Under the pieces are notes generated by a model. That model was given only the letters and a program-made list of their open reading frames with translations, did not search any database and had not been told where the DNA came from. From NCBI RefSeq assembly GCF_900109735.1, contig NZ_FOAS01000004.1, positions 124,001-188,000 on the forward strand: 64,000 nt of DNA, written 5' to 3'. The translations under genes were made by a program, and so were the position numbers. Shown here one piece after another: positions 1 to 64,000 of this stretch. Each line of letters opens with the position of its first letter. The stretch's first letter is position 1. The DNA comes from Atopomonas hussainii. Its GTDB lineage: Bacteria; Pseudomonadota; Gammaproteobacteria; Pseudomonadales; Pseudomonadaceae.

Positions 1-227
1 GGGCGCTCTTGCTCAATCACCCGACGCAGCTCGGCGCCATCAAGCATGTTGACCACATGGGCGCGATGCGCCACCTGCATGGCCGGGGCATTGGCGTAGC
101 GATCGACCGCAACCACCTCGACACCCAAACGCTGTAGCTCAATCACCACTTCTTTACCCAGCTCACCAGAGCCAAGCAGCAAAACACGGGTCGCCGTGGG
201 CGACAGCGGAGTTCCCAGAGTGGGCAT
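1..227 (-). CDS. purT: Formate-dependent phosphoribosylglycinamide formyltransferase 2, N-terminal part
   Basis: Only the first 75 or so codons are in the window; the gene runs off the left edge. The start ATG is at 225-227. The translation begins [20 protein letters not shown] and continues with [19 protein letters not shown], then [20 protein letters not shown], which is the typical N-terminal pre-ATP-grasp fold of PurT. The enzyme makes formyl-GAR from GAR, formate and ATP in purine synthesis. It is the last visible gene of a leftward run (Nudix, gamma carbonic anhydrase, DUF1289, purT) and starts 17 bases after the DUF1289 gene ends. Function is from family knowledge; the ATP-grasp domain cannot be seen here. 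Confidence 0.9.
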
Positions 228-244
228 GTGATGTCCTTGTTAAC

Positions 245-460
245 TTATGAAGCGGAGGGGTTTGCCAGGTATTGGCCGCGCGCCTGCGTACGCTCATGAC
301 AGCGCTTGAGCACGGCACGTTTTTCATCGGCGCTCATGCGCCCCCAGCGGGAAATTTCTTCGCCGCTGCGCTGGCAGCCGATGCAGATGTTGTCATCATC
401 CAACGCACACACCGACACGCAGGGCGACTTGGGCGCCGACAGGGCGGACAACACACTCAT
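245..460 (-). CDS. DUF1289 family small cysteine-rich protein
   Basis: A 71-residue protein with the conserved DUF1289 pattern: [20 protein letters not shown] near residues 12-31, four cysteines spaced as in a small metal- or Fe-S-binding knuckle, followed by [20 protein letters not shown]. The biochemical role of the family is not established. Its ATG overlaps the stop of the upstream gamma carbonic anhydrase gene by four bases (ATGA), so translation is probably coupled, and it is followed closely by purT. Family assignment is firm from the motif; function is unknown. Confidence 0.85.
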
Positions 461-978
461 TCATCCACCGCCAGCTCTTTGGCGTAACGCTTGGCGTTAT
501 GCACGTAATGTGCGGCGCTGGCTTCGAGCATTTTCTTTTGTGGCTCGCTAAGCTCACGCACCACGCGGCCGGGCGAGCCAACCACTAACGAGCCATCGGG
601 AATTTCTTTACCCTCAGGAATCAAGGTATTGGCGCCGATGATGCAGTACTTGCCAATGCGCGCACCGTTCAAAATCACCGCATTGATGCCCACCAAGCTG
701 AAGTCACCCACAGTGCAGCCGTGCAGCATGGCTTTATGGCCGACGGTGACGCCCTGCCCCAAGGTCAGCGGATAACCCATATCGGTATGCATCACGCTGC
801 CGTCTTGCACGTTGCTATGTTTGCCGATGTGGATCAACTCGTTATCGCCACGCAGGGTGACGTTGAACCACACGCTAGCGCCTTCCTCGAGCTTGACCTT
901 GCCGATCACATCGGCGCTGGGCGCAATCCAGCTCTCGGGATGGCATTCCACAGCCGATTGGCCTAGGCGGTATTTCAT
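457..978 (-). CDS. Gamma carbonic anhydrase family protein (YrdA/PaaY type)
   Basis: A left-handed parallel beta-helix protein of 173 residues made of hexapeptide repeats (for example [20 protein letters not shown] and the [19 protein letters not shown] stretch). The zinc ligands of the gamma class are visible as His in [14 protein letters not shown] and neighbouring repeats. Family members bind a metal at trimer interfaces; many have weak or no carbonic anhydrase activity. An in-frame GTG lies 9 bases upstream, but the ATG at 978 has an AAGGTG ribosome-binding sequence at the right distance, so I start there. It follows a Nudix gene by 5 bases and overlaps the DUF1289 gene. Confidence 0.88.
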
Positions 979-983
979 AGCGG

Positions 984-1589
984 TCACCTTAAATGAATGA
1001 TGTCGTGCGCCGGCGGCGGTTGGGTTAAGTCAATCCGCCCGCCGTACAGCAGGTTAGTCAGTTCAGCGATCATGATCGCGGTCAGCCCCCAGATGCGGAA
1101 GCCGTCAAAGGTATAACTGGGCACGTACCAGCTTTGCCCTAAGTAATCGATACGATGGGTGAGTTCGCGCGGGTCGTCTTTAAAAAAGTGCAGCGGCACT
1201 TCAAAGACATGGGCAATCTCAGCTTCGCTGGGGCGCAACTCAAGATTGGCTGGAACTAGGCCGACAATCGGCGTGACGCGCAAACCGAAGCGCGATACCA
1301 GCGCGCCCATTGGCCCGAGCACATCGACATGCTCGAACTCCAAGCCGATTTCTTCATGGCTTTCGCGCAGCGCGGTGGCGATTAAACTGTCGTCTTCGGG
1401 GTCGCGGCGACCACCAGGAAAAGCCACTTCGCCGCTGTGCGTGGTTAAGGTGCTGGCCCGTTGGGTAAGAATCAGCGTGGGCTCTGGCGCGCGGGTAATC
1501 GGCACCAGCACGGCGGCCTCCGGCAGATGCGGCAGGTCGATACGCCGGGGTTCAAGCGTCTGTAAGGTTTGGCGCAGATGCTCAAGCAT
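984..1589 (-). CDS. CoA pyrophosphatase-type Nudix hydrolase (NudL/YeaB-like)
   Basis: A 201-residue Nudix protein. The upstream UPF0035 signature ([20 protein letters not shown]) runs straight into the Nudix box ending [11 protein letters not shown]; this combination marks CoA pyrophosphatases, which cleave CoA to phosphopantetheine and 3',5'-ADP. The reading frame stays open further upstream, but the ATG at 1589 is preceded by AAGGA at good spacing, so the upstream ATGs are not used here. First gene of the leftward operon with the carbonic anhydrase, DUF1289 and purT genes. Exact substrate is inferred from the family. Confidence 0.88.
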
Positions 1590-1718
1590 GCAAGGGTCCT
1601 TAAGTGTGGCAACCATGATGGCATGGTTGCCGAGCAAGCCCAAGCCAACCGCAAGGCTTGCAGACGGGCGATTTCTACGGCAAACATGCCAATAACCATC
1701 ACAAGCTCAGGAAACCCC

Positions 1719-2273
1719 ATGAAGTTCTGCAGCCATTGCGGCGCCAGCGTGAACCAGCGCATACCGTCGGGGGATAATCGACCGCGCTTTGTGTGCGACC
1801 AATGTCAGGCCATTCACTATCAAAATCCGCGGATTATTGCTGGCTGCCTGCCGGTGCATGGCGAGCAGGTTTTACTCTGCAAACGCGCCATTGAGCCGCG
1901 CCGCGGCTACTGGACGCTACCCGCAGGCTTTATGGAAAACGGTGAAACCCTCGCCGAGGCCGCTGCCCGCGAAACCTGGGAAGAAGCCTGCGCACAAGTG
2001 CGCGCACTGGAGCTGTACACCCTGTTTGACCTGCCGCATATCCATCAGGTGTACATGTTCTTCCGCGCCGAGCTGCATGAGGGCGCGTTTGGCATTGGCG
2101 AAGAGAGCCTCGAAGTGCGCTTATTTCACGAACATGAAATTCCCTGGTCGGAACTGGCTTTCCCGACCATTGGCCGCACTTTAGAATGCTTCTTCGCCGA
2201 CCGTAAGCACCGGGTGTTTCCGGTGCGTAATGAAGCCATCACCCGCTGGCAAAAACCTTCTCCCACTGCTTAA
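1719..2273 (+). CDS. Zinc-ribbon Nudix hydrolase
   Basis: A 184-residue protein. It has an N-terminal zinc ribbon (CSHCG at residues 4-8 paired with CDQCQ near residue 26) and then a classical Nudix box beginning GFMENGETLAEAAARETWEE. Such proteins hydrolyse nucleoside diphosphate derivatives such as ADP-ribose or NADH; the substrate cannot be read from sequence. The ATG at 1719 follows CAGGAAA, and the open frame upstream overlaps the divergent Nudix gene, so it is not coding. The L,D-transpeptidase gene follows after 13 bases in the same direction. Confidence 0.88.
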   Translation: MKFCSHCGASVNQRIPSGDNRPRFVCDQCQAIHYQNPRIIAGCLPVHGEQVLLCKRAIEPRRGYWTLPAGFMENGETLAEAAARETWEEACAQVRALELYTLFDLPHIHQVYMFFRAELHEGAFGIGEESLEVRLFHEHEIPWSELAFPTIGRTLECFFADRKHRVFPVRNEAITRWQKPSPTA

Positions 2274-2286
2274 CACGAGTCTTTCT

Positions 2287-2793
2287 ATGCGTCGCTGGTT
2301 GTCTTTGCTGTGTGCTGTTGTCGCTGTACTGTTTTGCACGCCCTTCGCCGCACAGGCCAGCAGCGAGCCAATCATCGATAAAGTACTGGTAGAAAAAAGT
2401 GAACGTCGCTTGCACTTAATGCATCGCGGCAAGGTGATCAAAAGCTACCGCGTATCGCTGGGCAAGCAGCCCAAAGGCGCCAAAGTGCGCGAAGGCGACA
2501 TGCGCACCCCGGAAGGCTTTTATTGGATCGATTGGCGCAAGACCAGCGACAAGTTCAACCTGTCGATGCATATCTCCTACCCCAACAGCCGCGACCGCGC
2601 GCGCGCGCAGAAGCTCGGCGTACCGGCCGGCGGCATGATCATGCTGCACGGCACGCCGCTGGATGATGAATACCCGGAGTGGTACTTCCACACGCTCGAC
2701 TGGACCGAAGGCTGCATCGCGCTGAAAAACGACGACATGCGCGATATTTGGTCACGGGTAAAAGACGGCACGCTGATCGAAATCCGCCCTTAA
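2287..2793 (+). CDS. L,D-transpeptidase (YkuD/ErfK family), exported
   Basis: A 168-residue protein. A cleavable signal peptide (MRRWLSLLCAVVAVLFCTPF, then AAQASS) is followed by a YkuD domain. The catalytic signature is clear: HGTPLDDEYPEW and then the active-site Cys in TEGCIALKNDDM. These periplasmic enzymes form 3-3 cross-links in peptidoglycan or attach proteins to it; which one applies here is unknown. An in-frame ATG 57 bases upstream lies inside the Nudix gene; I prefer the start at the signal peptide. A large inverted repeat starts three bases after the stop and probably ends the transcript. Confidence 0.88.
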   Translation: MRRWLSLLCAVVAVLFCTPFAAQASSEPIIDKVLVEKSERRLHLMHRGKVIKSYRVSLGKQPKGAKVREGDMRTPEGFYWIDWRKTSDKFNLSMHISYPNSRDRARAQKLGVPAGGMIMLHGTPLDDEYPEWYFHTLDWTEGCIALKNDDMRDIWSRVKDGTLIEIRP

Positions 2794-2796
2794 AAC

Positions 2797-3037
2797 AAAA
2801 GGCCTCCAACCAGACTGTGTGAAAACTACTGCACTTGGCTATGCGGCGTTAAAAACAGGCTCAAAATGCTCACAAACCCGCAGGAGCGGGATTGAACAGC
2901 TTTAGCTGGCCCGCAGGGCGGAGCACAGGATGTGCGGAGTATTTACCACTCGTAAACTGCGCTTTTTCGCCTGTTTTTGCCTTGCCTAGCCTGCGCTCGC
3001 GACGTTTTCACACAGCCTGCAACGAGGCCTTTTTTTT
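2797..3037. repeat. Large imperfect inverted-repeat element
   Basis: The two ends are near-perfect inverted copies. The left end reads AAAAGGCCTC then CAGACTGTGTGAAAAC; the right end reads GTTTTCACACAGCCTG then GAGGCCTTTTTTTT. Nested inside are a second inverted pair (AAAAACAGGC at 2851 and GCCTGTTTTT near 2969) and a small hairpin CCCGC-AGGA-GCGGG at 2878-2891. It fills the convergent gap between the L,D-transpeptidase and the InaA-like gene, and the outer hairpin with its T-run could end transcription from the left. It resembles dispersed intergenic palindromes I recall from Pseudomonas; no second copy is in this window. Confidence 0.6.
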
Positions 3038-3051
3038 CTGCAACGCAGCAC

Positions 3052-3747
3052 TTAAAACGCTACAGCGCGACCAAAAGCCTTCTCATAAGCTGGCAGGAAG
3101 ATCGCCCAATCGGCATCATTCCACTGCGCAATGCGCCGCTTGAGCTGACGCAAATCATGTCGGGCGGCTTGGCTTGCCGTTAAACGATGACGCGCGCGCT
3201 CTAAATCCAAGGTTGCGGCATCCACCTGAGGACTGGTCGCATCGCCGCTGATACGCACAAACAAATGCTTGTCGTACAGCCCGGCATGCTGCCAACGAGC
3301 CTGGTGCATACGGGCGAGCATTTTCGCCAATGCACCAAGCACTGCCACCCGCACTGGCTCGGCGAGCGGTTCTGTTTGTTGGTAGAGATCTTCAAGACTG
3401 ATGAAACCTTCCGGCAGGGCTTCGGTAGCCATCACCGCCTGCCAATGCCCCTCATGCTGCATGCCGAAGTAACGCACATGCGGCACATGCACCCCGGCGG
3501 TTTCCAACGCCTGCAAGGCGTGGCACTCACGCAGCGTGGTGGGCCGACCTAACGGGTAGCGCAGACTACGGAAGGTGTGCCCGTCTTGGCGCTTGATATA
3601 CAGCAGCACGCCGTCGCGGGCGCGGTGGCGAATCACCCCACTTAAGCCATCGCGACGCTGATTGGGCTCTTCAACCCATTCGCCATCTTTACGCCACCAA
3701 GCAGCGAACTCGTCGCCTTGGCGTCTTTGCAACAATGCAATCCCCAT
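3052..3747 (-). CDS. InaA/lipopolysaccharide-kinase family protein
   Basis: A 231-residue protein kinase-like fold of the Kdo/WaaP-InaA family. Visible parts are the early HRARDGVLLYIKRQDG segment (nucleotide-binding lysine region), the long helix ALAKMLARMHQARWQHAG, and the catalytic-loop-like HAGLYDKHLFVRI followed by TLDLERAR, which matches the metal-binding DLE/DFD position. InaA-like proteins are cytoplasmic and poorly characterised; a sugar-phosphorylating role in the envelope is possible but not shown. The ATG at 3747 has an AGAAG sequence upstream; a GTG two codons earlier is the alternative. It is followed by the inverted repeat at 2797-3037. Confidence 0.8.
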   Translation of the reverse strand: MGIALLQRRQGDEFAAWWRKDGEWVEEPNQRRDGLSGVIRHRARDGVLLYIKRQDGHTFRSLRYPLGRPTTLRECHALQALETAGVHVPHVRYFGMQHEGHWQAVMATEALPEGFISLEDLYQQTEPLAEPVRVAVLGALAKMLARMHQARWQHAGLYDKHLFVRISGDATSPQVDAATLDLERARHRLTASQAARHDLRQLKRRIAQWNDADWAIFLPAYEKAFGRAVAF

Positions 3748-3936
3748 AAGCACTTCTTCTATTTAGCTTTTTTCTTGTCACAGGACCTTAACCCCGCTGC
3801 GCCAGAATTGCACGCCCTCTACGACCATTAGCAGCTCAGACAGCGCTCGCACTACCGCTGGTCGGAAACCCCGCCAGGCTCGACAACAAGGACTAGAGTG
3901 AGAATGCATTCACCAACACTTTCAAGGAGTTGGAGC

Positions 3937-4158
3937 ATGAAGCGAGAAACAACTCTAGGTTTAGGCACCCTATGCAGCGGCATGTTGCTGTCCGCCGTGT
4001 TGTGGGCATGGCCACAGCCCATAGACCCACAAGCCAAACTCGGTTACTGCCTATTGCCGCCCAGCGCACGCCTTAGCCAACACAGCGCACTGCCCAACGA
4101 CCAAGGCCTGCTGCTGTTATTCGCCTTAAGCCAAGGCCCGGGCGTACAGAACCGCTAA
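3937..4158 (+). CDS. Small hypothetical membrane or exported protein
   Basis: A 73-residue open frame with a strong ribosome-binding site (AAGGAG about 8 bases before ATG 3937). The N-terminus has a basic start and one hydrophobic stretch ([20 protein letters not shown]), consistent with a signal anchor or uncleaved signal peptide; the remaining roughly 45 residues show no recognisable domain. The frame can be extended 13 codons upstream but the strong site favours this start. It precedes yaaA in the same direction with a 56-base gap. I do not recognise the family. Confidence 0.55.
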
Positions 4159-4214
4159 GCGCTGGTGACAAGCCTTCACGCTGGTATGATCAGAGCCAGC
4201 AAAGGAGTCTTGTT

Positions 4215-4994
4215 ATGTTGATGGTTTTATCCCCCGCGAAAAATCTGGATTACACCAGCGCGCCACACACCGAGCGCTTTACCCAGCCCGAACATTTAGA
4301 GCACGCGCAAAACCTGATCAACCTGCTGCGCGACTTAGCCCCGCAAGACATCGCCGAGCTGATGAAGCTCTCAGACAAACTCGCCAGCCTGAACGCCGTG
4401 CGTTATGCCGAGTGGTCGCAGCCCTTCACTCCCGCCAATGCCAAGCAAGCCGTCTTGGCGTTTAACGGCGATGTGTACACCGGTCTCGATGCGGCGAGCC
4501 TCAGCGAGGATGACCTCGACTTCGCCCAACAACACCTGCGCATTCTGTCCGGCCTATATGGCGTGCTGCGCCCGCTGGATTTAATGCAGGCCTACCGTTT
4601 GGAAATGGGCACTAAGCTGGCCAACCCCAAAGGCAAAGACTTGTACGCCTTTTGGGGCAAGCAAATCAGCCAATGGCTAAATCAAGCCCTCGCGGCGCAG
4701 GGCGATGACATCCTGCTTAATCTCGCCTCTAACGAATACTTCAGCGCGGTGAAAAAAAACGCCCTGAACGCACGCATCATCGATGTGGAGTTCCGCGATC
4801 TGAAAAACGGCCAGTACAAGATCATCAGTTTCTACGCGAAAAAAGCCCGCGGTCTGATGGCCCGTTTTGTGATCGAACAACGCATCACCCAGCCCGAACA
4901 ACTCAAAGCCTTTAATACCCAGGGCTACGCCTACAGCGACGAACACTCCAGCACCGACAAGCTGGTGTTTCTGCGCGACACAGCGGAGAGCTGA
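4215..4994 (+). CDS. yaaA: Peroxide stress protein YaaA (DUF328/UPF0246)
   Basis: A 259-residue protein that begins [20 protein letters not shown], the hallmark of YaaA. It also carries [20 protein letters not shown], the [11 protein letters not shown] motif, [20 protein letters not shown] and the late [15 protein letters not shown] motif. YaaA lowers free iron and protects DNA and proteins during hydrogen peroxide stress; the family binds DNA. Length is typical. AAAGGAG precedes the start. It is followed one base later by a small membrane protein gene, so the two are probably co-transcribed. Confidence 0.93.
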
Positions 4995-4995
4995 G

Positions 4996-5457
4996 ATGTG
5001 GTTCGGTGCGCTGCTGGCGCTGACATGGCTGATCTTGCTGTTGCGCTACCCGGCCAAAGCGCTGCCGGTATCGCTGGTTGCCCTGACCGGCCTGCTACTG
5101 GTCGGCGCCCTAGTGCTCTGGCAAGACCACCGCGACCAGCAGCGTGTTGCACAGCTCGCGCTAACTTTGCAGTGGGATGCCAACTGCCCACATGAAACCC
5201 CGCTGCGCGCCAACCTGCACAACCGCAGCGAGCACACCCTGCTGGCACTCACCTGGCAGATCAGCGCCGAACTTCCCGGCCAAGGCATTGAGCTGGTCAG
5301 CGAACGCTTGGCACGGGGCAATTTCCGTGTCGATCAGGGGCTCGCCCCGAATGAGCATTGGCAGCACTGCCTACCGCTGCCGCGCCTGCGCGATGGAGTT
5401 AATCCGGCGGCCTTGAGCTATACCGGTATCCGCTTACAAGCGCACTTCGCACCGTAA
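4996..5457 (+). CDS. Hypothetical membrane-anchored protein downstream of yaaA
   Basis: A 153-residue protein whose ATG begins one base after the yaaA stop. Two hydrophobic segments (about residues 2-17 and 23-42) are followed by a hydrophilic part of about 110 residues that looks like a single beta-sandwich (for example TPLRANLHNRSEHTLLALTW), with three cysteines. The topology suggests a membrane anchor with a soluble domain outside the cytoplasm. I recall uncharacterised proteins of this shape next to yaaA in Pseudomonas, but no function. Start is fixed by tight coupling to yaaA. Confidence 0.75.
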   Translation: MWFGALLALTWLILLLRYPAKALPVSLVALTGLLLVGALVLWQDHRDQQRVAQLALTLQWDANCPHETPLRANLHNRSEHTLLALTWQISAELPGQGIELVSERLARGNFRVDQGLAPNEHWQHCLPLPRLRDGVNPAALSYTGIRLQAHFAP

Positions 5458-5567
5458 AGCACACATCGACAAGCGCTATTCAACGTACTGATCAAACCGC
5501 CCACAACTTGACAGCCAGCAAGGCTAGCCGCACGGTTGGGCGTCTTTTCACCCGCCAAGGATGCTCT

Positions 5568-6386
5568 ATGCGAACCCCTGTTGCCCTGATCACCGGCTGC
5601 TCCAGCGGCATTGGCCTAGCGCTGAGCCAGGCTTTTCTTAAAGCCGGTTACAGAGTCTGGGCAGGGGTTCGCAAAGAAGCCGATCAGGCGCCGCTGCAAG
5701 CACTCGGCGCCCGGCCTTTTTTGCTCGACATGCAAAAGCCAGAGGACTTCCCCGCTCTAGCCGAGCGCGTTGCCACCTTCGAGGGGCGCTTAGACGTGCT
5801 GATCAACAACGCTGGTATCGGCGTGATGGGACCGCTGCTGGACTTGCCCCACGAGCGCCTCCAGCAACAATTCTTGGTCAACTGCGTGGCACCGGTGCAG
5901 CTGGCCCGCGCCTGCCTGCCGCTACTGCGGCAAAGCCAAGGCTTAGTGATCAACATCGGCAGCGTGTCGGGCTATCTCACCACGCCGTTTGCCGGCGCCT
6001 ACTGTGCATCTAAGGCCGCCGTGCATGCACTTTCGGATGCGCTGCGCCTGGAGCTGGCACCGCTCGGCGTACGGGTGCTGGAAGTGCAGCCCGGGGCAAT
6101 CGCCTCCGACTTCGGCGCCAGCAGCTCGCAAGGTGCTGAGCAATTGATCAGCGAGCAGTCGCCGTGGTGGCCGTTTCGCGACGGCATTCGCGCCCGCGCC
6201 AATGCCTCGCAAGACAAGCCCACGCCGGCCGCAGTGCTGGCGCAACGAGTGCTACGCGCCAGCCAGCGCAGTGACACGCCGGCAATTGTCCGTGCTGGCT
6301 ACGGTAGCCGCAGCCTGCCGCTGCTCGCGCAGTGGCTGCCGCGGCGCGTGTTGGATGCACTGCTACGCCGGCGCTTTGGTTTGTAA
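5568..6386 (+). CDS. Short-chain dehydrogenase/reductase (classical SDR)
   Basis: A 272-residue classical SDR. The cofactor motif is TGCSSGIG near residue 9, the NNAG motif is present (LINNAGIGV), and the catalytic Ser-Tyr-Lys triad is seen as GSVSGYLTTPFAGAYCASKA. The basic residue after the second strand (AGVRKEAD) suggests NADP(H). Substrate unknown. I start at the ATG preceded by CCAAGG at 5568; the frame is open 20 codons further up without a ribosome-binding site. The 3' end overlaps the convergent DMT transporter gene by 24 bases. Confidence 0.87.
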   Translation: MRTPVALITGCSSGIGLALSQAFLKAGYRVWAGVRKEADQAPLQALGARPFLLDMQKPEDFPALAERVATFEGRLDVLINNAGIGVMGPLLDLPHERLQQQFLVNCVAPVQLARACLPLLRQSQGLVINIGSVSGYLTTPFAGAYCASKAAVHALSDALRLELAPLGVRVLEVQPGAIASDFGASSSQGAEQLISEQSPWWPFRDGIRARANASQDKPTPAAVLAQRVLRASQRSDTPAIVRAGYGSRSLPLLAQWLPRRVLDALLRRRFGL

Positions 6387-7265
6387 GCGCAACGCGGCTG
6401 GCCAGCGGGCAAACATACACAAGTTGCCCGCCAGCACTAAGAGCAAGCCTAAGCCGCCCCACAGCGTCCAACTGTAGCCCTCTAGCCACGCCGATATATT
6501 CAACGCCACTACCGGGAAGAGCACCGTGCAATAAGCCGCGCGCTCCGGCCCCAAACGCCCCACCAAGGTTAAGTAGGCGGTAAAACCAATCACCGAACCG
6601 GGAATCGCCAAGTAGAAGAGTGCACCTAGGTAACGCGGCGTCCACTCCAGCGTAAACGGCACCTGCGCCAGCAGACCGATCAGCACCAGCAGCACCGCGC
6701 CATACAGCATTCCCCAGGCATTACTGGTCAGTGGTCGAATGCCATTGGCTTGCTGGTGCGCCGAGACCAAATTCCCCACCGAAAAACACAGCGTGCCCAA
6801 ACACGCCAACAGTACGCCTAAGGCACTCTGCGCAGTAAAGCTGCTGGCCTGCCACTGCGGCGCGAGCAAGAGCGCCAAGCCAGCCACGCCCAAGGCGCCG
6901 GCCAAGAGCACGCGGCTGGATAACGGCCGACCGTGCACCACCTTAGCCGCCAAGGCATTCCACACACTGGCGGTGGAAAAGATCACCGCGACCAGCCCAC
7001 TGGCAATCCACTGCGTAGCGGTATAAAAGCAGAGAAAATTCAGACAGAACAAACACAAGCCCTGCACCATGCACCAGCGCTGGTCGCTCCAACGCAGCCG
7101 CTGTAACTTACCGCTCAGCCACAGCCCGACAAACAACACCAGCGCCGCCAAGGCAAAGCGATAGGCAATCGACGCCAACGGCGCCACTTCGCCCAGCTGC
7201 CACTTCAAGGCGATCCACGTGGTGCCCCAGATGGCGACGGTCAACAAATAAAGCCCGGCAGTCAT
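6363..7265 (-). CDS. EamA-family (DMT superfamily) transporter
   Basis: A 300-residue inner-membrane protein with about ten hydrophobic segments arranged as two EamA halves (first half beginning GLYLLTVAIWGTTWIALKWQ, second half after about residue 150). The DMT superfamily exports amino acids, metabolites or drugs; the substrate is not readable. GGAGG lies just upstream of the start. It is transcribed divergently from an AraC-type regulator 138 bases away, a common arrangement of exporter and activator, so regulation by that neighbour is a reasonable inference. Confidence 0.87.
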   Translation of the reverse strand: MTAGLYLLTVAIWGTTWIALKWQLGEVAPLASIAYRFALAALVLFVGLWLSGKLQRLRWSDQRWCMVQGLCLFCLNFLCFYTATQWIASGLVAVIFSTASVWNALAAKVVHGRPLSSRVLLAGALGVAGLALLLAPQWQASSFTAQSALGVLLACLGTLCFSVGNLVSAHQQANGIRPLTSNAWGMLYGAVLLVLIGLLAQVPFTLEWTPRYLGALFYLAIPGSVIGFTAYLTLVGRLGPERAAYCTVLFPVVALNISAWLEGYSWTLWGGLGLLLVLAGNLCMFARWPAALRLQTKAPA

Positions 7266-7403
7266 AGCTCCCTCCTCAACGAGCCTTCAGCGTGGCACGC
7301 TTTGCTCTAACCTTGAGGGGCTGAAATTGCGCTTTTCATCGCTGCCGCCTGCACAACACAGCGTGGCTGTGTCAGGCTTGGGTTTCTGACGAGATGAGCC
7401 GAC

Positions 7404-8273
7404 ATGCCGCCAAACACCCCGCCCACAGCCAGCAGCGTCTTTAGCAGCCTAAGCCAATCGCGCGCGCAGCTCCTGCACCGCCGCCCTTTAGGCAGCGGAC
7501 TGGAGCTAGCGCTGTGGCGCAACCAACATGACAGCACGCAGTATGAGCGCCCCGAGCACCACACCTTGTCGTGCTATTTGGCCGGTGGCTGGCAAACCTA
7601 TCGCCGCGACCAACCCAGTCTGCGTGGCGCGCCGGGCAAGCTGTGCCTGCTGCCCGCCGAGCATCACTCTGCCTGGGTGGTGAATGGGCCGCTGGAGTTC
7701 GCCCACCTGTATATCAGCCCCAAACGCCTGACCCGTGACAGCCTATGGCTGCTCGATCGCGAGCCACGCGAAATACAGCTCAGCGCCGCCACTTTTTATG
7801 AAGACCAACAGCTCAGCCACGACTGCCGATTACTCGCGTTAGCCAGTCCAAACAACGCCGATAGCCTGCTATGCACCAGCGTTAGCCAACGCATTGTTGA
7901 CCGCCTACTGACCCACCACAGCCAACGCTCTGTGCGCGAATACCGTGGCGGCCTGAGCCCGCATGTGCGCAATCGCCTGCGCGAGTTCATCGAGGCACAT
8001 CTAGAGCAAAGCCTAACCCTCGACGATTTAGCCCGCGTGGCTAACCTCTCGCCCTATCACTTCAATCGCATGTTCCGTCACAGCTTTGGCCAAACACCCC
8101 ATGCGTGGGTGATGCAGCGCCGCACCCAGCGCGCCTTTAGCCTGTTGCAACGCAGCACGCAGGATATCGAGCTGATCGCCAGTCAATGCGGCTTCGCCGA
8201 TGCCCGCCACCTGCGCCGTCATCTTCGTCAGCACTACCAACTGACGGCGCAGCAAATTCGCGGCGGCTTATAG
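7404..8273 (+). CDS. AraC/XylS-family transcriptional regulator
   Basis: A 289-residue regulator. The C-terminal third carries the two helix-turn-helix motifs of the AraC family: LTLDDLARVANLSPYHFNRM with FRHSFGQTPHAWVMQRR, then IELIASQCGFADARHLRRHL. The N-terminal half is probably a small-molecule-binding cupin-like domain. It lies divergent from the EamA exporter gene, the likeliest target. Its last bases overlap the convergent thiO gene by 6. Other in-frame starts close by cannot be excluded. Confidence 0.87.
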   Translation: MPPNTPPTASSVFSSLSQSRAQLLHRRPLGSGLELALWRNQHDSTQYERPEHHTLSCYLAGGWQTYRRDQPSLRGAPGKLCLLPAEHHSAWVVNGPLEFAHLYISPKRLTRDSLWLLDREPREIQLSAATFYEDQQLSHDCRLLALASPNNADSLLCTSVSQRIVDRLLTHHSQRSVREYRGGLSPHVRNRLREFIEAHLEQSLTLDDLARVANLSPYHFNRMFRHSFGQTPHAWVMQRRTQRAFSLLQRSTQDIELIASQCGFADARHLRRHLRQHYQLTAQQIRGGL

Positions 8274-9356
8274 AGCCTGCAAGCGCAAGGCTGGATCGTA
8301 GGGCGCGGGGTCGATAATCGGCTCGCGGCCGAGCATCAAATCGGCCAACAACTGACAGCTAGCCGGCGCCATCACCAAGCCATTGCGGAAATGCCCGCAG
8401 TTAAGCCACAACCCCTCAACACCCGGCACCTTACCGATAAATGGAATACCGTCCGGCGAGCCGGGCCGCAGGCCCGCCCAATGCCCAACCGGGGCTTGTT
8501 CGGCTAACGCTGGCAACAACGACGCCACACTGGCTTTTAAGTCATCCTGCGCTAACTGCGTCGGGGTTTTGTCGAAGCCTTCATATTCCAGCGTGCTGCC
8601 AAACAGAATGTGGCCGTCGCGACGTGGAATGGCATAACGCCCCTCGGCCAGCACCATGCTCTTTAGCCAACCGGGCTCTTTCTTATAAAGCAGCATCTGC
8701 CCCTTAACCGGCTCTACTGGCAAAGCCAAGCCCAGCGGCTTGAGTAGCTCCGCCGTCCAAGCTCCCGCGCACAACACCACTTGCTCGGCAGGCAGAAAAC
8801 CTTCGTGCGTATGCACGCCCTGCACACGCCCATCGCGCACCTCTAAGCGCTGCACCGCACAATGTTCGCGAAGCTCCACCTGCGGATTAGCCCTAAGCGT
8901 CGCCTCCAGCGCCTGCCCCAAGCGGGGGTTACGCACATTCGCCACCGATGGCATCCACAGCGCACGCTGAAACTGCTGACCCAGCGCTGGCACCTGAGCC
9001 CGCACATCGGTAGCGCTGACTTGCAACATCTCCCGCCCGTGCGCCTTAGCCCACGCCAAGGCACGCTCTTCGTTGGGCAAATCCAGCCAATACAAACCGG
9101 TGCGGGTCACTTCGGGATCAATACCGGTCTGCCCGTGCAGGCTGTCGGCCAACTGCGGATAAAAATCCTGTGACCACAGCGCCAAGGCCGTCACCGCTGG
9201 CGAATACCGCCACGGATACAACGGCGAAACAATCCCACCACCAGCCCACGAGGCCTCACGACAGAACGCTCCACGCTCCAGAAGAGTGCCCTGCCCTAAG
9301 GCACGCAAAGAAAGGGCCCCGATGACCCCGCCGCCAACACAAAGAAAATCCGGCAT
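8268..9356 (-). CDS. thiO: Glycine oxidase, thiamine biosynthesis
   Basis: A 362-residue FAD-dependent oxidase of the DAO/glycine oxidase family. It opens with a dinucleotide-binding motif (CVGGGVIGALSLRALGQG) and carries SWAGGGIVSPLYPW, the VLCAGAWTAELL segment and the late GHWAGLRPGSPDGIPFIG motif. ThiO converts glycine to the imine used to build the thiazole ring of thiamine. Position beside fimT matches the order I know from Pseudomonas. Length fits. It is transcribed away from the minor-pilin genes, with a 49-base divergent gap. Confidence 0.88.
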   Translation of the reverse strand: MPDFLCVGGGVIGALSLRALGQGTLLERGAFCREASWAGGGIVSPLYPWRYSPAVTALALWSQDFYPQLADSLHGQTGIDPEVTRTGLYWLDLPNEERALAWAKAHGREMLQVSATDVRAQVPALGQQFQRALWMPSVANVRNPRLGQALEATLRANPQVELREHCAVQRLEVRDGRVQGVHTHEGFLPAEQVVLCAGAWTAELLKPLGLALPVEPVKGQMLLYKKEPGWLKSMVLAEGRYAIPRRDGHILFGSTLEYEGFDKTPTQLAQDDLKASVASLLPALAEQAPVGHWAGLRPGSPDGIPFIGKVPGVEGLWLNCGHFRNGLVMAPASCQLLADLMLGREPIIDPAPYDPALRLQAL

Positions 9357-9405
9357 AGAAAAACTCGACTACCTTCTTATGACCAAACAGCAAGGAAGCT
9401 GAACA

Positions 9406-9915
9406 ATGCGACAAGAGCAAGGCTACACCTTATTAGATACTGCTCTAACGGCAACACTGTTATGCATGCTTTTACCACCCGCCCTCAATGGCATCACAAC
9501 CTTCTATCGCAACAATCAACTCGCCACCGCTAGCAATGCCATGCTGGGCATCCTGAATACCGCCCGCTTCGAAGCTGTCAGCCAAAAAAAGCCAGTGTCA
9601 ATTTGCTCTGGCACAACCCAGTGCCTGACAACACGCGACTGGAAAAACCAAATCATCATATTCACAGACAGCAACCAAAATGGTTTGGTTGATGGTGATG
9701 ACAAAATCTTACTTGCCAAGAACATCGGCAACGGCAACAGCTGGACCTGGAAGAGCTTTCGCAAGCGTCACCACCTCACCTACAAGGCGGACGGCATGAC
9801 TGCCGCCTTAAACGGCACGCTCACCGACTGCCATGAAAAAAGCTCTCAGCGCGCGATTATTGTGAACCTAGCCGGCAGGCCTCGACTCGAAAAACGTAGC
9901 CCTAACAAGTGCTGA
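9406..9915 (+). CDS. fimT: Type IV minor pseudopilin FimT (GspH/FimT family)
   Basis: A 169-residue prepilin-like protein. A short basic leader ends in Gly before a hydrophobic helix (MRQEQG | YTLLDTALTATLLCMLL), and the rest resembles GspH/FimT proteins (NTARFEAVSQKKPVSICSGT, then DSNQNGLVDGDDKILL). The residue at mature position 5 is Asp rather than the usual Glu. AAGGAAG precedes the ATG. It heads the minor-pilin cluster, separated from fimU by 100 bases. FimT-type minor pilins are implicated in DNA uptake in some bacteria; here that is inference. Confidence 0.85.
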   Translation: MRQEQGYTLLDTALTATLLCMLLPPALNGITTFYRNNQLATASNAMLGILNTARFEAVSQKKPVSICSGTTQCLTTRDWKNQIIIFTDSNQNGLVDGDDKILLAKNIGNGNSWTWKSFRKRHHLTYKADGMTAALNGTLTDCHEKSSQRAIIVNLAGRPRLEKRSPNKC

Positions 9916-9941
9916 CAACCCTTCATCGGCCTTGTTGCTCG

Positions 9942-9953
9942 CCTGTCGACAGG
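9942..9953. promoter_or_regulatory. 12-bp perfect palindrome between fimT and fimU
   Basis: CCTGTCGACAGG is a perfect palindrome 63 bases upstream of the fimU start, inside the only sizeable gap of the pilin cluster. It may be a regulator-binding site for the fimU-pilE transcript; no matching known operator is recognised. A 12-base palindrome can occur by chance. Confidence 0.25.
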
Positions 9954-10015
9954 TGCTCAGTACTTCTCCTGAAGCTTTCGTATGCTACATCCATGCGCAA
10001 TGGATGAGTTCCACC

Positions 10016-10492
10016 ATGAACAAAACAGCAGGATTTACACTAATCGAACTAATGGTCGTGATCGCCATTATCGGCTTCTTAGCGGCTTGGGGTCTGCCCG
10101 CCCTAACACAGATGACTCAGCGGTCTGACGTAGCTACAGACACGAATCGGCTTTTAGCGCTTATGCAATATGCGCGCAGTGAGGCTGTAACCAACAAACA
10201 AACTGTGACCGTATGCTCCTCTACCAACGGCGCAACATGCGCTGGCGATACAAACTGGAATCAAGCCATCATCGTGCTGCAAAACGCGAATGTACTGAGA
10301 AGCACCTCAATCATCACGTCAGAAAACACCATCACACTTGATGCAGGCGGAGCCACAGAGCTGACATTTAACGCTGACGGCACCGCAAGCGCAGCTAGCG
10401 TGACTGTCTGCGCATTGCCCGGCATTGGCGACCGGCAAATTAATGTCAATGGTTCAGGCCAAGCCCGTAGTGGAGTAATCGTATGCCCCTAA
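10016..10492 (+). CDS. fimU: Type IV minor pilin FimU
   Basis: A 158-residue minor pilin with a type III leader: MNKTAG | FTLIELMVVIAIIGFLAAWG, including Gly at -1, Phe at +1 and Glu at +5. The GspH-like C-terminal part includes LLALMQYARSEAVTNKQTVT and a cysteine pair. FimU is part of the FimU-PilVWXE-PilY1 complex that primes pilus assembly. I start at ATG 10016 next to the leader, with GGATGAG upstream; an in-frame ATG lies 12 bases before. It overlaps pilV by 10 bases. Confidence 0.88.
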   Translation: MNKTAGFTLIELMVVIAIIGFLAAWGLPALTQMTQRSDVATDTNRLLALMQYARSEAVTNKQTVTVCSSTNGATCAGDTNWNQAIIVLQNANVLRSTSIITSENTITLDAGGATELTFNADGTASAASVTVCALPGIGDRQINVNGSGQARSGVIVCP

Positions 10493-11028
10493 AAAACACT
10501 CGAGGCTTTACGTTAATCGAGGTACTGGTTGCCCTGTTAATTCTTGCTGTTGGCTTACTAGGTACCGCCTCATTAATGCTGCTCAGCATGAAGTCCAACC
10601 AAAATGCCTCTCAGCGTACTCAAGCCAGCTTATTGGCCTACGACTTAGCTGAAAGAATGCGCATGAATAGAACGGTAGCCGTAGAGAACGCCGCAGGTAG
10701 CGACTACACCATGAGCCTAAAAGCTAATGACTCGCCTCCCAGTTCGCCTAACTGCTTTGGTAGCTCTACCTGCAGCAACGCCGCCCAGCGTGCCCAAGAC
10801 CTACGCGAGTGGACGGAAAACTTCATCGACATTAACGGCGTCGGCGTTGACGGCGATGATTACCGCCCCGCAATTGCAGGCAGCACCTTTGTCATTACTA
10901 AAGCCAACACCAACCAATACACCATAACCATTGAGTGGCAAGAGTCTATTAACGGCGCCAGAGCCGCTAACGATCTAGATAACGATCGAGACGTTACTAA
11001 AAGCTTCAGCCTGAACGTAGAGTTATAA
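10483..11028 (+). CDS. pilV: Type IV minor pilin PilV
   Basis: A 181-residue minor pilin with leader MPLKNTRG | FTLIEVLVALLILAVGLLG. The helix and the following QNASQRTQASLLAYDLAERM segment are typical of PilV/GspI-like proteins, and a cysteine pair follows near residue 90. Its start lies inside the 3' end of fimU and pilW begins three bases after its stop, so translation is coupled. In Pseudomonas aeruginosa PilV joins PilW, PilX and PilY1 at the pilus base and tip. Confidence 0.9.
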   Translation: MPLKNTRGFTLIEVLVALLILAVGLLGTASLMLLSMKSNQNASQRTQASLLAYDLAERMRMNRTVAVENAAGSDYTMSLKANDSPPSSPNCFGSSTCSNAAQRAQDLREWTENFIDINGVGVDGDDYRPAIAGSTFVITKANTNQYTITIEWQESINGARAANDLDNDRDVTKSFSLNVEL

Positions 11029-11031
11029 ACT

Positions 11032-12009
11032 ATGAAGCAACATAGAAAACAAAGCGGCTTATCTCTCATAGAGCTAATGATAGCCTTGCTCATCGGCAGC
11101 ATTTTATTGCTAGGCGTACTGCAATTACTCTCCCGAACCACGTCCAACGACCGAGTAAACAATGCTCTAGCGCGCACTCAAGAAAGCGCTCGAATCGCCA
11201 TTGAGTTCATTCAACGCGATGCTCGACGCGCAAACTACCTTGGCTGCGCCAATGCCAACCAACCCACAGCCGACACACCAACCAGCGCGCAAACCGCAAT
11301 CGAAACGATGTTGGTCGCTACGGTAACGGGCACAGAGGGCGCGAATGGCAGCGACACCCTTTCTCTCTCATACGCCAGCAACACCGGGGCGACACTTACT
11401 AATATCGCAAACAATGGCATCACCTTTACCCCTGAAGTTAGCCATGCTGCCAATGAAACCTTCATGTTCACCGACTGCACAAATGTCGCCGTTATAAAGA
11501 CAAACTCCAGCAGTAATAGCACAGGCAGCATCACAAGCAGCGGTAATGAGTATGATCCCCGCGGAATCAATCCGTACACACAAGACAATGCAACAGGCAA
11601 CTCTGTCCCAGTAACTTTGTGGCAAATGGCAAATGCAAGCTACAGCATAAGAGACACTGGTCGTACCAACAGCAACGGCGATCCCATAATGGGGCTATTC
11701 AGGAACAATGACGAGATCATTGAAGGCGCAGAGAACCTTCAGATCCTTTATGGCTTAGCCAGCTCGCCAACTACCACACGGTGGGTTGATGCCGACGGAC
11801 TGACAGCGGCTAACTCTCGTCAAGTCTACCGAATAAAAGTCAGTATCGTCGTGGCGTATCCAGACCCACTGATCAACGCGCCCAACGGCAATGTTCTAGC
11901 AGTAGCAGACCTGAACAATCCAACATTAGCGGCTGCAAATGACGGAAGACTGCGCAGAGCCTTTACTTCAGAAATTGACATTAGAAATCGCCAACATCTT
12001 AGGAACTGA
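11032..12009 (+). CDS. pilW: Type IV minor pilin PilW
   Basis: A 325-residue prepilin. The leader QSG | LSLIELMIALLIGSILLLG is followed by QESARIAIEFIQRDARRANY, the conserved region of PilW/GspJ-like proteins, and a long C-terminal domain with RQVYRIKVSIVVAYPD near its end. It sits three bases after pilV and two before pilX. The last residues (SEIDIRNRQHLRN) resemble other PilW tails. Role: minor-pilin priming complex. Confidence 0.88.
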   Translation: MKQHRKQSGLSLIELMIALLIGSILLLGVLQLLSRTTSNDRVNNALARTQESARIAIEFIQRDARRANYLGCANANQPTADTPTSAQTAIETMLVATVTGTEGANGSDTLSLSYASNTGATLTNIANNGITFTPEVSHAANETFMFTDCTNVAVIKTNSSSNSTGSITSSGNEYDPRGINPYTQDNATGNSVPVTLWQMANASYSIRDTGRTNSNGDPIMGLFRNNDEIIEGAENLQILYGLASSPTTTRWVDADGLTAANSRQVYRIKVSIVVAYPDPLINAPNGNVLAVADLNNPTLAAANDGRLRRAFTSEIDIRNRQHLRN

Positions 12010-12011
12010 GC

Positions 12012-12506
12012 ATGAACTACGCACCTAAAAAACAAGGCGGGATTGCACTATTAGTGAGCCTGGTACTTCTGCTCACACTAACTATCATCGCAGTCACCGC
12101 CAGCAACACAGCGTCACTGCAAGAGCGCATGGCCCTGAATTCTCAACAAAACAATACCGCCTTCCAAGCAGCCGAAAGCGGCTTAGATTTTGTAAGCACT
12201 TCAATTGAAGCAGCCGCCAAAGGCAATGCCAATATGGACACCCTTGCCAGTACGCTGACCAACAACTACAACAGCGCCACCAAGACCACCAACAGCCTTA
12301 TTAGCGTGACCGGCCGACTAGAAACAGGCAACTCATTAGGCGGCAATATTGCCACCTACCGTTATGAATATCGCAGCTGCGGCTCAGCCACATCAGTGGC
12401 TGACACTCCCGTCACAACCTGCCCTGCCAATAACGCCGACCTTGATCCTCATGTGACCGCAAAACATGCCCAAGGTTATCGCGCGCGCATAGGCGTAATA
12501 AATTAA
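12012..12506 (+). CDS. pilX: Type IV minor pilin PilX
   Basis: A 164-residue protein with leader KKQGG | IALLVSLVLLLTLTIIAVT, without Glu at +5, as is normal for PilX/GspK-type tip subunits. The sequence after the helix (SLQERMALNSQQNNTAFQAA ESGLDF) is the typical PilX_N region. Two cysteine-containing segments lie in the C-terminal half. It is followed 20 bases later by pilY1 with its own ribosome-binding site (GAGGAAA). Confidence 0.87.
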   Translation: MNYAPKKQGGIALLVSLVLLLTLTIIAVTASNTASLQERMALNSQQNNTAFQAAESGLDFVSTSIEAAAKGNANMDTLASTLTNNYNSATKTTNSLISVTGRLETGNSLGGNIATYRYEYRSCGSATSVADTPVTTCPANNADLDPHVTAKHAQGYRARIGVIN

Positions 12507-12526
12507 ATAGCGCTGAGGAAAAGACC

Positions 12527-15500
12527 ATGAAATCAGCAAAAACGAATTTTTTTACTTTAAGCCTGGCGCTCAGTGGCAGCATTCTCAGCAGCGCACTTGC
12601 CCATGCAGATGACACTGAGGTGTTTTTCGGCGGCCCCGCTATCGACGACGCGACCAAGCCTAATGTTCTCTTTATCCTAGATAACTCAGGCTCGATGAAC
12701 TGGCGCCTCGATAACAACAACAATGCCAACGGCGTAAATTCTCGCCTCATGGTTTTAAAAGAAGCCTTTCAAGACATCGTCTACAATAGCAGCGGCATTA
12801 ACGTCGGTGTTATGGCGCTTAATCCTCGCGCCGAATACGGCAACACACGGATGATTTACCCGGTCACATATATTGACCAAGAACTCCCCACAGATGCTAC
12901 TCAAGTAGCGGGCACGCCTAGCATTCTGACCAGTGCCGACGATGCCGTTCAAGATCTTACCGGGCCAAACGCAGGCTCTGCGAATCTCAATACATCAAGC
13001 CTAGGCATGGGGCAAATTTCTGTTAGCACTAACGTCAGTCAGTCAAACAATATTACTTTGACAGGTGCTGGCGCTTTTTACTTGAAGAGCAATACCACCT
13101 GCCGTCTTACCCCAACGACAGACCCCAGCGGAGCTTGCCAAACCACCACGTTAAAAGACATCACGATAGATGGTAATGGCTCGCAGCCCAACAATGCACT
13201 ATTCCACTTTAGTGGGTTTAATATTCCCTCCGGCGCAACCATTGACGACGCCTACATCACATTCAGCGAAACTAATAGCAAAAACCATAAAGCCCCTTTT
13301 AGCTTTACCTTCGAGAACAGTGCGACGCCGAGCCTGCCCAATCACGGCACCCCGCTAGACAGCGCAAAAGTCTTTCTACCTAGCACCACGATATCGTCTA
13401 ACAGCAACTGGAAGAACTCGCCTGCCTCTTTCACCGTAACCAGTAGCATTCAAGCCATTGTAAACAGCAATATTGGCTCGGCGATAAACTCTGTACTGGT
13501 TTCAGTACAACCGACCAACAATACCAATTACACATTCTGCGCCAACCCTAATTCGTGCGGCGGCAACAGCCCCCGACTAGTTATTCAGTACACCTCTGCC
13601 CTAACCAGCACAGAGCAACGCATGACCGCTCTGCGCTTTCAGAACGTCGGCATCCCCCAAGGTGCTGTCATCACCAGCGCCGTACTCGGTTTTGCCCCGG
13701 CAGCCACGAGCGCCGTTGCAGACAACCCGAGCTTTTCAATCAAAGCCCAAGCAGCAAGTGACAGCGCTGCCTTTACTGCCGGCGAAAACTTAAACAGTCG
13801 TTCCAAAACTGTCGCCACTACCACTTGGACCCCTCCAAGCTGGACGGTACAAAACCCCTCTGTCGTCGAACCTGGCCCGGATGTAACCAACGTAGTACAG
13901 GAAGTTGTTAACCGTAGCGACTGGTGTGGCAACAACGCCATGGCGTTCTTTGTCACCCCGCTCACCGTCGGCTATAGAGCAGCCTGGAGCATTGATGGCG
14001 CACAAGGCCTACAGCCAACACTGACCATCAACTACACCGGCGGCAGTGGCTGTAATAACCCCATCGTTGAAACACGCGTTGGCGCCGAAAAGAACGATGG
14101 CGATCAGAACCTAAATAGCAATGCCAATTTAGGCAATAGCGTGCTCAATACACGCTATGCAGGCGCTCGCTTTGAAAAGCTGCCTATTCGCCGCAACGCA
14201 ACAATCATGGAAGCCAGCATTACTGTCACCCCAAGTAGTTCGATCACTTCAGGCGCAACTTTCACGCCGTTCATTCAAAACATTGGCAGCGCCCCTGAGC
14301 TATCGGCCGCTTACAATAACCTATCAGCACGAGCCAACATCAATGGCGGCACGTGCACTATTACTAGCAGCACTGGCAACTGGCCTGCAGACAAGCCTTA
14401 TACATGCAGCTCTACAGCGCTTAAAAACGCGCTACAAGCACTAGTTAATCGTGGCGACTGGGTGCCCAGCAATGATGTGGCAATTATTCTAGACAAAGGC
14501 AACAGCACCATCCCTATCAAGGCCTTTGAAAGCAACCCGGCTGAATCTATTAAGTTACGCATCAAAGTAGCCAATGGCGGATTAGATTCCTCAACTAACA
14601 CCGTACGTTATCAAGTTAACTCTCTAGTTCAATCAATGTATGCAGGCAACGGCACCCCTGTCGTTCCCGCCATGTACGATGCTGCTCAATATTTACGCGG
14701 CAACAGCAGTCCTATTACTAGCGCCTGTCAGTCAACCCATACCGTACTTCTCACCGACGGGGTGGCTAACTCAAACACCACAGCCGCTAAAAACGGGATT
14801 GGCTCACTCATTGGCTCAAGTTGCACGGGCGACTCTGGCAATGATGGCGAGCGCTGTGCACGTTCACTTTCAGAGTGGTGGGCAACACAAGATCAGACTC
14901 CGACAATTTCTGGTGACAACTTCGTAACCACGCATACTGTTGGCTTTGCCTTGGACGCCTCAGATGCAGCAACCAGCGCATCTATTAAAGACTTTCTGCA
15001 GGATCTTGCTACTGAAGGCGGTGGTACTTTCAACACCGCTAGCAATGCCTCAGACCTGACTCAAGTCTTTAACAATATCATTCAAGAGGTGTTAGCGACC
15101 GACACCACCTTTGTAAGTCCCGGCGCTACTGTTAACCAGTTCGAACGAACCGAGAACAAGAATGAAGTTTACTTCGCACTGTTCAAGCCATCTGATACTG
15201 ACCGCTGGGTTGGCAACCTCAAGCGCTTTAGTATTGACGATGGCACAGGTGATTTAAGCAAACTGATCTTAGATCGTGACGGCATCGCTGCAGTAGACCC
15301 ATTAACAGGCGGCTTTAAAACAACCTCACGAAGCTTCTGGTCCACCTCTGCCGACGGCAACAACACTGCTAATGGTGGGGCTGCATCGCAAATCCCCACA
15401 GCCGCTAGCAGAAACTTGCGCACTTATATCGGCAACGCTCCTAGCAGCCCAGTAACCCTCAATACCGCCGCGACAGAGCTGAGCAACAACAACACAAGCA

Positions 15501-17206
15501 TCCTTAATGGCCATTTAAATGCCACCGATGATGCAGAGCGCGTTAGCCTCATCAACTGGATTCGCGGGCAAAACGATGATAGTAGCCAGCGCAAGGCCAT
15601 GGGCGATCCACTGCACTCGGTACCTCAGCTAGTTACTTATGGCTGTACTGCCTGGTCAGGCGAGACTTGCACCAGCGAAGATCAAAGCGTTTATGTAGGC
15701 ACTAACGAAGGCTTTATTCAGGCGTTTAACACCAACACGGGTGCTGAACAGTTCGCCTTCATGCCGCAAGCCTTGCTTTCAAATATCAAAAAGCTGAAAA
15801 CAAACGCCAAAACAGCCTCCCCTAACCCCAAGCCTTATGGCATGGATAATAGTGTGCTGATTTGGAAAAACGACCTTAACGGCAACGGCCTTATCTACGG
15901 AGATATTGGCACTTCCAGCACCAGCCTCAACACTGGCGAATTTGTCTACCTCTACGCAACCATGCGCCGTGGTGGCCGTGACATATACGCCCTAGACATT
16001 ACCAACCGCTCATCACCACGCCTGCTATGGCAAATCCAAGGGGGCGTTACACCTGGGTTTGAGTACTTAGGTCAAACTTGGTCAGTGCCGGTGCGCGGTA
16101 AAATTAAGGTTGGCAGCGTAGATAAGAACGTGCTGATCTTTGGTGGCGGTTACAACCCGGCACAAGACAATGTCGATGTTCGCACTGCTGACACCTACGG
16201 CAACGCACTCTATATTGTCGATGCCGAAACCGGCAGCTTAATTTGGTCAGCTAGCAGTTTTGCTGGCCATACCAAAACTTTCACCAAAATGAAGTATTCC
16301 ATGCCTGCCTCACCGCGCATTTACGACATTGACGGTGACGGTTTAACCGATCAAATTCTGATTGGCGACGTAGGAGGTCAGCTCTGGCGCTTCTTCATCA
16401 ACAAAGGAGAGTCTGGCAGCAGCCTAGTCACTGGCATCGACAGTAACGGTAACAGCTCAGCAGACAATGCAGACGGTGTTATGGCGGACGTTGTGCCAAG
16501 TAACTACAGCTCTCTGACATTAGAGCAGCGCCAAGCCAATACTCGCCGGTTCTATAACACGCCTGACGCGGTGCTTCTGCAAACAGCTAGCGGCACATCC
16601 CTGGTCGTCAACATTGGCTCGGGCTATCGTGCCCACCCCTTAAGCACCCGGACGACTGACCGCTTCTACTCGTTCCGAAGCAGCATTACCTACAACCCAG
16701 CCAACGGAGCCCCTGGCACCAATACTGCCCTGACTGAAAGCGCGCTGTATGATGCCACTGACAACCTTGTACAAAGCGGTAGTAGCGCGGCACAAGAGGA
16801 AGCCGCAGAAGCCTTCGCAGAGCGTAATGGGGGCTGGTTTATTACTCTGACAGGAACCGGTGAAAAGAACCTAACTCGCGCACTTACTATTGAGGGCGTG
16901 ATCACTTTCACCACTTACGAGCCAACGGCCAATACTGCTGACTGTCGCGCTTCCGCCGGCATCAACTGGCGCTATGAAGTTAATCTTTATGATGCCACGC
17001 CGTTACCTGGAAACATTGACTCAACCAGCGGCAACGCCACACGAAAAACGAAGTTAAACTCTGGCGGTATTTCGGGTGACACTACTGTTCTGATTCGTGA
17101 CAACAGCAGTGGCGGCAGCAGTGGTGTCAAATGTAACGGCATCGAGTGTGAGGAATTTGACTTCAAATCCGGCACCGGCAAAATTTTCTGGATTGACGAG
17201 CTCTGA
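12527..17206 (+). CDS. pilY1: Type IV pilus tip adhesin PilY1, extended form
   Basis: A 1,559-residue exported protein, some 400 residues longer than the P. aeruginosa PilY1 I know. A signal peptide covers about residues 1-27. A von Willebrand A domain starts near residue 46 with the MIDAS motif DNSGSM (Asp52), is interrupted near residue 125 and resumes near residue 692 (LLTDGVANSNT). The inserted 560 or so residues hold three similar beta-rich units (about 211-355, 360-503 and 520-685), each with an RF-type first strand, a VN(R/S)-type helix and a closing LTINY-like strand. The C-terminal beta-propeller has the PilY1 calcium-loop motif DIDGDGLTD (Asp1267-Asp1275). PilY1 works at the pilus tip in adhesion and surface sensing. 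The insertion is the odd part; see findings. Confidence 0.92.
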   Translation: MKSAKTNFFTLSLALSGSILSSALAHADDTEVFFGGPAIDDATKPNVLFILDNSGSMNWRLDNNNNANGVNSRLMVLKEAFQDIVYNSSGINVGVMALNPRAEYGNTRMIYPVTYIDQELPTDATQVAGTPSILTSADDAVQDLTGPNAGSANLNTSSLGMGQISVSTNVSQSNNITLTGAGAFYLKSNTTCRLTPTTDPSGACQTTTLKDITIDGNGSQPNNALFHFSGFNIPSGATIDDAYITFSETNSKNHKAPFSFTFENSATPSLPNHGTPLDSAKVFLPSTTISSNSNWKNSPASFTVTSSIQAIVNSNIGSAINSVLVSVQPTNNTNYTFCANPNSCGGNSPRLVIQYTSALTSTEQRMTALRFQNVGIPQGAVITSAVLGFAPAATSAVADNPSFSIKAQAASDSAAFTAGENLNSRSKTVATTTWTPPSWTVQNPSVVEPGPDVTNVVQEVVNRSDWCGNNAMAFFVTPLTVGYRAAWSIDGAQGLQPTLTINYTGGSGCNNPIVETRVGAEKNDGDQNLNSNANLGNSVLNTRYAGARFEKLPIRRNATIMEASITVTPSSSITSGATFTPFIQNIGSAPELSAAYNNLSARANINGGTCTITSSTGNWPADKPYTCSSTALKNALQALVNRGDWVPSNDVAIILDKGNSTIPIKAFESNPAESIKLRIKVANGGLDSSTNTVRYQVNSLVQSMYAGNGTPVVPAMYDAAQYLRGNSSPITSACQSTHTVLLTDGVANSNTTAAKNGIGSLIGSSCTGDSGNDGERCARSLSEWWATQDQTPTISGDNFVTTHTVGFALDASDAATSASIKDFLQDLATEGGGTFNTASNASDLTQVFNNIIQEVLATDTTFVSPGATVNQFERTENKNEVYFALFKPSDTDRWVGNLKRFSIDDGTGDLSKLILDRDGIAAVDPLTGGFKTTSRSFWSTSADGNNTANGGAASQIPTAASRNLRTYIGNAPSSPVTLNTAATELSNNNTSILNGHLNATDDAERVSLINWIRGQNDDSSQRKAMGDPLHSVPQLVTYGCTAWSGETCTSEDQSVYVGTNEGFIQAFNTNTGAEQFAFMPQALLSNIKKLKTNAKTASPNPKPYGMDNSVLIWKNDLNGNGLIYGDIGTSSTSLNTGEFVYLYATMRRGGRDIYALDITNRSSPRLLWQIQGGVTPGFEYLGQTWSVPVRGKIKVGSVDKNVLIFGGGYNPAQDNVDVRTADTYGNALYIVDAETGSLIWSASSFAGHTKTFTKMKYSMPASPRIYDIDGDGLTDQILIGDVGGQLWRFFINKGESGSSLVTGIDSNGNSSADNADGVMADVVPSNYSSLTLEQRQANTRRFYNTPDAVLLQTASGTSLVVNIGSGYRAHPLSTRTTDRFYSFRSSITYNPANGAPGTNTALTESALYDATDNLVQSGSSAAQEEAAEAFAERNGGWFITLTGTGEKNLTRALTIEGVITFTTYEPTANTADCRASAGINWRYEVNLYDATPLPGNIDSTSGNATRKTKLNSGGISGDTTVLIRDNSSGGSSGVKCNGIECEEFDFKSGTGKIFWIDEL

Positions 17207-17213
17207 GGCCCTA

Positions 17214-17627
17214 ATGAACAGCCATCACCGTGGTTTTACATTGATTGAGTTGATGATGGTCATAGCGATCATTGGCATTATCGCCGCAATCGCTATCCCT
17301 AATTATCAAACCTATATCAACAACACTGCCTGTGAGAACGCCAAAAGCGTCCTCACAGGCGCCGCCACCATCATGGAGAGCCATCGCGCACAAACCCAAT
17401 CCTATGCGGGAGCCAACTTAGGAGCGTATAGCCAAGCCCCCGTGGATGGCGGCGCGATCTTTAACGTAGCGATAACCGCCTCAAATGCTTCAAGCTACAC
17501 GCTAACGGCAACTCCCCTTAATCCTGGTCGACTGGCAGGCCAAGGCACTCTGACGCTCACATCAGCCGGCATCCGCGGCGGCACCGGCAACTTCGCTACC
17601 GCCTGGGACGAAGGATGCAGCCTGTAA
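17214..17627 (+). CDS. pilE: Type IV minor pilin PilE
   Basis: A 137-residue pilin-like protein with leader MNSHHRG | FTLIELMMVIAIIGIIAAIA and the pilin helix continuation IPNYQTYINNTACENAKSVL. Two cysteines bracket the globular domain (one at about residue 40, one in the final GCSL). The start is four bases... after the TGAGG at the end of pilY1; the long open frame upstream is in the pilY1 region and not coding. In P. aeruginosa a small pilY2 gene lies between pilY1 and pilE; none fits here. A strong hairpin follows. Confidence 0.9.
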   Translation: MNSHHRGFTLIELMMVIAIIGIIAAIAIPNYQTYINNTACENAKSVLTGAATIMESHRAQTQSYAGANLGAYSQAPVDGGAIFNVAITASNASSYTLTATPLNPGRLAGQGTLTLTSAGIRGGTGNFATAWDEGCSL

Positions 17628-17639
17628 GCTCCATACCCT

Positions 17640-17683
17640 AAGCCCAATAAAAAACCGCCGAAAGGCGGTTTTTTATTGGGCTT
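17640..17683. terminator. Bidirectional terminator, 20-bp perfect stem
   Basis: Two perfectly complementary 20-base arms (AAGCCCAATAAAAAACCGCC and its inverse) flank a GAAA loop. The GC core is bordered by an A-run and a T-run, so it can act as an intrinsic terminator in both directions. It sits between the convergent pilE and ispH genes. Confidence 0.92.
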
Positions 17684-17693
17684 AAAGCACAGC

Positions 17694-18638
17694 TCAAAGC
17701 GTTTTCAGCCGCAACTCTTTGGGCATTGAAAAGGTAATATTTTCCGGCTCACCTTCAAGCTCCACCTCGCCGCCACCGCCTAAGGCTTGTAGGCGTTCAA
17801 TAACACCGCGCACAAGGATTTCCGGCGCGGAGGCACCGGCGGTTATACCCACACGCTGTACCGACTCAAGCCACTGCGGCTGAATTTCTTCGGCGCCGTC
17901 GATTAAGTAGGCTGGGGTATCCATACGCTCTGCCAGCTCACGCAGGCGGTTGGAGTTGGAGCTGTTCGGGCTGCCTACCACCAGCACTAAGTCACACTCG
18001 CCAGCCAGCTGTTTAACCGCATCTTGGCGGTTTTGCGTGGCGTAGCAGATGTCGTCTTTACGCGGGCCGTGGATGGCGGGAAATTTCGCACGCAGGGCGT
18101 CGATGACTTTGCTGGTGTCATCCATCGACAGGGTAGTTTGCGTCACGTAAGCCAGCGCTTCTGGGTTGCGTACTTCTAGCTTGGCAACGTCCGCTTCATC
18201 TTCAACCAGGTAAATCGTGCCGCCGTTGCTGGCGTCGTACTGGCCCATAGTGCCTTCCACCTCGGGGTGGCCGGCGTGGCCGATGAGGATGGTTTCGCGG
18301 CCTTCGCGGCTGTAGCGCACCACTTCCATATGCACTTTGGTGACCAATGGGCAGGTGGCATCGAAGACTTTCAGGCCACGACGGTCGGCCTCTTGACGTA
18401 CCGCTTGGGAGACGCCGTGGGCACTGAAGATGACGATGACGTTATCCGGCACCTGATGCAGCTCTTCGACAAACACCGCGCCGCGTTCGCGCAGGTTGTT
18501 GACCACGAATTTGTTGTGCACCACTTCGTGCCGCACGTAGATCGGCGCGCCGAAAACATCCAGCGCGCGGTTAACGATCTCGATGGCGCGGTCGACGCCG
18601 GCGCAAAAGCCGCGCGGGTTAGCGAGTTTGATCTGCAT
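17694..18638 (-). CDS. ispH: 4-hydroxy-3-methylbut-2-enyl diphosphate reductase (LytB)
   Basis: A 314-residue enzyme of the last step of the MEP isoprenoid pathway, making IPP and DMAPP. It begins [20 protein letters not shown], with the first cluster Cys in GFCAG. The other two cluster cysteines are in [11 protein letters not shown] and [10 protein letters not shown], and the [10 protein letters not shown] and TAGASAPE motifs are present. It follows fkpB by three bases and is the last gene of the leftward ileS-lspA-fkpB-ispH run. Confidence 0.95.
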
Positions 18639-18641
18639 GGC

Positions 18642-19088
18642 TCAACCGGCAGCAGGCCGGACCTCGATAATTTCCACGTCAAAAGTCAACGCACGACCGG
18701 CCAGCGGGTGGTTGAAGTCGATCACCACGCTGTCGCCTTCCAGCGCTTTAACCACGCCGGGCAGCTCGGTATTGGCGGCATCGTTAAAGATCACCAGCAG
18801 GCCTTCGGATAACTCCATATCTTGGAAGTTATCGCGCGGCATGCGTTGCACGTTCTGCGGGTTGGGCTGACCAAAGCCTTGCTCGGGGGCAATGGCGATG
18901 CTTTTTTTGTCGCCCGCTTGGCTGCCGAACAGCGCCTGCTCAAAACCCGGCAATAGGCTGCCATCGCCTACGGTGAAGCTCGCGGGGTTCTTGTCGAAGG
19001 TTGAATCGACCACTTCGCCACTCTCGGCAAACTTAAGGGCAAAGTGCAGGGTTACGCGGCTATCCGGGCCAATCACTAGGTCAGACAT
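18642..19088 (-). CDS. fkpB: FKBP-type peptidyl-prolyl isomerase, SlpA-like
   Basis: A 148-residue FKBP of the SlyD/SlpA class. After [20 protein letters not shown] come the FKBP core VGDGSLLPGFEQALFG and the insert-in-flap region IAPEQGFGQPNPQNVQRMPR. It catalyses proline isomerisation and acts as a folding helper. The ATG at 19088 has GGAG upstream and overlaps the lspA stop by 8 bases; the upstream in-frame extension lies inside lspA. Its place between lspA and ispH is the standard order. Confidence 0.92.
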   Translation of the reverse strand: MSDLVIGPDSRVTLHFALKFAESGEVVDSTFDKNPASFTVGDGSLLPGFEQALFGSQAGDKKSIAIAPEQGFGQPNPQNVQRMPRDNFQDMELSEGLLVIFNDAANTELPGVVKALEGDSVVIDFNHPLAGRALTFDVEIIEVRPAAG

Positions 19089-19599
19089 GCTTTTCTCCGG
19101 ACGGGGCTTCGTCTTTCTTAAATACATCTTTAAACAACATCACTGCGCCCAGCGTGATGCCACAATCGGCCAAGTTAAAGGCTGGGAAATAATGCTCGTT
19201 GCGCCAGTGCACGAGGATGAAATCCACCACCTGCCCTAGCACTACGCGGTCGTACAAGTTACCCAACGCACCGCCCAGCACCATGGCTAAAGCGATGGCC
19301 GTCCAACGATCGTTTTTCGGCAAGCGCTTGAGCCAGATCACCAGCGCCACGCTCACGCCCACGGCAATGGCGGCGAAGAACCAGCGCTGCCAACCCGAGT
19401 GCCCGGCCAAAAAGCTGAACGCGGCGCCTTTGTTGTAGGCCAGCGTCCAGCTGAAATAGTCCGGAATCACCACGATCTGCCGGTACAGCTGGTAGTCAAA
19501 GAGGCCTTCGAAATAGACCTTGCTGAGGCGGTCTGCCACTAACAGCAGCAGACTCAACCACAGCCACGGCAAGCCGCCTTGCTTGAGGCGATCAAGCAT
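19081..19599 (-). CDS. lspA: Prolipoprotein signal peptidase (signal peptidase II)
   Basis: A 172-residue inner-membrane aspartyl protease that removes signal peptides from lipid-modified prolipoproteins. Four hydrophobic segments are seen, and the catalytic aspartates are in [20 protein letters not shown] and [11 protein letters not shown]. The substrate-loop motif [12 protein letters not shown] is present. The start overlaps the end of ileS by 8 bases; the longer frame upstream is inside ileS. Confidence 0.95.
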
Positions 19600-22411
19600 G
19601 AGCTCGTTCCTCGCCGCTGCCAGCCACGTTATCCACGCAGCGGCCACAGATCTCTTCGTGACCGGCATGCTGGCCGACGTCTTCGCGGTGGTGCCAGCAA
19701 CGCACGCACTTCGGCGCTTGGCTGACCACAATCGCCAGTTTCAGGCCTTCGACGTCGGTGGCTACCGCGCTCTCGCCTACCTCACACAGACCTTTTACGC
19801 TGGCCTTGGAGGTGATCAGCACGAAGCGCAGTTCATCGCCCAACTTGGCCAAGTCGGCCTGAATGGCGTCGCTGGCGAACAGGGTGACTTCGGCTTGCAG
19901 GTTGGCTTTAATCAGTTTTTGGCTGCGCTGATTTTCCAGCTCTTTGTTTACTGCATCCTTGACCAGCATCACGCGCTGCCAGAAGGCCATGTTCAGCTCG
20001 GCATCAGCAGGCAGTGCGCTTAGGCCGGTGTAGAAGGTATTCAGCAGCACCGACTCATTACGCTCGCCCGGCAGGAAGCCCCAGATCTCGTCAGCGGTGA
20101 AGCTGAGGATAGGCGCCACCCAACGCACCAGCGCCTCGATGATGTGGTACAGCGCGGTCTGGCACGAACGGCGCGCACGGCTGTTAGCCTGCGTGGTGTA
20201 TTGACGGTCTTTGATGATGTCCAGATAGAAGCCGCCCAGCTCCTGCACGCAGAAGTTGTGCACTTTCTGGTACACCACCAAGAAGCGGTAATTGCTGTAC
20301 GCCTCGAGGATTTCTGCCTGCAATTCGGCGGCACGGGCTACGGCCCAGCGGTCCAGATCGAGCAACTCTTCGTTGGGCAGCAGGTCTTTAACCGGATCAA
20401 AGCCGTTCAAGTTGGCCAGCAGGAAGCGCGCGGTGTTACGGATGCGGCGGTACGAGTCGGCGGTACGGGTAAGGATCTGATCCGACACAGCCATCTCGGC
20501 CGAGTAGTCGGTAGAGGCCACCCACAGACGCAGAATGTCGGCACCTAGCTTGTCCATCACCGCTTGCGGAGCAACCACGTTGCCGAGCGATTTGGACATC
20601 TTGCGGCCGTCCTGATCGACGGTAAAACCGTGGGTCAGCACTTGCTTGTACGGCGCTTTGCCGTGGATGGCGATGCTGGTCTTCAGCGACGACTGGAACC
20701 AGCCGCGATGCTGGTCGGAGCCTTCCAGATACAGGTCCGCAGGGAAGCCCAGCTCTTCGCGGCGTTCCAGCACCGCAGCGTGGGTCACGCCGGAGTCGAA
20801 CCACACGTCCAGCGTATCGGTGACTTTCAGGTACTGCTCGGCTTCAGCACCGAGCAGCTCGGCGGCGTCCAGCTCGAACCAGGCATCGATACCGCTTTGC
20901 TCGATACGCTTGGCGACTTCTTCGAACAGCTCCTGCGTGCGCGGGTGCAGCGCTTCGGTGTCTCTATGGATAAACAGAGTAATCGGCACGCCCCAGGTAC
21001 GTTGGCGCGATACGCACCAGTCCGGGCTTTGCTCCAGCATGCCTTCGATACGGTTCTGGCCCCACTCCGGCACCCAGCGCACGCCCTTAACGGCGGCTTT
21101 GGCGTCATCCAGCAGGCCTTTCTCGTCCATCGAGATAAACCACTGCGGCGTGGCGCGGTAGATCAGCGGGGTTTTGGTGCGCCAGCAGTGCGGGTAGCTG
21201 TGCTGGAATTTCTTCACACACACCAGCTTGCCGTGTTCTTTCAGCGCGGCCAGTACCGGCTCGTCGGCCTTGTACACATGCACGCCAGCAAACGGGCCAG
21301 CCGCTTCGCTGTAGGTGCCGTCGGCTTGCACTAAGTTGAGGGTGCCGAGGCCATAGGCTTGGCCGACTTGGAAGTCTTCCAAACCATGATCGGGGGCGGT
21401 GTGTACGGCGCCGGTACCGGCATCCAGCGTCACGTGATCGCCCAAGATGACCGGCACTTGGCGATCGAAGAACGGGTGCTGCAGCTTTAAACCTTCCAGC
21501 GCAGCGCCACGGCACACGCCTAGGCTCTGCCAGCTCTCCACGCCCCAGCGGGCCATGATGTCTTTGACCATGTCGGTGGCCAGCACCAAGCGTTCGACAC
21601 CATTACCGCAATCCAGCTGCACCAAGCTGTATTCCAGCTCGGCATTCAGCGCCACGGCTTGGTTGGCGGGGATGGTCCACGGCGTGGTGGTCCAGATCAC
21701 CAGCGCGGCACTACCTTCGCCAGCGGCCTCAGGGAAGGCGGCCAGCAAGGCGGCTTGATCGACAGCAGTGAAACGTACGTCGATGGCAGTGGAGGTCTTG
21801 TCTTGGTATTCCACCTCGGCCTCGGCCAAGGCGCTCTGCCCCACCACGCTCCAGTACACTGGCTTGTAGCCTTTGACCAAGTGGCCGTTGGCAACGATGC
21901 GGCCGAGGCTGCGTACGATGTCGGCCTCGGTCTGGAAGTTCATGGTCAGGTAGGGATTATCCCAATCGCCAAGCACGCCCAGGCGGATAAAGTCGCGCTT
22001 CTGGCCATCGACTTGGCTGGCGGCGTATTCGCGGCACTTCTGACGAAATTCGCGGTACGGCACTTTGTCGCCGGCACGGCCGATCAGGGTTTCTACTTTG
22101 TGTTCAATCGGCAGACCGTGACAGTCCCAACCCGGCACGTACGGCGCATCGAAACCGGCGAGGGTTTTCGATTTAACGATGATGTCCTTAAGGATCTTGT
22201 TCACCGCGTGGCCGATGTGGATGTCGCCGTTGGCATAGGGCGGGCCATCGTGCAGGACGAACTTCGGCCGACCGGCGCTAATGGCGCGAATCTTCTGGTA
22301 CAGCCCAATACCGTTCCATGCGTCCAGCATGCCGGGTTCACGTTGGGCCAGACCGGCTTTCATGGGAAAGTCGGTTTCCGGCAGATTCAGGGTGGCTTTG
22401 TAGTCGGTCAT
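19592..22411 (-). CDS. ileS: Isoleucyl-tRNA synthetase
   Basis: A 939-residue class I synthetase charging tRNA-Ile. The HIGH motif is in [19 protein letters not shown] and the KMSKS motif in [11 protein letters not shown]. The CP1 editing domain lies between, and a C-terminal zinc finger is seen as [10 protein letters not shown] with CGRCV. Length matches the bacterial type. I start at the ATG at 22411, where [20 protein letters not shown] matches the family N-terminus; the extension upstream overlaps the ribF end. Overlaps lspA. Confidence 0.96.
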
Positions 22412-22451
22412 GGCTCTTGGCTCATTCCTGCTTGCGTAAAGAACTGCCGCG

Positions 22452-23399
22452 TTACACGCAGCACGGTAAAGGGTATTGCTGCCAATAAGCGCGGGCAGCG
22501 TCGATATCCGCATAAATCGCGGCTTTTAGGGCATCTAGCCCTGCAAATTTTTGCTCGTCGCGCAGCTTGGCATGAAAGCGCACCGGCAGGTATTGGCCGT
22601 AGAGGTCGCCGGCGTAATCGAGCACATGCACTTCAAGGTGCGCTTGGCCGTCGCCCGCCACACTGGGGCGCTCGCCGATATTGGCCACCCCAGCCAGTAC
22701 TTGCCCTTCGTGCTGCACACTCACCACATACACGCCGTGCAGCGGTGCGCGTAAGCGCTTGAGCTGGATATTGGCGGTCGGCACACCCAAGGTGCGGCCG
22801 AGCTTTTGCCCGTGCAGCACGCGCCCGGCGATCACAAAGGGGCGATCTAGCAGGGCTTCGGCAGTGGCGAAATCGCCTGACTCCAGCAGCGAGCGAATCC
22901 GCGTGCTGCTTACGCGATCACCGAGCAACTCGACGGTTTGGGTGTTTTCTACGGTAAACCCCAGCGTGCTGCCGGCTTGCTGTAAAAAGGCAAAGTCGCC
23001 GGCACGGTCGCAACCAAAGCGGAAGTCGTCGCCCACTTGCAGATGGGTAACGCCTAAGCCTTCAACCAAAATGCGCTGCACAAAGGCCTCTGCAGTGAGT
23101 TCACGCAGGCGCTGGTTAAAGCTCAGGCACAGCACGCGATCGACACCCGCGGCTTTCAGCAGCGCGAGTTTGTCACGCAGGCGGCTCAGGCGCGGCGGCG
23201 CTTCGCGGCCGGCGAAAAACTCGCGTGGCTGCGGCTCGAAAATCACCACACAACTGGGCAAGCCAGCGCGCGCGGCAGATTCACGCAGGCGCGACAAAAT
23301 GGCTTGATGGCCCACATGCACACCATCGAAATTACCGATAGTGACGACATGCCCGCGATGACGGGGGCGCAAATTGTGCAGACCGCGAATCAGCTCCAT
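22452..23399 (-). CDS. ribF: Bifunctional riboflavin kinase/FAD synthetase
   Basis: A 315-residue enzyme converting riboflavin to FMN and FMN to FAD. The N-terminal adenylyltransferase has the HxGH motif in [20 protein letters not shown] and the ISSTRIR-like [15 protein letters not shown]. The C-terminal kinase shows [14 protein letters not shown] and [14 protein letters not shown]. It lies between murJ and ileS as in other Pseudomonas and is transcribed in the same direction. Confidence 0.95.
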
Positions 23400-23483
23400 A
23401 GCACCTGGCTTACAGCAAAAGAGGCCGATTATAGCCTTGCCAGCTCAGCGCTGACCAACCGCTTAGCGCATGCCGCAGCCATG

Positions 23484-25034
23484 TTAGGCGTGACGCAGAT
23501 GGCGTGGACGCAAACCGGTTACCAGCAAAGCGCCCGCATAGGCTGCGCCGCCAGCCACAACCAAGAGAGCCATCCACCCGGCACGCATCTGCCAGCCCCA
23601 GTCAAACCACACCGCGTGGGCCGGGTTCAGCCACACCACCACGGCCAGCATGGCCACACATGCAGACAATAGCTGCAGCGAGAAACGCCCCCAACCCGGG
23701 GCAAACTCGTACACGCCCGCCTTGCGCAAGCCCCACAGCAACATACCGGTGTTGAGCATGGCCGATAGCGACGTCGCCAGCGCCAAGCCCACGTGCTGCA
23801 GCGGCCAGATCAAGATGAGGTTAAACACCATATTCGCCGCCATGCAGATGATCGCGATGCGTACCGGAGTTTTAGTGTCTTGGCGGGCGAAATAGCCCGG
23901 CGCCAATACCTTGATCAGCATAAAGGTCAGCACGCCGAGCGAATAAGCCTGCAAGGCCAGCGCCGATTGCTCGACCGCGGTTTGCGTCATCGCGCCGTAG
24001 AAGAACAAGGTGGCGATCATCGGCTCGGCCAACAAGGCCAATGCCAAAGCTGCCGGCACACCAACCAAGAGCACCATACGCAGCGCCCAGTCGATGGTTT
24101 TGCTAAAGGCTTTCGGGTCGCTAGAGGCGTGTTGGCGCGACAACGAAGGCAAAATCACCGTACCAATGGCAATCCCGAAGGCGCCCAAGGGCAATTCCGA
24201 CAAGCGGTCGGCGTAATACAACCACGACACACTGCCGGTCTGCAGGAACGACGCCAGCACGGTATCCAGCAGCAAGTTGATCTGGCTCACCGACACACCA
24301 AACAGCGCCGGCAGCATCAAGGTCATAATCTTGCGCACGCCTTCGTCTTTAAAGCCCCAGCGCGGCGCTGCCAGCAGCCCTAGGCGCGCCATAAACGGCA
24401 GCTGGAACAGCAACTGCGCGATACCGGCGATAAACACGCCCCACGCCAGCGCAAAGACTGGCTCGTCGAAATACGGCGTCAGACCCACCGTGGCAGCGAT
24501 CATGCAGATATTCAGCAGTACCGGGGTAAACGACGGCACCGCAAAGCGGCCATAGCTGTTCAGCACACTGCCGCAGAAGGCGGTAAGGGAAATCAGCAAC
24601 AAGTAGGGAAAGGTAATCGCCAGCATCTCGCCAGCCATGGCCAGCTTGGCGGGCTCACTGTGAAAGCCCGGCGCAAACAGCATGATCAGCACCGGCGCAC
24701 CGGCAACGCCCAACAAGGTCACGCCGCTGAGCACTAACCCCAAGCTGCCCGCCGTGCGTGCCACCAGCAGTTTGACGTCATCAAAGCTGCGCTGGGTTTG
24801 GTATTCCGCCAGCACCGGCACAAAGGCTTGCGCAAAGGCGCCCTCGGCAAATAAGCGGCGTAAAAAGTTAGGAATCTTGAAGGCCACAAAGAAGGCATCG
24901 GCCGCCGAGCCCGAACCAAAATAGGCAGCCACGACCATATCGCGTACCATGCCGAGCACACGCGAAAGCAGCGTCATCACACTGACCACCGCGCTGGAAC
25001 GCAATAAACCGCCTTTTGCTGGTGCCGCCGCCAT
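23484..25034 (-). CDS. murJ: Lipid II flippase MurJ (MviN)
   Basis: A 516-residue integral membrane protein with about 14 hydrophobic segments of the MOP flippase superfamily. It opens [33 protein letters not shown] and has the [17 protein letters not shown] motif, all standard for MurJ, which moves lipid II across the inner membrane for wall synthesis. The ATG at 25034 follows GGGGGA. It is divergent from rpsT and is followed by ribF. Confidence 0.94.
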
Positions 25035-25108
25035 GTTCGATCCCCCGAAAACGTGGCGCGAGTGTAACCAACAGGCTGAATGCGCTCCAGCACAGATGCG
25101 TTTCAGGG

Positions 25109-25137
25109 TTGACAGACGCAAAGCACGGCGGCATCAT
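25109..25137 (+). promoter_or_regulatory. Probable sigma-70 promoter of rpsT
   Basis: A perfect TTGACA (25109-25114) and CATCAT (25132-25137) are separated by 17 bases, 47 bases before the rpsT start and facing it. The -10 matches consensus at four of six positions. Confidence 0.6.
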
Positions 25138-25183
25138 CTGCCGCCTTTATTTGGTAACCCCCAGTATTTCGAGGAGCTCGACG

Positions 25184-25456
25184 GTGGCTAATATCCCCTC
25201 CGCCAAGAAACGCGCCAAGCAGGCTGAGAAGCGCCGCAGCCACAATGCCAGCCTGCGTTCCATGGTTCGCACTTACATCAAAAACGTCGTTAAGGCCATT
25301 GCTGCCAAAGACGCCGAAAAAGCCCAGGCTGCATACGTTGCTGCTGTACCGGTCATTGACCGCATGGCCGACAAGGGCATCATCCACAAGAACAAGGCTG
25401 CTCGTCATAAGAGCCGCCTGAACGCTCAGGTTAAAGCGCTGTCACAAGCGGCCTGA
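25184..25456 (+). CDS. rpsT: 30S ribosomal protein S20
   Basis: A 90-residue basic protein ([40 protein letters not shown]) that binds 16S rRNA. It starts at a GTG (25184) with GAGGAG upstream. A non-ATG start is known for E. coli rpsT and is thought to allow autoregulation, so the GTG here is plausible and probably meaningful. No ATG gives the right N-terminus. A strong terminator follows, so the gene is a single transcription unit. Confidence 0.95.
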
Positions 25457-25476
25457 TCGGTTCTTACCGGATTCAT

Positions 25477-25504
25477 AAAAAACCAGCTTTCGAGCTGGTT
25501 TTTT
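25477..25504. terminator. Terminator after rpsT
   Basis: A 12-bp perfect stem (AAAAAACCAGCT / AGCTGGTTTTTT) with a TTCG loop and a T-run lies 20 bases after the rpsT stop. The symmetric A- and T-runs mean it may also work leftward. Confidence 0.9.
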
Positions 25505-25530
25505 ATTGCCTGCGATTTACTCGCACGCAC

Positions 25531-25560
25531 AAAAAAAGGCGCCTAATCACGGCGCCTTTC
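25531..25560 (-). terminator. Terminator after creA
   Basis: The arms AAAGGCGCC and GGCGCCTTT, with a 7-base loop, end in a seven-T run on the minus strand, seven bases beyond the creA stop. Confidence 0.85.
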
Positions 25561-25566
25561 TTATCG

Positions 25567-26031
25567 TTACTGAGCCTCAGCCTTAGGCCACGGCATGATG
25601 GGGATCGCCGTAATGCTGTTTTGCGGACTGCCCTCAATCACCCGATCGCTGTACACCAAGTACACCAGCGCGTTGCGCTTACGGTCATGAAAACGCACCA
25701 CCTGCATACTCTTGAACACTAATGAGGTGCGCTGCTTGAAGACCTCTTCGCCTTCTTTGAGCGGCTCAACAATCTGGATTGGGCCAACCTGACGACAGGC
25801 AATCGAGGCCTCGGAGCGATCTTCCGCTAAACCTAAGCCACCCTTGATGCCGCCCGTCTTGGCGCGTGACAGATAACAGGTCACACCCTGCACCTTAGGG
25901 TCATCAAACGCCTCAACCACCACCTTGTCGTTCGGGCCGAGCCATTTAAACACCGTCGACACTTCGCCAATCTCTTCTGCCATTACTGCAGAACTGCTTA
26001 ACAGCAAGCCCACCAACACGCCATAACGCAT
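25567..26031 (-). CDS. creA: CreA family periplasmic protein
   Basis: A 154-residue protein with a signal peptide ([18 protein letters not shown], cleavage before EEIGEV) and the CreA domain, including [20 protein letters not shown] and [16 protein letters not shown] with two cysteines likely to be disulfide-bonded. E. coli CreA is of unknown function. It is 11 bases downstream of proB and is followed by a terminator, so it ends this leftward transcript. Confidence 0.88.
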
Positions 26032-26042
26032 GCCGAATCTCC

Positions 26043-27161
26043 TTAGACGAGCACCAAGTTATCGCGGTGCACCAACTCCAAATCATCCACGTAACCCAGC
26101 AAGCGTTCGATGGCCTCGCTAGGCTGACCAGCGATTTTACTGGCCTCCAGCGCACTGTAATTGACCAAACCGCGCGCCACCTCGGCACCATTGACATCCA
26201 CGCAAGCGATCATCTCGCCACGACGGAACTGGCCACGCACTTCGCGCACACCCACCGGCAGCAGACTTCTATGCCCTTCGCGCAGCGCCCGCACGGCACC
26301 GTCATCCAACACCAGCGCGCCACGCATTTGCAGATGCCCAGCCAACCACTGCTTACGCGCCGCCAACGGCGTGCGTTCTGGGGTGAGCAAAGTACCGATG
26401 CGCTCACCCGCCTTTAAGCGGCTGATCACCTGCTCGATACGCCCACCAATAATCACACTGTGACTGCCCGAACGCGCCGCCAAGCGCGCGGCACGCAGCT
26501 TGGTCGCCATGCCGCCACGCCCCAACGCACCGGCACTGCCGCCGGCTTTGGCGTCGAGGTCAGGGTCATCCGCGCGCGCCTCAAGAATCAGCTGCGCATC
26601 GGGGTTATTGCGCGGATCAGCGTCGAACATGCCATCGCGATCGGTGAGGATCACCAGCAAATCAGCTTCCACCAAGTTAGCCACCAAGGCCGCCAAGGTG
26701 TCGTTATCGCCAAAGCGGATTTCATCGGTGACGACCGTGTCATTCTCGTTAATCACCGGAATCACGCCAAAATCCACCAAGCTGCGCAGGGTGCTGCGGG
26801 CATTCAGGTAGCGCTTGCGGTCGGACAAGTCGTCATGGGTGAGCAACACTTGTGCGGTGTGTAGACCATGCTGCTTAAAGCTGGACTCCCACGCCTGCAC
26901 TAAGCCCATCTGTCCTACGGCAGCGGCCGCTTGCAGCTCGTGCATAGCCTTGGGGCGCTCCGTCCAGCCTAGCGTACGCATGCCGGCCGCTACCGCACCG
27001 GATGACACCAGCACCAACTCCACGCCTGCCTGCCGCAACGCAACCAGCTGCTCAACCCACACCGCCATGGCCGCACGATCAAGACCCTGCCCATCATTGG
27101 TGAGCAAGGCACTGCCGATTTTCACCACCCAACGCTTAGCCTGCTGAACTCTTTCGCGCAT
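26043..27161 (-). CDS. proB: Glutamate 5-kinase
   Basis: A 372-residue enzyme for the first step of proline synthesis. The amino-acid kinase domain shows [49 protein letters not shown] and [15 protein letters not shown]-terminal PUA domain starts at about residue 280 ([20 protein letters not shown]). I start at the ATG giving [14 protein letters not shown]; the extension upstream runs into the obg tail region. It lies between obg and creA. The partner proA is elsewhere in the window. Confidence 0.95.
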
Positions 27162-27223
27162 TTGTTCTTTCCACACAAACGAAGGGCGGTCAACGACCGC
27201 CCAAACACTATTACCCGACGTGA

Positions 27224-28462
<1,239 letters not shown>

Positions 28463-28501
28463 TTACGGATGGGCTCACTGTAGATCATTATCAATACAAA
28501 C

Positions 28502-28532
28502 AAAAAAGCCCTGTCATCGACAGGGCTTTTTC
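28502..28532 (-). terminator. Terminator between rpmA and obg
   Basis: The arms AAAAAGCCCTGTC and GACAGGGCTTTTT flank a four-base loop, with a T-run on the minus strand. It ends the rplU-rpmA transcript before obg. Confidence 0.88.
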
Positions 28533-28545
28533 AGTCAAGCAGTGA

Positions 28546-28803
28546 TTAGGCGTTAACCACGGTCACGTACTTGCGGTTAAAGGCGCCCTTAACCTCGAAC
28601 TTGATCACGCCGTCAGCCTTAGCGAACAGGGTGTGATCTTTGCCCATGCCAACGTTCGGGCCTGCATGGAACTTGGTGCCGCGCTGACGAACGATGATGT
28701 TGCCAGCCTTAACGATTTGGCCGCCGTACATCTTCACGCCTAAGCGTTTAGCTTCTGAGTCGCGGCCGTTGCGGGTACTACCGCCAGCTTTTTTGTGTGC
28801 CAT
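28546..28803 (-). CDS. rpmA: 50S ribosomal protein L27
   Basis: An 85-residue protein beginning [20 protein letters not shown], with [20 protein letters not shown]; both are invariant L27 blocks. The N-terminal tail reaches the peptidyl transferase centre. It lies 23 bases after rplU in the conserved rplU-rpmA pair. Confidence 0.97.
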
Positions 28804-28826
28804 GGATGCAATCCTCCAAAAAAGGG

Positions 28827-29138
28827 TTAGGCCTGAATGCCGGTGATCTTGATTTCAGTGAACCACTGACGGTGGCCCTGACGCTTCATGTGGTGCTTAC
28901 GGCGACGGAACTTGATGATGCGAACCTTCTCGCCACGGCCGTGAGCCACAACTTCTGCGGTTACTTTGGCGCCATCAACAACCGGAGCACCGATTTTAAC
29001 GTCGTCGCCATTGCCAACCAGCAGAACGCGGTCGAAAGCTACAGCTTCGCCAGTAGCGATTTCGAGCTTCTCAACCTTAAGGAATTCACCTTCGGCAACC
29101 TTGTATTGCTTGCCACCGGTAACGATTACTGCGTACAT
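28827..29138 (-). CDS. rplU: 50S ribosomal protein L21
   Basis: A 103-residue protein, [20 protein letters not shown], ending [20 protein letters not shown]; these are the standard N- and C-terminal L21 motifs. It is the first gene of rplU-rpmA, driven by a promoter seen at 29282-29310 and divergent from ispB. Confidence 0.97.
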
Positions 29139-29281
29139 GTATGTTCTCCGTTAGTCCTGCTCACCCGGCGCTTTATCGAAAGAGTTATCGACCGGCATGG
29201 CTGTCGGCTTGGCGGAACCTTCCGCGTCACCCGACGATTGCGTAGGCAGGGAAAACCTGGGTAATAGATTCAGGGCCCGCG

Positions 29282-29310
29282 ATTCTACGCAAAGCCTTGA
29301 GCGCAAGCAA
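29282..29310 (-). promoter_or_regulatory. Probable sigma-70 promoter of rplU-rpmA
   Basis: Read on the minus strand: TTGCTT (29310-29305), 17 bases, TAGAAT (29287-29282). Both hexamers are close to consensus. The leader to rplU would be about 135 bases, long enough for post-transcriptional control. Confidence 0.55.
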
Positions 29311-29328
29311 GCCTGATTGGCTTTTGCC

Positions 29329-29357
29329 TTGACACCCCCAAGCCCCACACCTAGCAT
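29329..29357 (+). promoter_or_regulatory. Probable sigma-70 promoter of ispB
   Basis: TTGACA (29329-29334), 17 bases, TAGCAT (29352-29357), pointing at ispB and 31 bases before its ATG. It lies back to back with the rplU promoter. Confidence 0.62.
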
Positions 29358-29388
29358 GCCGCGCAATCATTGAGGAAGCCCAGCAATT

Positions 29389-30357
29389 ATGCAGCCCCAG
29401 GCCATTATCGAGCTGGTGGCCGACGACTTTGCCGCCGTCGACGCCGAAATCCGCGAGCGCTTGCAGTCGCGCGTGCCACTGGTCAGCAAGATTGGTGACT
29501 ATATTGTCTCCGCCGGCGGCAAACGCCTGCGTCCGCTGCTGGTGCTGCTCACCGCCAACGCCCTTGGCCATCAAGCTAACAACCACCGCTTATTAGCTGC
29601 GATCATCGAATTCCTGCACACCGCAACGTTATTGCACGACGACGTAGTAGATGCCTCGGGCATGCGCCGTGGCCGCTCGACCGCCAATGCACTGTGGGGC
29701 AACTCACCCAGCGTGCTGGTAGGCGACTTCCTTTATTCACGCTCGTTCGAAATGATGGTCGAGCTCGGCTCGCTGCCGGTGATGCAAGTGCTCTCGCAAG
29801 CCACCCGCGTGATTGCCGAAGGCGAAGTGCTGCAGCTATCTAAAGTGCGCGATGCCAGCACCAGCGAAGAAACCTATATGGAAGTGATTCGCTGCAAGAC
29901 CGCCATGCTGTTCGAAGCCTCAACCCACAGCGCCGCCATCCTCTGTGGCGCCAGTGATGAACAGCGCGAAGCGGTGCGCCAATACGGCGATGCCTTGGGC
30001 GTCGCCTTCCAGCTGGCGGACGACCTGCTCGACTACCGCGGCAATGCCGAGGAAATGGGCAAAAACGTCGGCGATGACTTGGCCGAAGGCAAGCCCACCC
30101 TGCCGCTGATTTACACCATGCGCGAAGGCACCGCCGAACAAGCCGCACTCGTGCGTGAAGCGATTCAGAAAGGTGGCAGCACCGATATCACTGCCATTGG
30201 CGCAGCGGTAGAGGCCAGCGGCTCGCTGGATTACACCGCCAAGCTGGCCCGCGAATACGCCGACAAGGCCGTAGAACTGCTCAGCGTACTACCCGCCTCG
30301 CCCTACCGCGAAGCGCTGGAAGGCTTGGCGCGCTTCTCGGTCGCCCGCACGCACTAA
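29389..30357 (+). CDS. ispB: Octaprenyl (polyprenyl) diphosphate synthase
   Basis: A 322-residue trans-prenyltransferase that makes the side chain of ubiquinone. The first aspartate-rich motif is LLHDDVVDASGMRRG and the second is FQLADDLLDYRG; GGKRLRPLLVLL is the substrate-binding region. The residues before the first motif (FLHTATLL) do not limit the chain to a short product, in keeping with a long-chain synthase. Divergent from rplU; a TTCG hairpin follows. Confidence 0.93.
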   Translation: MQPQAIIELVADDFAAVDAEIRERLQSRVPLVSKIGDYIVSAGGKRLRPLLVLLTANALGHQANNHRLLAAIIEFLHTATLLHDDVVDASGMRRGRSTANALWGNSPSVLVGDFLYSRSFEMMVELGSLPVMQVLSQATRVIAEGEVLQLSKVRDASTSEETYMEVIRCKTAMLFEASTHSAAILCGASDEQREAVRQYGDALGVAFQLADDLLDYRGNAEEMGKNVGDDLAEGKPTLPLIYTMREGTAEQAALVREAIQKGGSTDITAIGAAVEASGSLDYTAKLAREYADKAVELLSVLPASPYREALEGLARFSVARTH

Positions 30358-30383
30358 GCCGAACAGCACCTACGCAGTTCAGA

Positions 30384-30415
30384 CAACGGCAGCTTCGGCT
30401 GCCGTTGGTCGTTTT
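30384..30415 (+). terminator. Terminator after ispB
   Basis: CAACGGCAGC, TTCG loop, GCTGCCGTTG, then GGTCGTTTT. A 10-bp perfect stem with a short T-run. Confidence 0.8.
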
Positions 30416-30451
30416 CCGCGCCGCACACAGCAAAGCTCACTTGCACGCCTA

Positions 30452-30473
30452 CTTAATGATAATTATTATCATT
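30452..30473. promoter_or_regulatory. Fur box
   Basis: The 19 bases 30452-30470 match the Fur consensus GATAATGATAATCATTATC at 16 positions, and AATGATAATTATTATCATT (30455-30473) is almost a perfect palindrome. It lies 26 bases before the ATG of the small gene at 30499, where a bound repressor would block transcription. Confidence 0.85.
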
Positions 30474-30498
30474 TGCAAATAAGCCAAGGAGGTGTGCT

Positions 30499-30738
30499 AT
30501 GACGTATCTAATTGATGCCTGGCTGGAGCGGCCAGAACCCCGTTTACGGATTTTGCACTGCGGCACCGGCCGCGTGTGTGCCGAGCTGGATAGCCAAGCG
30601 ATTCGCGAGCTGGTCGATCAAGGCGACCTAGACGTACACGAGCTGGAGCAAACCCCGCCACACGCGCAAAAAGAAACCGTGCGCCAGCTGTTTTTGCTCT
30701 GCTACGCCCGTGCGCTTGGGCAAAATCACTGGCTGTAA
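30499..30738 (+). CDS. 79-residue hypothetical protein, probably iron-repressed
   Basis: A short acidic soluble protein (begins MTYLIDAWLERPEPRLRILH; ends CYARALGQNHWL) with two or three cysteines and no membrane segment. A very strong ribosome-binding site (AAGGAGGT) precedes the ATG. The start is directly downstream of a high-quality Fur box, so expression should rise under iron starvation. I recall a small uncharacterised gene in this place beside ispB in Pseudomonas, but no function. It is monocistronic, between the ispB terminator and the convergent tetR-type gene. Confidence 0.85.
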   Translation: MTYLIDAWLERPEPRLRILHCGTGRVCAELDSQAIRELVDQGDLDVHELEQTPPHAQKETVRQLFLLCYARALGQNHWL

Positions 30739-30742
30739 GCGC

Positions 30743-31378
30743 TTATCGCTCGCTAGCGCTGTTCATCCCCACCTGCAGCAGCAGGCTCAAACCCTGCAGG
30801 CCTTTCATCACAAACGCCTCATCGCCGCCCTCCGCGGGCGGCTGCAGTACGCCGTGAATCACTAACGACGCCAAGCCGTGGGTATACGACCAACTGGCCA
30901 GTGCGGCGCTGCGCACCTCGCTGCTATCCAACGGTTTTGCCAGCACCTCGGCGATCAGCTGCTTGAGCTCGCCAAAGGCCGCCTCACGAGCGATGCGCAG
31001 CGCTGGGCTCATGTCCTCAGTCGCCAGCTCGGCACCAAACATCAGCTGATACAGCGCCGGATTACGCCGTGCAAAGGCAAAGTAAGTGCGCACGCCGCCG
31101 CGCAACTTGGCATTTAAGCTCGCGCCATCATCGCGTTGCCGCAGCACTCGCCCTAACTCATCAAAGCCTTGTGCGGCCAGTTGGCTGAGCAGCTCGGTGC
31201 GATTGGCAAAGTGGTGATACGCGGCCGTAGAGCTCACCCCCACCCGCTCAGACACCGCACGCAACGACAACTTTGCCGGCCCCACCTCGGCCAACAGTTC
31301 TGCGGCCGCGCTGAGTAACTGCGGCGCCAAGTTGCCCACATGGTAGGTATCGCGTTTGTTTTTTGCCGATTGCGCCAT
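30743..31378 (-). CDS. TetR/AcrR-family regulator with WHG-type C-terminal domain
   Basis: A 211-residue regulator. The N-terminal helix-turn-helix is AKLSLRAVSERVGVSSTAAYHHFANRTEL (about residues 33-60). The ligand domain contains SWSYTHGLASLVIHGVL, the W..HG signature of the WHG C-terminal domain. I start at MAQSAKNKRD (31378); the longer frame has no ribosome-binding site. It is divergent from the CrtI-like gene, and the space between them holds two copies of a palindrome that is probably its operator. Confidence 0.87.
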   Translation of the reverse strand: MAQSAKNKRDTYHVGNLAPQLLSAAAELLAEVGPAKLSLRAVSERVGVSSTAAYHHFANRTELLSQLAAQGFDELGRVLRQRDDGASLNAKLRGGVRTYFAFARRNPALYQLMFGAELATEDMSPALRIAREAAFGELKQLIAEVLAKPLDSSEVRSAALASWSYTHGLASLVIHGVLQPPAEGGDEAFVMKGLQGLSLLLQVGMNSASER

Positions 31379-31421
31379 AGCCGCCTCAGGTTCTGTGTCG
31401 CGTAATCCTATCACCCGAAAG

Positions 31422-31442
31422 AATCTTGACAGCGATAAGATT
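31422..31442. promoter_or_regulatory. Candidate TetR operator, site 1
   Basis: An inverted repeat AATCTT-N9-AAGATT. It lies 44 bases upstream of the TetR gene start, overlaps a TTGACA on the plus strand, and shares the core CTTrACAsCGmTAAG with site 2 at 31524-31544. Confidence 0.55.
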
Positions 31443-31523
31443 AAGCCCCTACCCTGCGAAAACGCACTCAGGTGATTCGCCAGCAGCACGCCGCCGAAAC
31501 CCATCTGAGTTTTATTTTAGGCA

Positions 31524-31544
31524 AATCTTAACACCGCTAAGTTG
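31524..31544. promoter_or_regulatory. Candidate TetR operator, site 2
   Basis: A second copy of the same element (core CTTAACACCGCTAAG), identical to site 1 at 15 of 21 positions. It ends just before the GAGG ribosome-binding sequence of the gene at 31555, a position suited to repression. Confidence 0.55.
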
Positions 31545-31554
31545 AGGTTATTTT

Positions 31555-33081
31555 ATGCACAGCTACGACGCCGTGGTGATTGGCGCCGGCAATGCCGGGC
31601 TTACCGCCGCCACCGCCCTGCAACGCGAGGGCAGCAAAACCTTGCTACTGGAAAGGCACAACATTCCCGGCGGCTGCGCGACCTCTTTCGTGCGCGGCCA
31701 GTTTGAGTTTGAAGTGGCCCTGCACCAGCTCAGCGGCCTCGGCACGCCGGACAAGCCGTTCATCATGCGCAAGGTGTTCGACAGCCTTGGCGTGCTGGAT
31801 AAAGTCGAGTTCGTGCAAGAACACTCGCTGTATCGCTTGGCGGTGCCCGGCGAAATCGACGTTACCCTGCCAGCCAGTTGGAGCGGCCTGAAGCGCACCC
31901 TGATCGAGCTCTTTCCTGCCGAGCAAGCCGGCATCGAGGCCTTCTTAAAGCTTTGCGAAACCATCTGCCTAGAAAGCTTTATGACCCTGCCGCAAGCGCG
32001 CCGCGCCGGCAGCGAAGACATGCTGAAGAAGATGTGCCCCCACTATGTGAAATACGGCTTTATGAGTGCCAAAAGCGTGGTCGACGAGCACTTCCAAGAC
32101 CCTAAGCTTAAAAGCCTGATCAGCGCCTATTGGTTGTACCTTGGCGTGCCGCCGGGTGAGATCCCCTTCCCTGATTTAGCAGTGATGATTTACGCCTACG
32201 CGGCGTTTAAACCGTGGCATATCAAGGGCGGCTCGCAGGCGATGTCTAACGCCTTAGTCGAGTCGTTCTTAGAAGCCGGCGGCGAAGTACGCTTTAACTG
32301 CGGCGCCGAGAAAATCCTCACCGACAACGGCGCAGTCAGCGGTGTGCAGCTAGAAACCGGCGAAGTGGTTAAGTGCCGCACGGTGGTCTCCAACGCCAGC
32401 CCGCTGATGACCTTTAACGAGCTGCTCGACGGCCAGCAACCGCCACTACCTGTGCAGCAAGACTTCAAGTCGCGACGCATGGGCACCTCGGCGTTTGTGA
32501 TTTATCTGGGCTTGGACTGCACGCCGCAAGAACTGGGCATCACCGCGGCTTCGAGCTTCGTCTACCAAACCTTAAGCGATGAAGCGCTGTACCAGCGCAT
32601 GGGCAGCCTGGAAGCGCCTTTAGGCGGCATGCTGACCTGCTACAACTTTGAAGAACCCGAGGCCGCGCCGCCGGGCAAAAGCCAAGTGGTGCTGGTGTGC
32701 CTGCAATACGGCGATGTGTGGAATAGCGTGGCACCGGAAGACTACGCGAAAACCAAGTACGCCTTTGCCGAGCAGCTGATCGACGTGATCGAGCAGGTGT
32801 ACCCCAAGGTGCGCGACTACATCGAAGAAGTCGAAGTCGCCACACCGCTGACCATGATGCGCTACCTCAACACGCCCAGCGGGGCGATCTACGGCTTCCG
32901 TCAAAGCACGGAAGACTCAGCCCTGCTGCGCGAGCGTTTAGACGGTGTACCGGGCTTGTACTTAGCCAGCGCGTGGACAGGCATGGGCGGTTTCCAACCC
33001 ACCTACATGGCCGGCGAATCCACCGCCCGCGCCGCCCTGAAATACATCAAAGCGCAGCACACCGAGGTGGCCCATGTCTGA
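31555..33081 (+). CDS. CrtI/RetSat-like FAD-dependent oxidoreductase
   Basis: A 508-residue flavoprotein of the phytoene desaturase/retinol saturase type. It has an N-terminal FAD motif (YDAVVIGAGNAGLTAATALQ), the GGCATSF segment, and the C-terminal GLYLASAWTGMGGFQPTYMAG motif that closes the FAD site. No carotenoid genes are nearby, so a carotenoid role is unlikely; a desaturase or saturase acting on a lipid or isoprenoid is inference. The gene overlaps the Fe-S reductase downstream by 8 bases and is divergent from a TetR regulator with paired operators. Confidence 0.85.
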   Translation: MHSYDAVVIGAGNAGLTAATALQREGSKTLLLERHNIPGGCATSFVRGQFEFEVALHQLSGLGTPDKPFIMRKVFDSLGVLDKVEFVQEHSLYRLAVPGEIDVTLPASWSGLKRTLIELFPAEQAGIEAFLKLCETICLESFMTLPQARRAGSEDMLKKMCPHYVKYGFMSAKSVVDEHFQDPKLKSLISAYWLYLGVPPGEIPFPDLAVMIYAYAAFKPWHIKGGSQAMSNALVESFLEAGGEVRFNCGAEKILTDNGAVSGVQLETGEVVKCRTVVSNASPLMTFNELLDGQQPPLPVQQDFKSRRMGTSAFVIYLGLDCTPQELGITAASSFVYQTLSDEALYQRMGSLEAPLGGMLTCYNFEEPEAAPPGKSQVVLVCLQYGDVWNSVAPEDYAKTKYAFAEQLIDVIEQVYPKVRDYIEEVEVATPLTMMRYLNTPSGAIYGFRQSTEDSALLRERLDGVPGLYLASAWTGMGGFQPTYMAGESTARAALKYIKAQHTEVAHV

Positions 33082-34240
33082 TAACAACCTGCTTAACGCG
33101 GTGGCTGGCTTTCGCGATGCTATGGCCGCCAAAGATGCCCTCGCGCAGACCGGCAGCGACTTCACTGAAGTCAAAGGCGCGGTGGCGAAAACCATCAGCC
33201 AACTGCACCCCAAACGCCTCGCCCTCACGGTGACGCAGATCGTCGAAGACACCCCCTCGACCAAAACCCTGCGCGTCGCCGCCAGCGACAGCCGCCTCCT
33301 ACCGCCTTTTCAGGCCGGGCAATACATCAACGTGTTTGTGCAGATTAATGGCGTCGAAACTGCGCGGCCGTATGCGGTGGCCTCGTCTCCGTGCGAGCGC
33401 CGTTACTACGACCTGACCATCAAGCGCGCCCAAGGCGGTTTTGTCTCGCATCACCTGCTGGATGCCGTGCAGGTGGGCGATAGCCTGCAAAGCTCAGGGC
33501 CGATGGGCAGCTTTCACCACAACCCAGTGTTTCACGGCGATGACCTCGTGTTTTTAGCCGGTGGCTCGGGCAGCGTGCCGGCGCGCAGCATGTTGCTGAA
33601 CATTCTGCACAACGACTTGCCGTTTAACTTTCAGCTGATCTACGCCAACAGTTTTGTGGATGACGTGATCTACGCCGACGAACTGCGCCAACTGGCCAGT
33701 GAGCACGCCAACTTCCGCTTAGATGAAATCATCTCGCGCCCACCTGCTGGCTTTACTGGCCGCAGCGGGCGCTTAACTGGCGAGGTGTTGCGCGAGCTAT
33801 TAGGCGAGCAGCTTGACGGCAAGATGTTCTACATCTGCGGCCCCACGCCGTTTAACAACAACTGCCTTGAGCAACTGCTAGCGCTGGGCGTTAAACGTCG
33901 GCGTATTCGCATTGAAGCCAACGGCGCACCGAAAAGCCCCGACCAACAAGCCGGCTGGCCGCAAGGCGTGAGCTTGGATGATGAAGTCACCATCAGCGTG
34001 CGCGGCAAAGGCAGCTTTACCGCCAAAGTGGGCGAACCGTTACTCAATAGCTTAGAGCGCAACGGCTATGGCGCAGAAAACGCCTGCCGCTCGGGCGAGT
34101 GCAGCTTGTGCCGCATTAAGCTGCTGTCTGGGGCGGTGTTTAACCCTACAGAAGCGCATTTGCGCAAATCCGACCGCGACTTTGGCTGGATTTATTCCTG
34201 CGTGGCGTTTCCGACTGAGGACATCGAGATCCTTCTGTAA
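33074..34240 (+). CDS. FNR-type ferredoxin reductase with C-terminal 2Fe-2S domain
   Basis: A 388-residue electron-transfer protein. An extension of about 45 residues leads to an FAD domain (ETARPYAVASSP, about residues 95-106), then an NAD(P) domain (GGSGSVPARSMLL; MFYICGPTPFNN), then a plant-type ferredoxin domain with CRSGECSLCRIKL and a distant Cys in WIYSCVAFP. This is the layout of oxygenase and desaturase reductases. It overlaps the CrtI-like gene by 8 bases, so it likely passes electrons from NAD(P)H to that flavoprotein (inference). A terminator follows. Confidence 0.87.
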   Translation: MSDNNLLNAVAGFRDAMAAKDALAQTGSDFTEVKGAVAKTISQLHPKRLALTVTQIVEDTPSTKTLRVAASDSRLLPPFQAGQYINVFVQINGVETARPYAVASSPCERRYYDLTIKRAQGGFVSHHLLDAVQVGDSLQSSGPMGSFHHNPVFHGDDLVFLAGGSGSVPARSMLLNILHNDLPFNFQLIYANSFVDDVIYADELRQLASEHANFRLDEIISRPPAGFTGRSGRLTGEVLRELLGEQLDGKMFYICGPTPFNNNCLEQLLALGVKRRRIRIEANGAPKSPDQQAGWPQGVSLDDEVTISVRGKGSFTAKVGEPLLNSLERNGYGAENACRSGECSLCRIKLLSGAVFNPTEAHLRKSDRDFGWIYSCVAFPTEDIEILL

Positions 34241-34257
34241 AGCAGCCGACAAGGCAT

Positions 34258-34297
34258 AAAAAACGGCCATCCGCTTGCGCGTGATGGCCGTTTTTTT
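34258..34297. terminator. Bidirectional terminator
   Basis: A 14-bp perfect stem (AAAAAACGGCCATC / GATGGCCGTTTTTT) with an 11-base loop. It lies between the convergent Fe-S reductase and fklB genes. Confidence 0.9.
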
Positions 34298-34308
34298 CGC
34301 AGAACGTC

Positions 34309-34926
34309 TTACAGCACGTTCAGCAGCTCAACATCAAACACCAGCACCGAGTGCGGCGGAATGCTGCCAGCGCCTTGCGCGCCGTAAGCCAGCTCGCTCG
34401 GTACGTGCAGACGCCACTTGGCGCCTTCGCCCATCAGCTGCAGGGCTTCTACCCAGCCAGCAATCACGCCGTTAACCGGAAACTCAGCCGGCTCGCCACG
34501 CTGATACGACGAGTCAAACACGCTGCCGTCGATCAGGGTGCCGTGGTAGTGGGTGCGCACGCGGTCGGTGGCAGCAGGCTGGCGGCCTTCGCTGGCATTG
34601 ATCACTTCATACTGCAGGCCCGAGGCCAGCACAGTTACGCCTTCGCGCTTGGCGTTTTCTGCCAAGTAATCCAAACCGGCTTGCTGCGCTTGCTCGGCAC
34701 GCGCGGCGGCTTCGGCCTGCATTTTTTCGCGGATGACTTTAAAGCTCGCGCTCAAGTCAGCCATCGGCACAGCGCTGGCTTCGCCCTGAAACGCTTGGGT
34801 AAGACCGGCGATCACCTGATCCAACAACATGCCCGGCACAGGGTTGTCACGCAGCTGATCACCCAGCTGGCGGCCAATGCCGTAACTTACGCGGGCTTCA
34901 TCGGTATCGGGTACTTGGTGCGACAT
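34309..34926 (-). CDS. fklB: FKBP-type peptidyl-prolyl cis-trans isomerase, FklB-like
   Basis: A 205-residue protein with an N-terminal FKBP dimerisation domain (about residues 8-95; RVSYGIGRQLGDQLRDNP) and a C-terminal FKBP domain (VRTHYHGTLIDGSVFDSSYQ; LQLMGEGAKWRLHVPSELAY). No signal peptide, so it is probably cytoplasmic. The MIP/FklB-type architecture is clear. Single gene between a terminator and the DUF6482 gene. Confidence 0.9.
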   Translation of the reverse strand: MSHQVPDTDEARVSYGIGRQLGDQLRDNPVPGMLLDQVIAGLTQAFQGEASAVPMADLSASFKVIREKMQAEAAARAEQAQQAGLDYLAENAKREGVTVLASGLQYEVINASEGRQPAATDRVRTHYHGTLIDGSVFDSSYQRGEPAEFPVNGVIAGWVEALQLMGEGAKWRLHVPSELAYGAQGAGSIPPHSVLVFDVELLNVL

Positions 34927-34995
34927 GCGCGACTCCTGCTAACAATTCAACGAGGCGCGCAGCCTAACACATTCGCCCAGCCCTGCCCTTGTCAG

Positions 34996-35304
34996 TCACC
35001 AAGAGGGCTGATTATGCACCGGCACCCGCAATGGCTCGGCGGCTTTGCCGGGCAGGCCAATCATTTCGTCATGCACCACGGCATGCACTAAATGCAGCGG
35101 CACCTCGGCCGGCATGCCTTGCAGCACTTCACGCGCGTGCTCCACCGAACGCAGGCGTAACTCGCCACCGTTGTGCGCCTGCACCGGCATGCGGCGCCCG
35201 TCCATTTGCGCCTCTAGCACATAAATGCCGCCTTCCAGCGAGACCAAATCCAGCGCCTCGATTTGCCCGCCATGGGCCAGTACGGAGAGTTCTTCTAGGT
35301 TCAT
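34996..35304 (-). CDS. DUF6482 family protein
   Basis: A 102-residue soluble protein, MNLEELSVLAHGGQIEALDL, with SLEGGIYVLEAQMDG and LRLRSVEHAREVLQGMP, and VHAVVHDEMIGLP near the end. This pattern fits the uncharacterised DUF6482 family I recall from Pseudomonas. AGGAGGA precedes the ATG. It lies downstream of a terminator, so it has its own transcript. Confidence 0.75.
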   Translation of the reverse strand: MNLEELSVLAHGGQIEALDLVSLEGGIYVLEAQMDGRRMPVQAHNGGELRLRSVEHAREVLQGMPAEVPLHLVHAVVHDEMIGLPGKAAEPLRVPVHNQPSW

Positions 35305-35389
35305 GGTGTTCCTCCTCTGCCTAGAAAAACCTTTACACCAAAAACACAGATGTACAAGTTTTAACCTGCATTACCCGACCAACGCGCAT

Positions 35390-35421
35390 AAAAAAACCGC
35401 AGGGCTCGCCTGCGGTTTTTT
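35390..35421. terminator. Terminator after the UPF0114 gene
   Basis: The arms AAAAAACCGCAGG and CCTGCGGTTTTTT form a 13-bp stem with a 5-base loop. The T-run on the minus strand ends the yqhA-like transcript. Confidence 0.9.
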
Positions 35422-35439
35422 ACCAGCCCTACCAGCCGC

Positions 35440-35928
35440 TTAATGCTTGGTGAGCTTATCCAAGTAGCCCATGGCAAAGGCCGAGGCGACAAAGGTCATG
35501 TGGATAATCACGTACCACTTTAGGTACACCGGCTCGATGTTCTGCGCATCCATAAAAATACGCAGCAGGTGGATGGAGGAAATCGCCACGATGGACGCCG
35601 CCACTTTGTTCTTCAGCGAGCTGGAATCCATCTTGCCCAGCCACGACAGGCGTTCTTTGCCTTCGGCCAGATTGATCTGCGACACGAAGTTCTCGTAGCC
35701 CGAGATCATCACCATCACCAACAAGCCGCCGACCAGCGCCATGTCGATCATCGCCAGAATGGCCAGCACTAAGTCCGATTCGGTCAGCGCAAAGACGTTG
35801 GGGATGACATGCACCAGCTCTTGGAAGAACTTCAGCGCCAAGGCCAACAGCGCCAGCGACAGACCTAAGTAAATAGGCGCCAGTAACCAACGGGCGGAGT
35901 ACATGACTGATTCGATAAAACGTTCCAT
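35440..35928 (-). CDS. TIGR00645/UPF0114 family inner-membrane protein (YqhA-like)
   Basis: A 162-residue protein with about four hydrophobic segments. [20 protein letters not shown] at the start and [17 protein letters not shown] in the middle are the family signature, and the [20 protein letters not shown] segment follows. Function unknown. The ATG at 35928 has GGAG upstream; the open frame above it has no ribosome-binding site. The 750 bases upstream are non-coding and may contain its promoter. Confidence 0.88.
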
Positions 35929-36043
35929 AACGCTCCTCAACAAGGGGTGAACGATGCGGCGCGAGTATACCCAGCTTAACCCTGCATACAAGGCACGCCC
36001 CGCGTGAATGCCTAGCCAAGCCACCCGCTGGCATAACCGCAGA

Positions 36044-36131
36044 GTTAATCCCCAGCTTCTGTGGATAACTCTGTGAGTGGCCTTGGAGTAAGCGGCTACA
36101 CGCTAAGCCTGACGCGGCTTATAGCAGATTG
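36044..36131. repeat. Direct repeat copy A with DnaA-box-like 9-mer
   Basis: The copy shares CTGTGGATAACTCTGTG exactly with copy B (36552-36638), then GGCCTTGG and, at its end, GCAGATTG. TGTGGATAA at 36060-36068 is the reverse complement of the DnaA box TTATCCACA. Confidence 0.5.
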
Positions 36132-36551
36132 ATCAGGATTTGCTCAGCACAGCCCCAAAAGCGCCCAGCGCCGTCAAAAGCCATGCCTGCCTACGCAGCA
36201 ACCACGCACCGTCATGCCCCTGCAACGCACCACAACGCGCCGAGGCCTAGGGCAAGGCGATAGCGAACCACGACGCCCACAGCCATCGCTTAGCAAAAGC
36301 CCAGAAAACGCAGATTTATTAATAAAAACAGTGCATTACAAGCGATTAGAGGAGCAACAGCTAAGCAGCAGCAACACGGCGTCAAGCTCAGCCGCTGCAC
36401 ACCAGCAAGACAGCGCTTGTACTGCCCCACTGTGCATTGAAGGCCCTACAGGCCGCTCAGCAGCAGCTTGCAGCCGGTGGGGCTATGACATATCCAGTGA
36501 CACATTCCCCAGCGCACAGAGCATGCCGACAAGTGCGGTACGCCTTCGCAG

Positions 36552-36638
36552 GTTATCCCCGCTCGCTGTGGATAACTCTGTGCATGGCCTTGGGGAAAGC
36601 CCGCCTGAGCGAGTCTGGCCGGTGCCTGCAGCAGATTG
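36552..36638. repeat. Direct repeat copy B with DnaA-box-like 9-mer
   Basis: Second copy, 508 bases after copy A. TGTGGATAA is at 36567-36575, flanked by GTTATCCCC on the left and CTTGGGGAAAG on the right, so the flanks form a loose inverted repeat around the box. Confidence 0.5.
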
Positions 36639-36678
36639 TGCAGTGACCGACCAGACAGACTATGAACCCGCGTCGCGT

Positions 36679-39132
36679 TTAGCCCTTGGCGTCAGCCTCT
36701 TCGCTGCCCTCAGCGCCTTCCGCGCCTTCGGCCTCTTCACGCTCATCTTCGCTGAGCTGGGCAATATCGTGCAGGCGCTCGACCACGCGAGCATTCACCG
36801 AGCCTTCGGCAAACTGGCCATCGTCGGCCAAGGCGCCGGCGTCTTCGCCGAGCAACAGGCCGAGCGCTTCATCCACTTGGCGCACCGCGTAAATGTGGAA
36901 GCGCCCAGCTTTCACCGCATCGATCACGCGCTGCTCAAGAATCAAGCTCGGCACGTTGGAGCGCGGGATAATCACCCCTTGCTCGCCGGTTAAACCGCGC
37001 GCTTCACAGAGACGGAAGAAGCCTTCAATCTTCTCGTTCACCCCGCCTACGGCCTGCACTTCACCAAACTGGTTGATCGAGCCGGTGATGGCGAAGCACT
37101 GTTTGAGCGGCGTGCGCGACAAGGCCGAGATCAGCGCACAGACCTCACCCAACGAGGCACTGTCGCCATCCACATAGCCGTAGGATTGCTCCAGCGCGAT
37201 GCTGGCGGAGATTTCCAGCGGGAATTGCTGCGCGTAACGGCTGCCCAGATAGCCGGTCAGAATCATCACGCCCTTGGAGTGAATCGGCTGGCCAAGGTTG
37301 ACCTCGCGCTCAATATCCACAATGCCGTTGCCGCCGGGGTACACCGTGGCGGAAATCCGCGCGGGCACACCAAACGCCGAGTCGCCGACTTCCAGCACTG
37401 TCAGGCCGTTGCACTTGCCCACCGCAGCGCCTTCGGTGTCGATCAGGATCACGCCGTCGAGCATGTCATCGAGAATCCGCGCCGAGACACGCCCGGTACG
37501 GGTGGCTTTGGCTTTGAGCGCCCGCTCGATGTGCTGCACATCGGTGTATGGATCGCCGGCCAAATTGCGCAAGAAATCGGCTTCGCTAACCAACTGGAAT
37601 ACATCGGCAATCCGTGCCGACAAGCGCCTTTGATGCTCGGCCAGACGCGCGCTGTAGATCACCAAACGCTGCACGGCGGCGCGGGTGAGCGGCGCCAAGC
37701 CTTCTTCGCTGCAACGGGTTTTCAGCAGCTGGGCGAAGCTTTCTAGGCTCTCGCCGGTGCACGGCAGGTCTTCGTCGAAGTCGACCAGCACGCGGAACAT
37801 TTCCTGAAAGTCCGGATCGAGGTCTTGCAGGGTGTAATACACATGCCGCGAGCCAATCAGAATCACCTTGATATGCAGCGGAATCACCTGCGGCGACAGG
37901 CTCACCGCCGCCAAACGGCCCAGTTCGGCCAAAGGCGATTCCATTTTCAGCGTGCGCGAATGCAGCGAGCGTTTGAGGGCTTCCCAAACAAACGGCTCGG
38001 CGAGCATTTTTTCTGCCTCAAGCACCAGATAGCCGCCGTTGGCGCGGTGTAGCGCGCCGGGGCGAATCTGCCGGTAGCTGGTGGACAGCACGCCTTGGTC
38101 AGACACGTATTCCACGCGACCAAACAGGTTGTCGTAGGACGGGTGCGCCTCGAACACCACCGGCGCGCCGGCTTGCTCCCCGTGGCCGACCACTAAACTG
38201 GGTGCATACAGCTCGGTGAGCAGCTGTTTTTTGTACGCATCTGGGCGACTTTCCAGCGGGCGTTCTTCCACCAGCAGATCAATCACCACCTTCTGCAAAT
38301 TGGCCTGCATGGCCTCTAAGTAAGCCAACACGCAGGCTTGCTCGGCGTACTGCTCGCGCAGCGGGTCGAGCAAAGGCTGCAGCGCTTCGGTGATCACTTC
38401 TTCATTGAGCTGACGCAGCTGGTTGCTGTTTTCACGCTTCCACTGCGGCAGGTTCGACAGCTCCGCGCTTAAATAATCCTCCAGCGCGCTGATGTCTTCG
38501 TGAAAGCGCTCGCGCACGGCTTCAGGCAGCTGGGCGAACTCGGTTTCATCCAACGCCTTGCCGTCTTGCATCGGCGTAAACGCCACGTTGTTGGCATCGC
38601 GATACAGCGCGACGTTTTTCTCCAGTGCCTTGCGCTCGACCTTATCCAGCGCGCGGTCGTATTGCTGGTTGAAGATGCGCTCGATGGCGGCTTTACGCTG
38701 CTGAAACGCCGGGGTTTCGAACACCGCCGGGAAGGTCGCCAACAGGTTATCCAGCAGCTGATCAATCACCGCAATCAACTGGCACGCCGTGCCCGAGGGC
38801 AGCTCCAGCACTTTGGGCTCGCGCGGCTCGTCGAAGTGATTCACATAGCAATAGTCACTCGGCGTGGCTTGACGCTTGGCCTCCGCCTTGAGGTAACGCT
38901 GCACATAGGAGAAACGCCCGGTGCCCGACTCACCCATCACAAACACGTTGTAGCCGCTACGCGGCATGGCCACACCGAACTGCAACGCTTCGACAGCGCG
39001 TTCCTGGCCGAGTACGCCGCGAAACGGCTCTAGCTCGTCGGTGTGGTTAAAGTTGAGCGCCTGCTCGTCCAGCTGGATGCTCAGTTCATGAAGGCCCAAG
39101 GCCAAAGGGGAAGCCGTTTTCTTTGCCGGCAT
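36679..39132 (-). CDS. Lon-family (LonB-like) AAA+ ATP-dependent protease
   Basis: An 817-residue cytoplasmic protein. The AAA+ part starts near residue 60, with a P-loop GESGTGRFS in which Arg73 replaces the usual Lys. A long coiled-coil-rich region follows (about 150-330), and a Walker B-like DFDEDLP lies further on. The C-terminal S16 protease domain has the catalytic dyad Ser658 (DGDSASLGE) and Lys701 (GGVNEKIEGF). It ends in an acidic Glu/Ala/Gly-rich tail. It belongs to the group of Lon-related proteases of unknown substrate found beside dksA-like genes in Pseudomonas. Confidence 0.9.
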   Translation of the reverse strand: MPAKKTASPLALGLHELSIQLDEQALNFNHTDELEPFRGVLGQERAVEALQFGVAMPRSGYNVFVMGESGTGRFSYVQRYLKAEAKRQATPSDYCYVNHFDEPREPKVLELPSGTACQLIAVIDQLLDNLLATFPAVFETPAFQQRKAAIERIFNQQYDRALDKVERKALEKNVALYRDANNVAFTPMQDGKALDETEFAQLPEAVRERFHEDISALEDYLSAELSNLPQWKRENSNQLRQLNEEVITEALQPLLDPLREQYAEQACVLAYLEAMQANLQKVVIDLLVEERPLESRPDAYKKQLLTELYAPSLVVGHGEQAGAPVVFEAHPSYDNLFGRVEYVSDQGVLSTSYRQIRPGALHRANGGYLVLEAEKMLAEPFVWEALKRSLHSRTLKMESPLAELGRLAAVSLSPQVIPLHIKVILIGSRHVYYTLQDLDPDFQEMFRVLVDFDEDLPCTGESLESFAQLLKTRCSEEGLAPLTRAAVQRLVIYSARLAEHQRRLSARIADVFQLVSEADFLRNLAGDPYTDVQHIERALKAKATRTGRVSARILDDMLDGVILIDTEGAAVGKCNGLTVLEVGDSAFGVPARISATVYPGGNGIVDIEREVNLGQPIHSKGVMILTGYLGSRYAQQFPLEISASIALEQSYGYVDGDSASLGEVCALISALSRTPLKQCFAITGSINQFGEVQAVGGVNEKIEGFFRLCEARGLTGEQGVIIPRSNVPSLILEQRVIDAVKAGRFHIYAVRQVDEALGLLLGEDAGALADDGQFAEGSVNARVVERLHDIAQLSEDEREEAEGAEGAEGSEEADAKG

Positions 39133-39254
39133 GCCTAATCCTTATCTGCGGCGGGCGCGCGCAGCGCCCGGATTGATGCAATAAAGCGGCATTGTCGCCC
39201 CAGTGCCGCAGCAACGCCAGCGTAACGCCGCGTGACGGCTGCACCGGTGCGGCA

Positions 39255-39584
39255 CTAGGCGTGCTCAGCCTTCTGCGCACAGGCAATGCACAGCTCAGCC
39301 AGCGGCATGGCCTCAAGGCGGGCGGCTTGAATGTCTTCACCGCAGGCTTTGCAGCAGCCGTATTCGCCACTGGCGAGGCGCTCTTGGGCATGCTGCACAT
39401 CGATTAGCGCTTGCTCGGTTTCCAGCAGCAAGGCGTTGAGCACTTCGTCGTTTTCCCGCTCGCTGGCTTGCTCGGCGAAATCCGCCGAACGGGTTTGGCT
39501 GAGGTCACGGCGCAGCGCCTCGCGCCGGGCACGGTACTCTGCCGCCAGGTTAGCCAACTGTTGCTCGCGATTGAGGGTAGACAT
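39255..39584 (-). CDS. DksA/TraR-family C4 zinc-finger protein
   Basis: A 109-residue protein with an N-terminal coiled coil (LANLAAEYRARREALRRDLS; EVLNALLLETEQALIDVQHA) and a C-terminal zinc finger, CCKACGEDIQ with LCIAC. It is shorter than DksA and lacks its full N-terminal helix, so it is closer to the TraR/YbiI-like group. A role at RNA polymerase is inferred. The ATG at 39584 follows AAGGAG. The Lon-type protease gene lies 122 bases downstream. Confidence 0.88.
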   Translation of the reverse strand: MSTLNREQQLANLAAEYRARREALRRDLSQTRSADFAEQASERENDEVLNALLLETEQALIDVQHAQERLASGEYGCCKACGEDIQAARLEAMPLAELCIACAQKAEHA

Positions 39585-39698
39585 GGCTGACTCCTTCGTT
39601 GCCTGTATTGAGTATTGGTCATCTACGCCAGTCTTGCTGGCTGCGCGCGTGACACGCCGCACTTGGCGTTATCCTCGCGCGCTTAAACACCCTGCGCG

Positions 39699-39712
39699 CT
39701 GACCTGCATCAG
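39699..39712. promoter_or_regulatory. Possible ANR/FNR-like site (weak)
   Basis: CTGACctgcATCAG is a palindrome close to the ANR/FNR consensus TTGAT-N4-ATCAA, 107 bases before ppa. It shares the 12-mer TGACCTGCATCA with the better site before mscL. Confidence 0.25.
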
Positions 39713-39776
39713 CCTTCCGGCGTGCATGCGACCAATGGGCCACAGCGGCGAAATAGCATCACGCGCCGATTGGCCC

Positions 39777-39782
39777 TATAAT
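39777..39782 (+). promoter_or_regulatory. Perfect -10 hexamer upstream of ppa
   Basis: TATAAT 37 bases before the ppa ATG. No good -35 hexamer is seen at 16-18 bases, so this is a partial promoter call. Confidence 0.4.
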
Positions 39783-39818
39783 CCGGCGCACTTTTTGACC
39801 TGCGTTGAAGGTAGAACC

Positions 39819-40346
39819 ATGAGCTACAGCAAGATCCCGGCCGGCAAGGACCTGCCCAACGACATCTACGTTGCCATCGAAATTCCGGCCAACCATGCGC
39901 CGATCAAGTACGAAATTGATCACGACATGGACACCCTGATGGTCGACCGTTTCATGGCCACCCCCATGTTCTACCCGGCCAACTACGGCTTTATTCCGCA
40001 CACCCTGGCTGACGATGGCGACCCGCTGGACGTGCTGGTAGTCACCCCCTACCCGGTAGCGCCGGGCTCAGTGATTCGCTGCCGTCCGGTTGGCGTGCTG
40101 AACATGACCGACGAAGCTGGTGGCGACGCTAAGCTGGTGGCAGTGCCGCACGACAAGCTGACTCAGCTGTACAAAGACGTGCAGGAATACACCGACCTGC
40201 CGGCGCTGCTGCTGGAGCAGATCAAGCACTTCTTCGAGAACTACAAAGACCTCGAAAAAGGCAAGTGGGTTAAGGTTGAAGGCTGGGAAGGCGCCGACGC
40301 CGCCCGCGCTGCGATCACCAAGGCTGCGGCTGCCTACAAAGGCTAA
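39819..40346 (+). CDS. ppa: Inorganic pyrophosphatase (family I)
   Basis: A 175-residue enzyme hydrolysing pyrophosphate to phosphate. The family I signature [10 protein letters not shown], with its metal-binding aspartates, is at about residues 65-75. The upstream KYEIDHD and the [13 protein letters not shown] segment are standard. GAAGG precedes the ATG; the longer open frame upstream is not supported. A hairpin terminator follows. Confidence 0.96.
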
Positions 40347-40364
40347 TCTGCACGCCTGACAAAC

Positions 40365-40394
40365 AAGGTCGACCCTAGCTGTCGGCCTTTTTTG
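40365..40394 (+). terminator. Terminator after ppa
   Basis: AAGGTCGAC and GTCGGCCTT form a 9-bp stem with one wobble and a 7-base loop, followed by TTTTT. Confidence 0.75.
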
Positions 40395-40408
40395 TGTCTG
40401 GAGATTTT

Positions 40409-40723
40409 ATGGATACCGTCGCCATCACCCAGCAACTGCATGCCCTGCGCGATCGCATGGACTGGCAGCGCTTTCACAACCCGAAAAACCTCGCCATGGC
40501 CGCCAGCGTCGAGATGGCCGAGCTGGTGGAGTGTTTTCAGTGGTTAAGCGATGCGCAAGCGCGCGAGCTCAATACCGAGCAGCTAGAAGCCTGCGGTGAA
40601 GAAATCGCCGATGTGGTGTTGTATTTATTGCTGCTGTGCGCCGAGCTCAAGCTGGATATGCCCAGCGTTGTCGCCGACAAGCTAGCCAAGAATGCCGCGC
40701 GCTGGCCGGAGCCGAAGCCATGA
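40409..40723 (+). CDS. MazG-like nucleotide pyrophosphohydrolase
   Basis: A 104-residue all-alpha NTP pyrophosphatase of the MazG/RS21-C6 group. The metal-binding helices are MAASVEMAELVECFQWLS (ExxE) and ACGEEIADVVLYLLLLC (ExxD), as expected. Proteins of this group clear non-canonical dNTPs; here the substrate is unknown. CTGGAG precedes the ATG at 40409. The stop overlaps the cmoM start (ATGA). Confidence 0.87.
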   Translation: MDTVAITQQLHALRDRMDWQRFHNPKNLAMAASVEMAELVECFQWLSDAQARELNTEQLEACGEEIADVVLYLLLLCAELKLDMPSVVADKLAKNAARWPEPKP

Positions 40724-41478
40724 GTGGCGACCGTTATTTCGACGAGCTATCCAGCCGCTTCGCCAGCAAGATTTACGGCAGCACCAAAGGTGCGGTGCGC
40801 TTAGCCGTGCTGCAACGCGACTTGCTTGAGGTGCTGCCGAAGCGCCCCTTGCGCGTGTTGGACATCGGCGCCGGCCAAGGGCACATCGCCCTCTGGTTAG
40901 CCCAGCAAGGCCACCAGCTGACACTGACCGAACCTTCCGCAGCCATGCTAGCCGAGGCTGAGCACGCCTTTGCTGAAGCTGGCTTAGACGCACGGTTTAT
41001 TCAATGCCCGTGGCAAGACCTCAACCAACACTTAGCCAGCGAGCGCTTTGATCTGGTGCTCTGCCATGCGGTGCTGGAGTGGTTAGCAGAGCCGCTGACT
41101 AGCCTCAGCACCCTGCACCGCTTTGTCAGTGACGATGGCTGGCTGTCGCTGGCGTTCTACAACCAAGATGCGCTGCGCTACCGCAACCTGATCAAAGGCA
41201 ACTTCCGAAAGGTCAGCAAAGAGCACTGGCGCGGCGAGCAAGGCGGCTTAACCCCACAGCAACCCATCGACCCGCGCCTGCTGGAAAGCGCGCTCACAGA
41301 GGCAAGCCTCGCAGTGCAGGCACGCAGCGGTATTCGGGTGTTTTTTGACTACATGCCCAAGCAGTTTCAAAGCCACGCGAGCCTTGAAACCTATGTCGAG
41401 CAAGAGCTTGCCCATAGCCGCCACCCGACCTTTGCTGGGCTTGGCCGTTACTTGCACTGGCTGTGTCAGCGGCAATAA
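40720..41478 (+). CDS. cmoM: tRNA 5-carboxymethoxyuridine methyltransferase CmoM (SmtA)
   Basis: A 252-residue SAM-dependent methyltransferase. The SAM-binding motif is VLDIGAGQGHIALWLAQQGH. The N-terminal YFDELSSRFASKIYGSTKGA, the LCHAVLEWLAEP motif and the C-terminal GIRVFFDYM track E. coli CmoM closely. CmoM methylates cmo5U at wobble position 34 of some tRNAs. Translation is coupled to the MazG-like gene. A terminator follows. Confidence 0.82.
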   Translation: MSGDRYFDELSSRFASKIYGSTKGAVRLAVLQRDLLEVLPKRPLRVLDIGAGQGHIALWLAQQGHQLTLTEPSAAMLAEAEHAFAEAGLDARFIQCPWQDLNQHLASERFDLVLCHAVLEWLAEPLTSLSTLHRFVSDDGWLSLAFYNQDALRYRNLIKGNFRKVSKEHWRGEQGGLTPQQPIDPRLLESALTEASLAVQARSGIRVFFDYMPKQFQSHASLETYVEQELAHSRHPTFAGLGRYLHWLCQRQ

Positions 41479-41516
41479 AAAAGCGCCGAGCTGGTTAACC
41501 AGCGCAGCGCTTTTTA
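41477..41516. terminator. Terminator between cmoM and lipA
   Basis: A stem-loop with outer arms AAAAAGCGC / GCGCTTTTT and inner arms GCTGGTT / AACCAGC, bordered by A- and T-runs. It sits between convergent genes. Confidence 0.8.
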
Positions 41517-41568
41517 GTAAGGCACCGATTAAGTCAGCGCCTTCTATCGCAGGCTAAGGAAGCACTGA

Positions 41569-42546
41569 TTACTTGATCTTGCTACCGTGCGCTTGTTGAT
41601 CGGCGTGGTACGACGAGCGCACCAAGGGGCCGGAAGCCACGTTCTTAAAGCCCATCGCCTCGCCTTTCTCGGCGAACATGGCGAAGGTATCCGGGTGCAC
41701 AAAGCGCTGCACCGGCAGGTGGCTGCGCGACGGTTGCAGGTACTGGCCTAGGGTGAGCATATCGATGTCGTGCTCGCGCATGCGCTGCATCACTTCCAGC
41801 ACTTCGTCGTCCGTTTCGCCCAAGCCCAGCATCAGGCCCGATTTGGTCGGCACGCCCGGCACACGCTGTTTGAATTTTTCCAGCAGGTCCAACGACCACT
41901 CGAAATCCGAGCCGGGGCGCGAGGCTTTGTACAGGCGCGGCACAGTTTCCAGGTTGTGGTTGAACACATCCGGCGGCTCGGTGGCGGTGATATCGAGGGC
42001 GATGTCCATACGGCCACGGTAGTCCGGCACTAAGGTTTCCAGCTGCACGCCGGGTGAGAGCTTGCGAATCTCGCGCAGGCAGTCGGCAAAGTGCTGCGCG
42101 CCGCCGTCACGCAGGTCGTCGCGATCTACCGAGGTGATCACCACGTACTTCAGGCGCAGGTCGGCAATCGCCGTGGCCAAGTTCATCGGCTCGTCGGTAT
42201 CCAGCGGCTTGGGTCGGCCATGACCCACATCGCAGAATGGACAGCGCCGGGTGCAGATGTCACCCATGATCATGAAGGTGGCGGTGCCTCCGCTGAAGCA
42301 CTCACCCAAGTTCGGGCAGCTGGCTTCTTCGCACACGCTGTGTAGCTTGTGCTGGCGCAGCAGCTTTTTGATCCGCTCGACTTCCGGCGATACCGGCATG
42401 CGCACGCGAATCCAGTCCGGCTTACGCGGCAGTTCATCGGTGGGAATAATCTTCACCGGGATACGCGCCACCTTGTCGGCGCCGCGCAGTTTAACTCCAG
42501 CTTCTACTTTAGCCGGGCGCTTGCCGGGCTCTTGGGGCGTGCTCAT
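41569..42546 (-). CDS. lipA: Lipoyl synthase
   Basis: A 325-residue radical-SAM enzyme that inserts two sulfurs into octanoyl chains. The auxiliary cluster motif is [12 protein letters not shown] and the radical-SAM motif is [11 protein letters not shown]. The C-terminal SSYHADQQA carries the conserved Ser ligand region. It overlaps lipB by four bases (ATGA), so the two are translationally coupled. Confidence 0.96.
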
Positions 42547-43196
42547 AGCGGTTCACTTCCTGCGCGGCGGATCTCGCTCGCGGCATAGTTCAAATGATGG
42601 GCCAGTTGCGCCGCCAATTGCTGACGCACGGTCTCCAGTGACACGGCCGGGGTTAAGGCACGCATCTGAGTCATCGCCATCCCGGCGTAACCGCAGGGGT
42701 TGATGCGTGCAAAGGGTTCTAAATCCATATCCACGTTCAGGGCTAAACCATGAAACGAGCAGCCGTGACGGATACGCAGGCCCAATGAGGCAATCTTGGC
42801 GTTATCGACATAGACGCCCGGTGCATCGGGTTTGGCCACAGCGGTGATGGCATATTCGCCTAACAGGGCGATCAAGCTGTTCTCGATCTGGCTGACCAGC
42901 TCGCGCACGCCAGTGCCGCGCCGCTTGACGTCGATCAGCAGGTAAGCCACCAACTGGCCGGGGCCGTGATACGTGACCTGCCCGCCGCGATCGACCGGCA
43001 CCACCGGAATATCACCCGGCGCTAACACATGCTCGGCTTTACCAGCTTGGCCTTGGGTGAACACGCGCGGGTGCTCCAGCAGCCAGATTTCGTCCGGCGT
43101 TTCAGCACCACGCGACTCGGTAAAGGTCTGCATGGCATGCCACGTCGGCACGTAATCAACTAAGCCGAGGTCACGAATGACCAGCGCGGTGCTCAT
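42543..43196 (-). CDS. lipB: Octanoyl-[acyl-carrier-protein]-protein octanoyltransferase
   Basis: A 217-residue enzyme that transfers octanoate from ACP to lipoyl domains. The signature [20 protein letters not shown] is present, together with the catalytic Lys ([20 protein letters not shown]) and Cys (INPCGYAG). It overlaps ybeD by one base and lipA by four. Confidence 0.96.
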
Positions 43197-43471
43197 TACA
43201 GCACCATGTGTACGCGGCCCGTAGCCCGCAGGTCTTCATGCAGCTGCTTAAGTTGCGCTTCGCTGGTGGCCAACATGCGCACCTGCACGGAGACAAAGCG
43301 TCCGTTGCTGGAGGCCCGCAGGTTGACGCAGGTTTCGTCGAACGCCGGGTCGTGGCGCTGGATGATTTCGATCACCACGCTGGAGAAATCCTCGGCGGCA
43401 TCACCGATGATTTTCACCGGGTAGTCGGCGCAGGGAAATTCGATTTTTGGCGCTTGTACGTCTTCGCTCAT
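43196..43471 (-). CDS. YbeD/DUF493 family protein
   Basis: A 91-residue ACT-like small protein, [20 protein letters not shown], with [20 protein letters not shown]; this is the standard YbeD pattern. Linked to lipB in most gammaproteobacteria; function is unclear. TAATG overlap with lipB. Confidence 0.9.
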
Positions 43472-43495
43472 AACACCTCAGGCTTGTGGCCCGCA

Positions 43496-43524
43496 GCCGC
43501 TGCCGGCGGATAACCGGCGGCGGC
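43496..43524. terminator. GC-rich hairpin between dacC and ybeD
   Basis: GCCGCTGCCGG pairs with CCGGCGGCGGC (one wobble) around a 7-base loop. No T-run follows, so it may weaken rather than end transcription from dacC into ybeD. Confidence 0.4.
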
Positions 43525-43535
43525 CTGATTAACGA

Positions 43536-44723
43536 TTAATTGAACAGATTAAAGAAGAATAACCGCAGGCCATCCCAGATCCGACGGAAGAAACCGCCTT
43601 CCGGCACTTCTTCCAAGGCAATCAACGGCGCACTGTGCAGCACTTGATCGTCCAGTTTGACCTCAACCTGACCAATCGCCTGGCCCTGCTTGATGGGGGC
43701 AATCAGCGGGGATTGCAAGGTCATGCTGGCTTTAAGCTTCTGCAGCTGGCCACGGCCAACGGTGAGGGTCAGGTCTTCAGCCAAGCCGGCTTTAACTATG
43801 CTCTGCTCGCCCTTCCACACTTGGCTTTGCGTCAGCTCAGCACCTTTTTGGTAGAAGGTCTGGGTTTCGAAGAAACGGAAGCCGTAGGTCAGCAGCTTTT
43901 GCGTTTCGGCCGCGCGGGCTTGCTCGCTGTTAGTGCCGAACACCACGGCAATCAAGCGCATGCCGTCACGCACGGCGGAAGCCACCAAGCAATAGCCGGC
44001 CTCTTCGGTGTGCCCGGTTTTCAGGCCATCGACGGTTTTGTCGCGCCACAGCAGAAGGTTACGGTTGGGCTGTTTGATGCCGTTCCAGAAGAATTCCTTC
44101 TGCTTGTAGATCTCGTAGTGGGCCTGATCTTCGTAGATGATCGCGCGTGCCAGCTTGGCCATGTCCATCGCCGAGGAGTAATGCTCGGGGTCTGGCAGGC
44201 CGGTGGCGTTCATGAAGTGGCTGTTGCTTAAGCCCAAGCGCTCGGCGGTGCTGTTCATCATGTCAGCGAAGGCATCTTCACTGCCGGCCACGTGCTCGGC
44301 AATCGCCACGCTGGCGTCGTTGCCGGACTGAATGATGATGCCGTGCAGCAGGTCATCCACCGACACTTCTTTGCCCACTTCGATAAACATCCGCGAGCCG
44401 CCGGTACGCCAAGCTTTTTCGCTGATGCTCACTAGGTCGCTTTCTTTGATCTGCCCACGACGGATTTCCAGCGTGGCCAGATAAGCCGTCATCAGCTTGG
44501 TCAGGCTGGCCGGCGGCAGGGCTTCGTTGCCGTTGGATTCGACCAGAATGTTGCCGCTGGCGGCATCCATCAGCACATACGACTTAGCCGCTAACTGCGG
44601 CGGTGCCGGCACAATGCTCTGCGCCGGGTTAGGCGCGGGTGTCGGCATGGGGGTTTGCGCCACAGCAAAAGCACTGCTGCAAGCAAAGATCAGGGCGATA
44701 AGGCGGTTAGTTTTTTTCAGCAT
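43536..44723 (-). CDS. dacC: D-alanyl-D-alanine carboxypeptidase (PBP5/6 type)
   Basis: A 395-residue exported penicillin-binding protein. A signal peptide ends near AFAVAQ. The catalytic motifs are SLTK (ALPPASLTKLMTAYLA), SGN (IIQSGNDASVA) and KTG (DGLKTGHTEEAGYC). A C-terminal amphipathic helix (FFRRIWDGLRLFFFNLF) anchors it to the inner membrane. It trims the terminal D-Ala of pentapeptides. It stands between rlpA and ybeD. Confidence 0.93.
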   Translation of the reverse strand: MLKKTNRLIALIFACSSAFAVAQTPMPTPAPNPAQSIVPAPPQLAAKSYVLMDAASGNILVESNGNEALPPASLTKLMTAYLATLEIRRGQIKESDLVSISEKAWRTGGSRMFIEVGKEVSVDDLLHGIIIQSGNDASVAIAEHVAGSEDAFADMMNSTAERLGLSNSHFMNATGLPDPEHYSSAMDMAKLARAIIYEDQAHYEIYKQKEFFWNGIKQPNRNLLLWRDKTVDGLKTGHTEEAGYCLVASAVRDGMRLIAVVFGTNSEQARAAETQKLLTYGFRFFETQTFYQKGAELTQSQVWKGEQSIVKAGLAEDLTLTVGRGQLQKLKASMTLQSPLIAPIKQGQAIGQVEVKLDDQVLHSAPLIALEEVPEGGFFRRIWDGLRLFFFNLFN

Positions 44724-44784
44724 GACAAGCGTTCTAGTGTTGCGGTGGATTGGCGGCCCCTACCGCTAGGCCGTGCAAATTCGG

Positions 44785-45768
44785 TTACTGCTGGGTGACC
44801 ACGTGGCCGGCATCAAAATTGGCCACGCGCAGTTCATCCTGCAGGCGGACAGCTTCTTCCCGACTCGCAAGCGGGCCGATGCGTACTCGGTGCAGGGTTT
44901 GCACGCTCTGATTCAGCGGCGCGACGAGCACGTTGGTGTTCAGCTGTTGAGACAATTTGGCGCGCAGCAGTTCCGCTGCGTCCGGGTTGGCGAAGGCTCC
45001 GACTTGGAGATACAGCCCAGCGGGCGATGCAATGGGCTTTTTTTTTGCGTCGATCTCCGTGCTGGAGACAGCGCTGACCGCCATCGGCTCACTGGGTGGC
45101 GGCGCATAGGTTTCAGCCCCCTGCGCTTGCGGCGCTTTGGGCGGCAAAGCCAGCACCAACGGCGCACTCTGGCCGCGCTCGGCCCACCACTGCTGCGGGT
45201 CAATAGCCTCGACGCGCACCGGAGCAACGCCCTTCTCGGCATAACCAAGCTTCTTCGCCGCAGCGAACGACAAGTCGATCACCCGGTCGGAATAAAACGG
45301 CCCACGGTCGTTAACCCGCACGATCACGTTCTTGCCGTTCTCCAGATTGGTGACGCGCACGTAACTGGGCAGCGGCAAGGTTTTATGCGCGGCAGTCATG
45401 CCGTACAGGTCGTAGGTTTCGCCATTGGCGGTGGCTTGGCCGTGAAACTTAGTGCCATACCACGAGCCCGTGCCCTCGACGCGATAATTGCGCGAGCTGG
45501 TCAGCGGAAAATAACGCTGGCCCATCACGGTATACGGGCTGTTTTTGTACGCCCCATTATGCGGCGTGGGCACGGCATCGGGGATTTGCGACACATCGAC
45601 GTCCCACCACGGCGCGCCATCACGGTTAGGCCGGTTATAGGCTGAAACGGGCCCGCTAATAGGGCTAGCCGAGTACTCTGTCGGCGCTTGTTGTTTGCTG
45701 CCACAACTGGCCAGCAACAAGGCCGCAGAGCCCAGCAAAACAGCCTGCGATAACGGGCGTAACAGCAT
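44785..45768 (-). CDS. rlpA: Septal-ring lipoprotein RlpA (lytic transglycosylase, SPOR domain)
   Basis: A 327-residue outer-membrane lipoprotein. The lipobox is LLLASCGSK. The double-psi beta-barrel domain (TGSWYGTKFHGQATANGETY; NVIVRVNDRGPF) carries the family's catalytic Glu and Asp. A C-terminal SPOR domain (YLQVGAFANPDAAELLRAKL) binds denuded glycan. In P. aeruginosa RlpA cleaves such glycan at the septum. Its start overlaps the mltB stop by one base. Confidence 0.94.
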   Translation of the reverse strand: MLLRPLSQAVLLGSAALLLASCGSKQQAPTEYSASPISGPVSAYNRPNRDGAPWWDVDVSQIPDAVPTPHNGAYKNSPYTVMGQRYFPLTSSRNYRVEGTGSWYGTKFHGQATANGETYDLYGMTAAHKTLPLPSYVRVTNLENGKNVIVRVNDRGPFYSDRVIDLSFAAAKKLGYAEKGVAPVRVEAIDPQQWWAERGQSAPLVLALPPKAPQAQGAETYAPPPSEPMAVSAVSSTEIDAKKKPIASPAGLYLQVGAFANPDAAELLRAKLSQQLNTNVLVAPLNQSVQTLHRVRIGPLASREEAVRLQDELRVANFDAGHVVTQQ

Positions 45769-46760
45769 TAGTTGGCACCTCGTGCACGACGAATTTCACC
45801 GGCCAGCTGATGCACGGCCAAGGCGTACATCACGCTACGGTTGTAGCGGGTGATAACGTAGAAGTTCTTCTGCCCCAGCCAGTGCTCATTACCCTCGGCG
45901 CCTTCTAGGCGATAAGCCGTCACCAGCATATCGGCGGGCAGGTTGTCTTCACTCTGCCAGCCCAGCTCGGCCAGCTCAGCCACGGTTTTCACCGGGTCGA
46001 GGCCTTGAGTTAAGCCTTCATCCACCCGCGAGCCACTCACGCTAGCGCGCGACACCACTGCACCACCAGTTACCCAGCCATGCACTTTGAAGTAGTTGGC
46101 CACGCTGCCAATGGCATCGACCGGGTTGCTCCAAATATTGATGTGCCCGTCGTTATCGAAATCCACCGCGTAGGCGCGGTAGCTCGACGGCATAAACTGC
46201 GGCATGCCCATGGCACCGGCGTAAGAGCCTTTGAGGGTGAGCGGGTTAACTTGCTGATCGCGGCTTAACAGCAGGAACTCACGCAGCTCTTTTTTGAAGA
46301 AGTCGGCGCGCGGCGGGTAATCAAAACCCAGTGTCGACAGCGCGTCGATCACGCGGAAGTTGCCGGTGATACGACCATAAAAAGTTTCTACGCCAATGAT
46401 CGAGACAATCACCTCAGCCGGTACGCCGTAGGTTTGCTCGGCGCGCGCCAGGGTGGCGGCGTGTTGTTTCCAGAAATCCACACCACGCTGAATGCGTTGG
46501 TCGGTGATGAAAATCTTGCGGTAATCCTTCCACGGCTTGGCGCGCTCAGCTGGGCGCGAAATCGCATCCAGAATGCTTTGCTTGCGCTCCACCTCAGTGA
46601 ACAAGCCATGCAGCTGCTCCTGAGCAAAGCCATGGTTATTGGCCATGTCCTGAATAAACGCCTGCACTTGCGGCTGGCTTTGATAATCCGCCGCCTGCAC
46701 AGCCGTAGAAGCCCCCAAACCGGCCAACAGTGCGGCCAACAAACCTTTGCGAAGACGCAT
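45768..46760 (-). CDS. mltB: Lytic murein transglycosylase B
   Basis: A 330-residue exported enzyme with a signal peptide (RLRKGLLAALLAGLGASTAV, then QAADY). The catalytic Glu is in SIIGVETFYGRITG, and the substrate-binding motif MGMPQFMPSSYRAYAVDFDN is present. No lipobox is seen, so it is probably a soluble or loosely attached member (SltB1-like). The ATG at 46760 is followed by the signal peptide; the extension above is not supported. Between rodA and rlpA. Confidence 0.92.
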   Translation of the reverse strand: MRLRKGLLAALLAGLGASTAVQAADYQSQPQVQAFIQDMANNHGFAQEQLHGLFTEVERKQSILDAISRPAERAKPWKDYRKIFITDQRIQRGVDFWKQHAATLARAEQTYGVPAEVIVSIIGVETFYGRITGNFRVIDALSTLGFDYPPRADFFKKELREFLLLSRDQQVNPLTLKGSYAGAMGMPQFMPSSYRAYAVDFDNDGHINIWSNPVDAIGSVANYFKVHGWVTGGAVVSRASVSGSRVDEGLTQGLDPVKTVAELAELGWQSEDNLPADMLVTAYRLEGAEGNEHWLGQKNFYVITRYNRSVMYALAVHQLAGEIRRARGAN

Positions 46761-46777
46761 TAACTCGTTCTCTTTAT

Positions 46778-47923
46778 TTAACCTTGGGCGATCCACTTGC
46801 GGTGCGTGTGAATCGACATCATGACGCCAAACCCAGCCAGCAAGGTGACAATCGAGGTGCCACCATAACTGATAAATGGCAAGGGTACCCCCACCACCGG
46901 TAACAATCCGCTAACCATGCCTATGTTGATAAACACATAAACAAAAAACGTCAGCGTGATTGTGCCCGCCATCAGCTTGCCAAACAGGCTCTGTGCTTTA
47001 TAGGTGATGGCCATACCACGAGCCACCAACAGTAAATACAAAAACAGCAGCAGGCAGATGCCTACTAGCCCAAACTCTTCGCCAAGCACGGCAATGATAA
47101 AGTCCGTGTGACTTTCGGGCAAAAAATCCAAATGCGACTGCGTGCCCTGCAGCCAGCCTTTGCCATACACACCGCCAGAACCAATCGCCGCCTTGGACTG
47201 AATAATGTTCCAGCCCGAGCCCAGCGGATCGCTCTCGGGGTCGAGAAAGGTCAACACGCGCTGCTTTTGATAATCGCGCATGACAAAGAACCACATACCG
47301 ATAGCCAGCGGCACCACGGCAGCCACGGCGCTAAGAATCCAACGCCACTGCAAGCCGCCCATAAACAGCACAAACGCACCGGAGGCGATAATCAGCAGCG
47401 AGGTGCCTAAGTCGGGCTGAATCAAGATCATGCCGAACGGCACCACCGCCAGCGCCAGCGCCACCACAATGTGTTTTAGGCGCGGCGGCAAAGCGCGACT
47501 GCCTAAGTAGCTGGCCACCATCATCGGCACGATCAGTTTCATGAATTCCGACGGCTGAAAGCGAATCACCCCGGGAATGTAAATCCAGCGCTGCGCACCT
47601 TTGGCGCCATCGCCCGCCACCAGCACAATACCCAACAGCACTAAGCCGCCGACATACGCCAACACCACCCAGCGGGCCATAAAACGCGGCTCGAACTGAG
47701 CGATGATCAGCATGCCGGTTAAACCAATGCCAAACGACACGGCCTGGCGAATAACCAAGCCCCAGTCTTTACCGCTGGCCGAATACAAAACAAACAGGCC
47801 CGTAGCGGCAATGGTCAGCAAGATAAACAGCAGCTGCCCGTCGATATGCATGCGCTGTAACAGCGAAGCACGCCGACGCATTAAGTCTTCTCGGGTGATG
47901 TTGCGGTCGAAGTTATTGGCCAT
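46778..47923 (-). CDS. rodA: Peptidoglycan glycosyltransferase RodA (SEDS)
   Basis: A 381-residue integral membrane protein with ten hydrophobic segments. It polymerises lipid II for lateral-wall growth with PBP2. Standard SEDS blocks are seen: RWIYIPGVIRFQPSEFMKL, LIQPDLGTSLLI, LPESHTDFIIAVLGEEFG and VGVPLPFISYGGTSIVTL. The ATG at 47923 follows GAGGAAG and lies inside the last 11 bases of mrdA. Confidence 0.96.
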   Translation of the reverse strand: MANNFDRNITREDLMRRRASLLQRMHIDGQLLFILLTIAATGLFVLYSASGKDWGLVIRQAVSFGIGLTGMLIIAQFEPRFMARWVVLAYVGGLVLLGIVLVAGDGAKGAQRWIYIPGVIRFQPSEFMKLIVPMMVASYLGSRALPPRLKHIVVALALAVVPFGMILIQPDLGTSLLIIASGAFVLFMGGLQWRWILSAVAAVVPLAIGMWFFVMRDYQKQRVLTFLDPESDPLGSGWNIIQSKAAIGSGGVYGKGWLQGTQSHLDFLPESHTDFIIAVLGEEFGLVGICLLLFLYLLLVARGMAITYKAQSLFGKLMAGTITLTFFVYVFINIGMVSGLLPVVGVPLPFISYGGTSIVTLLAGFGVMMSIHTHRKWIAQG

Positions 47924-49826
47924 GGGCTTCCTCGGGCGGTGGCGGCGGATGGTACTCCACCTTGCCGCTGTGCGCCTTGAGCTTGCCTTCGGCATCTAGC
48001 AGCCAAGCATCCATGACTTTTTTCACCACCGGCGCGGCCACACCACTGCCGGACTCACCGTTTTCCACCATCACTGCCACGGCAATGCGTGGCGCATCGG
48101 CCGGGGCAAAGCCGATAAACAAGGCATGGTCGCGATGGCGTTCATTGATTTTGTTGCGGTCGTACTTTTCACCCTGCTTGATCGCCACCACCTGCGCGGT
48201 GCCACTTTTGCCGGCGATTTGATACGCCGCCGTACTACCGACGCGGTAAGCCGTGCCGCGCGGGTAATGCAGCACGTTGATCATGCCTTCAATACCGCGA
48301 TCCCAGCTTTTCGGGTCTTTGAGGGTGACGTTCGCAGGTGTTTCCGGCTCGTCAATCGGCTGATCGCCAAGCAAACGCACCATGCGCGGACGAATCCACT
48401 GGCCACGATTGGCCATCACCGCCGTGGCCTGTGCCAGCTGCATGGGCGTGGCGAGCATGTAACCTTGGCCGATCCCGGCGATCAGCGTTTCACCGGGGTA
48501 CCAGGCTTGATTGCGCACGGCGCGCTTCCACTGCCGTGACGGCACCAAGCCTTCACTTTCTTCACGGGCCAAGTCGACAGTCACACGCTGACCTAAGCCA
48601 AACGCTTTCATGTATTCGCTTAAGCGATCGATGCCCATCTTGTGGGCTAGGTCGTAAAAGTAGGTGTCGTTAGAACGGTAGATAGCCATGTTCATGTCGA
48701 CCCAGCCATCACCGGTACGGTTCCAATTCCGATACAGGTGTTTAACGTTGGGCAACTTATAAAAGCCGGGGTCGAATACACGGTTCTGCGGTGTCACCAC
48801 GCCGGAGTCCAAACCGGCAATCGCCACCATCGGTTTGATGGTCGAGCCCGGCGGATAGGTGCCGCGTAGCACGCGGTTAAACAGTGGGCGGTCTATCGAG
48901 TCGCGCAGCTCGGCGTAATCTTTAAAGCTAATGCCGGTGACGAACAAGTTAGGGTCGTAGCCCGGCTGGCTGACCAGCGCAAGAATACCGCCGGTTTGTG
49001 GCTCAATCGCCACCACTGCGCCACGGCGACCGCCTAAGGCTTGCTCGGCGACTTCTTGCAGGTCGGCATCCATATACAGGTGCAGGTCAACGCCGGCCTG
49101 TGGATCGGTGCGCTTAAGCACGCGCATCACTCGGCCACGGGCGTTGGTTTCTACCTCTTCATAACCCACTTGGCCATGCAGGCGGTCTTCGTAGAAGTAT
49201 TCAATGCCGGTTTTACCGATATGGTGAGTACCGGCATACGCCACGGGGTCGAGCTTCTTCAGCTCTTGCTCATTAATGCGCCCGACGTAGCCGACCGAGT
49301 GAGCAAAGTGCTCTTTAAACGGGTAGTGGCGCACGAGGTTGGCCTGCACTTCGATACCGGGCAGGCGATATTGATTCACCGCGATGCGGGCGATTTGCTC
49401 TTCACTTAAGTTGAACAAAAACGGCACCGGCTCGAAGGGCCGCCGCCCTTGGCGCACGCGGCGCTCAAACAAGCGCCGGTCATCGGCGCCTAGTTCAAGG
49501 ACTGCGACCACCTCATCGAGCAGATCAGGCCAACTCTGTCCGGCCCGCTCGCGGGTTAAGGTGAGGCTAAAACTGGCGCGGTTATCGGCGAGAATTTTGC
49601 CGTTGCGGTCGTAAATCAGCCCGCGGTGCGGCGGGATGGGCAACACGTGCACGCGGTTGTTTTCCGACAGCGTGCTGTGATGCTCGTACTGCGTGACCTG
49701 CAGGTGGTACAGGCGCGCAAACAAGATGCCCACCAAGATCAGCACAAATAACACACCCACCCACACGCGCGAGCGCACCACGCGGGCGTCACGTTCGTGA
49801 TCTTTCAGGCGGATGGGCGCGGCCAT
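47913..49826 (-). CDS. mrdA: Penicillin-binding protein 2 (transpeptidase of the elongasome)
   Basis: A 637-residue class B PBP with one N-terminal membrane helix (VWVGVLFVLILVGILFARLY). The transpeptidase motifs are SxxK (YPPGSTIKPMVAIAG), SxN (IYRSNDTYFYDLA) and KSGT (IAGKSGTAQV). It cross-links lateral-wall peptidoglycan with RodA. The extension above the ATG at 49826 is not supported, being next to the rlmH end. It overlaps rodA. Confidence 0.95.
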   Translation of the reverse strand: MAAPIRLKDHERDARVVRSRVWVGVLFVLILVGILFARLYHLQVTQYEHHSTLSENNRVHVLPIPPHRGLIYDRNGKILADNRASFSLTLTRERAGQSWPDLLDEVVAVLELGADDRRLFERRVRQGRRPFEPVPFLFNLSEEQIARIAVNQYRLPGIEVQANLVRHYPFKEHFAHSVGYVGRINEQELKKLDPVAYAGTHHIGKTGIEYFYEDRLHGQVGYEEVETNARGRVMRVLKRTDPQAGVDLHLYMDADLQEVAEQALGGRRGAVVAIEPQTGGILALVSQPGYDPNLFVTGISFKDYAELRDSIDRPLFNRVLRGTYPPGSTIKPMVAIAGLDSGVVTPQNRVFDPGFYKLPNVKHLYRNWNRTGDGWVDMNMAIYRSNDTYFYDLAHKMGIDRLSEYMKAFGLGQRVTVDLAREESEGLVPSRQWKRAVRNQAWYPGETLIAGIGQGYMLATPMQLAQATAVMANRGQWIRPRMVRLLGDQPIDEPETPANVTLKDPKSWDRGIEGMINVLHYPRGTAYRVGSTAAYQIAGKSGTAQVVAIKQGEKYDRNKINERHRDHALFIGFAPADAPRIAVAVMVENGESGSGVAAPVVKKVMDAWLLDAEGKLKAHSGKVEYHPPPPPEEAHGQ

Positions 49827-49843
49827 AACAGGTGGGCGACTCG

Positions 49844-50311
49844 TTATTTGTGGTAAGGATGGCCGGACAGCACAGTCCAAGCGCGGTACAGCTGTTCAGC
49901 CAACAAGACCCGCACCAAGGGGTGCGGCAAGGTCAGCGGCGACAACGACCAACGCTGTTCGCTGCGCGCGCATACCTCAGGCGCCAGCCCTTCCGGGCCG
50001 CCGACCATCAAGTTGACGGTGCGCGCATCGAGGCGCCAGTTATCCAGTGACTGCGCCAGCTGCTCGGTGCTCCACGGCTTGCCTTCGACTTCTAGGGTGA
50101 CAATACGTTCCCCAGCGCCGACTTTGCTCAGCATGGCTTCGCCTTCTTTGTGGATCAGCCGCGCCACATCGGCATTTTTGCCGCGCGTCGACAGCGGAAT
50201 CTCCACCAACTCCAGCGTCAGCTCAGGCGGCAGACGCTTGGCGTATTCTTGCCAGCCGTCTTCCACCCAACGCGGCATGCGCGTGCCCACAGCAATCAGG
50301 CGAATTTTCAC
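49844..50311 (-). CDS. rlmH: 23S rRNA pseudouridine-1915 N3-methyltransferase
   Basis: A 155-residue SPOUT methyltransferase acting on the 70S ribosome. [20 protein letters not shown] at the start, and the knotted SAM site with [15 protein letters not shown] and [20 protein letters not shown], are typical. The start is a GTG at 50311, which gives exactly the family's usual length; the longer frame upstream overlaps rsfS. It follows rsfS by five bases. Confidence 0.95.
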
Positions 50312-50316
50312 CGTGC

Positions 50317-50676
50317 TTATTCGCCCTGCGACTGATGCTGCTCGCGGCTTTGCGCGGTGCTCTGCCACAGGCGCTCAAGGTCGTAAAACTCACGCGCGGT
50401 AGGCTGCATGACGTGCACCACGACATTGCCCAAGTCGAGCAGCGCCCACTCGCCACTGTCTAGGCCTTCGCTGCCGAGCACGCTAACGCCTTGCTCTTTG
50501 GCTTTCATCATCACGCTGTCGGCCAGCGACTTAACGTGACGGCCCGAAGTACCGCTGGCGATGATCATCACATCGGTGACGCTGGTTTTTTCCCGCACGT
50601 CGATGGTGACGATGTCTTTGCCTTTGATCTCTTCTAAGGCGGCGACCGCCAGTTCGACCAGTTGTTCTGTTTGCAT
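50317..50676 (-). CDS. rsfS: Ribosomal silencing factor RsfS
   Basis: A 119-residue protein that binds L14 and blocks subunit joining in starvation. [37 protein letters not shown] and [20 protein letters not shown] are the family blocks. The ATG at 50676 has GAGG upstream; a TTG six codons earlier is less likely. It lies between nadD and rlmH in the common order. Confidence 0.95.
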
Positions 50677-50690
50677 GCTGTTGTTCAACC

Positions 50691-51335
50691 TCAAGGGGCG
50701 TCACGGTACAAGCCGTGCGCCTGAATAAAATGCTGCACGCTGGACGGCAGCAGAAAATCAATGGACTGGCCCGCCGCGCACAACGCTCGAATGTGCGTTG
50801 CCGAGATAGCCAGCGATGTTTGCTCCATAAACGCCACCTGCCCCGCTGGGCCAGTGAACGCTTGCGGGTTTTGCACACTGCGTGCGGCGAGCAGATCCTT
50901 CAGCGCCTCCGGCAGTTCAGCGGCCTGATCCGGGCGCTGCAGAACCAGCACATGGGCTAGCTCCAGTAAGCTCTGCCAGCGGTGCCAAGTCGGCAAGCCA
51001 CAGAAGGCATCCCAGCCCAACAGCAGAATCAATTGCACCTCAGCGCCTAGCTCGGCACGTAACGACAGCAGTGTGTCGACCGTGTAGGAAGGCTTTTCCC
51101 GCTGCAGTTCGCGGTCATCCACCGCCAAACCGGCGATACCCGCAATCGCCAATTGCACCATCGCCAAACGCTGTTCGGCGCTAGCACCGGGCCGCTCACG
51201 GTGCGGTGGCCGCGCACTGGGAATCAGGCGTAGTTCGTCCAAGCCCAAGGCTTCACGCACCTCCAGCGCCGCGCGCAGATGGCCGTGATGAATCGGGTCG
51301 AACGTGCCGCCTAACAGGCCAATGCGCTGGGTCAT
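50691..51335 (-). CDS. nadD: Nicotinate-nucleotide adenylyltransferase
   Basis: A 214-residue enzyme making deamido-NAD. The nucleotidyltransferase motif is [20 protein letters not shown], and the C-terminal [13 protein letters not shown] matches the ISxTxxR motif. It overlaps the proA stop by one base. Confidence 0.95.
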
Positions 51336-52594
51336 CAGCCGCGCGTCTGTCCGCTGCCGATCACCACGTACTTCTCGCTGGTCAGGCCTTCCAAGCCAAC
51401 CGGGCCACGGGCGTGGATTTTATCGGTGGAGATACCGATTTCCGCGCCTAAGCCGTATTCAAAGCCATCGGCAAAACAGGTCGGCGCGTTAACCATCACC
51501 GAGCTTGAATCCACCTCGGCCATAAACTGCCGCGACTGACTGAGGTTTTCCGTGACGATGGCGTCGGTGTGGTGCGAACCGTAGTGATTGATGTGCGTCA
51601 CCGCTGCAGGTAGATCAGCCACCACCTTAATCGACAGCACCGGCGCCAAGTATTCAGTCGACCAGTCTTCTTCACTCGCCGCCAGGCAGCTGATCAGCGC
51701 TTGGGTTTGCACACAGCCACGCAGCTCGACGCCTTGCTCGGCGAAGCGGGCCGCCATGGCCGGGAGAAACTCAGCGGCAATCGCTTGATCGACCAACAGG
51801 GTTTCCATCGCGCCGCAAATGCCATAGCGATAGCACTTGGCGTTGAAGGCGATCTCTTGCGCCATGGCCAAGTCGGCATGCGCGCTGACATACACATGGC
51901 AGATGCCATCGAGGTGTTTGATCACCGGCACACGCGCTTCGCGTGAGATGCGTTCGATTAGGCCTTTGCCGCCGCGCGGCACGATTACATCAACAAACTC
52001 GGGCATGCTGATCAGCGCGCCCACCGCGGCGCGGTCGGTGGTTTCCACCACTTGCACCGCCGCAGCCGGCAAACCGGCTTCTGCCAAGCCGCGCTGGATG
52101 CAGGCGGCAATCGCACGGTTAGAGTGAATCGCCTCGGAGCCACCACGCAAAATCGTCGCGTTGCCCGACTTCAAACACAGGCTGGCGGCGTCGATGGTCA
52201 CGTTCGGGCGCGACTCATAAATAATCCCCACCACGCCGAGCGGCACGCGCATGCGGCCAATCTGCAAACCCGACGGGCGGTAGGTCATATCGCGGATAGT
52301 GCCGACGGGGTCTGGCAAACCGGCCACTTGGCGCAAGCCTTCGATCATGCCGTCGATGCGCGCTGGGGTCAGCGCCAGACGATCAAGCAGCGCGGCTTCT
52401 AAGCCATTGGCGCGGCCATTATCGAGGTCTTTTTGGTTGGCTTCGGTCAGCTCAGCGCGGGCCGCATCCAGCGCCTTAGCGGCGGCCAGCAGAGCGGCGT
52501 TCTTCTGCGCGGTGCTGGCTTGGGCAACCACACGCGAGGCATCGCGGGCGGCTTGGCCCAGGCTCTGCATATAGGCAAGTACAGACTCAGTCAT
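51335..52594 (-). CDS. proA: Gamma-glutamyl phosphate reductase
   Basis: A 419-residue aldehyde-dehydrogenase-superfamily enzyme, second step of proline synthesis. [20 protein letters not shown], the [12 protein letters not shown] segment and the catalytic Cys region [17 protein letters not shown] are present, and [20 protein letters not shown] closes it. The N-terminal [20 protein letters not shown] is standard. Length is typical. It heads the leftward proA-nadD-rsfS-rlmH-mrdA-rodA-mltB-rlpA run; proB lies about 24 kb away. Confidence 0.95.
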
Positions 52595-52671
52595 GCAACT
52601 TCCACAGGTTTTTCAGCGAAACGGCTGATTATACGGGCCTGCGGCATTGTATTTCGAGTACCTAGCAGCAT

Positions 52672-53601
52672 TCAGCCGGCGGGCGCTTTGCGCCGCGCAA
52701 ACACATAGAGCAGGTTTGGCTCGCTGACCAAATACAAATTGCCAGCCTCATCCATGCTCACGCCTTCTGCCTGCGGGACAGCCGCCTTAAGGCCTGCCGC
52801 ACCACGGCGCAGCGACAAACTACTCTTCGGTCGTCCTGCCCGATCGACCTCAAGTAGCAACTGCGACTCATCCGACAGCACCAGCAAGTGACCACTCGCC
52901 CCATCAAAATGTAAGCCGCTTATGTCACGCATAAACAAGCGACGATTGCGTTCGGCGTCATCATCCACAACTAGGTTTTCTTGCCCCGAATAAGGGAAAC
53001 CCTTCACGGTAAAGAGCTGTTTAGGGTCACGCTCTTTAGCCACCCAGAGCTGTTCTGTGCTGCTGTCCCACGCCAGCCCTTCGAAGCCCTTATTGCCGTT
53101 GCGCGCCACGCCGAGGGTAAGGTTTGGCAAGCTATCTACCGTCAGCCTGGCTTGCAGGTTTTCCAGCTGCACATCGAGCAAGCGCTGCACGCGCTCGTCG
53201 GCCACCACCAAGCGACCCGGCGCCACTAAGGTGAGTGCTTCGGCATCTTCCAGCCCCAGCAGACGGGTTCTGGCCAACACTTGGCCTTGCAGCGACACCA
53301 GCAATAGCTCAGCAGGATGATCGACCAGCGCCCACAAGGCTTGGCGTTCGGGGTCGTACTGCACATCGGATAGACCGTGCACATCGGGCAGCTCGACCGC
53401 ATCGAGCAACACCTGATAGTCATTCAGCCAAACCCCGGCAATACCCTGCGGTAAGGATTCCCACCAAAACAGCAAATTGAACCAACCGCGATCAAGCCAC
53501 TGGTGCTGCTTGGCATACACCCCGCCCCACAACGACATTAACAGCAGCGCCAACGACAATAGCCAACGCCCCACATGCCTCGCCTTTTTAGCCTCTGTCA
53601 C
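52672..53601 (-). CDS. SdiA-regulated-domain (YjiK-like) beta-propeller protein
   Basis: About 309 residues. An N-terminal membrane helix (WLLSLALLLMSLWGGVYA) is followed by a beta-propeller with repeats such as VHGLSDVQYDPERQALWALV, GFEGLAWDSSTEQLWVAKER and EGVSMDEAGNLYLVSEPNLL. These repeats mark the SdiA-regulated family, whose role is unknown; a periplasmic location is inferred. Start codon is a GTG: the one at 53601 has AGG at about 8 bases; the GTG at 53610 is possible. Lies alone between proA and the two-component genes. Confidence 0.82.
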   Translation of the reverse strand: MTEAKKARHVGRWLLSLALLLMSLWGGVYAKQHQWLDRGWFNLLFWWESLPQGIAGVWLNDYQVLLDAVELPDVHGLSDVQYDPERQALWALVDHPAELLLVSLQGQVLARTRLLGLEDAEALTLVAPGRLVVADERVQRLLDVQLENLQARLTVDSLPNLTLGVARNGNKGFEGLAWDSSTEQLWVAKERDPKQLFTVKGFPYSGQENLVVDDDAERNRRLFMRDISGLHFDGASGHLLVLSDESQLLLEVDRAGRPKSSLSLRRGAAGLKAAVPQAEGVSMDEAGNLYLVSEPNLLYVFARRKAPAG

Positions 53602-53657
53602 GCCACACACCTCATTGAGAATGAACTGTGCGACAGGCTAAGTAAGGCAGCGTCAAG

Positions 53658-54884
53658 CTAACGTGAAGGCTCGGCAGACTCCGGGTTAAAACACACGCAG
53701 GCGGTAAACGTCTGGTCATCGTGCTCAGCCGCAAACTGCCAGCCGCAGTGCGCACAAATCGCCCGCACAATCTGCAAGCCCCAGCCTTCGCCAGCGCTGC
53801 TCTCATCCGCCAATCGATTCGTAACGGTGAGTGCCGCTGGGGTTAAACGCACCTGCGTGGGCGAGCCATCGCCGTGCTGCGCAGCATTTCTCAGCAAGTT
53901 ACTGAGCAATACATGCAGCAAGGCGGCCGACGCCCACTGCCCGGGCACGCCCTCAACCTCGACATGCAGCGTTGGCATCGTGCGGGCCTCGGCCAAGTGC
54001 GCCTGCACCGCCTGCAAATAATGCGCATCAAGCAGCACGGCGTCGCGCACCGCGCCATCGACAGTGCGCTCACGCGCCAGCAGTAGAAACGTTTCGATCA
54101 GCCCCTGCATGTCCTTAACGGCCCGCGCTATTCGCGCCAAAGCGGGCTGCTGGGCCGGTAACGTACCCTGCAGACGCTCCAGCGCTGCCTGTACCACCGC
54201 CACGGGCGTGCGCAATTCGTGACTGGCAAAGCGGGTAAATTGCTGCTCCCGCGCCACCGCTTGCCGCACTTGTTGCACCGCCTGGTTGAGCGCCTGCAGC
54301 AGCTGCCTAACTTCCGCCGAGCTATGCGGCGGCAGTACGAGCTTGGCCTGCTCGACGTACCCATCCCACATCTGTAGTTGTTGCTGAACTTGCTTTAAAG
54401 GCTGCACGGCACGACGAATCAGCCACCACAAACACAACAGCCCCAGCAGCACGGCAGGCCCGATCAGCAAGCCATAGCGCAGCATAACCTGCGTTTCTAA
54501 GGGCTCATCAGGCTCAATCTGTTGGGTATTAAACAGAAGGTAAAACACTTCACCCGCAGGCTTGGGCCAACTGAGAATAAATACGTCTTCTTGAACGCCA
54601 CTGAGCTCATCCAGCCCGCGCCAGAGCGGCGAAACCTGCTCACGCACCGTCGCCGGCAAATCGTCGTAAGCCAATACCAACCAAGTAAAACTATCGATTT
54701 GCTGCGAGTATGCCGGCAAGCGCGCTTGCCAGAACTGCGCTTGGTAGACCAGTTGCTGGCGGGTTTGCGCCTCACTACCCCAGTTCAGCGCCGACTGCAT
54801 CAGCAGCGCATTGCCTAACATCAGCGCCAGCAACAGCGCCATCAAGGGCAACAGCAGCTGGCGCTGCAAGCTCTGCGCCTTCAT
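53658..54884 (-). CDS. Two-component sensor histidine kinase
   Basis: A 408-residue inner-membrane kinase. Two membrane helices (about residues 12-33 and 135-156) enclose a periplasmic domain of about 100 residues. The phospho-acceptor His is in FARFASHELRTPVAVVQ-type sequence (here FTRFASHELRTPVAV), and the N box is LLSNLLRNAAQHG. The usual DxGxG G1 box is not seen; the ATP lid region reads ADESSAGEGWGLQIV. Its ATG overlaps the stop of the response regulator (ATGA). Signal unknown. Confidence 0.88.
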   Translation of the reverse strand: MKAQSLQRQLLLPLMALLLALMLGNALLMQSALNWGSEAQTRQQLVYQAQFWQARLPAYSQQIDSFTWLVLAYDDLPATVREQVSPLWRGLDELSGVQEDVFILSWPKPAGEVFYLLFNTQQIEPDEPLETQVMLRYGLLIGPAVLLGLLCLWWLIRRAVQPLKQVQQQLQMWDGYVEQAKLVLPPHSSAEVRQLLQALNQAVQQVRQAVAREQQFTRFASHELRTPVAVVQAALERLQGTLPAQQPALARIARAVKDMQGLIETFLLLARERTVDGAVRDAVLLDAHYLQAVQAHLAEARTMPTLHVEVEGVPGQWASAALLHVLLSNLLRNAAQHGDGSPTQVRLTPAALTVTNRLADESSAGEGWGLQIVRAICAHCGWQFAAEHDDQTFTACVCFNPESAEPSR

Positions 54885-55594
54885 TGCATGCCCTCTGCCG
54901 TCAAATAAAACCCTTGCCGCCCCCGTGTGCACAGCAGCGGCTGGGCAAATGGCCGGTCAATCACTTGGCGCAGCTGGTACACATGGGCACGCAACAGGGC
55001 GGCGTTGGCGGAGGAGTCCTCGCCCCACACCTCCAACAGTAACTGTTCGCGACTGACCACTTTCGGCGCCTCGCGCAGCAATATCGTCAGCAGCTTGGTT
55101 TGAATGGGCGATAGCGCTAGCTGCATGCCTTCGCGCCATGCGATGCCTTGCTCCGGCGCCAAACGCAGGCCGGCATAACTGAGCTGACCTTGGTGCTCAT
55201 CTGTTACGCGACTGCGCCGCAAGAGCGCAGCAATCCGCACCAACAGAATTTTGATCGCAAAGGGTTTAACTAAGTAATCATCCGCACCGACGGCAAAGCC
55301 TTGCAGCACATCGTCTTGGCTGTCGCGTGCGGTTAGAAACAACACCGGCACGTGCAGACCTTCGCTTCGCAGCTGCTCACACAACGCCAAACCGTTTAAG
55401 CGCGGCAAGCCAATATCCACCACCAGCAACTCAAAGCGTGGCTCGGCCTCGCGCACCAAGGTCAGCGCCTGCCGCCCATCGGCGGCGTAATCGGCTTGAT
55501 AGCCCTCATCCGCTAACGCTTCTAATAACGACACTGCCAAATCGCGCTGGTCTTCAACCAGCAATACGCGACCACGATGTTGACCCACAGACAC
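54881..55594 (-). CDS. OmpR/PhoB-family response regulator
   Basis: A 237-residue regulator. The receiver domain has the acidic pair LLVEDQRDL, the phospho-acceptor Asp in LLVVDIGLPRLNG and Lys in DDYLVKPFAI. A winged-helix domain (about residues 140-235) has LSPIQTKLLTILLREAPKVV and LRAHVYQLRQVID. It is co-transcribed with the sensor kinase. Target genes cannot be read from the sequence. Confidence 0.93.
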   Translation of the reverse strand: MSVGQHRGRVLLVEDQRDLAVSLLEALADEGYQADYAADGRQALTLVREAEPRFELLVVDIGLPRLNGLALCEQLRSEGLHVPVLFLTARDSQDDVLQGFAVGADDYLVKPFAIKILLVRIAALLRRSRVTDEHQGQLSYAGLRLAPEQGIAWREGMQLALSPIQTKLLTILLREAPKVVSREQLLLEVWGEDSSANAALLRAHVYQLRQVIDRPFAQPLLCTRGRQGFYLTAEGMQ

Positions 55595-55805
55595 CTCCGC
55601 AACCCTCAGGAAACATCACGTAGCGTAAAGACATCGTGAAAGTTACCTCTTGCTACAGCAGCTTAGAGCACCCACCTCGCGCCAGCGCATGCACCCAATA
55701 AAGGTTGGGTAACCAAGTGCCACGCACGCCCGTAACGTGAAGCCCTGATAAAAAAGATAAAAGCCGCTGCCTTCGGGCGTGGCACTTACAGCCCAGGGAT
55801 TTGTC

Positions 55806-57041
55806 ATGTTGGATTACGCCCTCGATTTCACCCCGCAGCGCTTGAGCGAAACGCCGCATTGTTTGCGCGTCGGCCCGTGGCAGGTGAATTATCAGGCCTT
55901 TGCCCGGCATGCCAACGACCAGCGTGCGCCAGTACTGCTACTGGGCGGGGCCTTTCAAAGCTTTCGCTCGTTCGCCAGCGAAATCGAAACCTTGCTCGCC
56001 GAGCACCCGGTATTGCTGATCGACCTACCCTCGCAGGGCTGTAACGAACAGCAAGCCCCTGAGCTGAGCCTGGAAGGCCTTGCCGACTTACTCAATGACA
56101 GCCTTGCTGCCTTAGGTGTGGCGCAGGTCAAAGCGGTGGGTTTGTCATACGGCTCGGCCTTAGCGGCGCTGTTTGCCGTGCGCCATCCAACACGCTGCGA
56201 GCGTCTGTTACTGGCCGGTGTGACGCAGTTTGGTCGCGATGGTTCACGGCGTTTACTGGAGCAAGCTCTCACCCTGCTGCAACAGGGCCAGCAAGATGCC
56301 TTTGCTCACGGCGCCATGGCGGGGTTAATCAACCACTTGGCGCTTGAGCACACCCAAGTCAGCGCAGGTTTTCGCAAGGCGCTGTATCGGCAAATTGTGC
56401 GCATGGATGACGCCGCGCAGTTGCGCTACCAGCAAAACAGCCAGCGCCTGCTGAACTTTCAAGGCTTTAGCGCTTACCCGCAGTGCCCCACGCTGGTGTT
56501 TACCGGCGAGTTCGACCACTTCACCCAACCGTGGGAAAACGCCGCCTTTGCCGCTCAGTGCCCGCAGGCGGAGGCCTACTTGATTCGTAACGCCGACCAT
56601 CTGGCGCAGTTTGAACAGCGCGACGCCTGCCTGAGCTTGTACAGCCCGTTTTTACACGGCCAAACCGTGACCGCCAACGCGCCGCACACCGAGCGGATCG
56701 ACCTGCAAGACCTCGACACCTTAGAGCGCCGCCAGCAGCCCCACTTAAGCGCCAACCTAAACGTGCAGCTTAGCCACCCGGAGCTAGGCAGCCTTAGCGC
56801 ACACCTCAGCCAGCTGAGCTATTTCGGCGGTTTATTGAGCGTGACCTTGCCAGACGACGCACCACTGCTCGACTGGCATCTGCACTGCAATGCACTGGGC
56901 GAGCAAGCCATCGCCTTGGTGCGCAATCAGGGCCGCTGTGCGACGTTTGTTTGCACGCATCTAGATGCGGATGCCGATCAGCGCCTGCAAGATTATTTGC
57001 AACAGCACTTAAGTACCCAGGCGCTCAAGGCCAGCGCCTGA
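55806..57041 (+). CDS. Alpha/beta hydrolase with C-terminal PilZ-like domain
   Basis: A 411-residue protein. An alpha/beta hydrolase fold covers about residues 1-280, with the nucleophile elbow GLSYGSALAAL (Ser), the TGEFDHFTQPW acid region and the DHLAQFE His. After about residue 300, ERRQQPHLSANLNVQL and LSQLSYFGGLL resemble a PilZ domain, but the c-di-GMP motifs are degenerate (RxxxH instead of RxxxR; QxSxxG instead of D/NxSxxG). The hydrolase part recalls RhlA-like acyltransferases; substrate unknown. Start by CAGGGA at 55806. Confidence 0.8.
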   Translation: MLDYALDFTPQRLSETPHCLRVGPWQVNYQAFARHANDQRAPVLLLGGAFQSFRSFASEIETLLAEHPVLLIDLPSQGCNEQQAPELSLEGLADLLNDSLAALGVAQVKAVGLSYGSALAALFAVRHPTRCERLLLAGVTQFGRDGSRRLLEQALTLLQQGQQDAFAHGAMAGLINHLALEHTQVSAGFRKALYRQIVRMDDAAQLRYQQNSQRLLNFQGFSAYPQCPTLVFTGEFDHFTQPWENAAFAAQCPQAEAYLIRNADHLAQFEQRDACLSLYSPFLHGQTVTANAPHTERIDLQDLDTLERRQQPHLSANLNVQLSHPELGSLSAHLSQLSYFGGLLSVTLPDDAPLLDWHLHCNALGEQAIALVRNQGRCATFVCTHLDADADQRLQDYLQQHLSTQALKASA

Positions 57042-57056
57042 TCTAGCAGGGCAACG

Positions 57057-57926
57057 TCAGAGACGCGCCTCGACAATCCGCACCAAGCTAGCCAACTCGC
57101 CACGCGGCAGGTTCAGCTCCGCCGGCTGGCGGTCTGGGTCCAGCACGCGCACTTCGCGAAAGCCGCATTCTTTGCCCGCATCGGCAATCGCCGCTTCGCT
57201 CTGATAATGCAGCGGATAGCCGCCACGGGTCAGCTTGCCGATCAACCACACCCCCCAACGTAACTGACGGTAACGCGGGTGCTCGGTTAAATCTGGATAT
57301 AACTCGGTGAGGTAGGTCGCCTGACTAAAGCCGCGCAGCTGCGCGGCCAGCGCACGCCAGAAACGCTCGACCACAGGGCGCTCAAAGTAATTCAGCAAGC
57401 CTTCGGTAATCACCACCACCGGCTTAGTGCGATCCAGCCCAGCAAATAAACTCGCCAAGCTCAGCGGGCCTTCTTCAGCCAAGATATCCACCGCTTCGAC
57501 GCGGTGCTGCGCCCCCAGCCAACCCTGCACGCGCAGCAGCTCACGCTTGCTGGCAGCCATATCAGGCAGATCAGCCTCTACATACGTGATGTGCGGAAAA
57601 CGTTTACGCATGCGCCGGCCGCGCGGCGACAAGCCACAGGCGATCTCCACCACTTGGGTGACTCCGCCCTGCTCGATGGCCTGCACCAAACGAGCATCGA
57701 TCAGCAAATGCCGCTGCAATAAGAAACGCTCGATATCCAGCCCGAAAGCGCGCTTGGCAGCCCAGCTGATCGGCGCCAAAACCCGGTGCGCAAAACGGCC
57801 AAAATCACTGGCAAACGCGGGCTCGCTTAAGCCATGGCGAAACCAGACAAACCCGGTGTAATGCGCGCTGGGGGAAATATGTGCGCTGTCTTTGCGGGTC
57901 ATGCCTTGCAACATCAAAGTGGCCAT
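57057..57926 (-). CDS. Class I SAM-dependent methyltransferase (leucine carboxyl methyltransferase-like)
   Basis: A 289-residue protein. ARLVQAIEQGGVTQVVEIAC with GLSPRGRRMRKRF is the SAM-binding motif of the LCM/PPM1 group. FPHITYVEADLPDMAASKRE and VVVITEGLLNYFERPVVERF follow. These enzymes methylate carboxyl groups or small molecules; the target is not known. The ATG at 57926 follows GGAG. Convergent with the hydrolase gene, divergent from the DedA-PAP2 gene. Confidence 0.78.
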   Translation of the reverse strand: MATLMLQGMTRKDSAHISPSAHYTGFVWFRHGLSEPAFASDFGRFAHRVLAPISWAAKRAFGLDIERFLLQRHLLIDARLVQAIEQGGVTQVVEIACGLSPRGRRMRKRFPHITYVEADLPDMAASKRELLRVQGWLGAQHRVEAVDILAEEGPLSLASLFAGLDRTKPVVVITEGLLNYFERPVVERFWRALAAQLRGFSQATYLTELYPDLTEHPRYRQLRWGVWLIGKLTRGGYPLHYQSEAAIADAGKECGFREVRVLDPDRQPAELNLPRGELASLVRIVEARL

Positions 57927-58038
57927 CAAGGGCTCCGGGTTTTGTTATTCTGCGCCCAGCCTATGCCCGGCCCTGCGTCGGCACAATGACACCACTGATA
58001 GGCCCAACCTTGGTTGGCCCGCCGAGCACCACGCGTTA

Positions 58039-59322
58039 ATGACTGTCGAACCGTTTATCCACTGGCTGAGCCTAAACCCCGCATGGCTTGGCCTGACCAT
58101 CGCCCTGATCGCCTGCCTCGAATGCCTCGCCCTAGCTGGCGTGCTGATTCCCGGCGTGGTGCTGCTGTTTGCCGTAAGCAGCCTTGCCGGCGCCGGCGCC
58201 TTGAGCCTGCCGGCAGCCTTGGCGTGGGCGTATGGCGGCGCGCTGCTGGGCGATGGTTTGTCGTATGCCATTGGCCGACATTTTCATCAGCGCATTCGGC
58301 GGGTCTGGCCATTTCGCCAACACCCTGAGTGGATCAGCCATGCCGAGCAATTCTTCGCCCGCTACGGCATCGCCAGCTTATTGATTGGCCGCTTTATCGG
58401 CCCCTTACGGCCCATTCTGCCGATGGTCGCGGGCATGTTGGATATGCCGCGCCTGCGTTTTGCGCTGGTCAGTTTAGTGGCTGCCGCCGGTTGGAGCGTG
58501 GCCTATATCGCCCCCGGCTGGCTGGCCGGGGCGGCGCTGCAACTGCCGCTGCCAGAAGGCTTCTGGCCGCAAGTGCTGTGGCTTAGCGCGCTGGTCATCA
58601 CGCCGCTGGCGGTGGGGCTATGGCTGGGTGCGCGCGAGTATCGCTACGCCACCCTACTGACCGGAGTGAGCTGCGCGGCGGCGCTGCTGATTTTACTGAC
58701 CACTTGGCCGCACTTTCAGGTGTTGGACCAGTGGGTTAATCAGGCCTTGCAGCGTGTCCACACCCCCAACGCCGATCAGTGGTTTAGCCGCATCAGCGCG
58801 CTGGGCGATACCTGGCCACTGTTTGCTGGCGGGCTGAGCTTAACGCTGGGTCTTTGGTGGGTTCGAGCACGACGCCAAGCCTTGTTTATGGCGGTGAGTG
58901 TGCTCACTGCCACCGGCCTCACCGGGCTGATCAAACTGAGCATCGCCCGCCAACGGCCGCCGGGTTTAGGGCAAACCCTCGAGCAAATCAGCCTGCCCAG
59001 CGGGCACAGTGTGTTGGCCCTGACTTTAGCCCTCAGCCTTGGCGTACTCCTAGGGCGCGGCAGGCGGGCCACGGGCCGACTAACTTGGCTGCTGGTGCTC
59101 AGCGTGCCGGCGCTGCCGGTGCTGTATTCGCGCCTGTATCTTTCGGCGCACTGGCCCACCGATGTCGCTGCCTCGCTGCTACTCGCGGCGATGTGCGTGG
59201 CGTTGAGCCAAAGCCTGTGCCAGCGCATTACACCGATGACGGCCCTGAGCCCGCGCCAGCTCGGTTGGGCGCTGCTGAGTTTTATCCCCGGTTGGCTCAC
59301 GCTGCTGACGCTGCTGGGTTAA
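58039..59322 (+). CDS. DedA-family/PAP2 phosphatase fusion membrane protein
   Basis: A 427-residue polytopic protein. The first 200 or so residues are a DedA (VTT) domain: LAGVLIPGVVLLFAVSSLAG and the FFARYGIASLLIGRFIGPLR motif. The second half is a PAP2 phosphatase with the three motifs KLSIARQRPPG, LPSGHSVLA and SRLYLSAHWPTD. Such fusions are thought to dephosphorylate and translocate lipid carriers; specificity is inferred. An open frame above the ATG at 58039 overlaps the divergent methyltransferase. The 3' end overlaps the next, convergent gene by four bases. Confidence 0.88.
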   Translation: MTVEPFIHWLSLNPAWLGLTIALIACLECLALAGVLIPGVVLLFAVSSLAGAGALSLPAALAWAYGGALLGDGLSYAIGRHFHQRIRRVWPFRQHPEWISHAEQFFARYGIASLLIGRFIGPLRPILPMVAGMLDMPRLRFALVSLVAAAGWSVAYIAPGWLAGAALQLPLPEGFWPQVLWLSALVITPLAVGLWLGAREYRYATLLTGVSCAAALLILLTTWPHFQVLDQWVNQALQRVHTPNADQWFSRISALGDTWPLFAGGLSLTLGLWWVRARRQALFMAVSVLTATGLTGLIKLSIARQRPPGLGQTLEQISLPSGHSVLALTLALSLGVLLGRGRRATGRLTWLLVLSVPALPVLYSRLYLSAHWPTDVAASLLLAAMCVALSQSLCQRITPMTALSPRQLGWALLSFIPGWLTLLTLLG

Positions 59323-59900
59323 CTCTGCATCCACGCCACCAGCTCTTCGATACGCGCCAGCCGGGCACGCGCGCTACTGATGGTCAGCAGTTCCAGCTTG
59401 TGCTCTTGCTCCAACGGCAACAGATAGGCCAAGGCATAACTGAGCGCTTGCTGGTCACCCACCACGCCGGGCATGCCCAGCTCTTGCACACTGGGGTGTT
59501 CGGCCAAGGCCAGCAGAATAGCGGCCAGCTCGGTGTGTTCCACCTGTAAAGGGCTGGGCGCTTCTTCAGTCAGCCAGTCCACTGTGGCTTGGTGCAAGTG
59601 GTTCGCTGCCACGCTGTGCTCACGGACGATAAAACGTCGCTGGCCTTGTACGGTGATGCCCAGCAGGCCGTTGTCACGCCGCTCGAAATCGACAATGCGC
59701 GCCTCACAACCCACCGCTGCAAATTGCAGGTTGCCGCCAGCCACCTCTTCGCCCTGTAACAGTCCTACCACGCCAAAGCCGGCGTCTTCCCGCAGACAGG
59801 CACTGAGCATATCCAGATAGCGCGCCTCGAAGATTTGCAGCGACAAGCGCGCACCGGGAAACAGCACGGTTTTAAGCGGAAATAACGGCAGCCTGTTCAT
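59319..59900 (-). CDS. LON substrate-binding-domain protein
   Basis: A 193-residue protein consisting of a Lon N-terminal domain alone: MNRLPLFPLKTVLFPGARLS and LQIFEARYLDML start it, with the GCEARIVDFERRDNGLLGIT segment after. No ATPase or protease domain. Such stand-alone proteins are of unknown role. The ATG overlaps the lrgB stop (ATGA), so it is translated as part of lrgA-lrgB. Confidence 0.87.
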   Translation of the reverse strand: MNRLPLFPLKTVLFPGARLSLQIFEARYLDMLSACLREDAGFGVVGLLQGEEVAGGNLQFAAVGCEARIVDFERRDNGLLGITVQGQRRFIVREHSVAANHLHQATVDWLTEEAPSPLQVEHTELAAILLALAEHPSVQELGMPGVVGDQQALSYALAYLLPLEQEHKLELLTISSARARLARIEELVAWMQS

Positions 59901-60610
59901 ACCAACAGCGCCACAACCAGCGGCAACAACACTGCCGTGCTGACGCCCATCAAACTCATCGCCAGCGCCGAGAAGCCGCCGCACTCCTCGCCCTCCTGCA
60001 AGGCGCGCGCGGTGCCGATGGCATGCGAAGTCAGCCCCAGCGCCATGCCCTGCGCCGCCGGATGGGTGATGCCACACAGGCGCAAGAACTCAGGCCCCAG
60101 CAGCACACCGATAATCCCGGTGATGATCACGAACACCGCCGCCAGCGCCGCGACGCCGCCAATTTGCTCAGCCACCAACATGGCAATCGGCGAAGTGACG
60201 GACTTAGGCGCCAAGGTCAGCAGCAGCCAATCTTCCAGCCCCAGCAGCCACGCCAAGCCCACACCCAGCACCGTGGCTAAAGTGCCGGCGACCAACAAGG
60301 TCAGCACAGTCGGCCACAGCAATTGGCGCACGCGGCGTAAGTTCATAAATAAGGGCACAGCCAAGGCCACCGTGGCCGGGCCGAGTAATAAGGTCAGCAG
60401 CTGGCTGCTGCTGGCGTATTGCGCGTAAGGAATTTTCAGCAGCCACAACACGCCACTGAGCAAACACACACTGACCAACATGGGCTGCACGAACACCCAG
60501 CGGGTTTTCTCGTACAGCGCCAGCGCCAGTTGATAAACGCCTAGGGTCAGCCCTAAGCCAAATAACGGATGGCCACTGATGGCCTGCCATGCCGCATGCC
60601 AATCACTCAT
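59897..60610 (-). CDS. lrgB: LrgB/CidB-family membrane protein
   Basis: A 237-residue inner-membrane protein with several hydrophobic segments. The signature region LALTPKSVTSPIA-like (here TLAPKSVTSPIAMLVAEQIG) and GLTSHAIGTARALQEG are typical of LrgB. LrgA/LrgB proteins affect autolysis and carry small metabolites such as pyruvate or glycolate in some bacteria; here unknown. It overlaps lrgA by 8 bases. Confidence 0.9.
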   Translation of the reverse strand: MSDWHAAWQAISGHPLFGLGLTLGVYQLALALYEKTRWVFVQPMLVSVCLLSGVLWLLKIPYAQYASSSQLLTLLLGPATVALAVPLFMNLRRVRQLLWPTVLTLLVAGTLATVLGVGLAWLLGLEDWLLLTLAPKSVTSPIAMLVAEQIGGVAALAAVFVIITGIIGVLLGPEFLRLCGITHPAAQGMALGLTSHAIGTARALQEGEECGGFSALAMSLMGVSTAVLLPLVVALLV

Positions 60611-60968
60611 GACTGGCCTCCTTGCGCTGTTGCCGGCGGATCAGCCACTGCATAAAGAAGCCGGTAAACCACAGCGACACGGTTAGCGAAACCAGCAACA
60701 CCAGCGCCAGCTTGAGTAAATCATCGGCAAGGTCGGCGGCGTACAAAATCACCCCAGCTGAGGGCGGCACTAACAGCAGCGGCAAATAACGCAGCAGTGC
60801 GCCAGCCCCTTCATGCAACGCCGGGCTCACCTCACCACGCAGCAACAGCCAGATAAACAACAACAGCAAACCAATGATCGGCCCCGGCAACATAGGTAAC
60901 AGCAACACCTGCACGCCACTGCCAATAATTTGCAACACAATCAGCGCTGTAATACCGCGTAACAACAT
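60603..60968 (-). CDS. lrgA: LrgA/CidA-family holin-like membrane protein
   Basis: A 121-residue protein with four hydrophobic segments. The family motif LPMLPGPIIGLLLLFIWLLL is at about residues 25-45 and PLLLVPPSAGVI at about 67-78. GGAGG precedes the ATG. It is the first gene of the lrgA-lrgB-LON-domain operon; no LysR/LytR regulator is adjacent. Confidence 0.9.
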   Translation of the reverse strand: MLLRGITALIVLQIIGSGVQVLLLPMLPGPIIGLLLLFIWLLLRGEVSPALHEGAGALLRYLPLLLVPPSAGVILYAADLADDLLKLALVLLVSLTVSLWFTGFFMQWLIRRQQRKEASHE

Positions 60969-61154
60969 GCTCGCCTCCCCGCTTGTGCGCTGAATTATGG
61001 CAGCAACCGCCGTTCATCTGATAACTAAACATTCGGTCAAACATTGCGGCTTGACCGAGCTAAACCCGCGTGGTTTCTTAGCCCAAAGGGTTGACGCCAG
61101 TGATGGCAGTCACACAACAAAAACAATCGCAGCAAAACCCGCCATGGAGGAAAT

Positions 61155-61610
61155 ATGGCATTCGTTCCTGTAGCAGAACTGACTTCTTATATCGGCAAAG
61201 AGCTGGGCACATCCGACTGGCTCACCATCGAACAAAACCGCATTGACCAATTCGCCGAGTGCACCGGCGACCATCAATTTATTCACGTAGACCCAGTCAA
61301 AGCCAAGCTGACCCCGTTTGGCGGCACCATTGCCCACGGTTTCTTAAGCCTGTCGCTAATTCCTGTACTGATGGAAGGCCTGATGATCATGCCGGAAGGC
61401 CTGAAGATGGCCGTCAACTATGGTCTGGACAGCGTGCGCTTCGTACAGCCCGTGCGTGAAGGCTCACGCGTGCGCTTGAAAGTCAGCATCACTGACGTGA
61501 CCGAAAAGAACCCCGGCCAGTGGCTGATCAAAGCCCGCACCGAGATGGAAATCGAAGGCCAAGCTAAGCCTGCGTATATCGCCGAGCCGCTGACCCTCTG
61601 CTTCGTATAA
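61155..61610 (+). CDS. MaoC-family (R)-specific enoyl-CoA hydratase-like protein
   Basis: A 151-residue hot-dog-fold protein. DQFAECTGDHQFIHVDPVKA contains the catalytic Asp and His of the hydratase motif, and FGGTIAHGFLSLSLIPVLME is the following block. These enzymes hydrate enoyl-CoA to (R)-3-hydroxyacyl-CoA, often feeding polyhydroxyalkanoate; the substrate here is inferred. GGAGG lies just before the ATG. A hairpin follows. Confidence 0.88.
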   Translation: MAFVPVAELTSYIGKELGTSDWLTIEQNRIDQFAECTGDHQFIHVDPVKAKLTPFGGTIAHGFLSLSLIPVLMEGLMIMPEGLKMAVNYGLDSVRFVQPVREGSRVRLKVSITDVTEKNPGQWLIKARTEMEIEGQAKPAYIAEPLTLCFV

Positions 61611-61633
61611 GCACCTGCGCAGCCGCGTTACCG

Positions 61634-61667
61634 ACAACGCCGATGCCCTCCTAGGCATCGGCGTTGT
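61634..61667 (+). terminator. Hairpin after the MaoC-family gene
   Basis: ACAACGCCGATGCC and GGCATCGGCGTTGT form a perfect 14-bp stem with a 6-base loop. No T-run, so terminator strength is uncertain. Confidence 0.65.
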
Positions 61668-61747
61668 GCGTTATGTCCGGCACAAATGCTGCGATGAATT
61701 ATGCTTAAAGCATTGGGTTACAACCCACCGCTATAAGAGGCCTGCGC

Positions 61748-62404
61748 ATGCACCACACTCCCATTCGCGTTTTATTAGCTGGCGCAACGGGTTTAACCGG
61801 CGAGCACTTGCTCGACCGTCTGCTGGCCGTACCGGCCATGCAGCAGGTCATCGCGCCCACGCGCCGCCCGCTGGCCAAGCACAACAAGCTGCTCAACCCC
61901 GTCGGCGAGCTGCTGCCACTTCTGGATGACATCCAAAGCCACAACGACCGCGAACTGGAAGCCGCCTTCTGCTGCCTAGGTACCACCATCAAACAAGCCG
62001 GCAGCCAAGACGCCTTCCGCCAAGTGGATTACGACCTGCCCTTGGCCGTAGGGGCAGCCGCCAAAGCGATGGGCGCGCGGCATTTTTTGGTGATCAGCGC
62101 GCTCGGCGCCAACAGCCGCTCGAAGGTTTTCTACAACCGGGTCAAAGGCGAAATGGAAGACGCCCTGCAAGCACAAGGTTGGGAGCAACTGACCATAGTG
62201 CGGCCCAGCTTGTTATTGGGCGAACGCCGCGAACAGCGTTTGGGGGAAACCCTCGCTGCGCCCTTGATGCGCTGGCTGCCGGGCAAGTGGCGCGGCATCG
62301 AAGCCTCGGTACTGGCGCGCGCCCTGTGGCGCCTAGCCCTTGAAGAAGGCCAAGGCGTGCGCTTCGTCGAATCCGACGAATTACGCCGCCTCGGCCGCGA
62401 CTAA
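61748..62404 (+). CDS. NAD(P)-binding Rossmann-fold protein (HTATIP2/NmrA-like)
   Basis: A 218-residue atypical [23 protein letters not shown] is the dinucleotide-binding motif, followed by [40 protein letters not shown] (with YxxxK) and the substrate part. This resembles the HTATIP2/TIP30-like group, for which no bacterial substrate is established. AGAGG precedes the ATG. Single gene, convergent with the YdcH-like gene. Confidence 0.85.
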
Positions 62405-62405
62405 C

Positions 62406-62678
62406 CTAGCCGCAACACGAGCCGCAGCAAGCCGGCTTAGCGGCCTTGCGCAGTAGCTCGGCAATCTCATCTTTGCGCTGCACACGCTCGGTTTTTAACT
62501 GACCGAGCGCCGCATCATCCAACAGCTCGATACCGTCTTCGATGCGGCAAATGCGCTTATCCAGCAGCTCATATTCTTCGGCCAAGCGGGCGAAGTGGTT
62601 GTCGTTCATGCGCAGCGCTTGCAGCTCGGCGCGCAGCTCGGGAAAGTCGTTCATCAGCGGGTGGTGATCTACATGCAT
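62406..62678 (-). CDS. YdcH-like (DUF465) small protein with C-terminal cysteine cluster
   Basis: A 90-residue helical protein: HPLMNDFPELRAELQALRMN then HFARLAEEYELLDKRI is the DUF465 start, followed by a second long helix. Unlike typical members it ends KPACCGSCCG, with four cysteines in two adjacent pairs. GGAGG lies before the ATG at 62678. Function of the family is unknown; the tail may bind metal (inference). Divergent from mscL. Confidence 0.83.
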   Translation of the reverse strand: MHVDHHPLMNDFPELRAELQALRMNDNHFARLAEEYELLDKRICRIEDGIELLDDAALGQLKTERVQRKDEIAELLRKAAKPACCGSCCG

Positions 62679-62734
62679 GCGTTGTCCTCCAGCGGGGTTT
62701 AACGGCACTATGCCCCTAGGCAGCGGGCACAGCG

Positions 62735-62748
62735 TTGACCTGCATCAA
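62735..62748. promoter_or_regulatory. Candidate ANR/FNR site between the ydcH-like gene and mscL
   Basis: TTGACctgcATCAA matches the ANR/FNR consensus TTGAT-N4-ATCAA at nine of ten defined positions. It is 43 bases before the mscL ATG and 57 bases from the divergent YdcH-like gene. Confidence 0.5.
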
Positions 62749-62791
62749 CCGCTACCGGTGATAACAACAACGATGAAGAGGGAGTGCATCC

Positions 62792-63196
62792 ATGGGCATA
62801 CTTAACGAGTTCAAAGCCTTTGCCGTTAAAGGCAATGTGGTCGATATGGCGGTGGGCATCATCATTGGCGCCGCCTTCGGCAAGATAGTGTCATCGTTTG
62901 TCGGTGACGTGGTCATGCCGCCGCTGGGCCTGTTGATCGGTGGTGTCGACTTCAGTGATCTGGCCATCACCCTCAAAGCCGCCGAAGGTGATTTGCCGGC
63001 GGTGGTGATGAGCTACGGCAAATTCATTCAGACCGTGGTCGATTTCACCATCGTCGCCTTTGCCATCTTCATGGGGGTTAAGGCAATTAACCGCTTAAAG
63101 AAAGAGGAAGAGGCCGCACCGGCTGCGCCGCCTGCCCCCAGCGCGGAAGAAAAGCTACTCAGCGAGATTCGCGACCTACTTAAAGAAAAACAGTAA
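62792..63196 (+). CDS. mscL: Large-conductance mechanosensitive channel
   Basis: A 134-residue membrane protein. [20 protein letters not shown] with [20 protein letters not shown] is the first, gating helix; a periplasmic loop and a second helix ([20 protein letters not shown]) follow, ending in a charged cytoplasmic helix ([16 protein letters not shown]). It releases solutes on osmotic downshock. Length is typical. Confidence 0.96.
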
Positions 63197-63202
63197 GCCG
63201 CA

Positions 63203-63248
63203 TTAGGCGTAAAGAGCCGCGCATGGGTCGGCGCCTCTTTACGCCTAA
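63203..63248 (+). terminator. Hairpin between mscL and rlmG
   Basis: TTAGGCGTAAAGAG and CTCTTTACGCCTAA are perfectly complementary 14-base arms with an 18-base loop. A TACAAT -10-like hexamer (63251-63256) follows at once, so transcription of rlmG may begin just after it. There is no T-run. Confidence 0.6.
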
Positions 63249-63289
63249 GGTACAATCCTGCGCCTGTTCCCGCTGTGCCAGCCTGCCGC

Positions 63290-64000
63290 ATGTCTGACCT
63301 GCCTGTTCTTCAAACGTCTTTCGCCACCCTCGCCTTGGCGCGCATGCCCGTCACGCGGGGCGATACCCTGCAAGCCTTCGACGCCGCCGATGAGTACCTG
63401 CTCAACCACGTGCACACGCTGGCCTTGCCGCCAAACTGCCGCGCTCTGGTGCTCAACGACAGCTTCGGTGCGCTGGCGTTGTCATTAGCGCAGCACTGTC
63501 CTGTCACCAGCAGTGGCGACTCGTATTTGGCCGAGCAAGGCCTGCGCTACAACCAACAGCACAATGGCTTAGGCGCTAGCTCGGTCGAGTTCGTGCCCGC
63601 GTGTGATCGCTGGCAGGGGCCGTTTGATCTAGTACTGATGCGCATCCCGAAAACCCTGAGCCTGCTGGAAGAACAACTGATTCGCCTGCACGGCCAGCTG
63701 GCAGCTAACGCCACGGTGATCGCCACCGGCATGGTTAAACACCTACCGCGCTCGGCGGGCGACTTGCTGGAGCGCTACCTAGGCCCAGTGCAAGCCAGCT
63801 TGGCGCAGAAAAAAGCCCGCCTGCTGTTTGTTACCCCACAGGCCAAAGGGCCGTTTATCTCGCCCTACCCCAGTCGCTACCGCTTAGAGCAACCGGCGCT
63901 GGAGCTACGCAACCACGCCAATGTATTTAGCCGCGAGGGGCTGGATATCGGCAGCCGCGCGTTTTTGCCGCACCTGCCACGCAACCTCGGTAACGCTCGC
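63290..64000 (+). CDS. rlmG: 23S rRNA guanine-1835 N2-methyltransferase, N-terminal part
   Basis: The first 237 codons are in the window; the gene runs off the right edge. The N-terminal RlmG domain is recognisable: AFDAADEYLLNHVHTLALPP, VLNDSFGALALSLA, and GDSYLAEQGLRYNQ, then LMRIPKTLSLLEEQL and, near the edge, HANVFSREGLDIGSRAFLPH followed by LPRNLG. The SAM-binding catalytic half lies outside. RlmG methylates G1835 in 23S rRNA. No stop before the edge. Confidence 0.88.
   Translation, partial: MSDLPVLQTSFATLALARMPVTRGDTLQAFDAADEYLLNHVHTLALPPNCRALVLNDSFGALALSLAQHCPVTSSGDSYLAEQGLRYNQQHNGLGASSVEFVPACDRWQGPFDLVLMRIPKTLSLLEEQLIRLHGQLAANATVIATGMVKHLPRSAGDLLERYLGPVQASLAQKKARLLFVTPQAKGPFISPYPSRYRLEQPALELRNHANVFSREGLDIGSRAFLPHLPRNLGNAR

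Follow-up and report, generated by a model that had tools for sequence, protein, structure and literature searches.

The PilY1 protein encoded in the window (the whole 64,000-nucleotide stretch of Atopomonas hussainii DNA analysed here) is probably an ordinary PilY1 of its lineage that carries lineage-specific, DNRLRE/CBM96-like β-sandwich modules in the β3–α2 loop of its vWA domain, where they would most likely act as binding lobes. How a single pilus type can hold on to many surfaces has yet to be explained; the vWA domain at the pilus tip is the supposed touch sensor. In P. aeruginosa PilY1 this domain is described both as touch sensor and as an adhesin with important cysteines (PMC9210963, PMC11891296). 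That protein resembles ours in its tip vWA domain with a MIDAS and its propeller C terminus, whereas its vWA domain is given as about 26 kDa in a review, a size that would imply that it has no such insert.

The pilY1 gene (12527..17206, + strand) is an open frame of 1,559 residues, of which about the first 27 are expected by eye to form a signal peptide. Residues 1049–1294 (15671..16408, +) match the PilY1 β-propeller family PF05567 (E 1e-12; 48.2 bits against a cut-off of 28.1) and include DIDGDGLTD at residues 1267–1275; the protein sequence also matches 3hx6 (1.5e-12). No second PilY1 propeller match was found in the A. hussainii genome. Immediately upstream lie minor pilin genes (9406..12506, +), two of GspH type (FimT/FimU-like) followed by PilV-like, PilW and PilX genes; we take the FimT, FimU and PilV names from gene position and from the usual make-up of such clusters. 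A PilE-like minor pilin gene, named by its position, follows downstream (17220..17627, +) with ComP_DUS and N_methyl matches, and behind it are lytB/ispH and an FKBP gene. The propeller, a vWA domain with a complete MIDAS and the minor-pilin setting together identify the product as a PilY1/PilC tip protein.

The same surroundings recur in relatives. A PilE-like gene and IspH lie behind pilY1 in 21 of the 23 insert-carrying Pseudomonadaceae loci (L033–L055), the contigs of the other two (L045, L055) ending before that position, and ThiO lies upstream in 21 of the 23 (it was not found in L035 and L047); some minor pilins have no match in some of these 23 loci. The conserved minor pilin and IspH surroundings indicate that this is the usual chromosomal position of pilY1, occupied by an unusual allele. 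An origin of the insert in a frameshift or in misassembly was rejected, since the frame is open and 33 other loci have a similar arrangement.

The vWA domain is encoded in two pieces. The first, residues 28–127 (12608..12907, +), supplies β1, α1, β2 and β3 and contains the MIDAS motif DNSGSM at residues 52–57 (12680..12697, +); the second, residues 693–860 (14603..15106, +), runs from α2 onwards and contains the MIDAS residues Thr710, in GNGTP (707–711), and Asp744, in LLTDG (741–745). Each half is matched separately and below Pfam cut-offs (VWA_2 at residues 47–102, VWA at 696–848). The initial annotation had proposed that the domain is split by an insertion spanning residues 125–690 or so; the split stands, with the two halves about 565 residues apart, and the limits of the insert are refined to about residues 128–692. 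Counted only for frames in which both motifs were found, the distance from MIDAS to TDG is 687–711 residues in 11 insert-carrying frames (L001–L010 and L012, our own included), as against 179–180 in three insert-free PilY1s (L021, L022, L026) and 338 in L024. Matches to the NF040680 chromoprotein (E 0.0024) and to CglB lie far under cut-off, and we attributed them to chance or to general vWA similarity.

Modelling of residues 28–860 with AlphaFold2 (833 residues, 34 alignment rows) gave a pLDDT of 87.6 and a pTM of 0.73. Structural alignment with VIA-align recovered a complete vWA domain built from residues of both ends of the model, with 4fx5 (Z 20.5, 182 residues aligned, 2.3 Å), S. sanguinis PilB 7b7p (Z 20.4, 213 aligned, 2.9 Å) and Mfa5 6tnj (Z 20.1, 200 aligned, 3.1 Å) as matches. 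S. sanguinis PilB is thus a pilus vWA protein of matching fold, one in which the vWA domain is borne on a pilin, and we know of no DNRLRE-type module in it. The vWA domain is therefore predicted, on the model, to fold around the insert and to keep a full MIDAS (DNSGSM, Thr710 and Asp744) by the customary rule. Predicted secondary structure places the insert between strand 80–88 (β3) and helix 666–675 (α2) in model numbering, a loop that, from known vWA topology, would lie on the face opposite the MIDAS. The MIDAS rule is also set out in PMC9210963.

The insert itself is made of three homologous units of about 185–193 residues. Unit 1 occupies about residues 164–356 (13016..13594, +). Unit 2 is divided into a lead, or first-strand, segment at about residues 128–163 (12908..13015, +) and a core at about 357–508 (13595..14050, +) with WCGNN at 466–470, and unit 3 follows in tandem at about 509–692 (14051..14602, +). 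Profile–profile comparison, with 12 long sequences per unit including our own, gave probabilities of 97.7% for units 1 and 2, 98.9% for units 2 and 3 and 95.4% for units 1 and 3, while controls (one reversed and five shuffled profiles per pair) reached at most 1.2%. The units share a conserved core of DDAEE, LRF, IPxGAxI, VQExVxRxxW and GN. Three related units had already been suspected from the letters alone, and the 95.4–98.9% scores against controls of no more than 1.2% bear this out; the size of 145–165 residues then assigned to them was too small, and the picture of three units in a simple row does not hold, unit 1 being nested.

Cysteines of the insert are conserved to different depths. 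Cys467 (13925..13927, +) and Cys509 (14051..14053, +) are kept in all 34 insert-carrying PilY1 rows, whereas Cys192/204 and Cys610/627 are shared by the 23 rows from Pseudomonadaceae. Standalone units, as seen in the alignment of non-PilY1 copies, lack the WCG cysteine. Cys467 may pair with Cys509, and disulfides would then stabilise the insert.

The nesting of unit 1 emerged from copies of the domain outside PilY1. By tblastn, about residues 362–503 matched Sinorhizobium and Ensifer plasmids (41% and 39% identity; L031, L032), whose cadherin-type surface proteins have the domain uninterrupted. When residues 128–163 are joined to core residues 360–508, the resulting profile matches these domains over their full length, with E values as low as 1e-34. 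It also fits L013 (model positions 5–178), whose PilY1 lacks unit 1 and has a contiguous unit 2. These contiguous end-to-end matches identify residues 128–163 as the first segment of unit 2, behind which unit 1 has been inserted. When lead and core profiles were built from ten non-PilY1 domains only, and leads were accepted at a loose threshold (E up to 5), the order lead, lead, core, core, lead, core appeared in 9 of 34 PilY1 rows (L056–L064), the second lead being weak in two of the nine (L059, L061) and both leads visible by eye in L062 and L064. In none of the 34 rows did a lead hit separate core 1 from core 2, although core 1 itself went unmatched in L045; three stray hits of the lead profile lay within cores (L036, L049, L059).

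We also asked how much the distant lead adds to the score of the unit 2 core, taking the best single domain because the adjoining segment would otherwise score as if the end of the domain were present twice. Adding the distant lead raised the score by a median of 7.2 bits, compared with 2.15 for the segment adjoining the core; it outscored every one of 20 shuffles in 20 of the 34 rows and fell short of at least one shuffle in the other 14, whereas for the adjoining segment a clean win of this kind occurred in 2 of 34. The distant lead outscored the adjoining segment in 28 of the 34 rows, the reverse holding in L033, L042, L046, L047, L050 and L067. The lead signal is weak in the Pseudomonadaceae rows (in the window PilY1 +8.6 bits against +6.3 for its best shuffle), and this, with the six reversed rows, is what could be said for three separate modules in a row, with the lead a mere linker and unit 2 having lost its first strand. 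We regard that arrangement as very improbable and disfavour it: it sits badly with the lead-lead-core-core order in nine rows, with the contiguous unit 2 of L013, which has no unit 1, and with the two contiguous units of L154, which stand in tandem and unnested. Unit 1 is nested in a split unit 2, and unit 3 follows in tandem. In the preferred architecture units 2 and 3 would form the first-level insert and unit 1 would occupy a loop after the first strand segment of unit 2.

To which family do the units belong? In Foldseek searches with the 833-residue model, 8wab ranked 3–4 and 7vbo 23rd, mixed with Reelin and PHM chains of low TM-score, and for this reason unit 3 was folded alone (residues 512–691, 33 rows; pLDDT 95, pTM 0.89). 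Foldseek then listed 8wab first (E 6.1e-5), the BMP9 prodomain 4yci second (1.1e-4) and 7vbo twentieth (3.9e-3), and VIA aligned unit 3 with 8wab at Z 14.1 (150 residues, 3.1 Å) and with 7vbo at Z 12.2 (144 residues, 3.1 Å), BMP/TGF-β prodomains coming next from Z 10.8. 8wab is a chondroitin sulfate-binding module, named a DNRLRE protein, and 7vbo is the alginate CBM96 module of Dp0100. Unit 3 as modelled thus has the two-sheet β-sandwich topology of CBM96/DNRLRE domains, which is common to BMP/TGF-β prodomains; the CBM96 paper describes a similar resemblance of 7vbo to the prodomains (PMC9971899).

Sequence comparison places the same relationship at a distance. CBM96 was found in none of 60 genomes of the phylum and in 5 of 12 unit-carrying genomes, so CBM96 sequences were drawn from the latter, and a profile was made by aligning ten sequences found with PF24517. 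Against PDB sequences this profile found 8wab (8.7e-20), 7vbo (2.2e-17) and BMP9 (1.1e-5). Profile–profile comparison with it gave 73.6% for the unit family (E 2.9e-5), 94.2% for unit 1, 37% for unit 2 and 0.9% for unit 3; the best of 30 shuffles scored 17.4 against 36.9 for the family and 14.0 against 51.8 for unit 1, and the two vWA pieces reached 0.1%. By reading, the order of conserved segments agrees between the unit and CBM96 alignments, and Arg365, just before LRF, may correspond to Arg36 of 7vbo. The DNRLRE model NF033679 lists all ten CBM96 sequences (best 8.1e-28) and, within E ≤ 1, picked up 13 of the 28 units, the best of them at 9.4e-6 and member 1 at 25.6 bits; none of the 28 reached its curated cut-off of 34 bits, and the window PilY1 gave no match at E ≤ 10. 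Pfam CBM96 (PF24517) matched none of the 28 units at E ≤ 1, no Pfam family was found for any of the 28 scanned units, and neither Pfam nor NCBIfam offered one for the window insert. A PHROGs search returned one weak match, and the sole PDB-sequence match of the unit-family profile, a cyanovirin (E 0.066), was dismissed as chance.

We place the units on a distant branch of the DNRLRE/CBM96 group, outside its membership as the curated cut-offs define it. The DNRLRE relationship guessed at in the initial annotation consequently survives as distant kinship, through the top two VIA matches of unit 3 and the 13 of 28 NF033679 hits, and fails as membership at curated cut-offs; the wider suggestion of a carbohydrate-binding fold is upheld by the structural matches of unit 3 to 8wab and 7vbo. 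Compared with known DNRLRE/CBM96 domains, the predicted fold is alike over nearly the whole domain, with a sub-cut-off sequence match and a profile match, whereas the window units have a conserved core of their own and sit nested inside a pilus tip protein.

The insert is patchily distributed and occurs as a series. In the family survey 116 of 148 genomes match the window PilY1 somewhere, yet units were found in only 17 of 148 genomes and 6 of 19 genera, so that the insert is not universal in the lineage, a possibility raised at the outset. Our own genome has three unit matches, all within the window PilY1. The class survey found units in 40 of 369 genomes and a profile scan of genome contigs gave 49 loci. 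Carriers include P. nitroreducens, P. citronellolis, P. jinjuensis, P. mendocina and P. alcaligenes, among other Pseudomonas, and gammaproteobacterial MAGs of Sedimenticola, Crenotrichaceae and Albibeggiatoa. No unit was found in the PilY1s of L014–L022 and L025–L030; the PilY1 of L024 has one diverged unit (match 1.2e-9), those of L013, L154 and L159 have two, most of L033–L064 have three, and that of L069 has four, two of which appear nested in unit 2. This series suggests that tandem capture came first and nesting later, with losses possible.

On a tree built from C-terminal sequence (63 rows, of which 56 are distinct) the insert label changed three times, against a mean of 14.4 for shuffled labels and with none of 500 shuffles as low, a count that is rough, long branches meeting in the tree. 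The labels are rough as well: L024 was labelled 'none' despite its diverged unit, L066–L068 were labelled by hand, and L036, L040 and L045 were entered as two units where other scans point to three. One MAG titled Candidatus Polarisedimenticolaceae (L059; Acidobacteriota in NCBI) has a PilY1 that falls among the Sedimenticola-type proteins, which may reflect a wrong label, a mixed bin or a transfer. PilY1 frames of 1,631–1,709 residues in three genomes of the family (L198–L200; G018, G026 and G007) have other N-terminal expansions, with about 1,090–1,140 residues before the C-terminal match and no unit found.

The same module was captured by a vWA domain at a second place. In two Desulfobacteraceae MAGs (L077, L081) two whole units precede the PilY1 vWA domain, and its DVSGSM or DVSSSM motif is soon followed by a C-terminal half-unit, an N-terminal half-unit and the post-MIDAS helix, in that order. 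On the 174-position unit model the halves cover 113–173 then 3–122 in G214 (L077), 116–172 then 2–130 in G215 (L081), 115–171 then 2–130 in G625, 115–172 then 2–122 in G600 and 113–172 then 2–131 in G602. The permuted form is present in five genomes (L077, L081, L162, L163, L164), with DxSxS directly before the first half in all five; in the order of G214, 9 of 76 genomes have any unit match and 4, G214 included, have the permuted form. The order of the halves is, as read from sequence, that of a circularly permuted domain, which could have arisen by a cut across two neighbouring tandem copies.

What might such modules do at a pilus tip? They would most likely provide extra lobes that bind extracellular polysaccharide, acidic or otherwise, or material on surfaces. 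Such lobes may, as the initial annotation proposed, alter what the pilus binds. The best VIA fold relatives bind polysaccharide, the modules sit at the tip, and insertion into the vWA domain has a precedent in ComC. Glycan binding by the modules would follow by analogy. It is weakened by a fold held in common with protein-binding prodomains and by a unit 2 lead that contains no Lys or Arg, where CBM96 uses lysines for alginate. With the insert anchored in the vWA domain at either end, at β3 and α2, a bound lobe would pull directly on that domain during pilus retraction, a load path that we infer from the predicted topology.

BMP/TGF-β prodomains bind proteins, so the ligand cannot be read from the fold, and a role in protein docking or shielding, in which the insert binds minor pilins or partner adhesins or masks the vWA domain from phages, protists or antibodies, has to be weighed. 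It would also suit the finding that other members of the family have other PilY1 N termini at the same position, as diversifying surface proteins do (IspH is near in 10 of 16 fetched PilY1 regions and none of the 16 PilY1 frames has a unit), while the adjacent genes, being ordinary minor pilins, speak against it; we think it quite unlikely. Somewhat less unlikely, though still not favoured, is that the modules bind no ligand and merely enlarge the tip or hold the vWA domain off the cell or pilus as an inert spacer or stiffener. Inserts of relatives that are only 34–42% identical to that of the window, 11 cysteines in residues 28–860, a unit number that varies among 0, 1, 2, 3 and 4, and the same modules adjoining cadherin, Ig or Calx-beta domains in other surface proteins are all what a spacer might show. 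A spacer would need neither nesting nor placement inside a vWA domain, and the top VIA fold matches of unit 3 bind polysaccharide.

Binding lobes thus remain our preferred reading, and the Acinetobacter ComC finger is the nearest precedent: it provides evidence that an insertion in the vWA domain of a PilY1 homologue matters (PMC10374093). Both cases are lineage-specific insertions in the vWA domain of a T4aP tip adhesin, and the fingers of two ComC variants are said to differ in position and origin (PMC10374093). The ComC finger, by contrast, is described as a short protrusion with a Tyr-rich motif, tested by deletion of residues 166–256, and not a folded triple module (PMC10374093). The window insert contains no short Tyr-rich finger of this type: it has 9 Tyr in residues 128–692 and three modules of about 185–193 residues, of which unit 3 is modelled as a β-sandwich. 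Titles and abstracts of open papers on PilY1, on DNRLRE domains and on inserted or permuted domains gave no report of DNRLRE-type modules in PilY1; insertion into the vWA domain of pilus tip adhesins is known, whereas the DNRLRE-type module, its nesting and its permuted capture were not found in print within the same sources.

A broader reading, which we hold tentatively and think rather doubtful, is that the vWA domain is an open docking platform that has repeatedly captured DNRLRE-type modules (tandem and nested at β3–α2 in Gammaproteobacteria, permuted behind the MIDAS in Desulfobacteraceae-type genomes), with the ligand-bound module acting as a lever arm that puts load straight onto the vWA mechanosensor. 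Binding and force sensing would then be coupled in one chain. The natural series of vWA domains, with 0 to 4 folded modules in one loop and a permuted one in a different loop, allows direct tests of whether tip modules determine what pili bind and whether load on them is passed to the sensor.

P. aeruginosa PilY1 is described as having an integrin-binding RGD, in another region of the protein (PMC11891296). An RGD also occurs at residues 642–644 of the window PilY1 (14450..14458), inside the NRGDW of unit 3; with RGD there in none of 11 aligned relatives, we rejected it as a conserved integrin motif, and it is probably there by chance.

Beyond PilY1, the units represent a surface domain family that extends across several phyla and for which the version of Pfam searched gave no match. 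Continuous units occur in large proteins of Planctomycetota, Verrucomicrobia, Chloroflexi, Bacteroidota and Sulfurovum, and in five scanned large proteins their neighbours are metallophosphatase, cadherin, Ig, PA14, Calx-beta and peptidase domains. On the Sinorhizobium and Ensifer megaplasmids (L031, L032) adjacent genes for large surface-type proteins carry one or two units each. Together with the large proteins of L070–L073, L075, L076 and others, such copies are candidates for a new family model.
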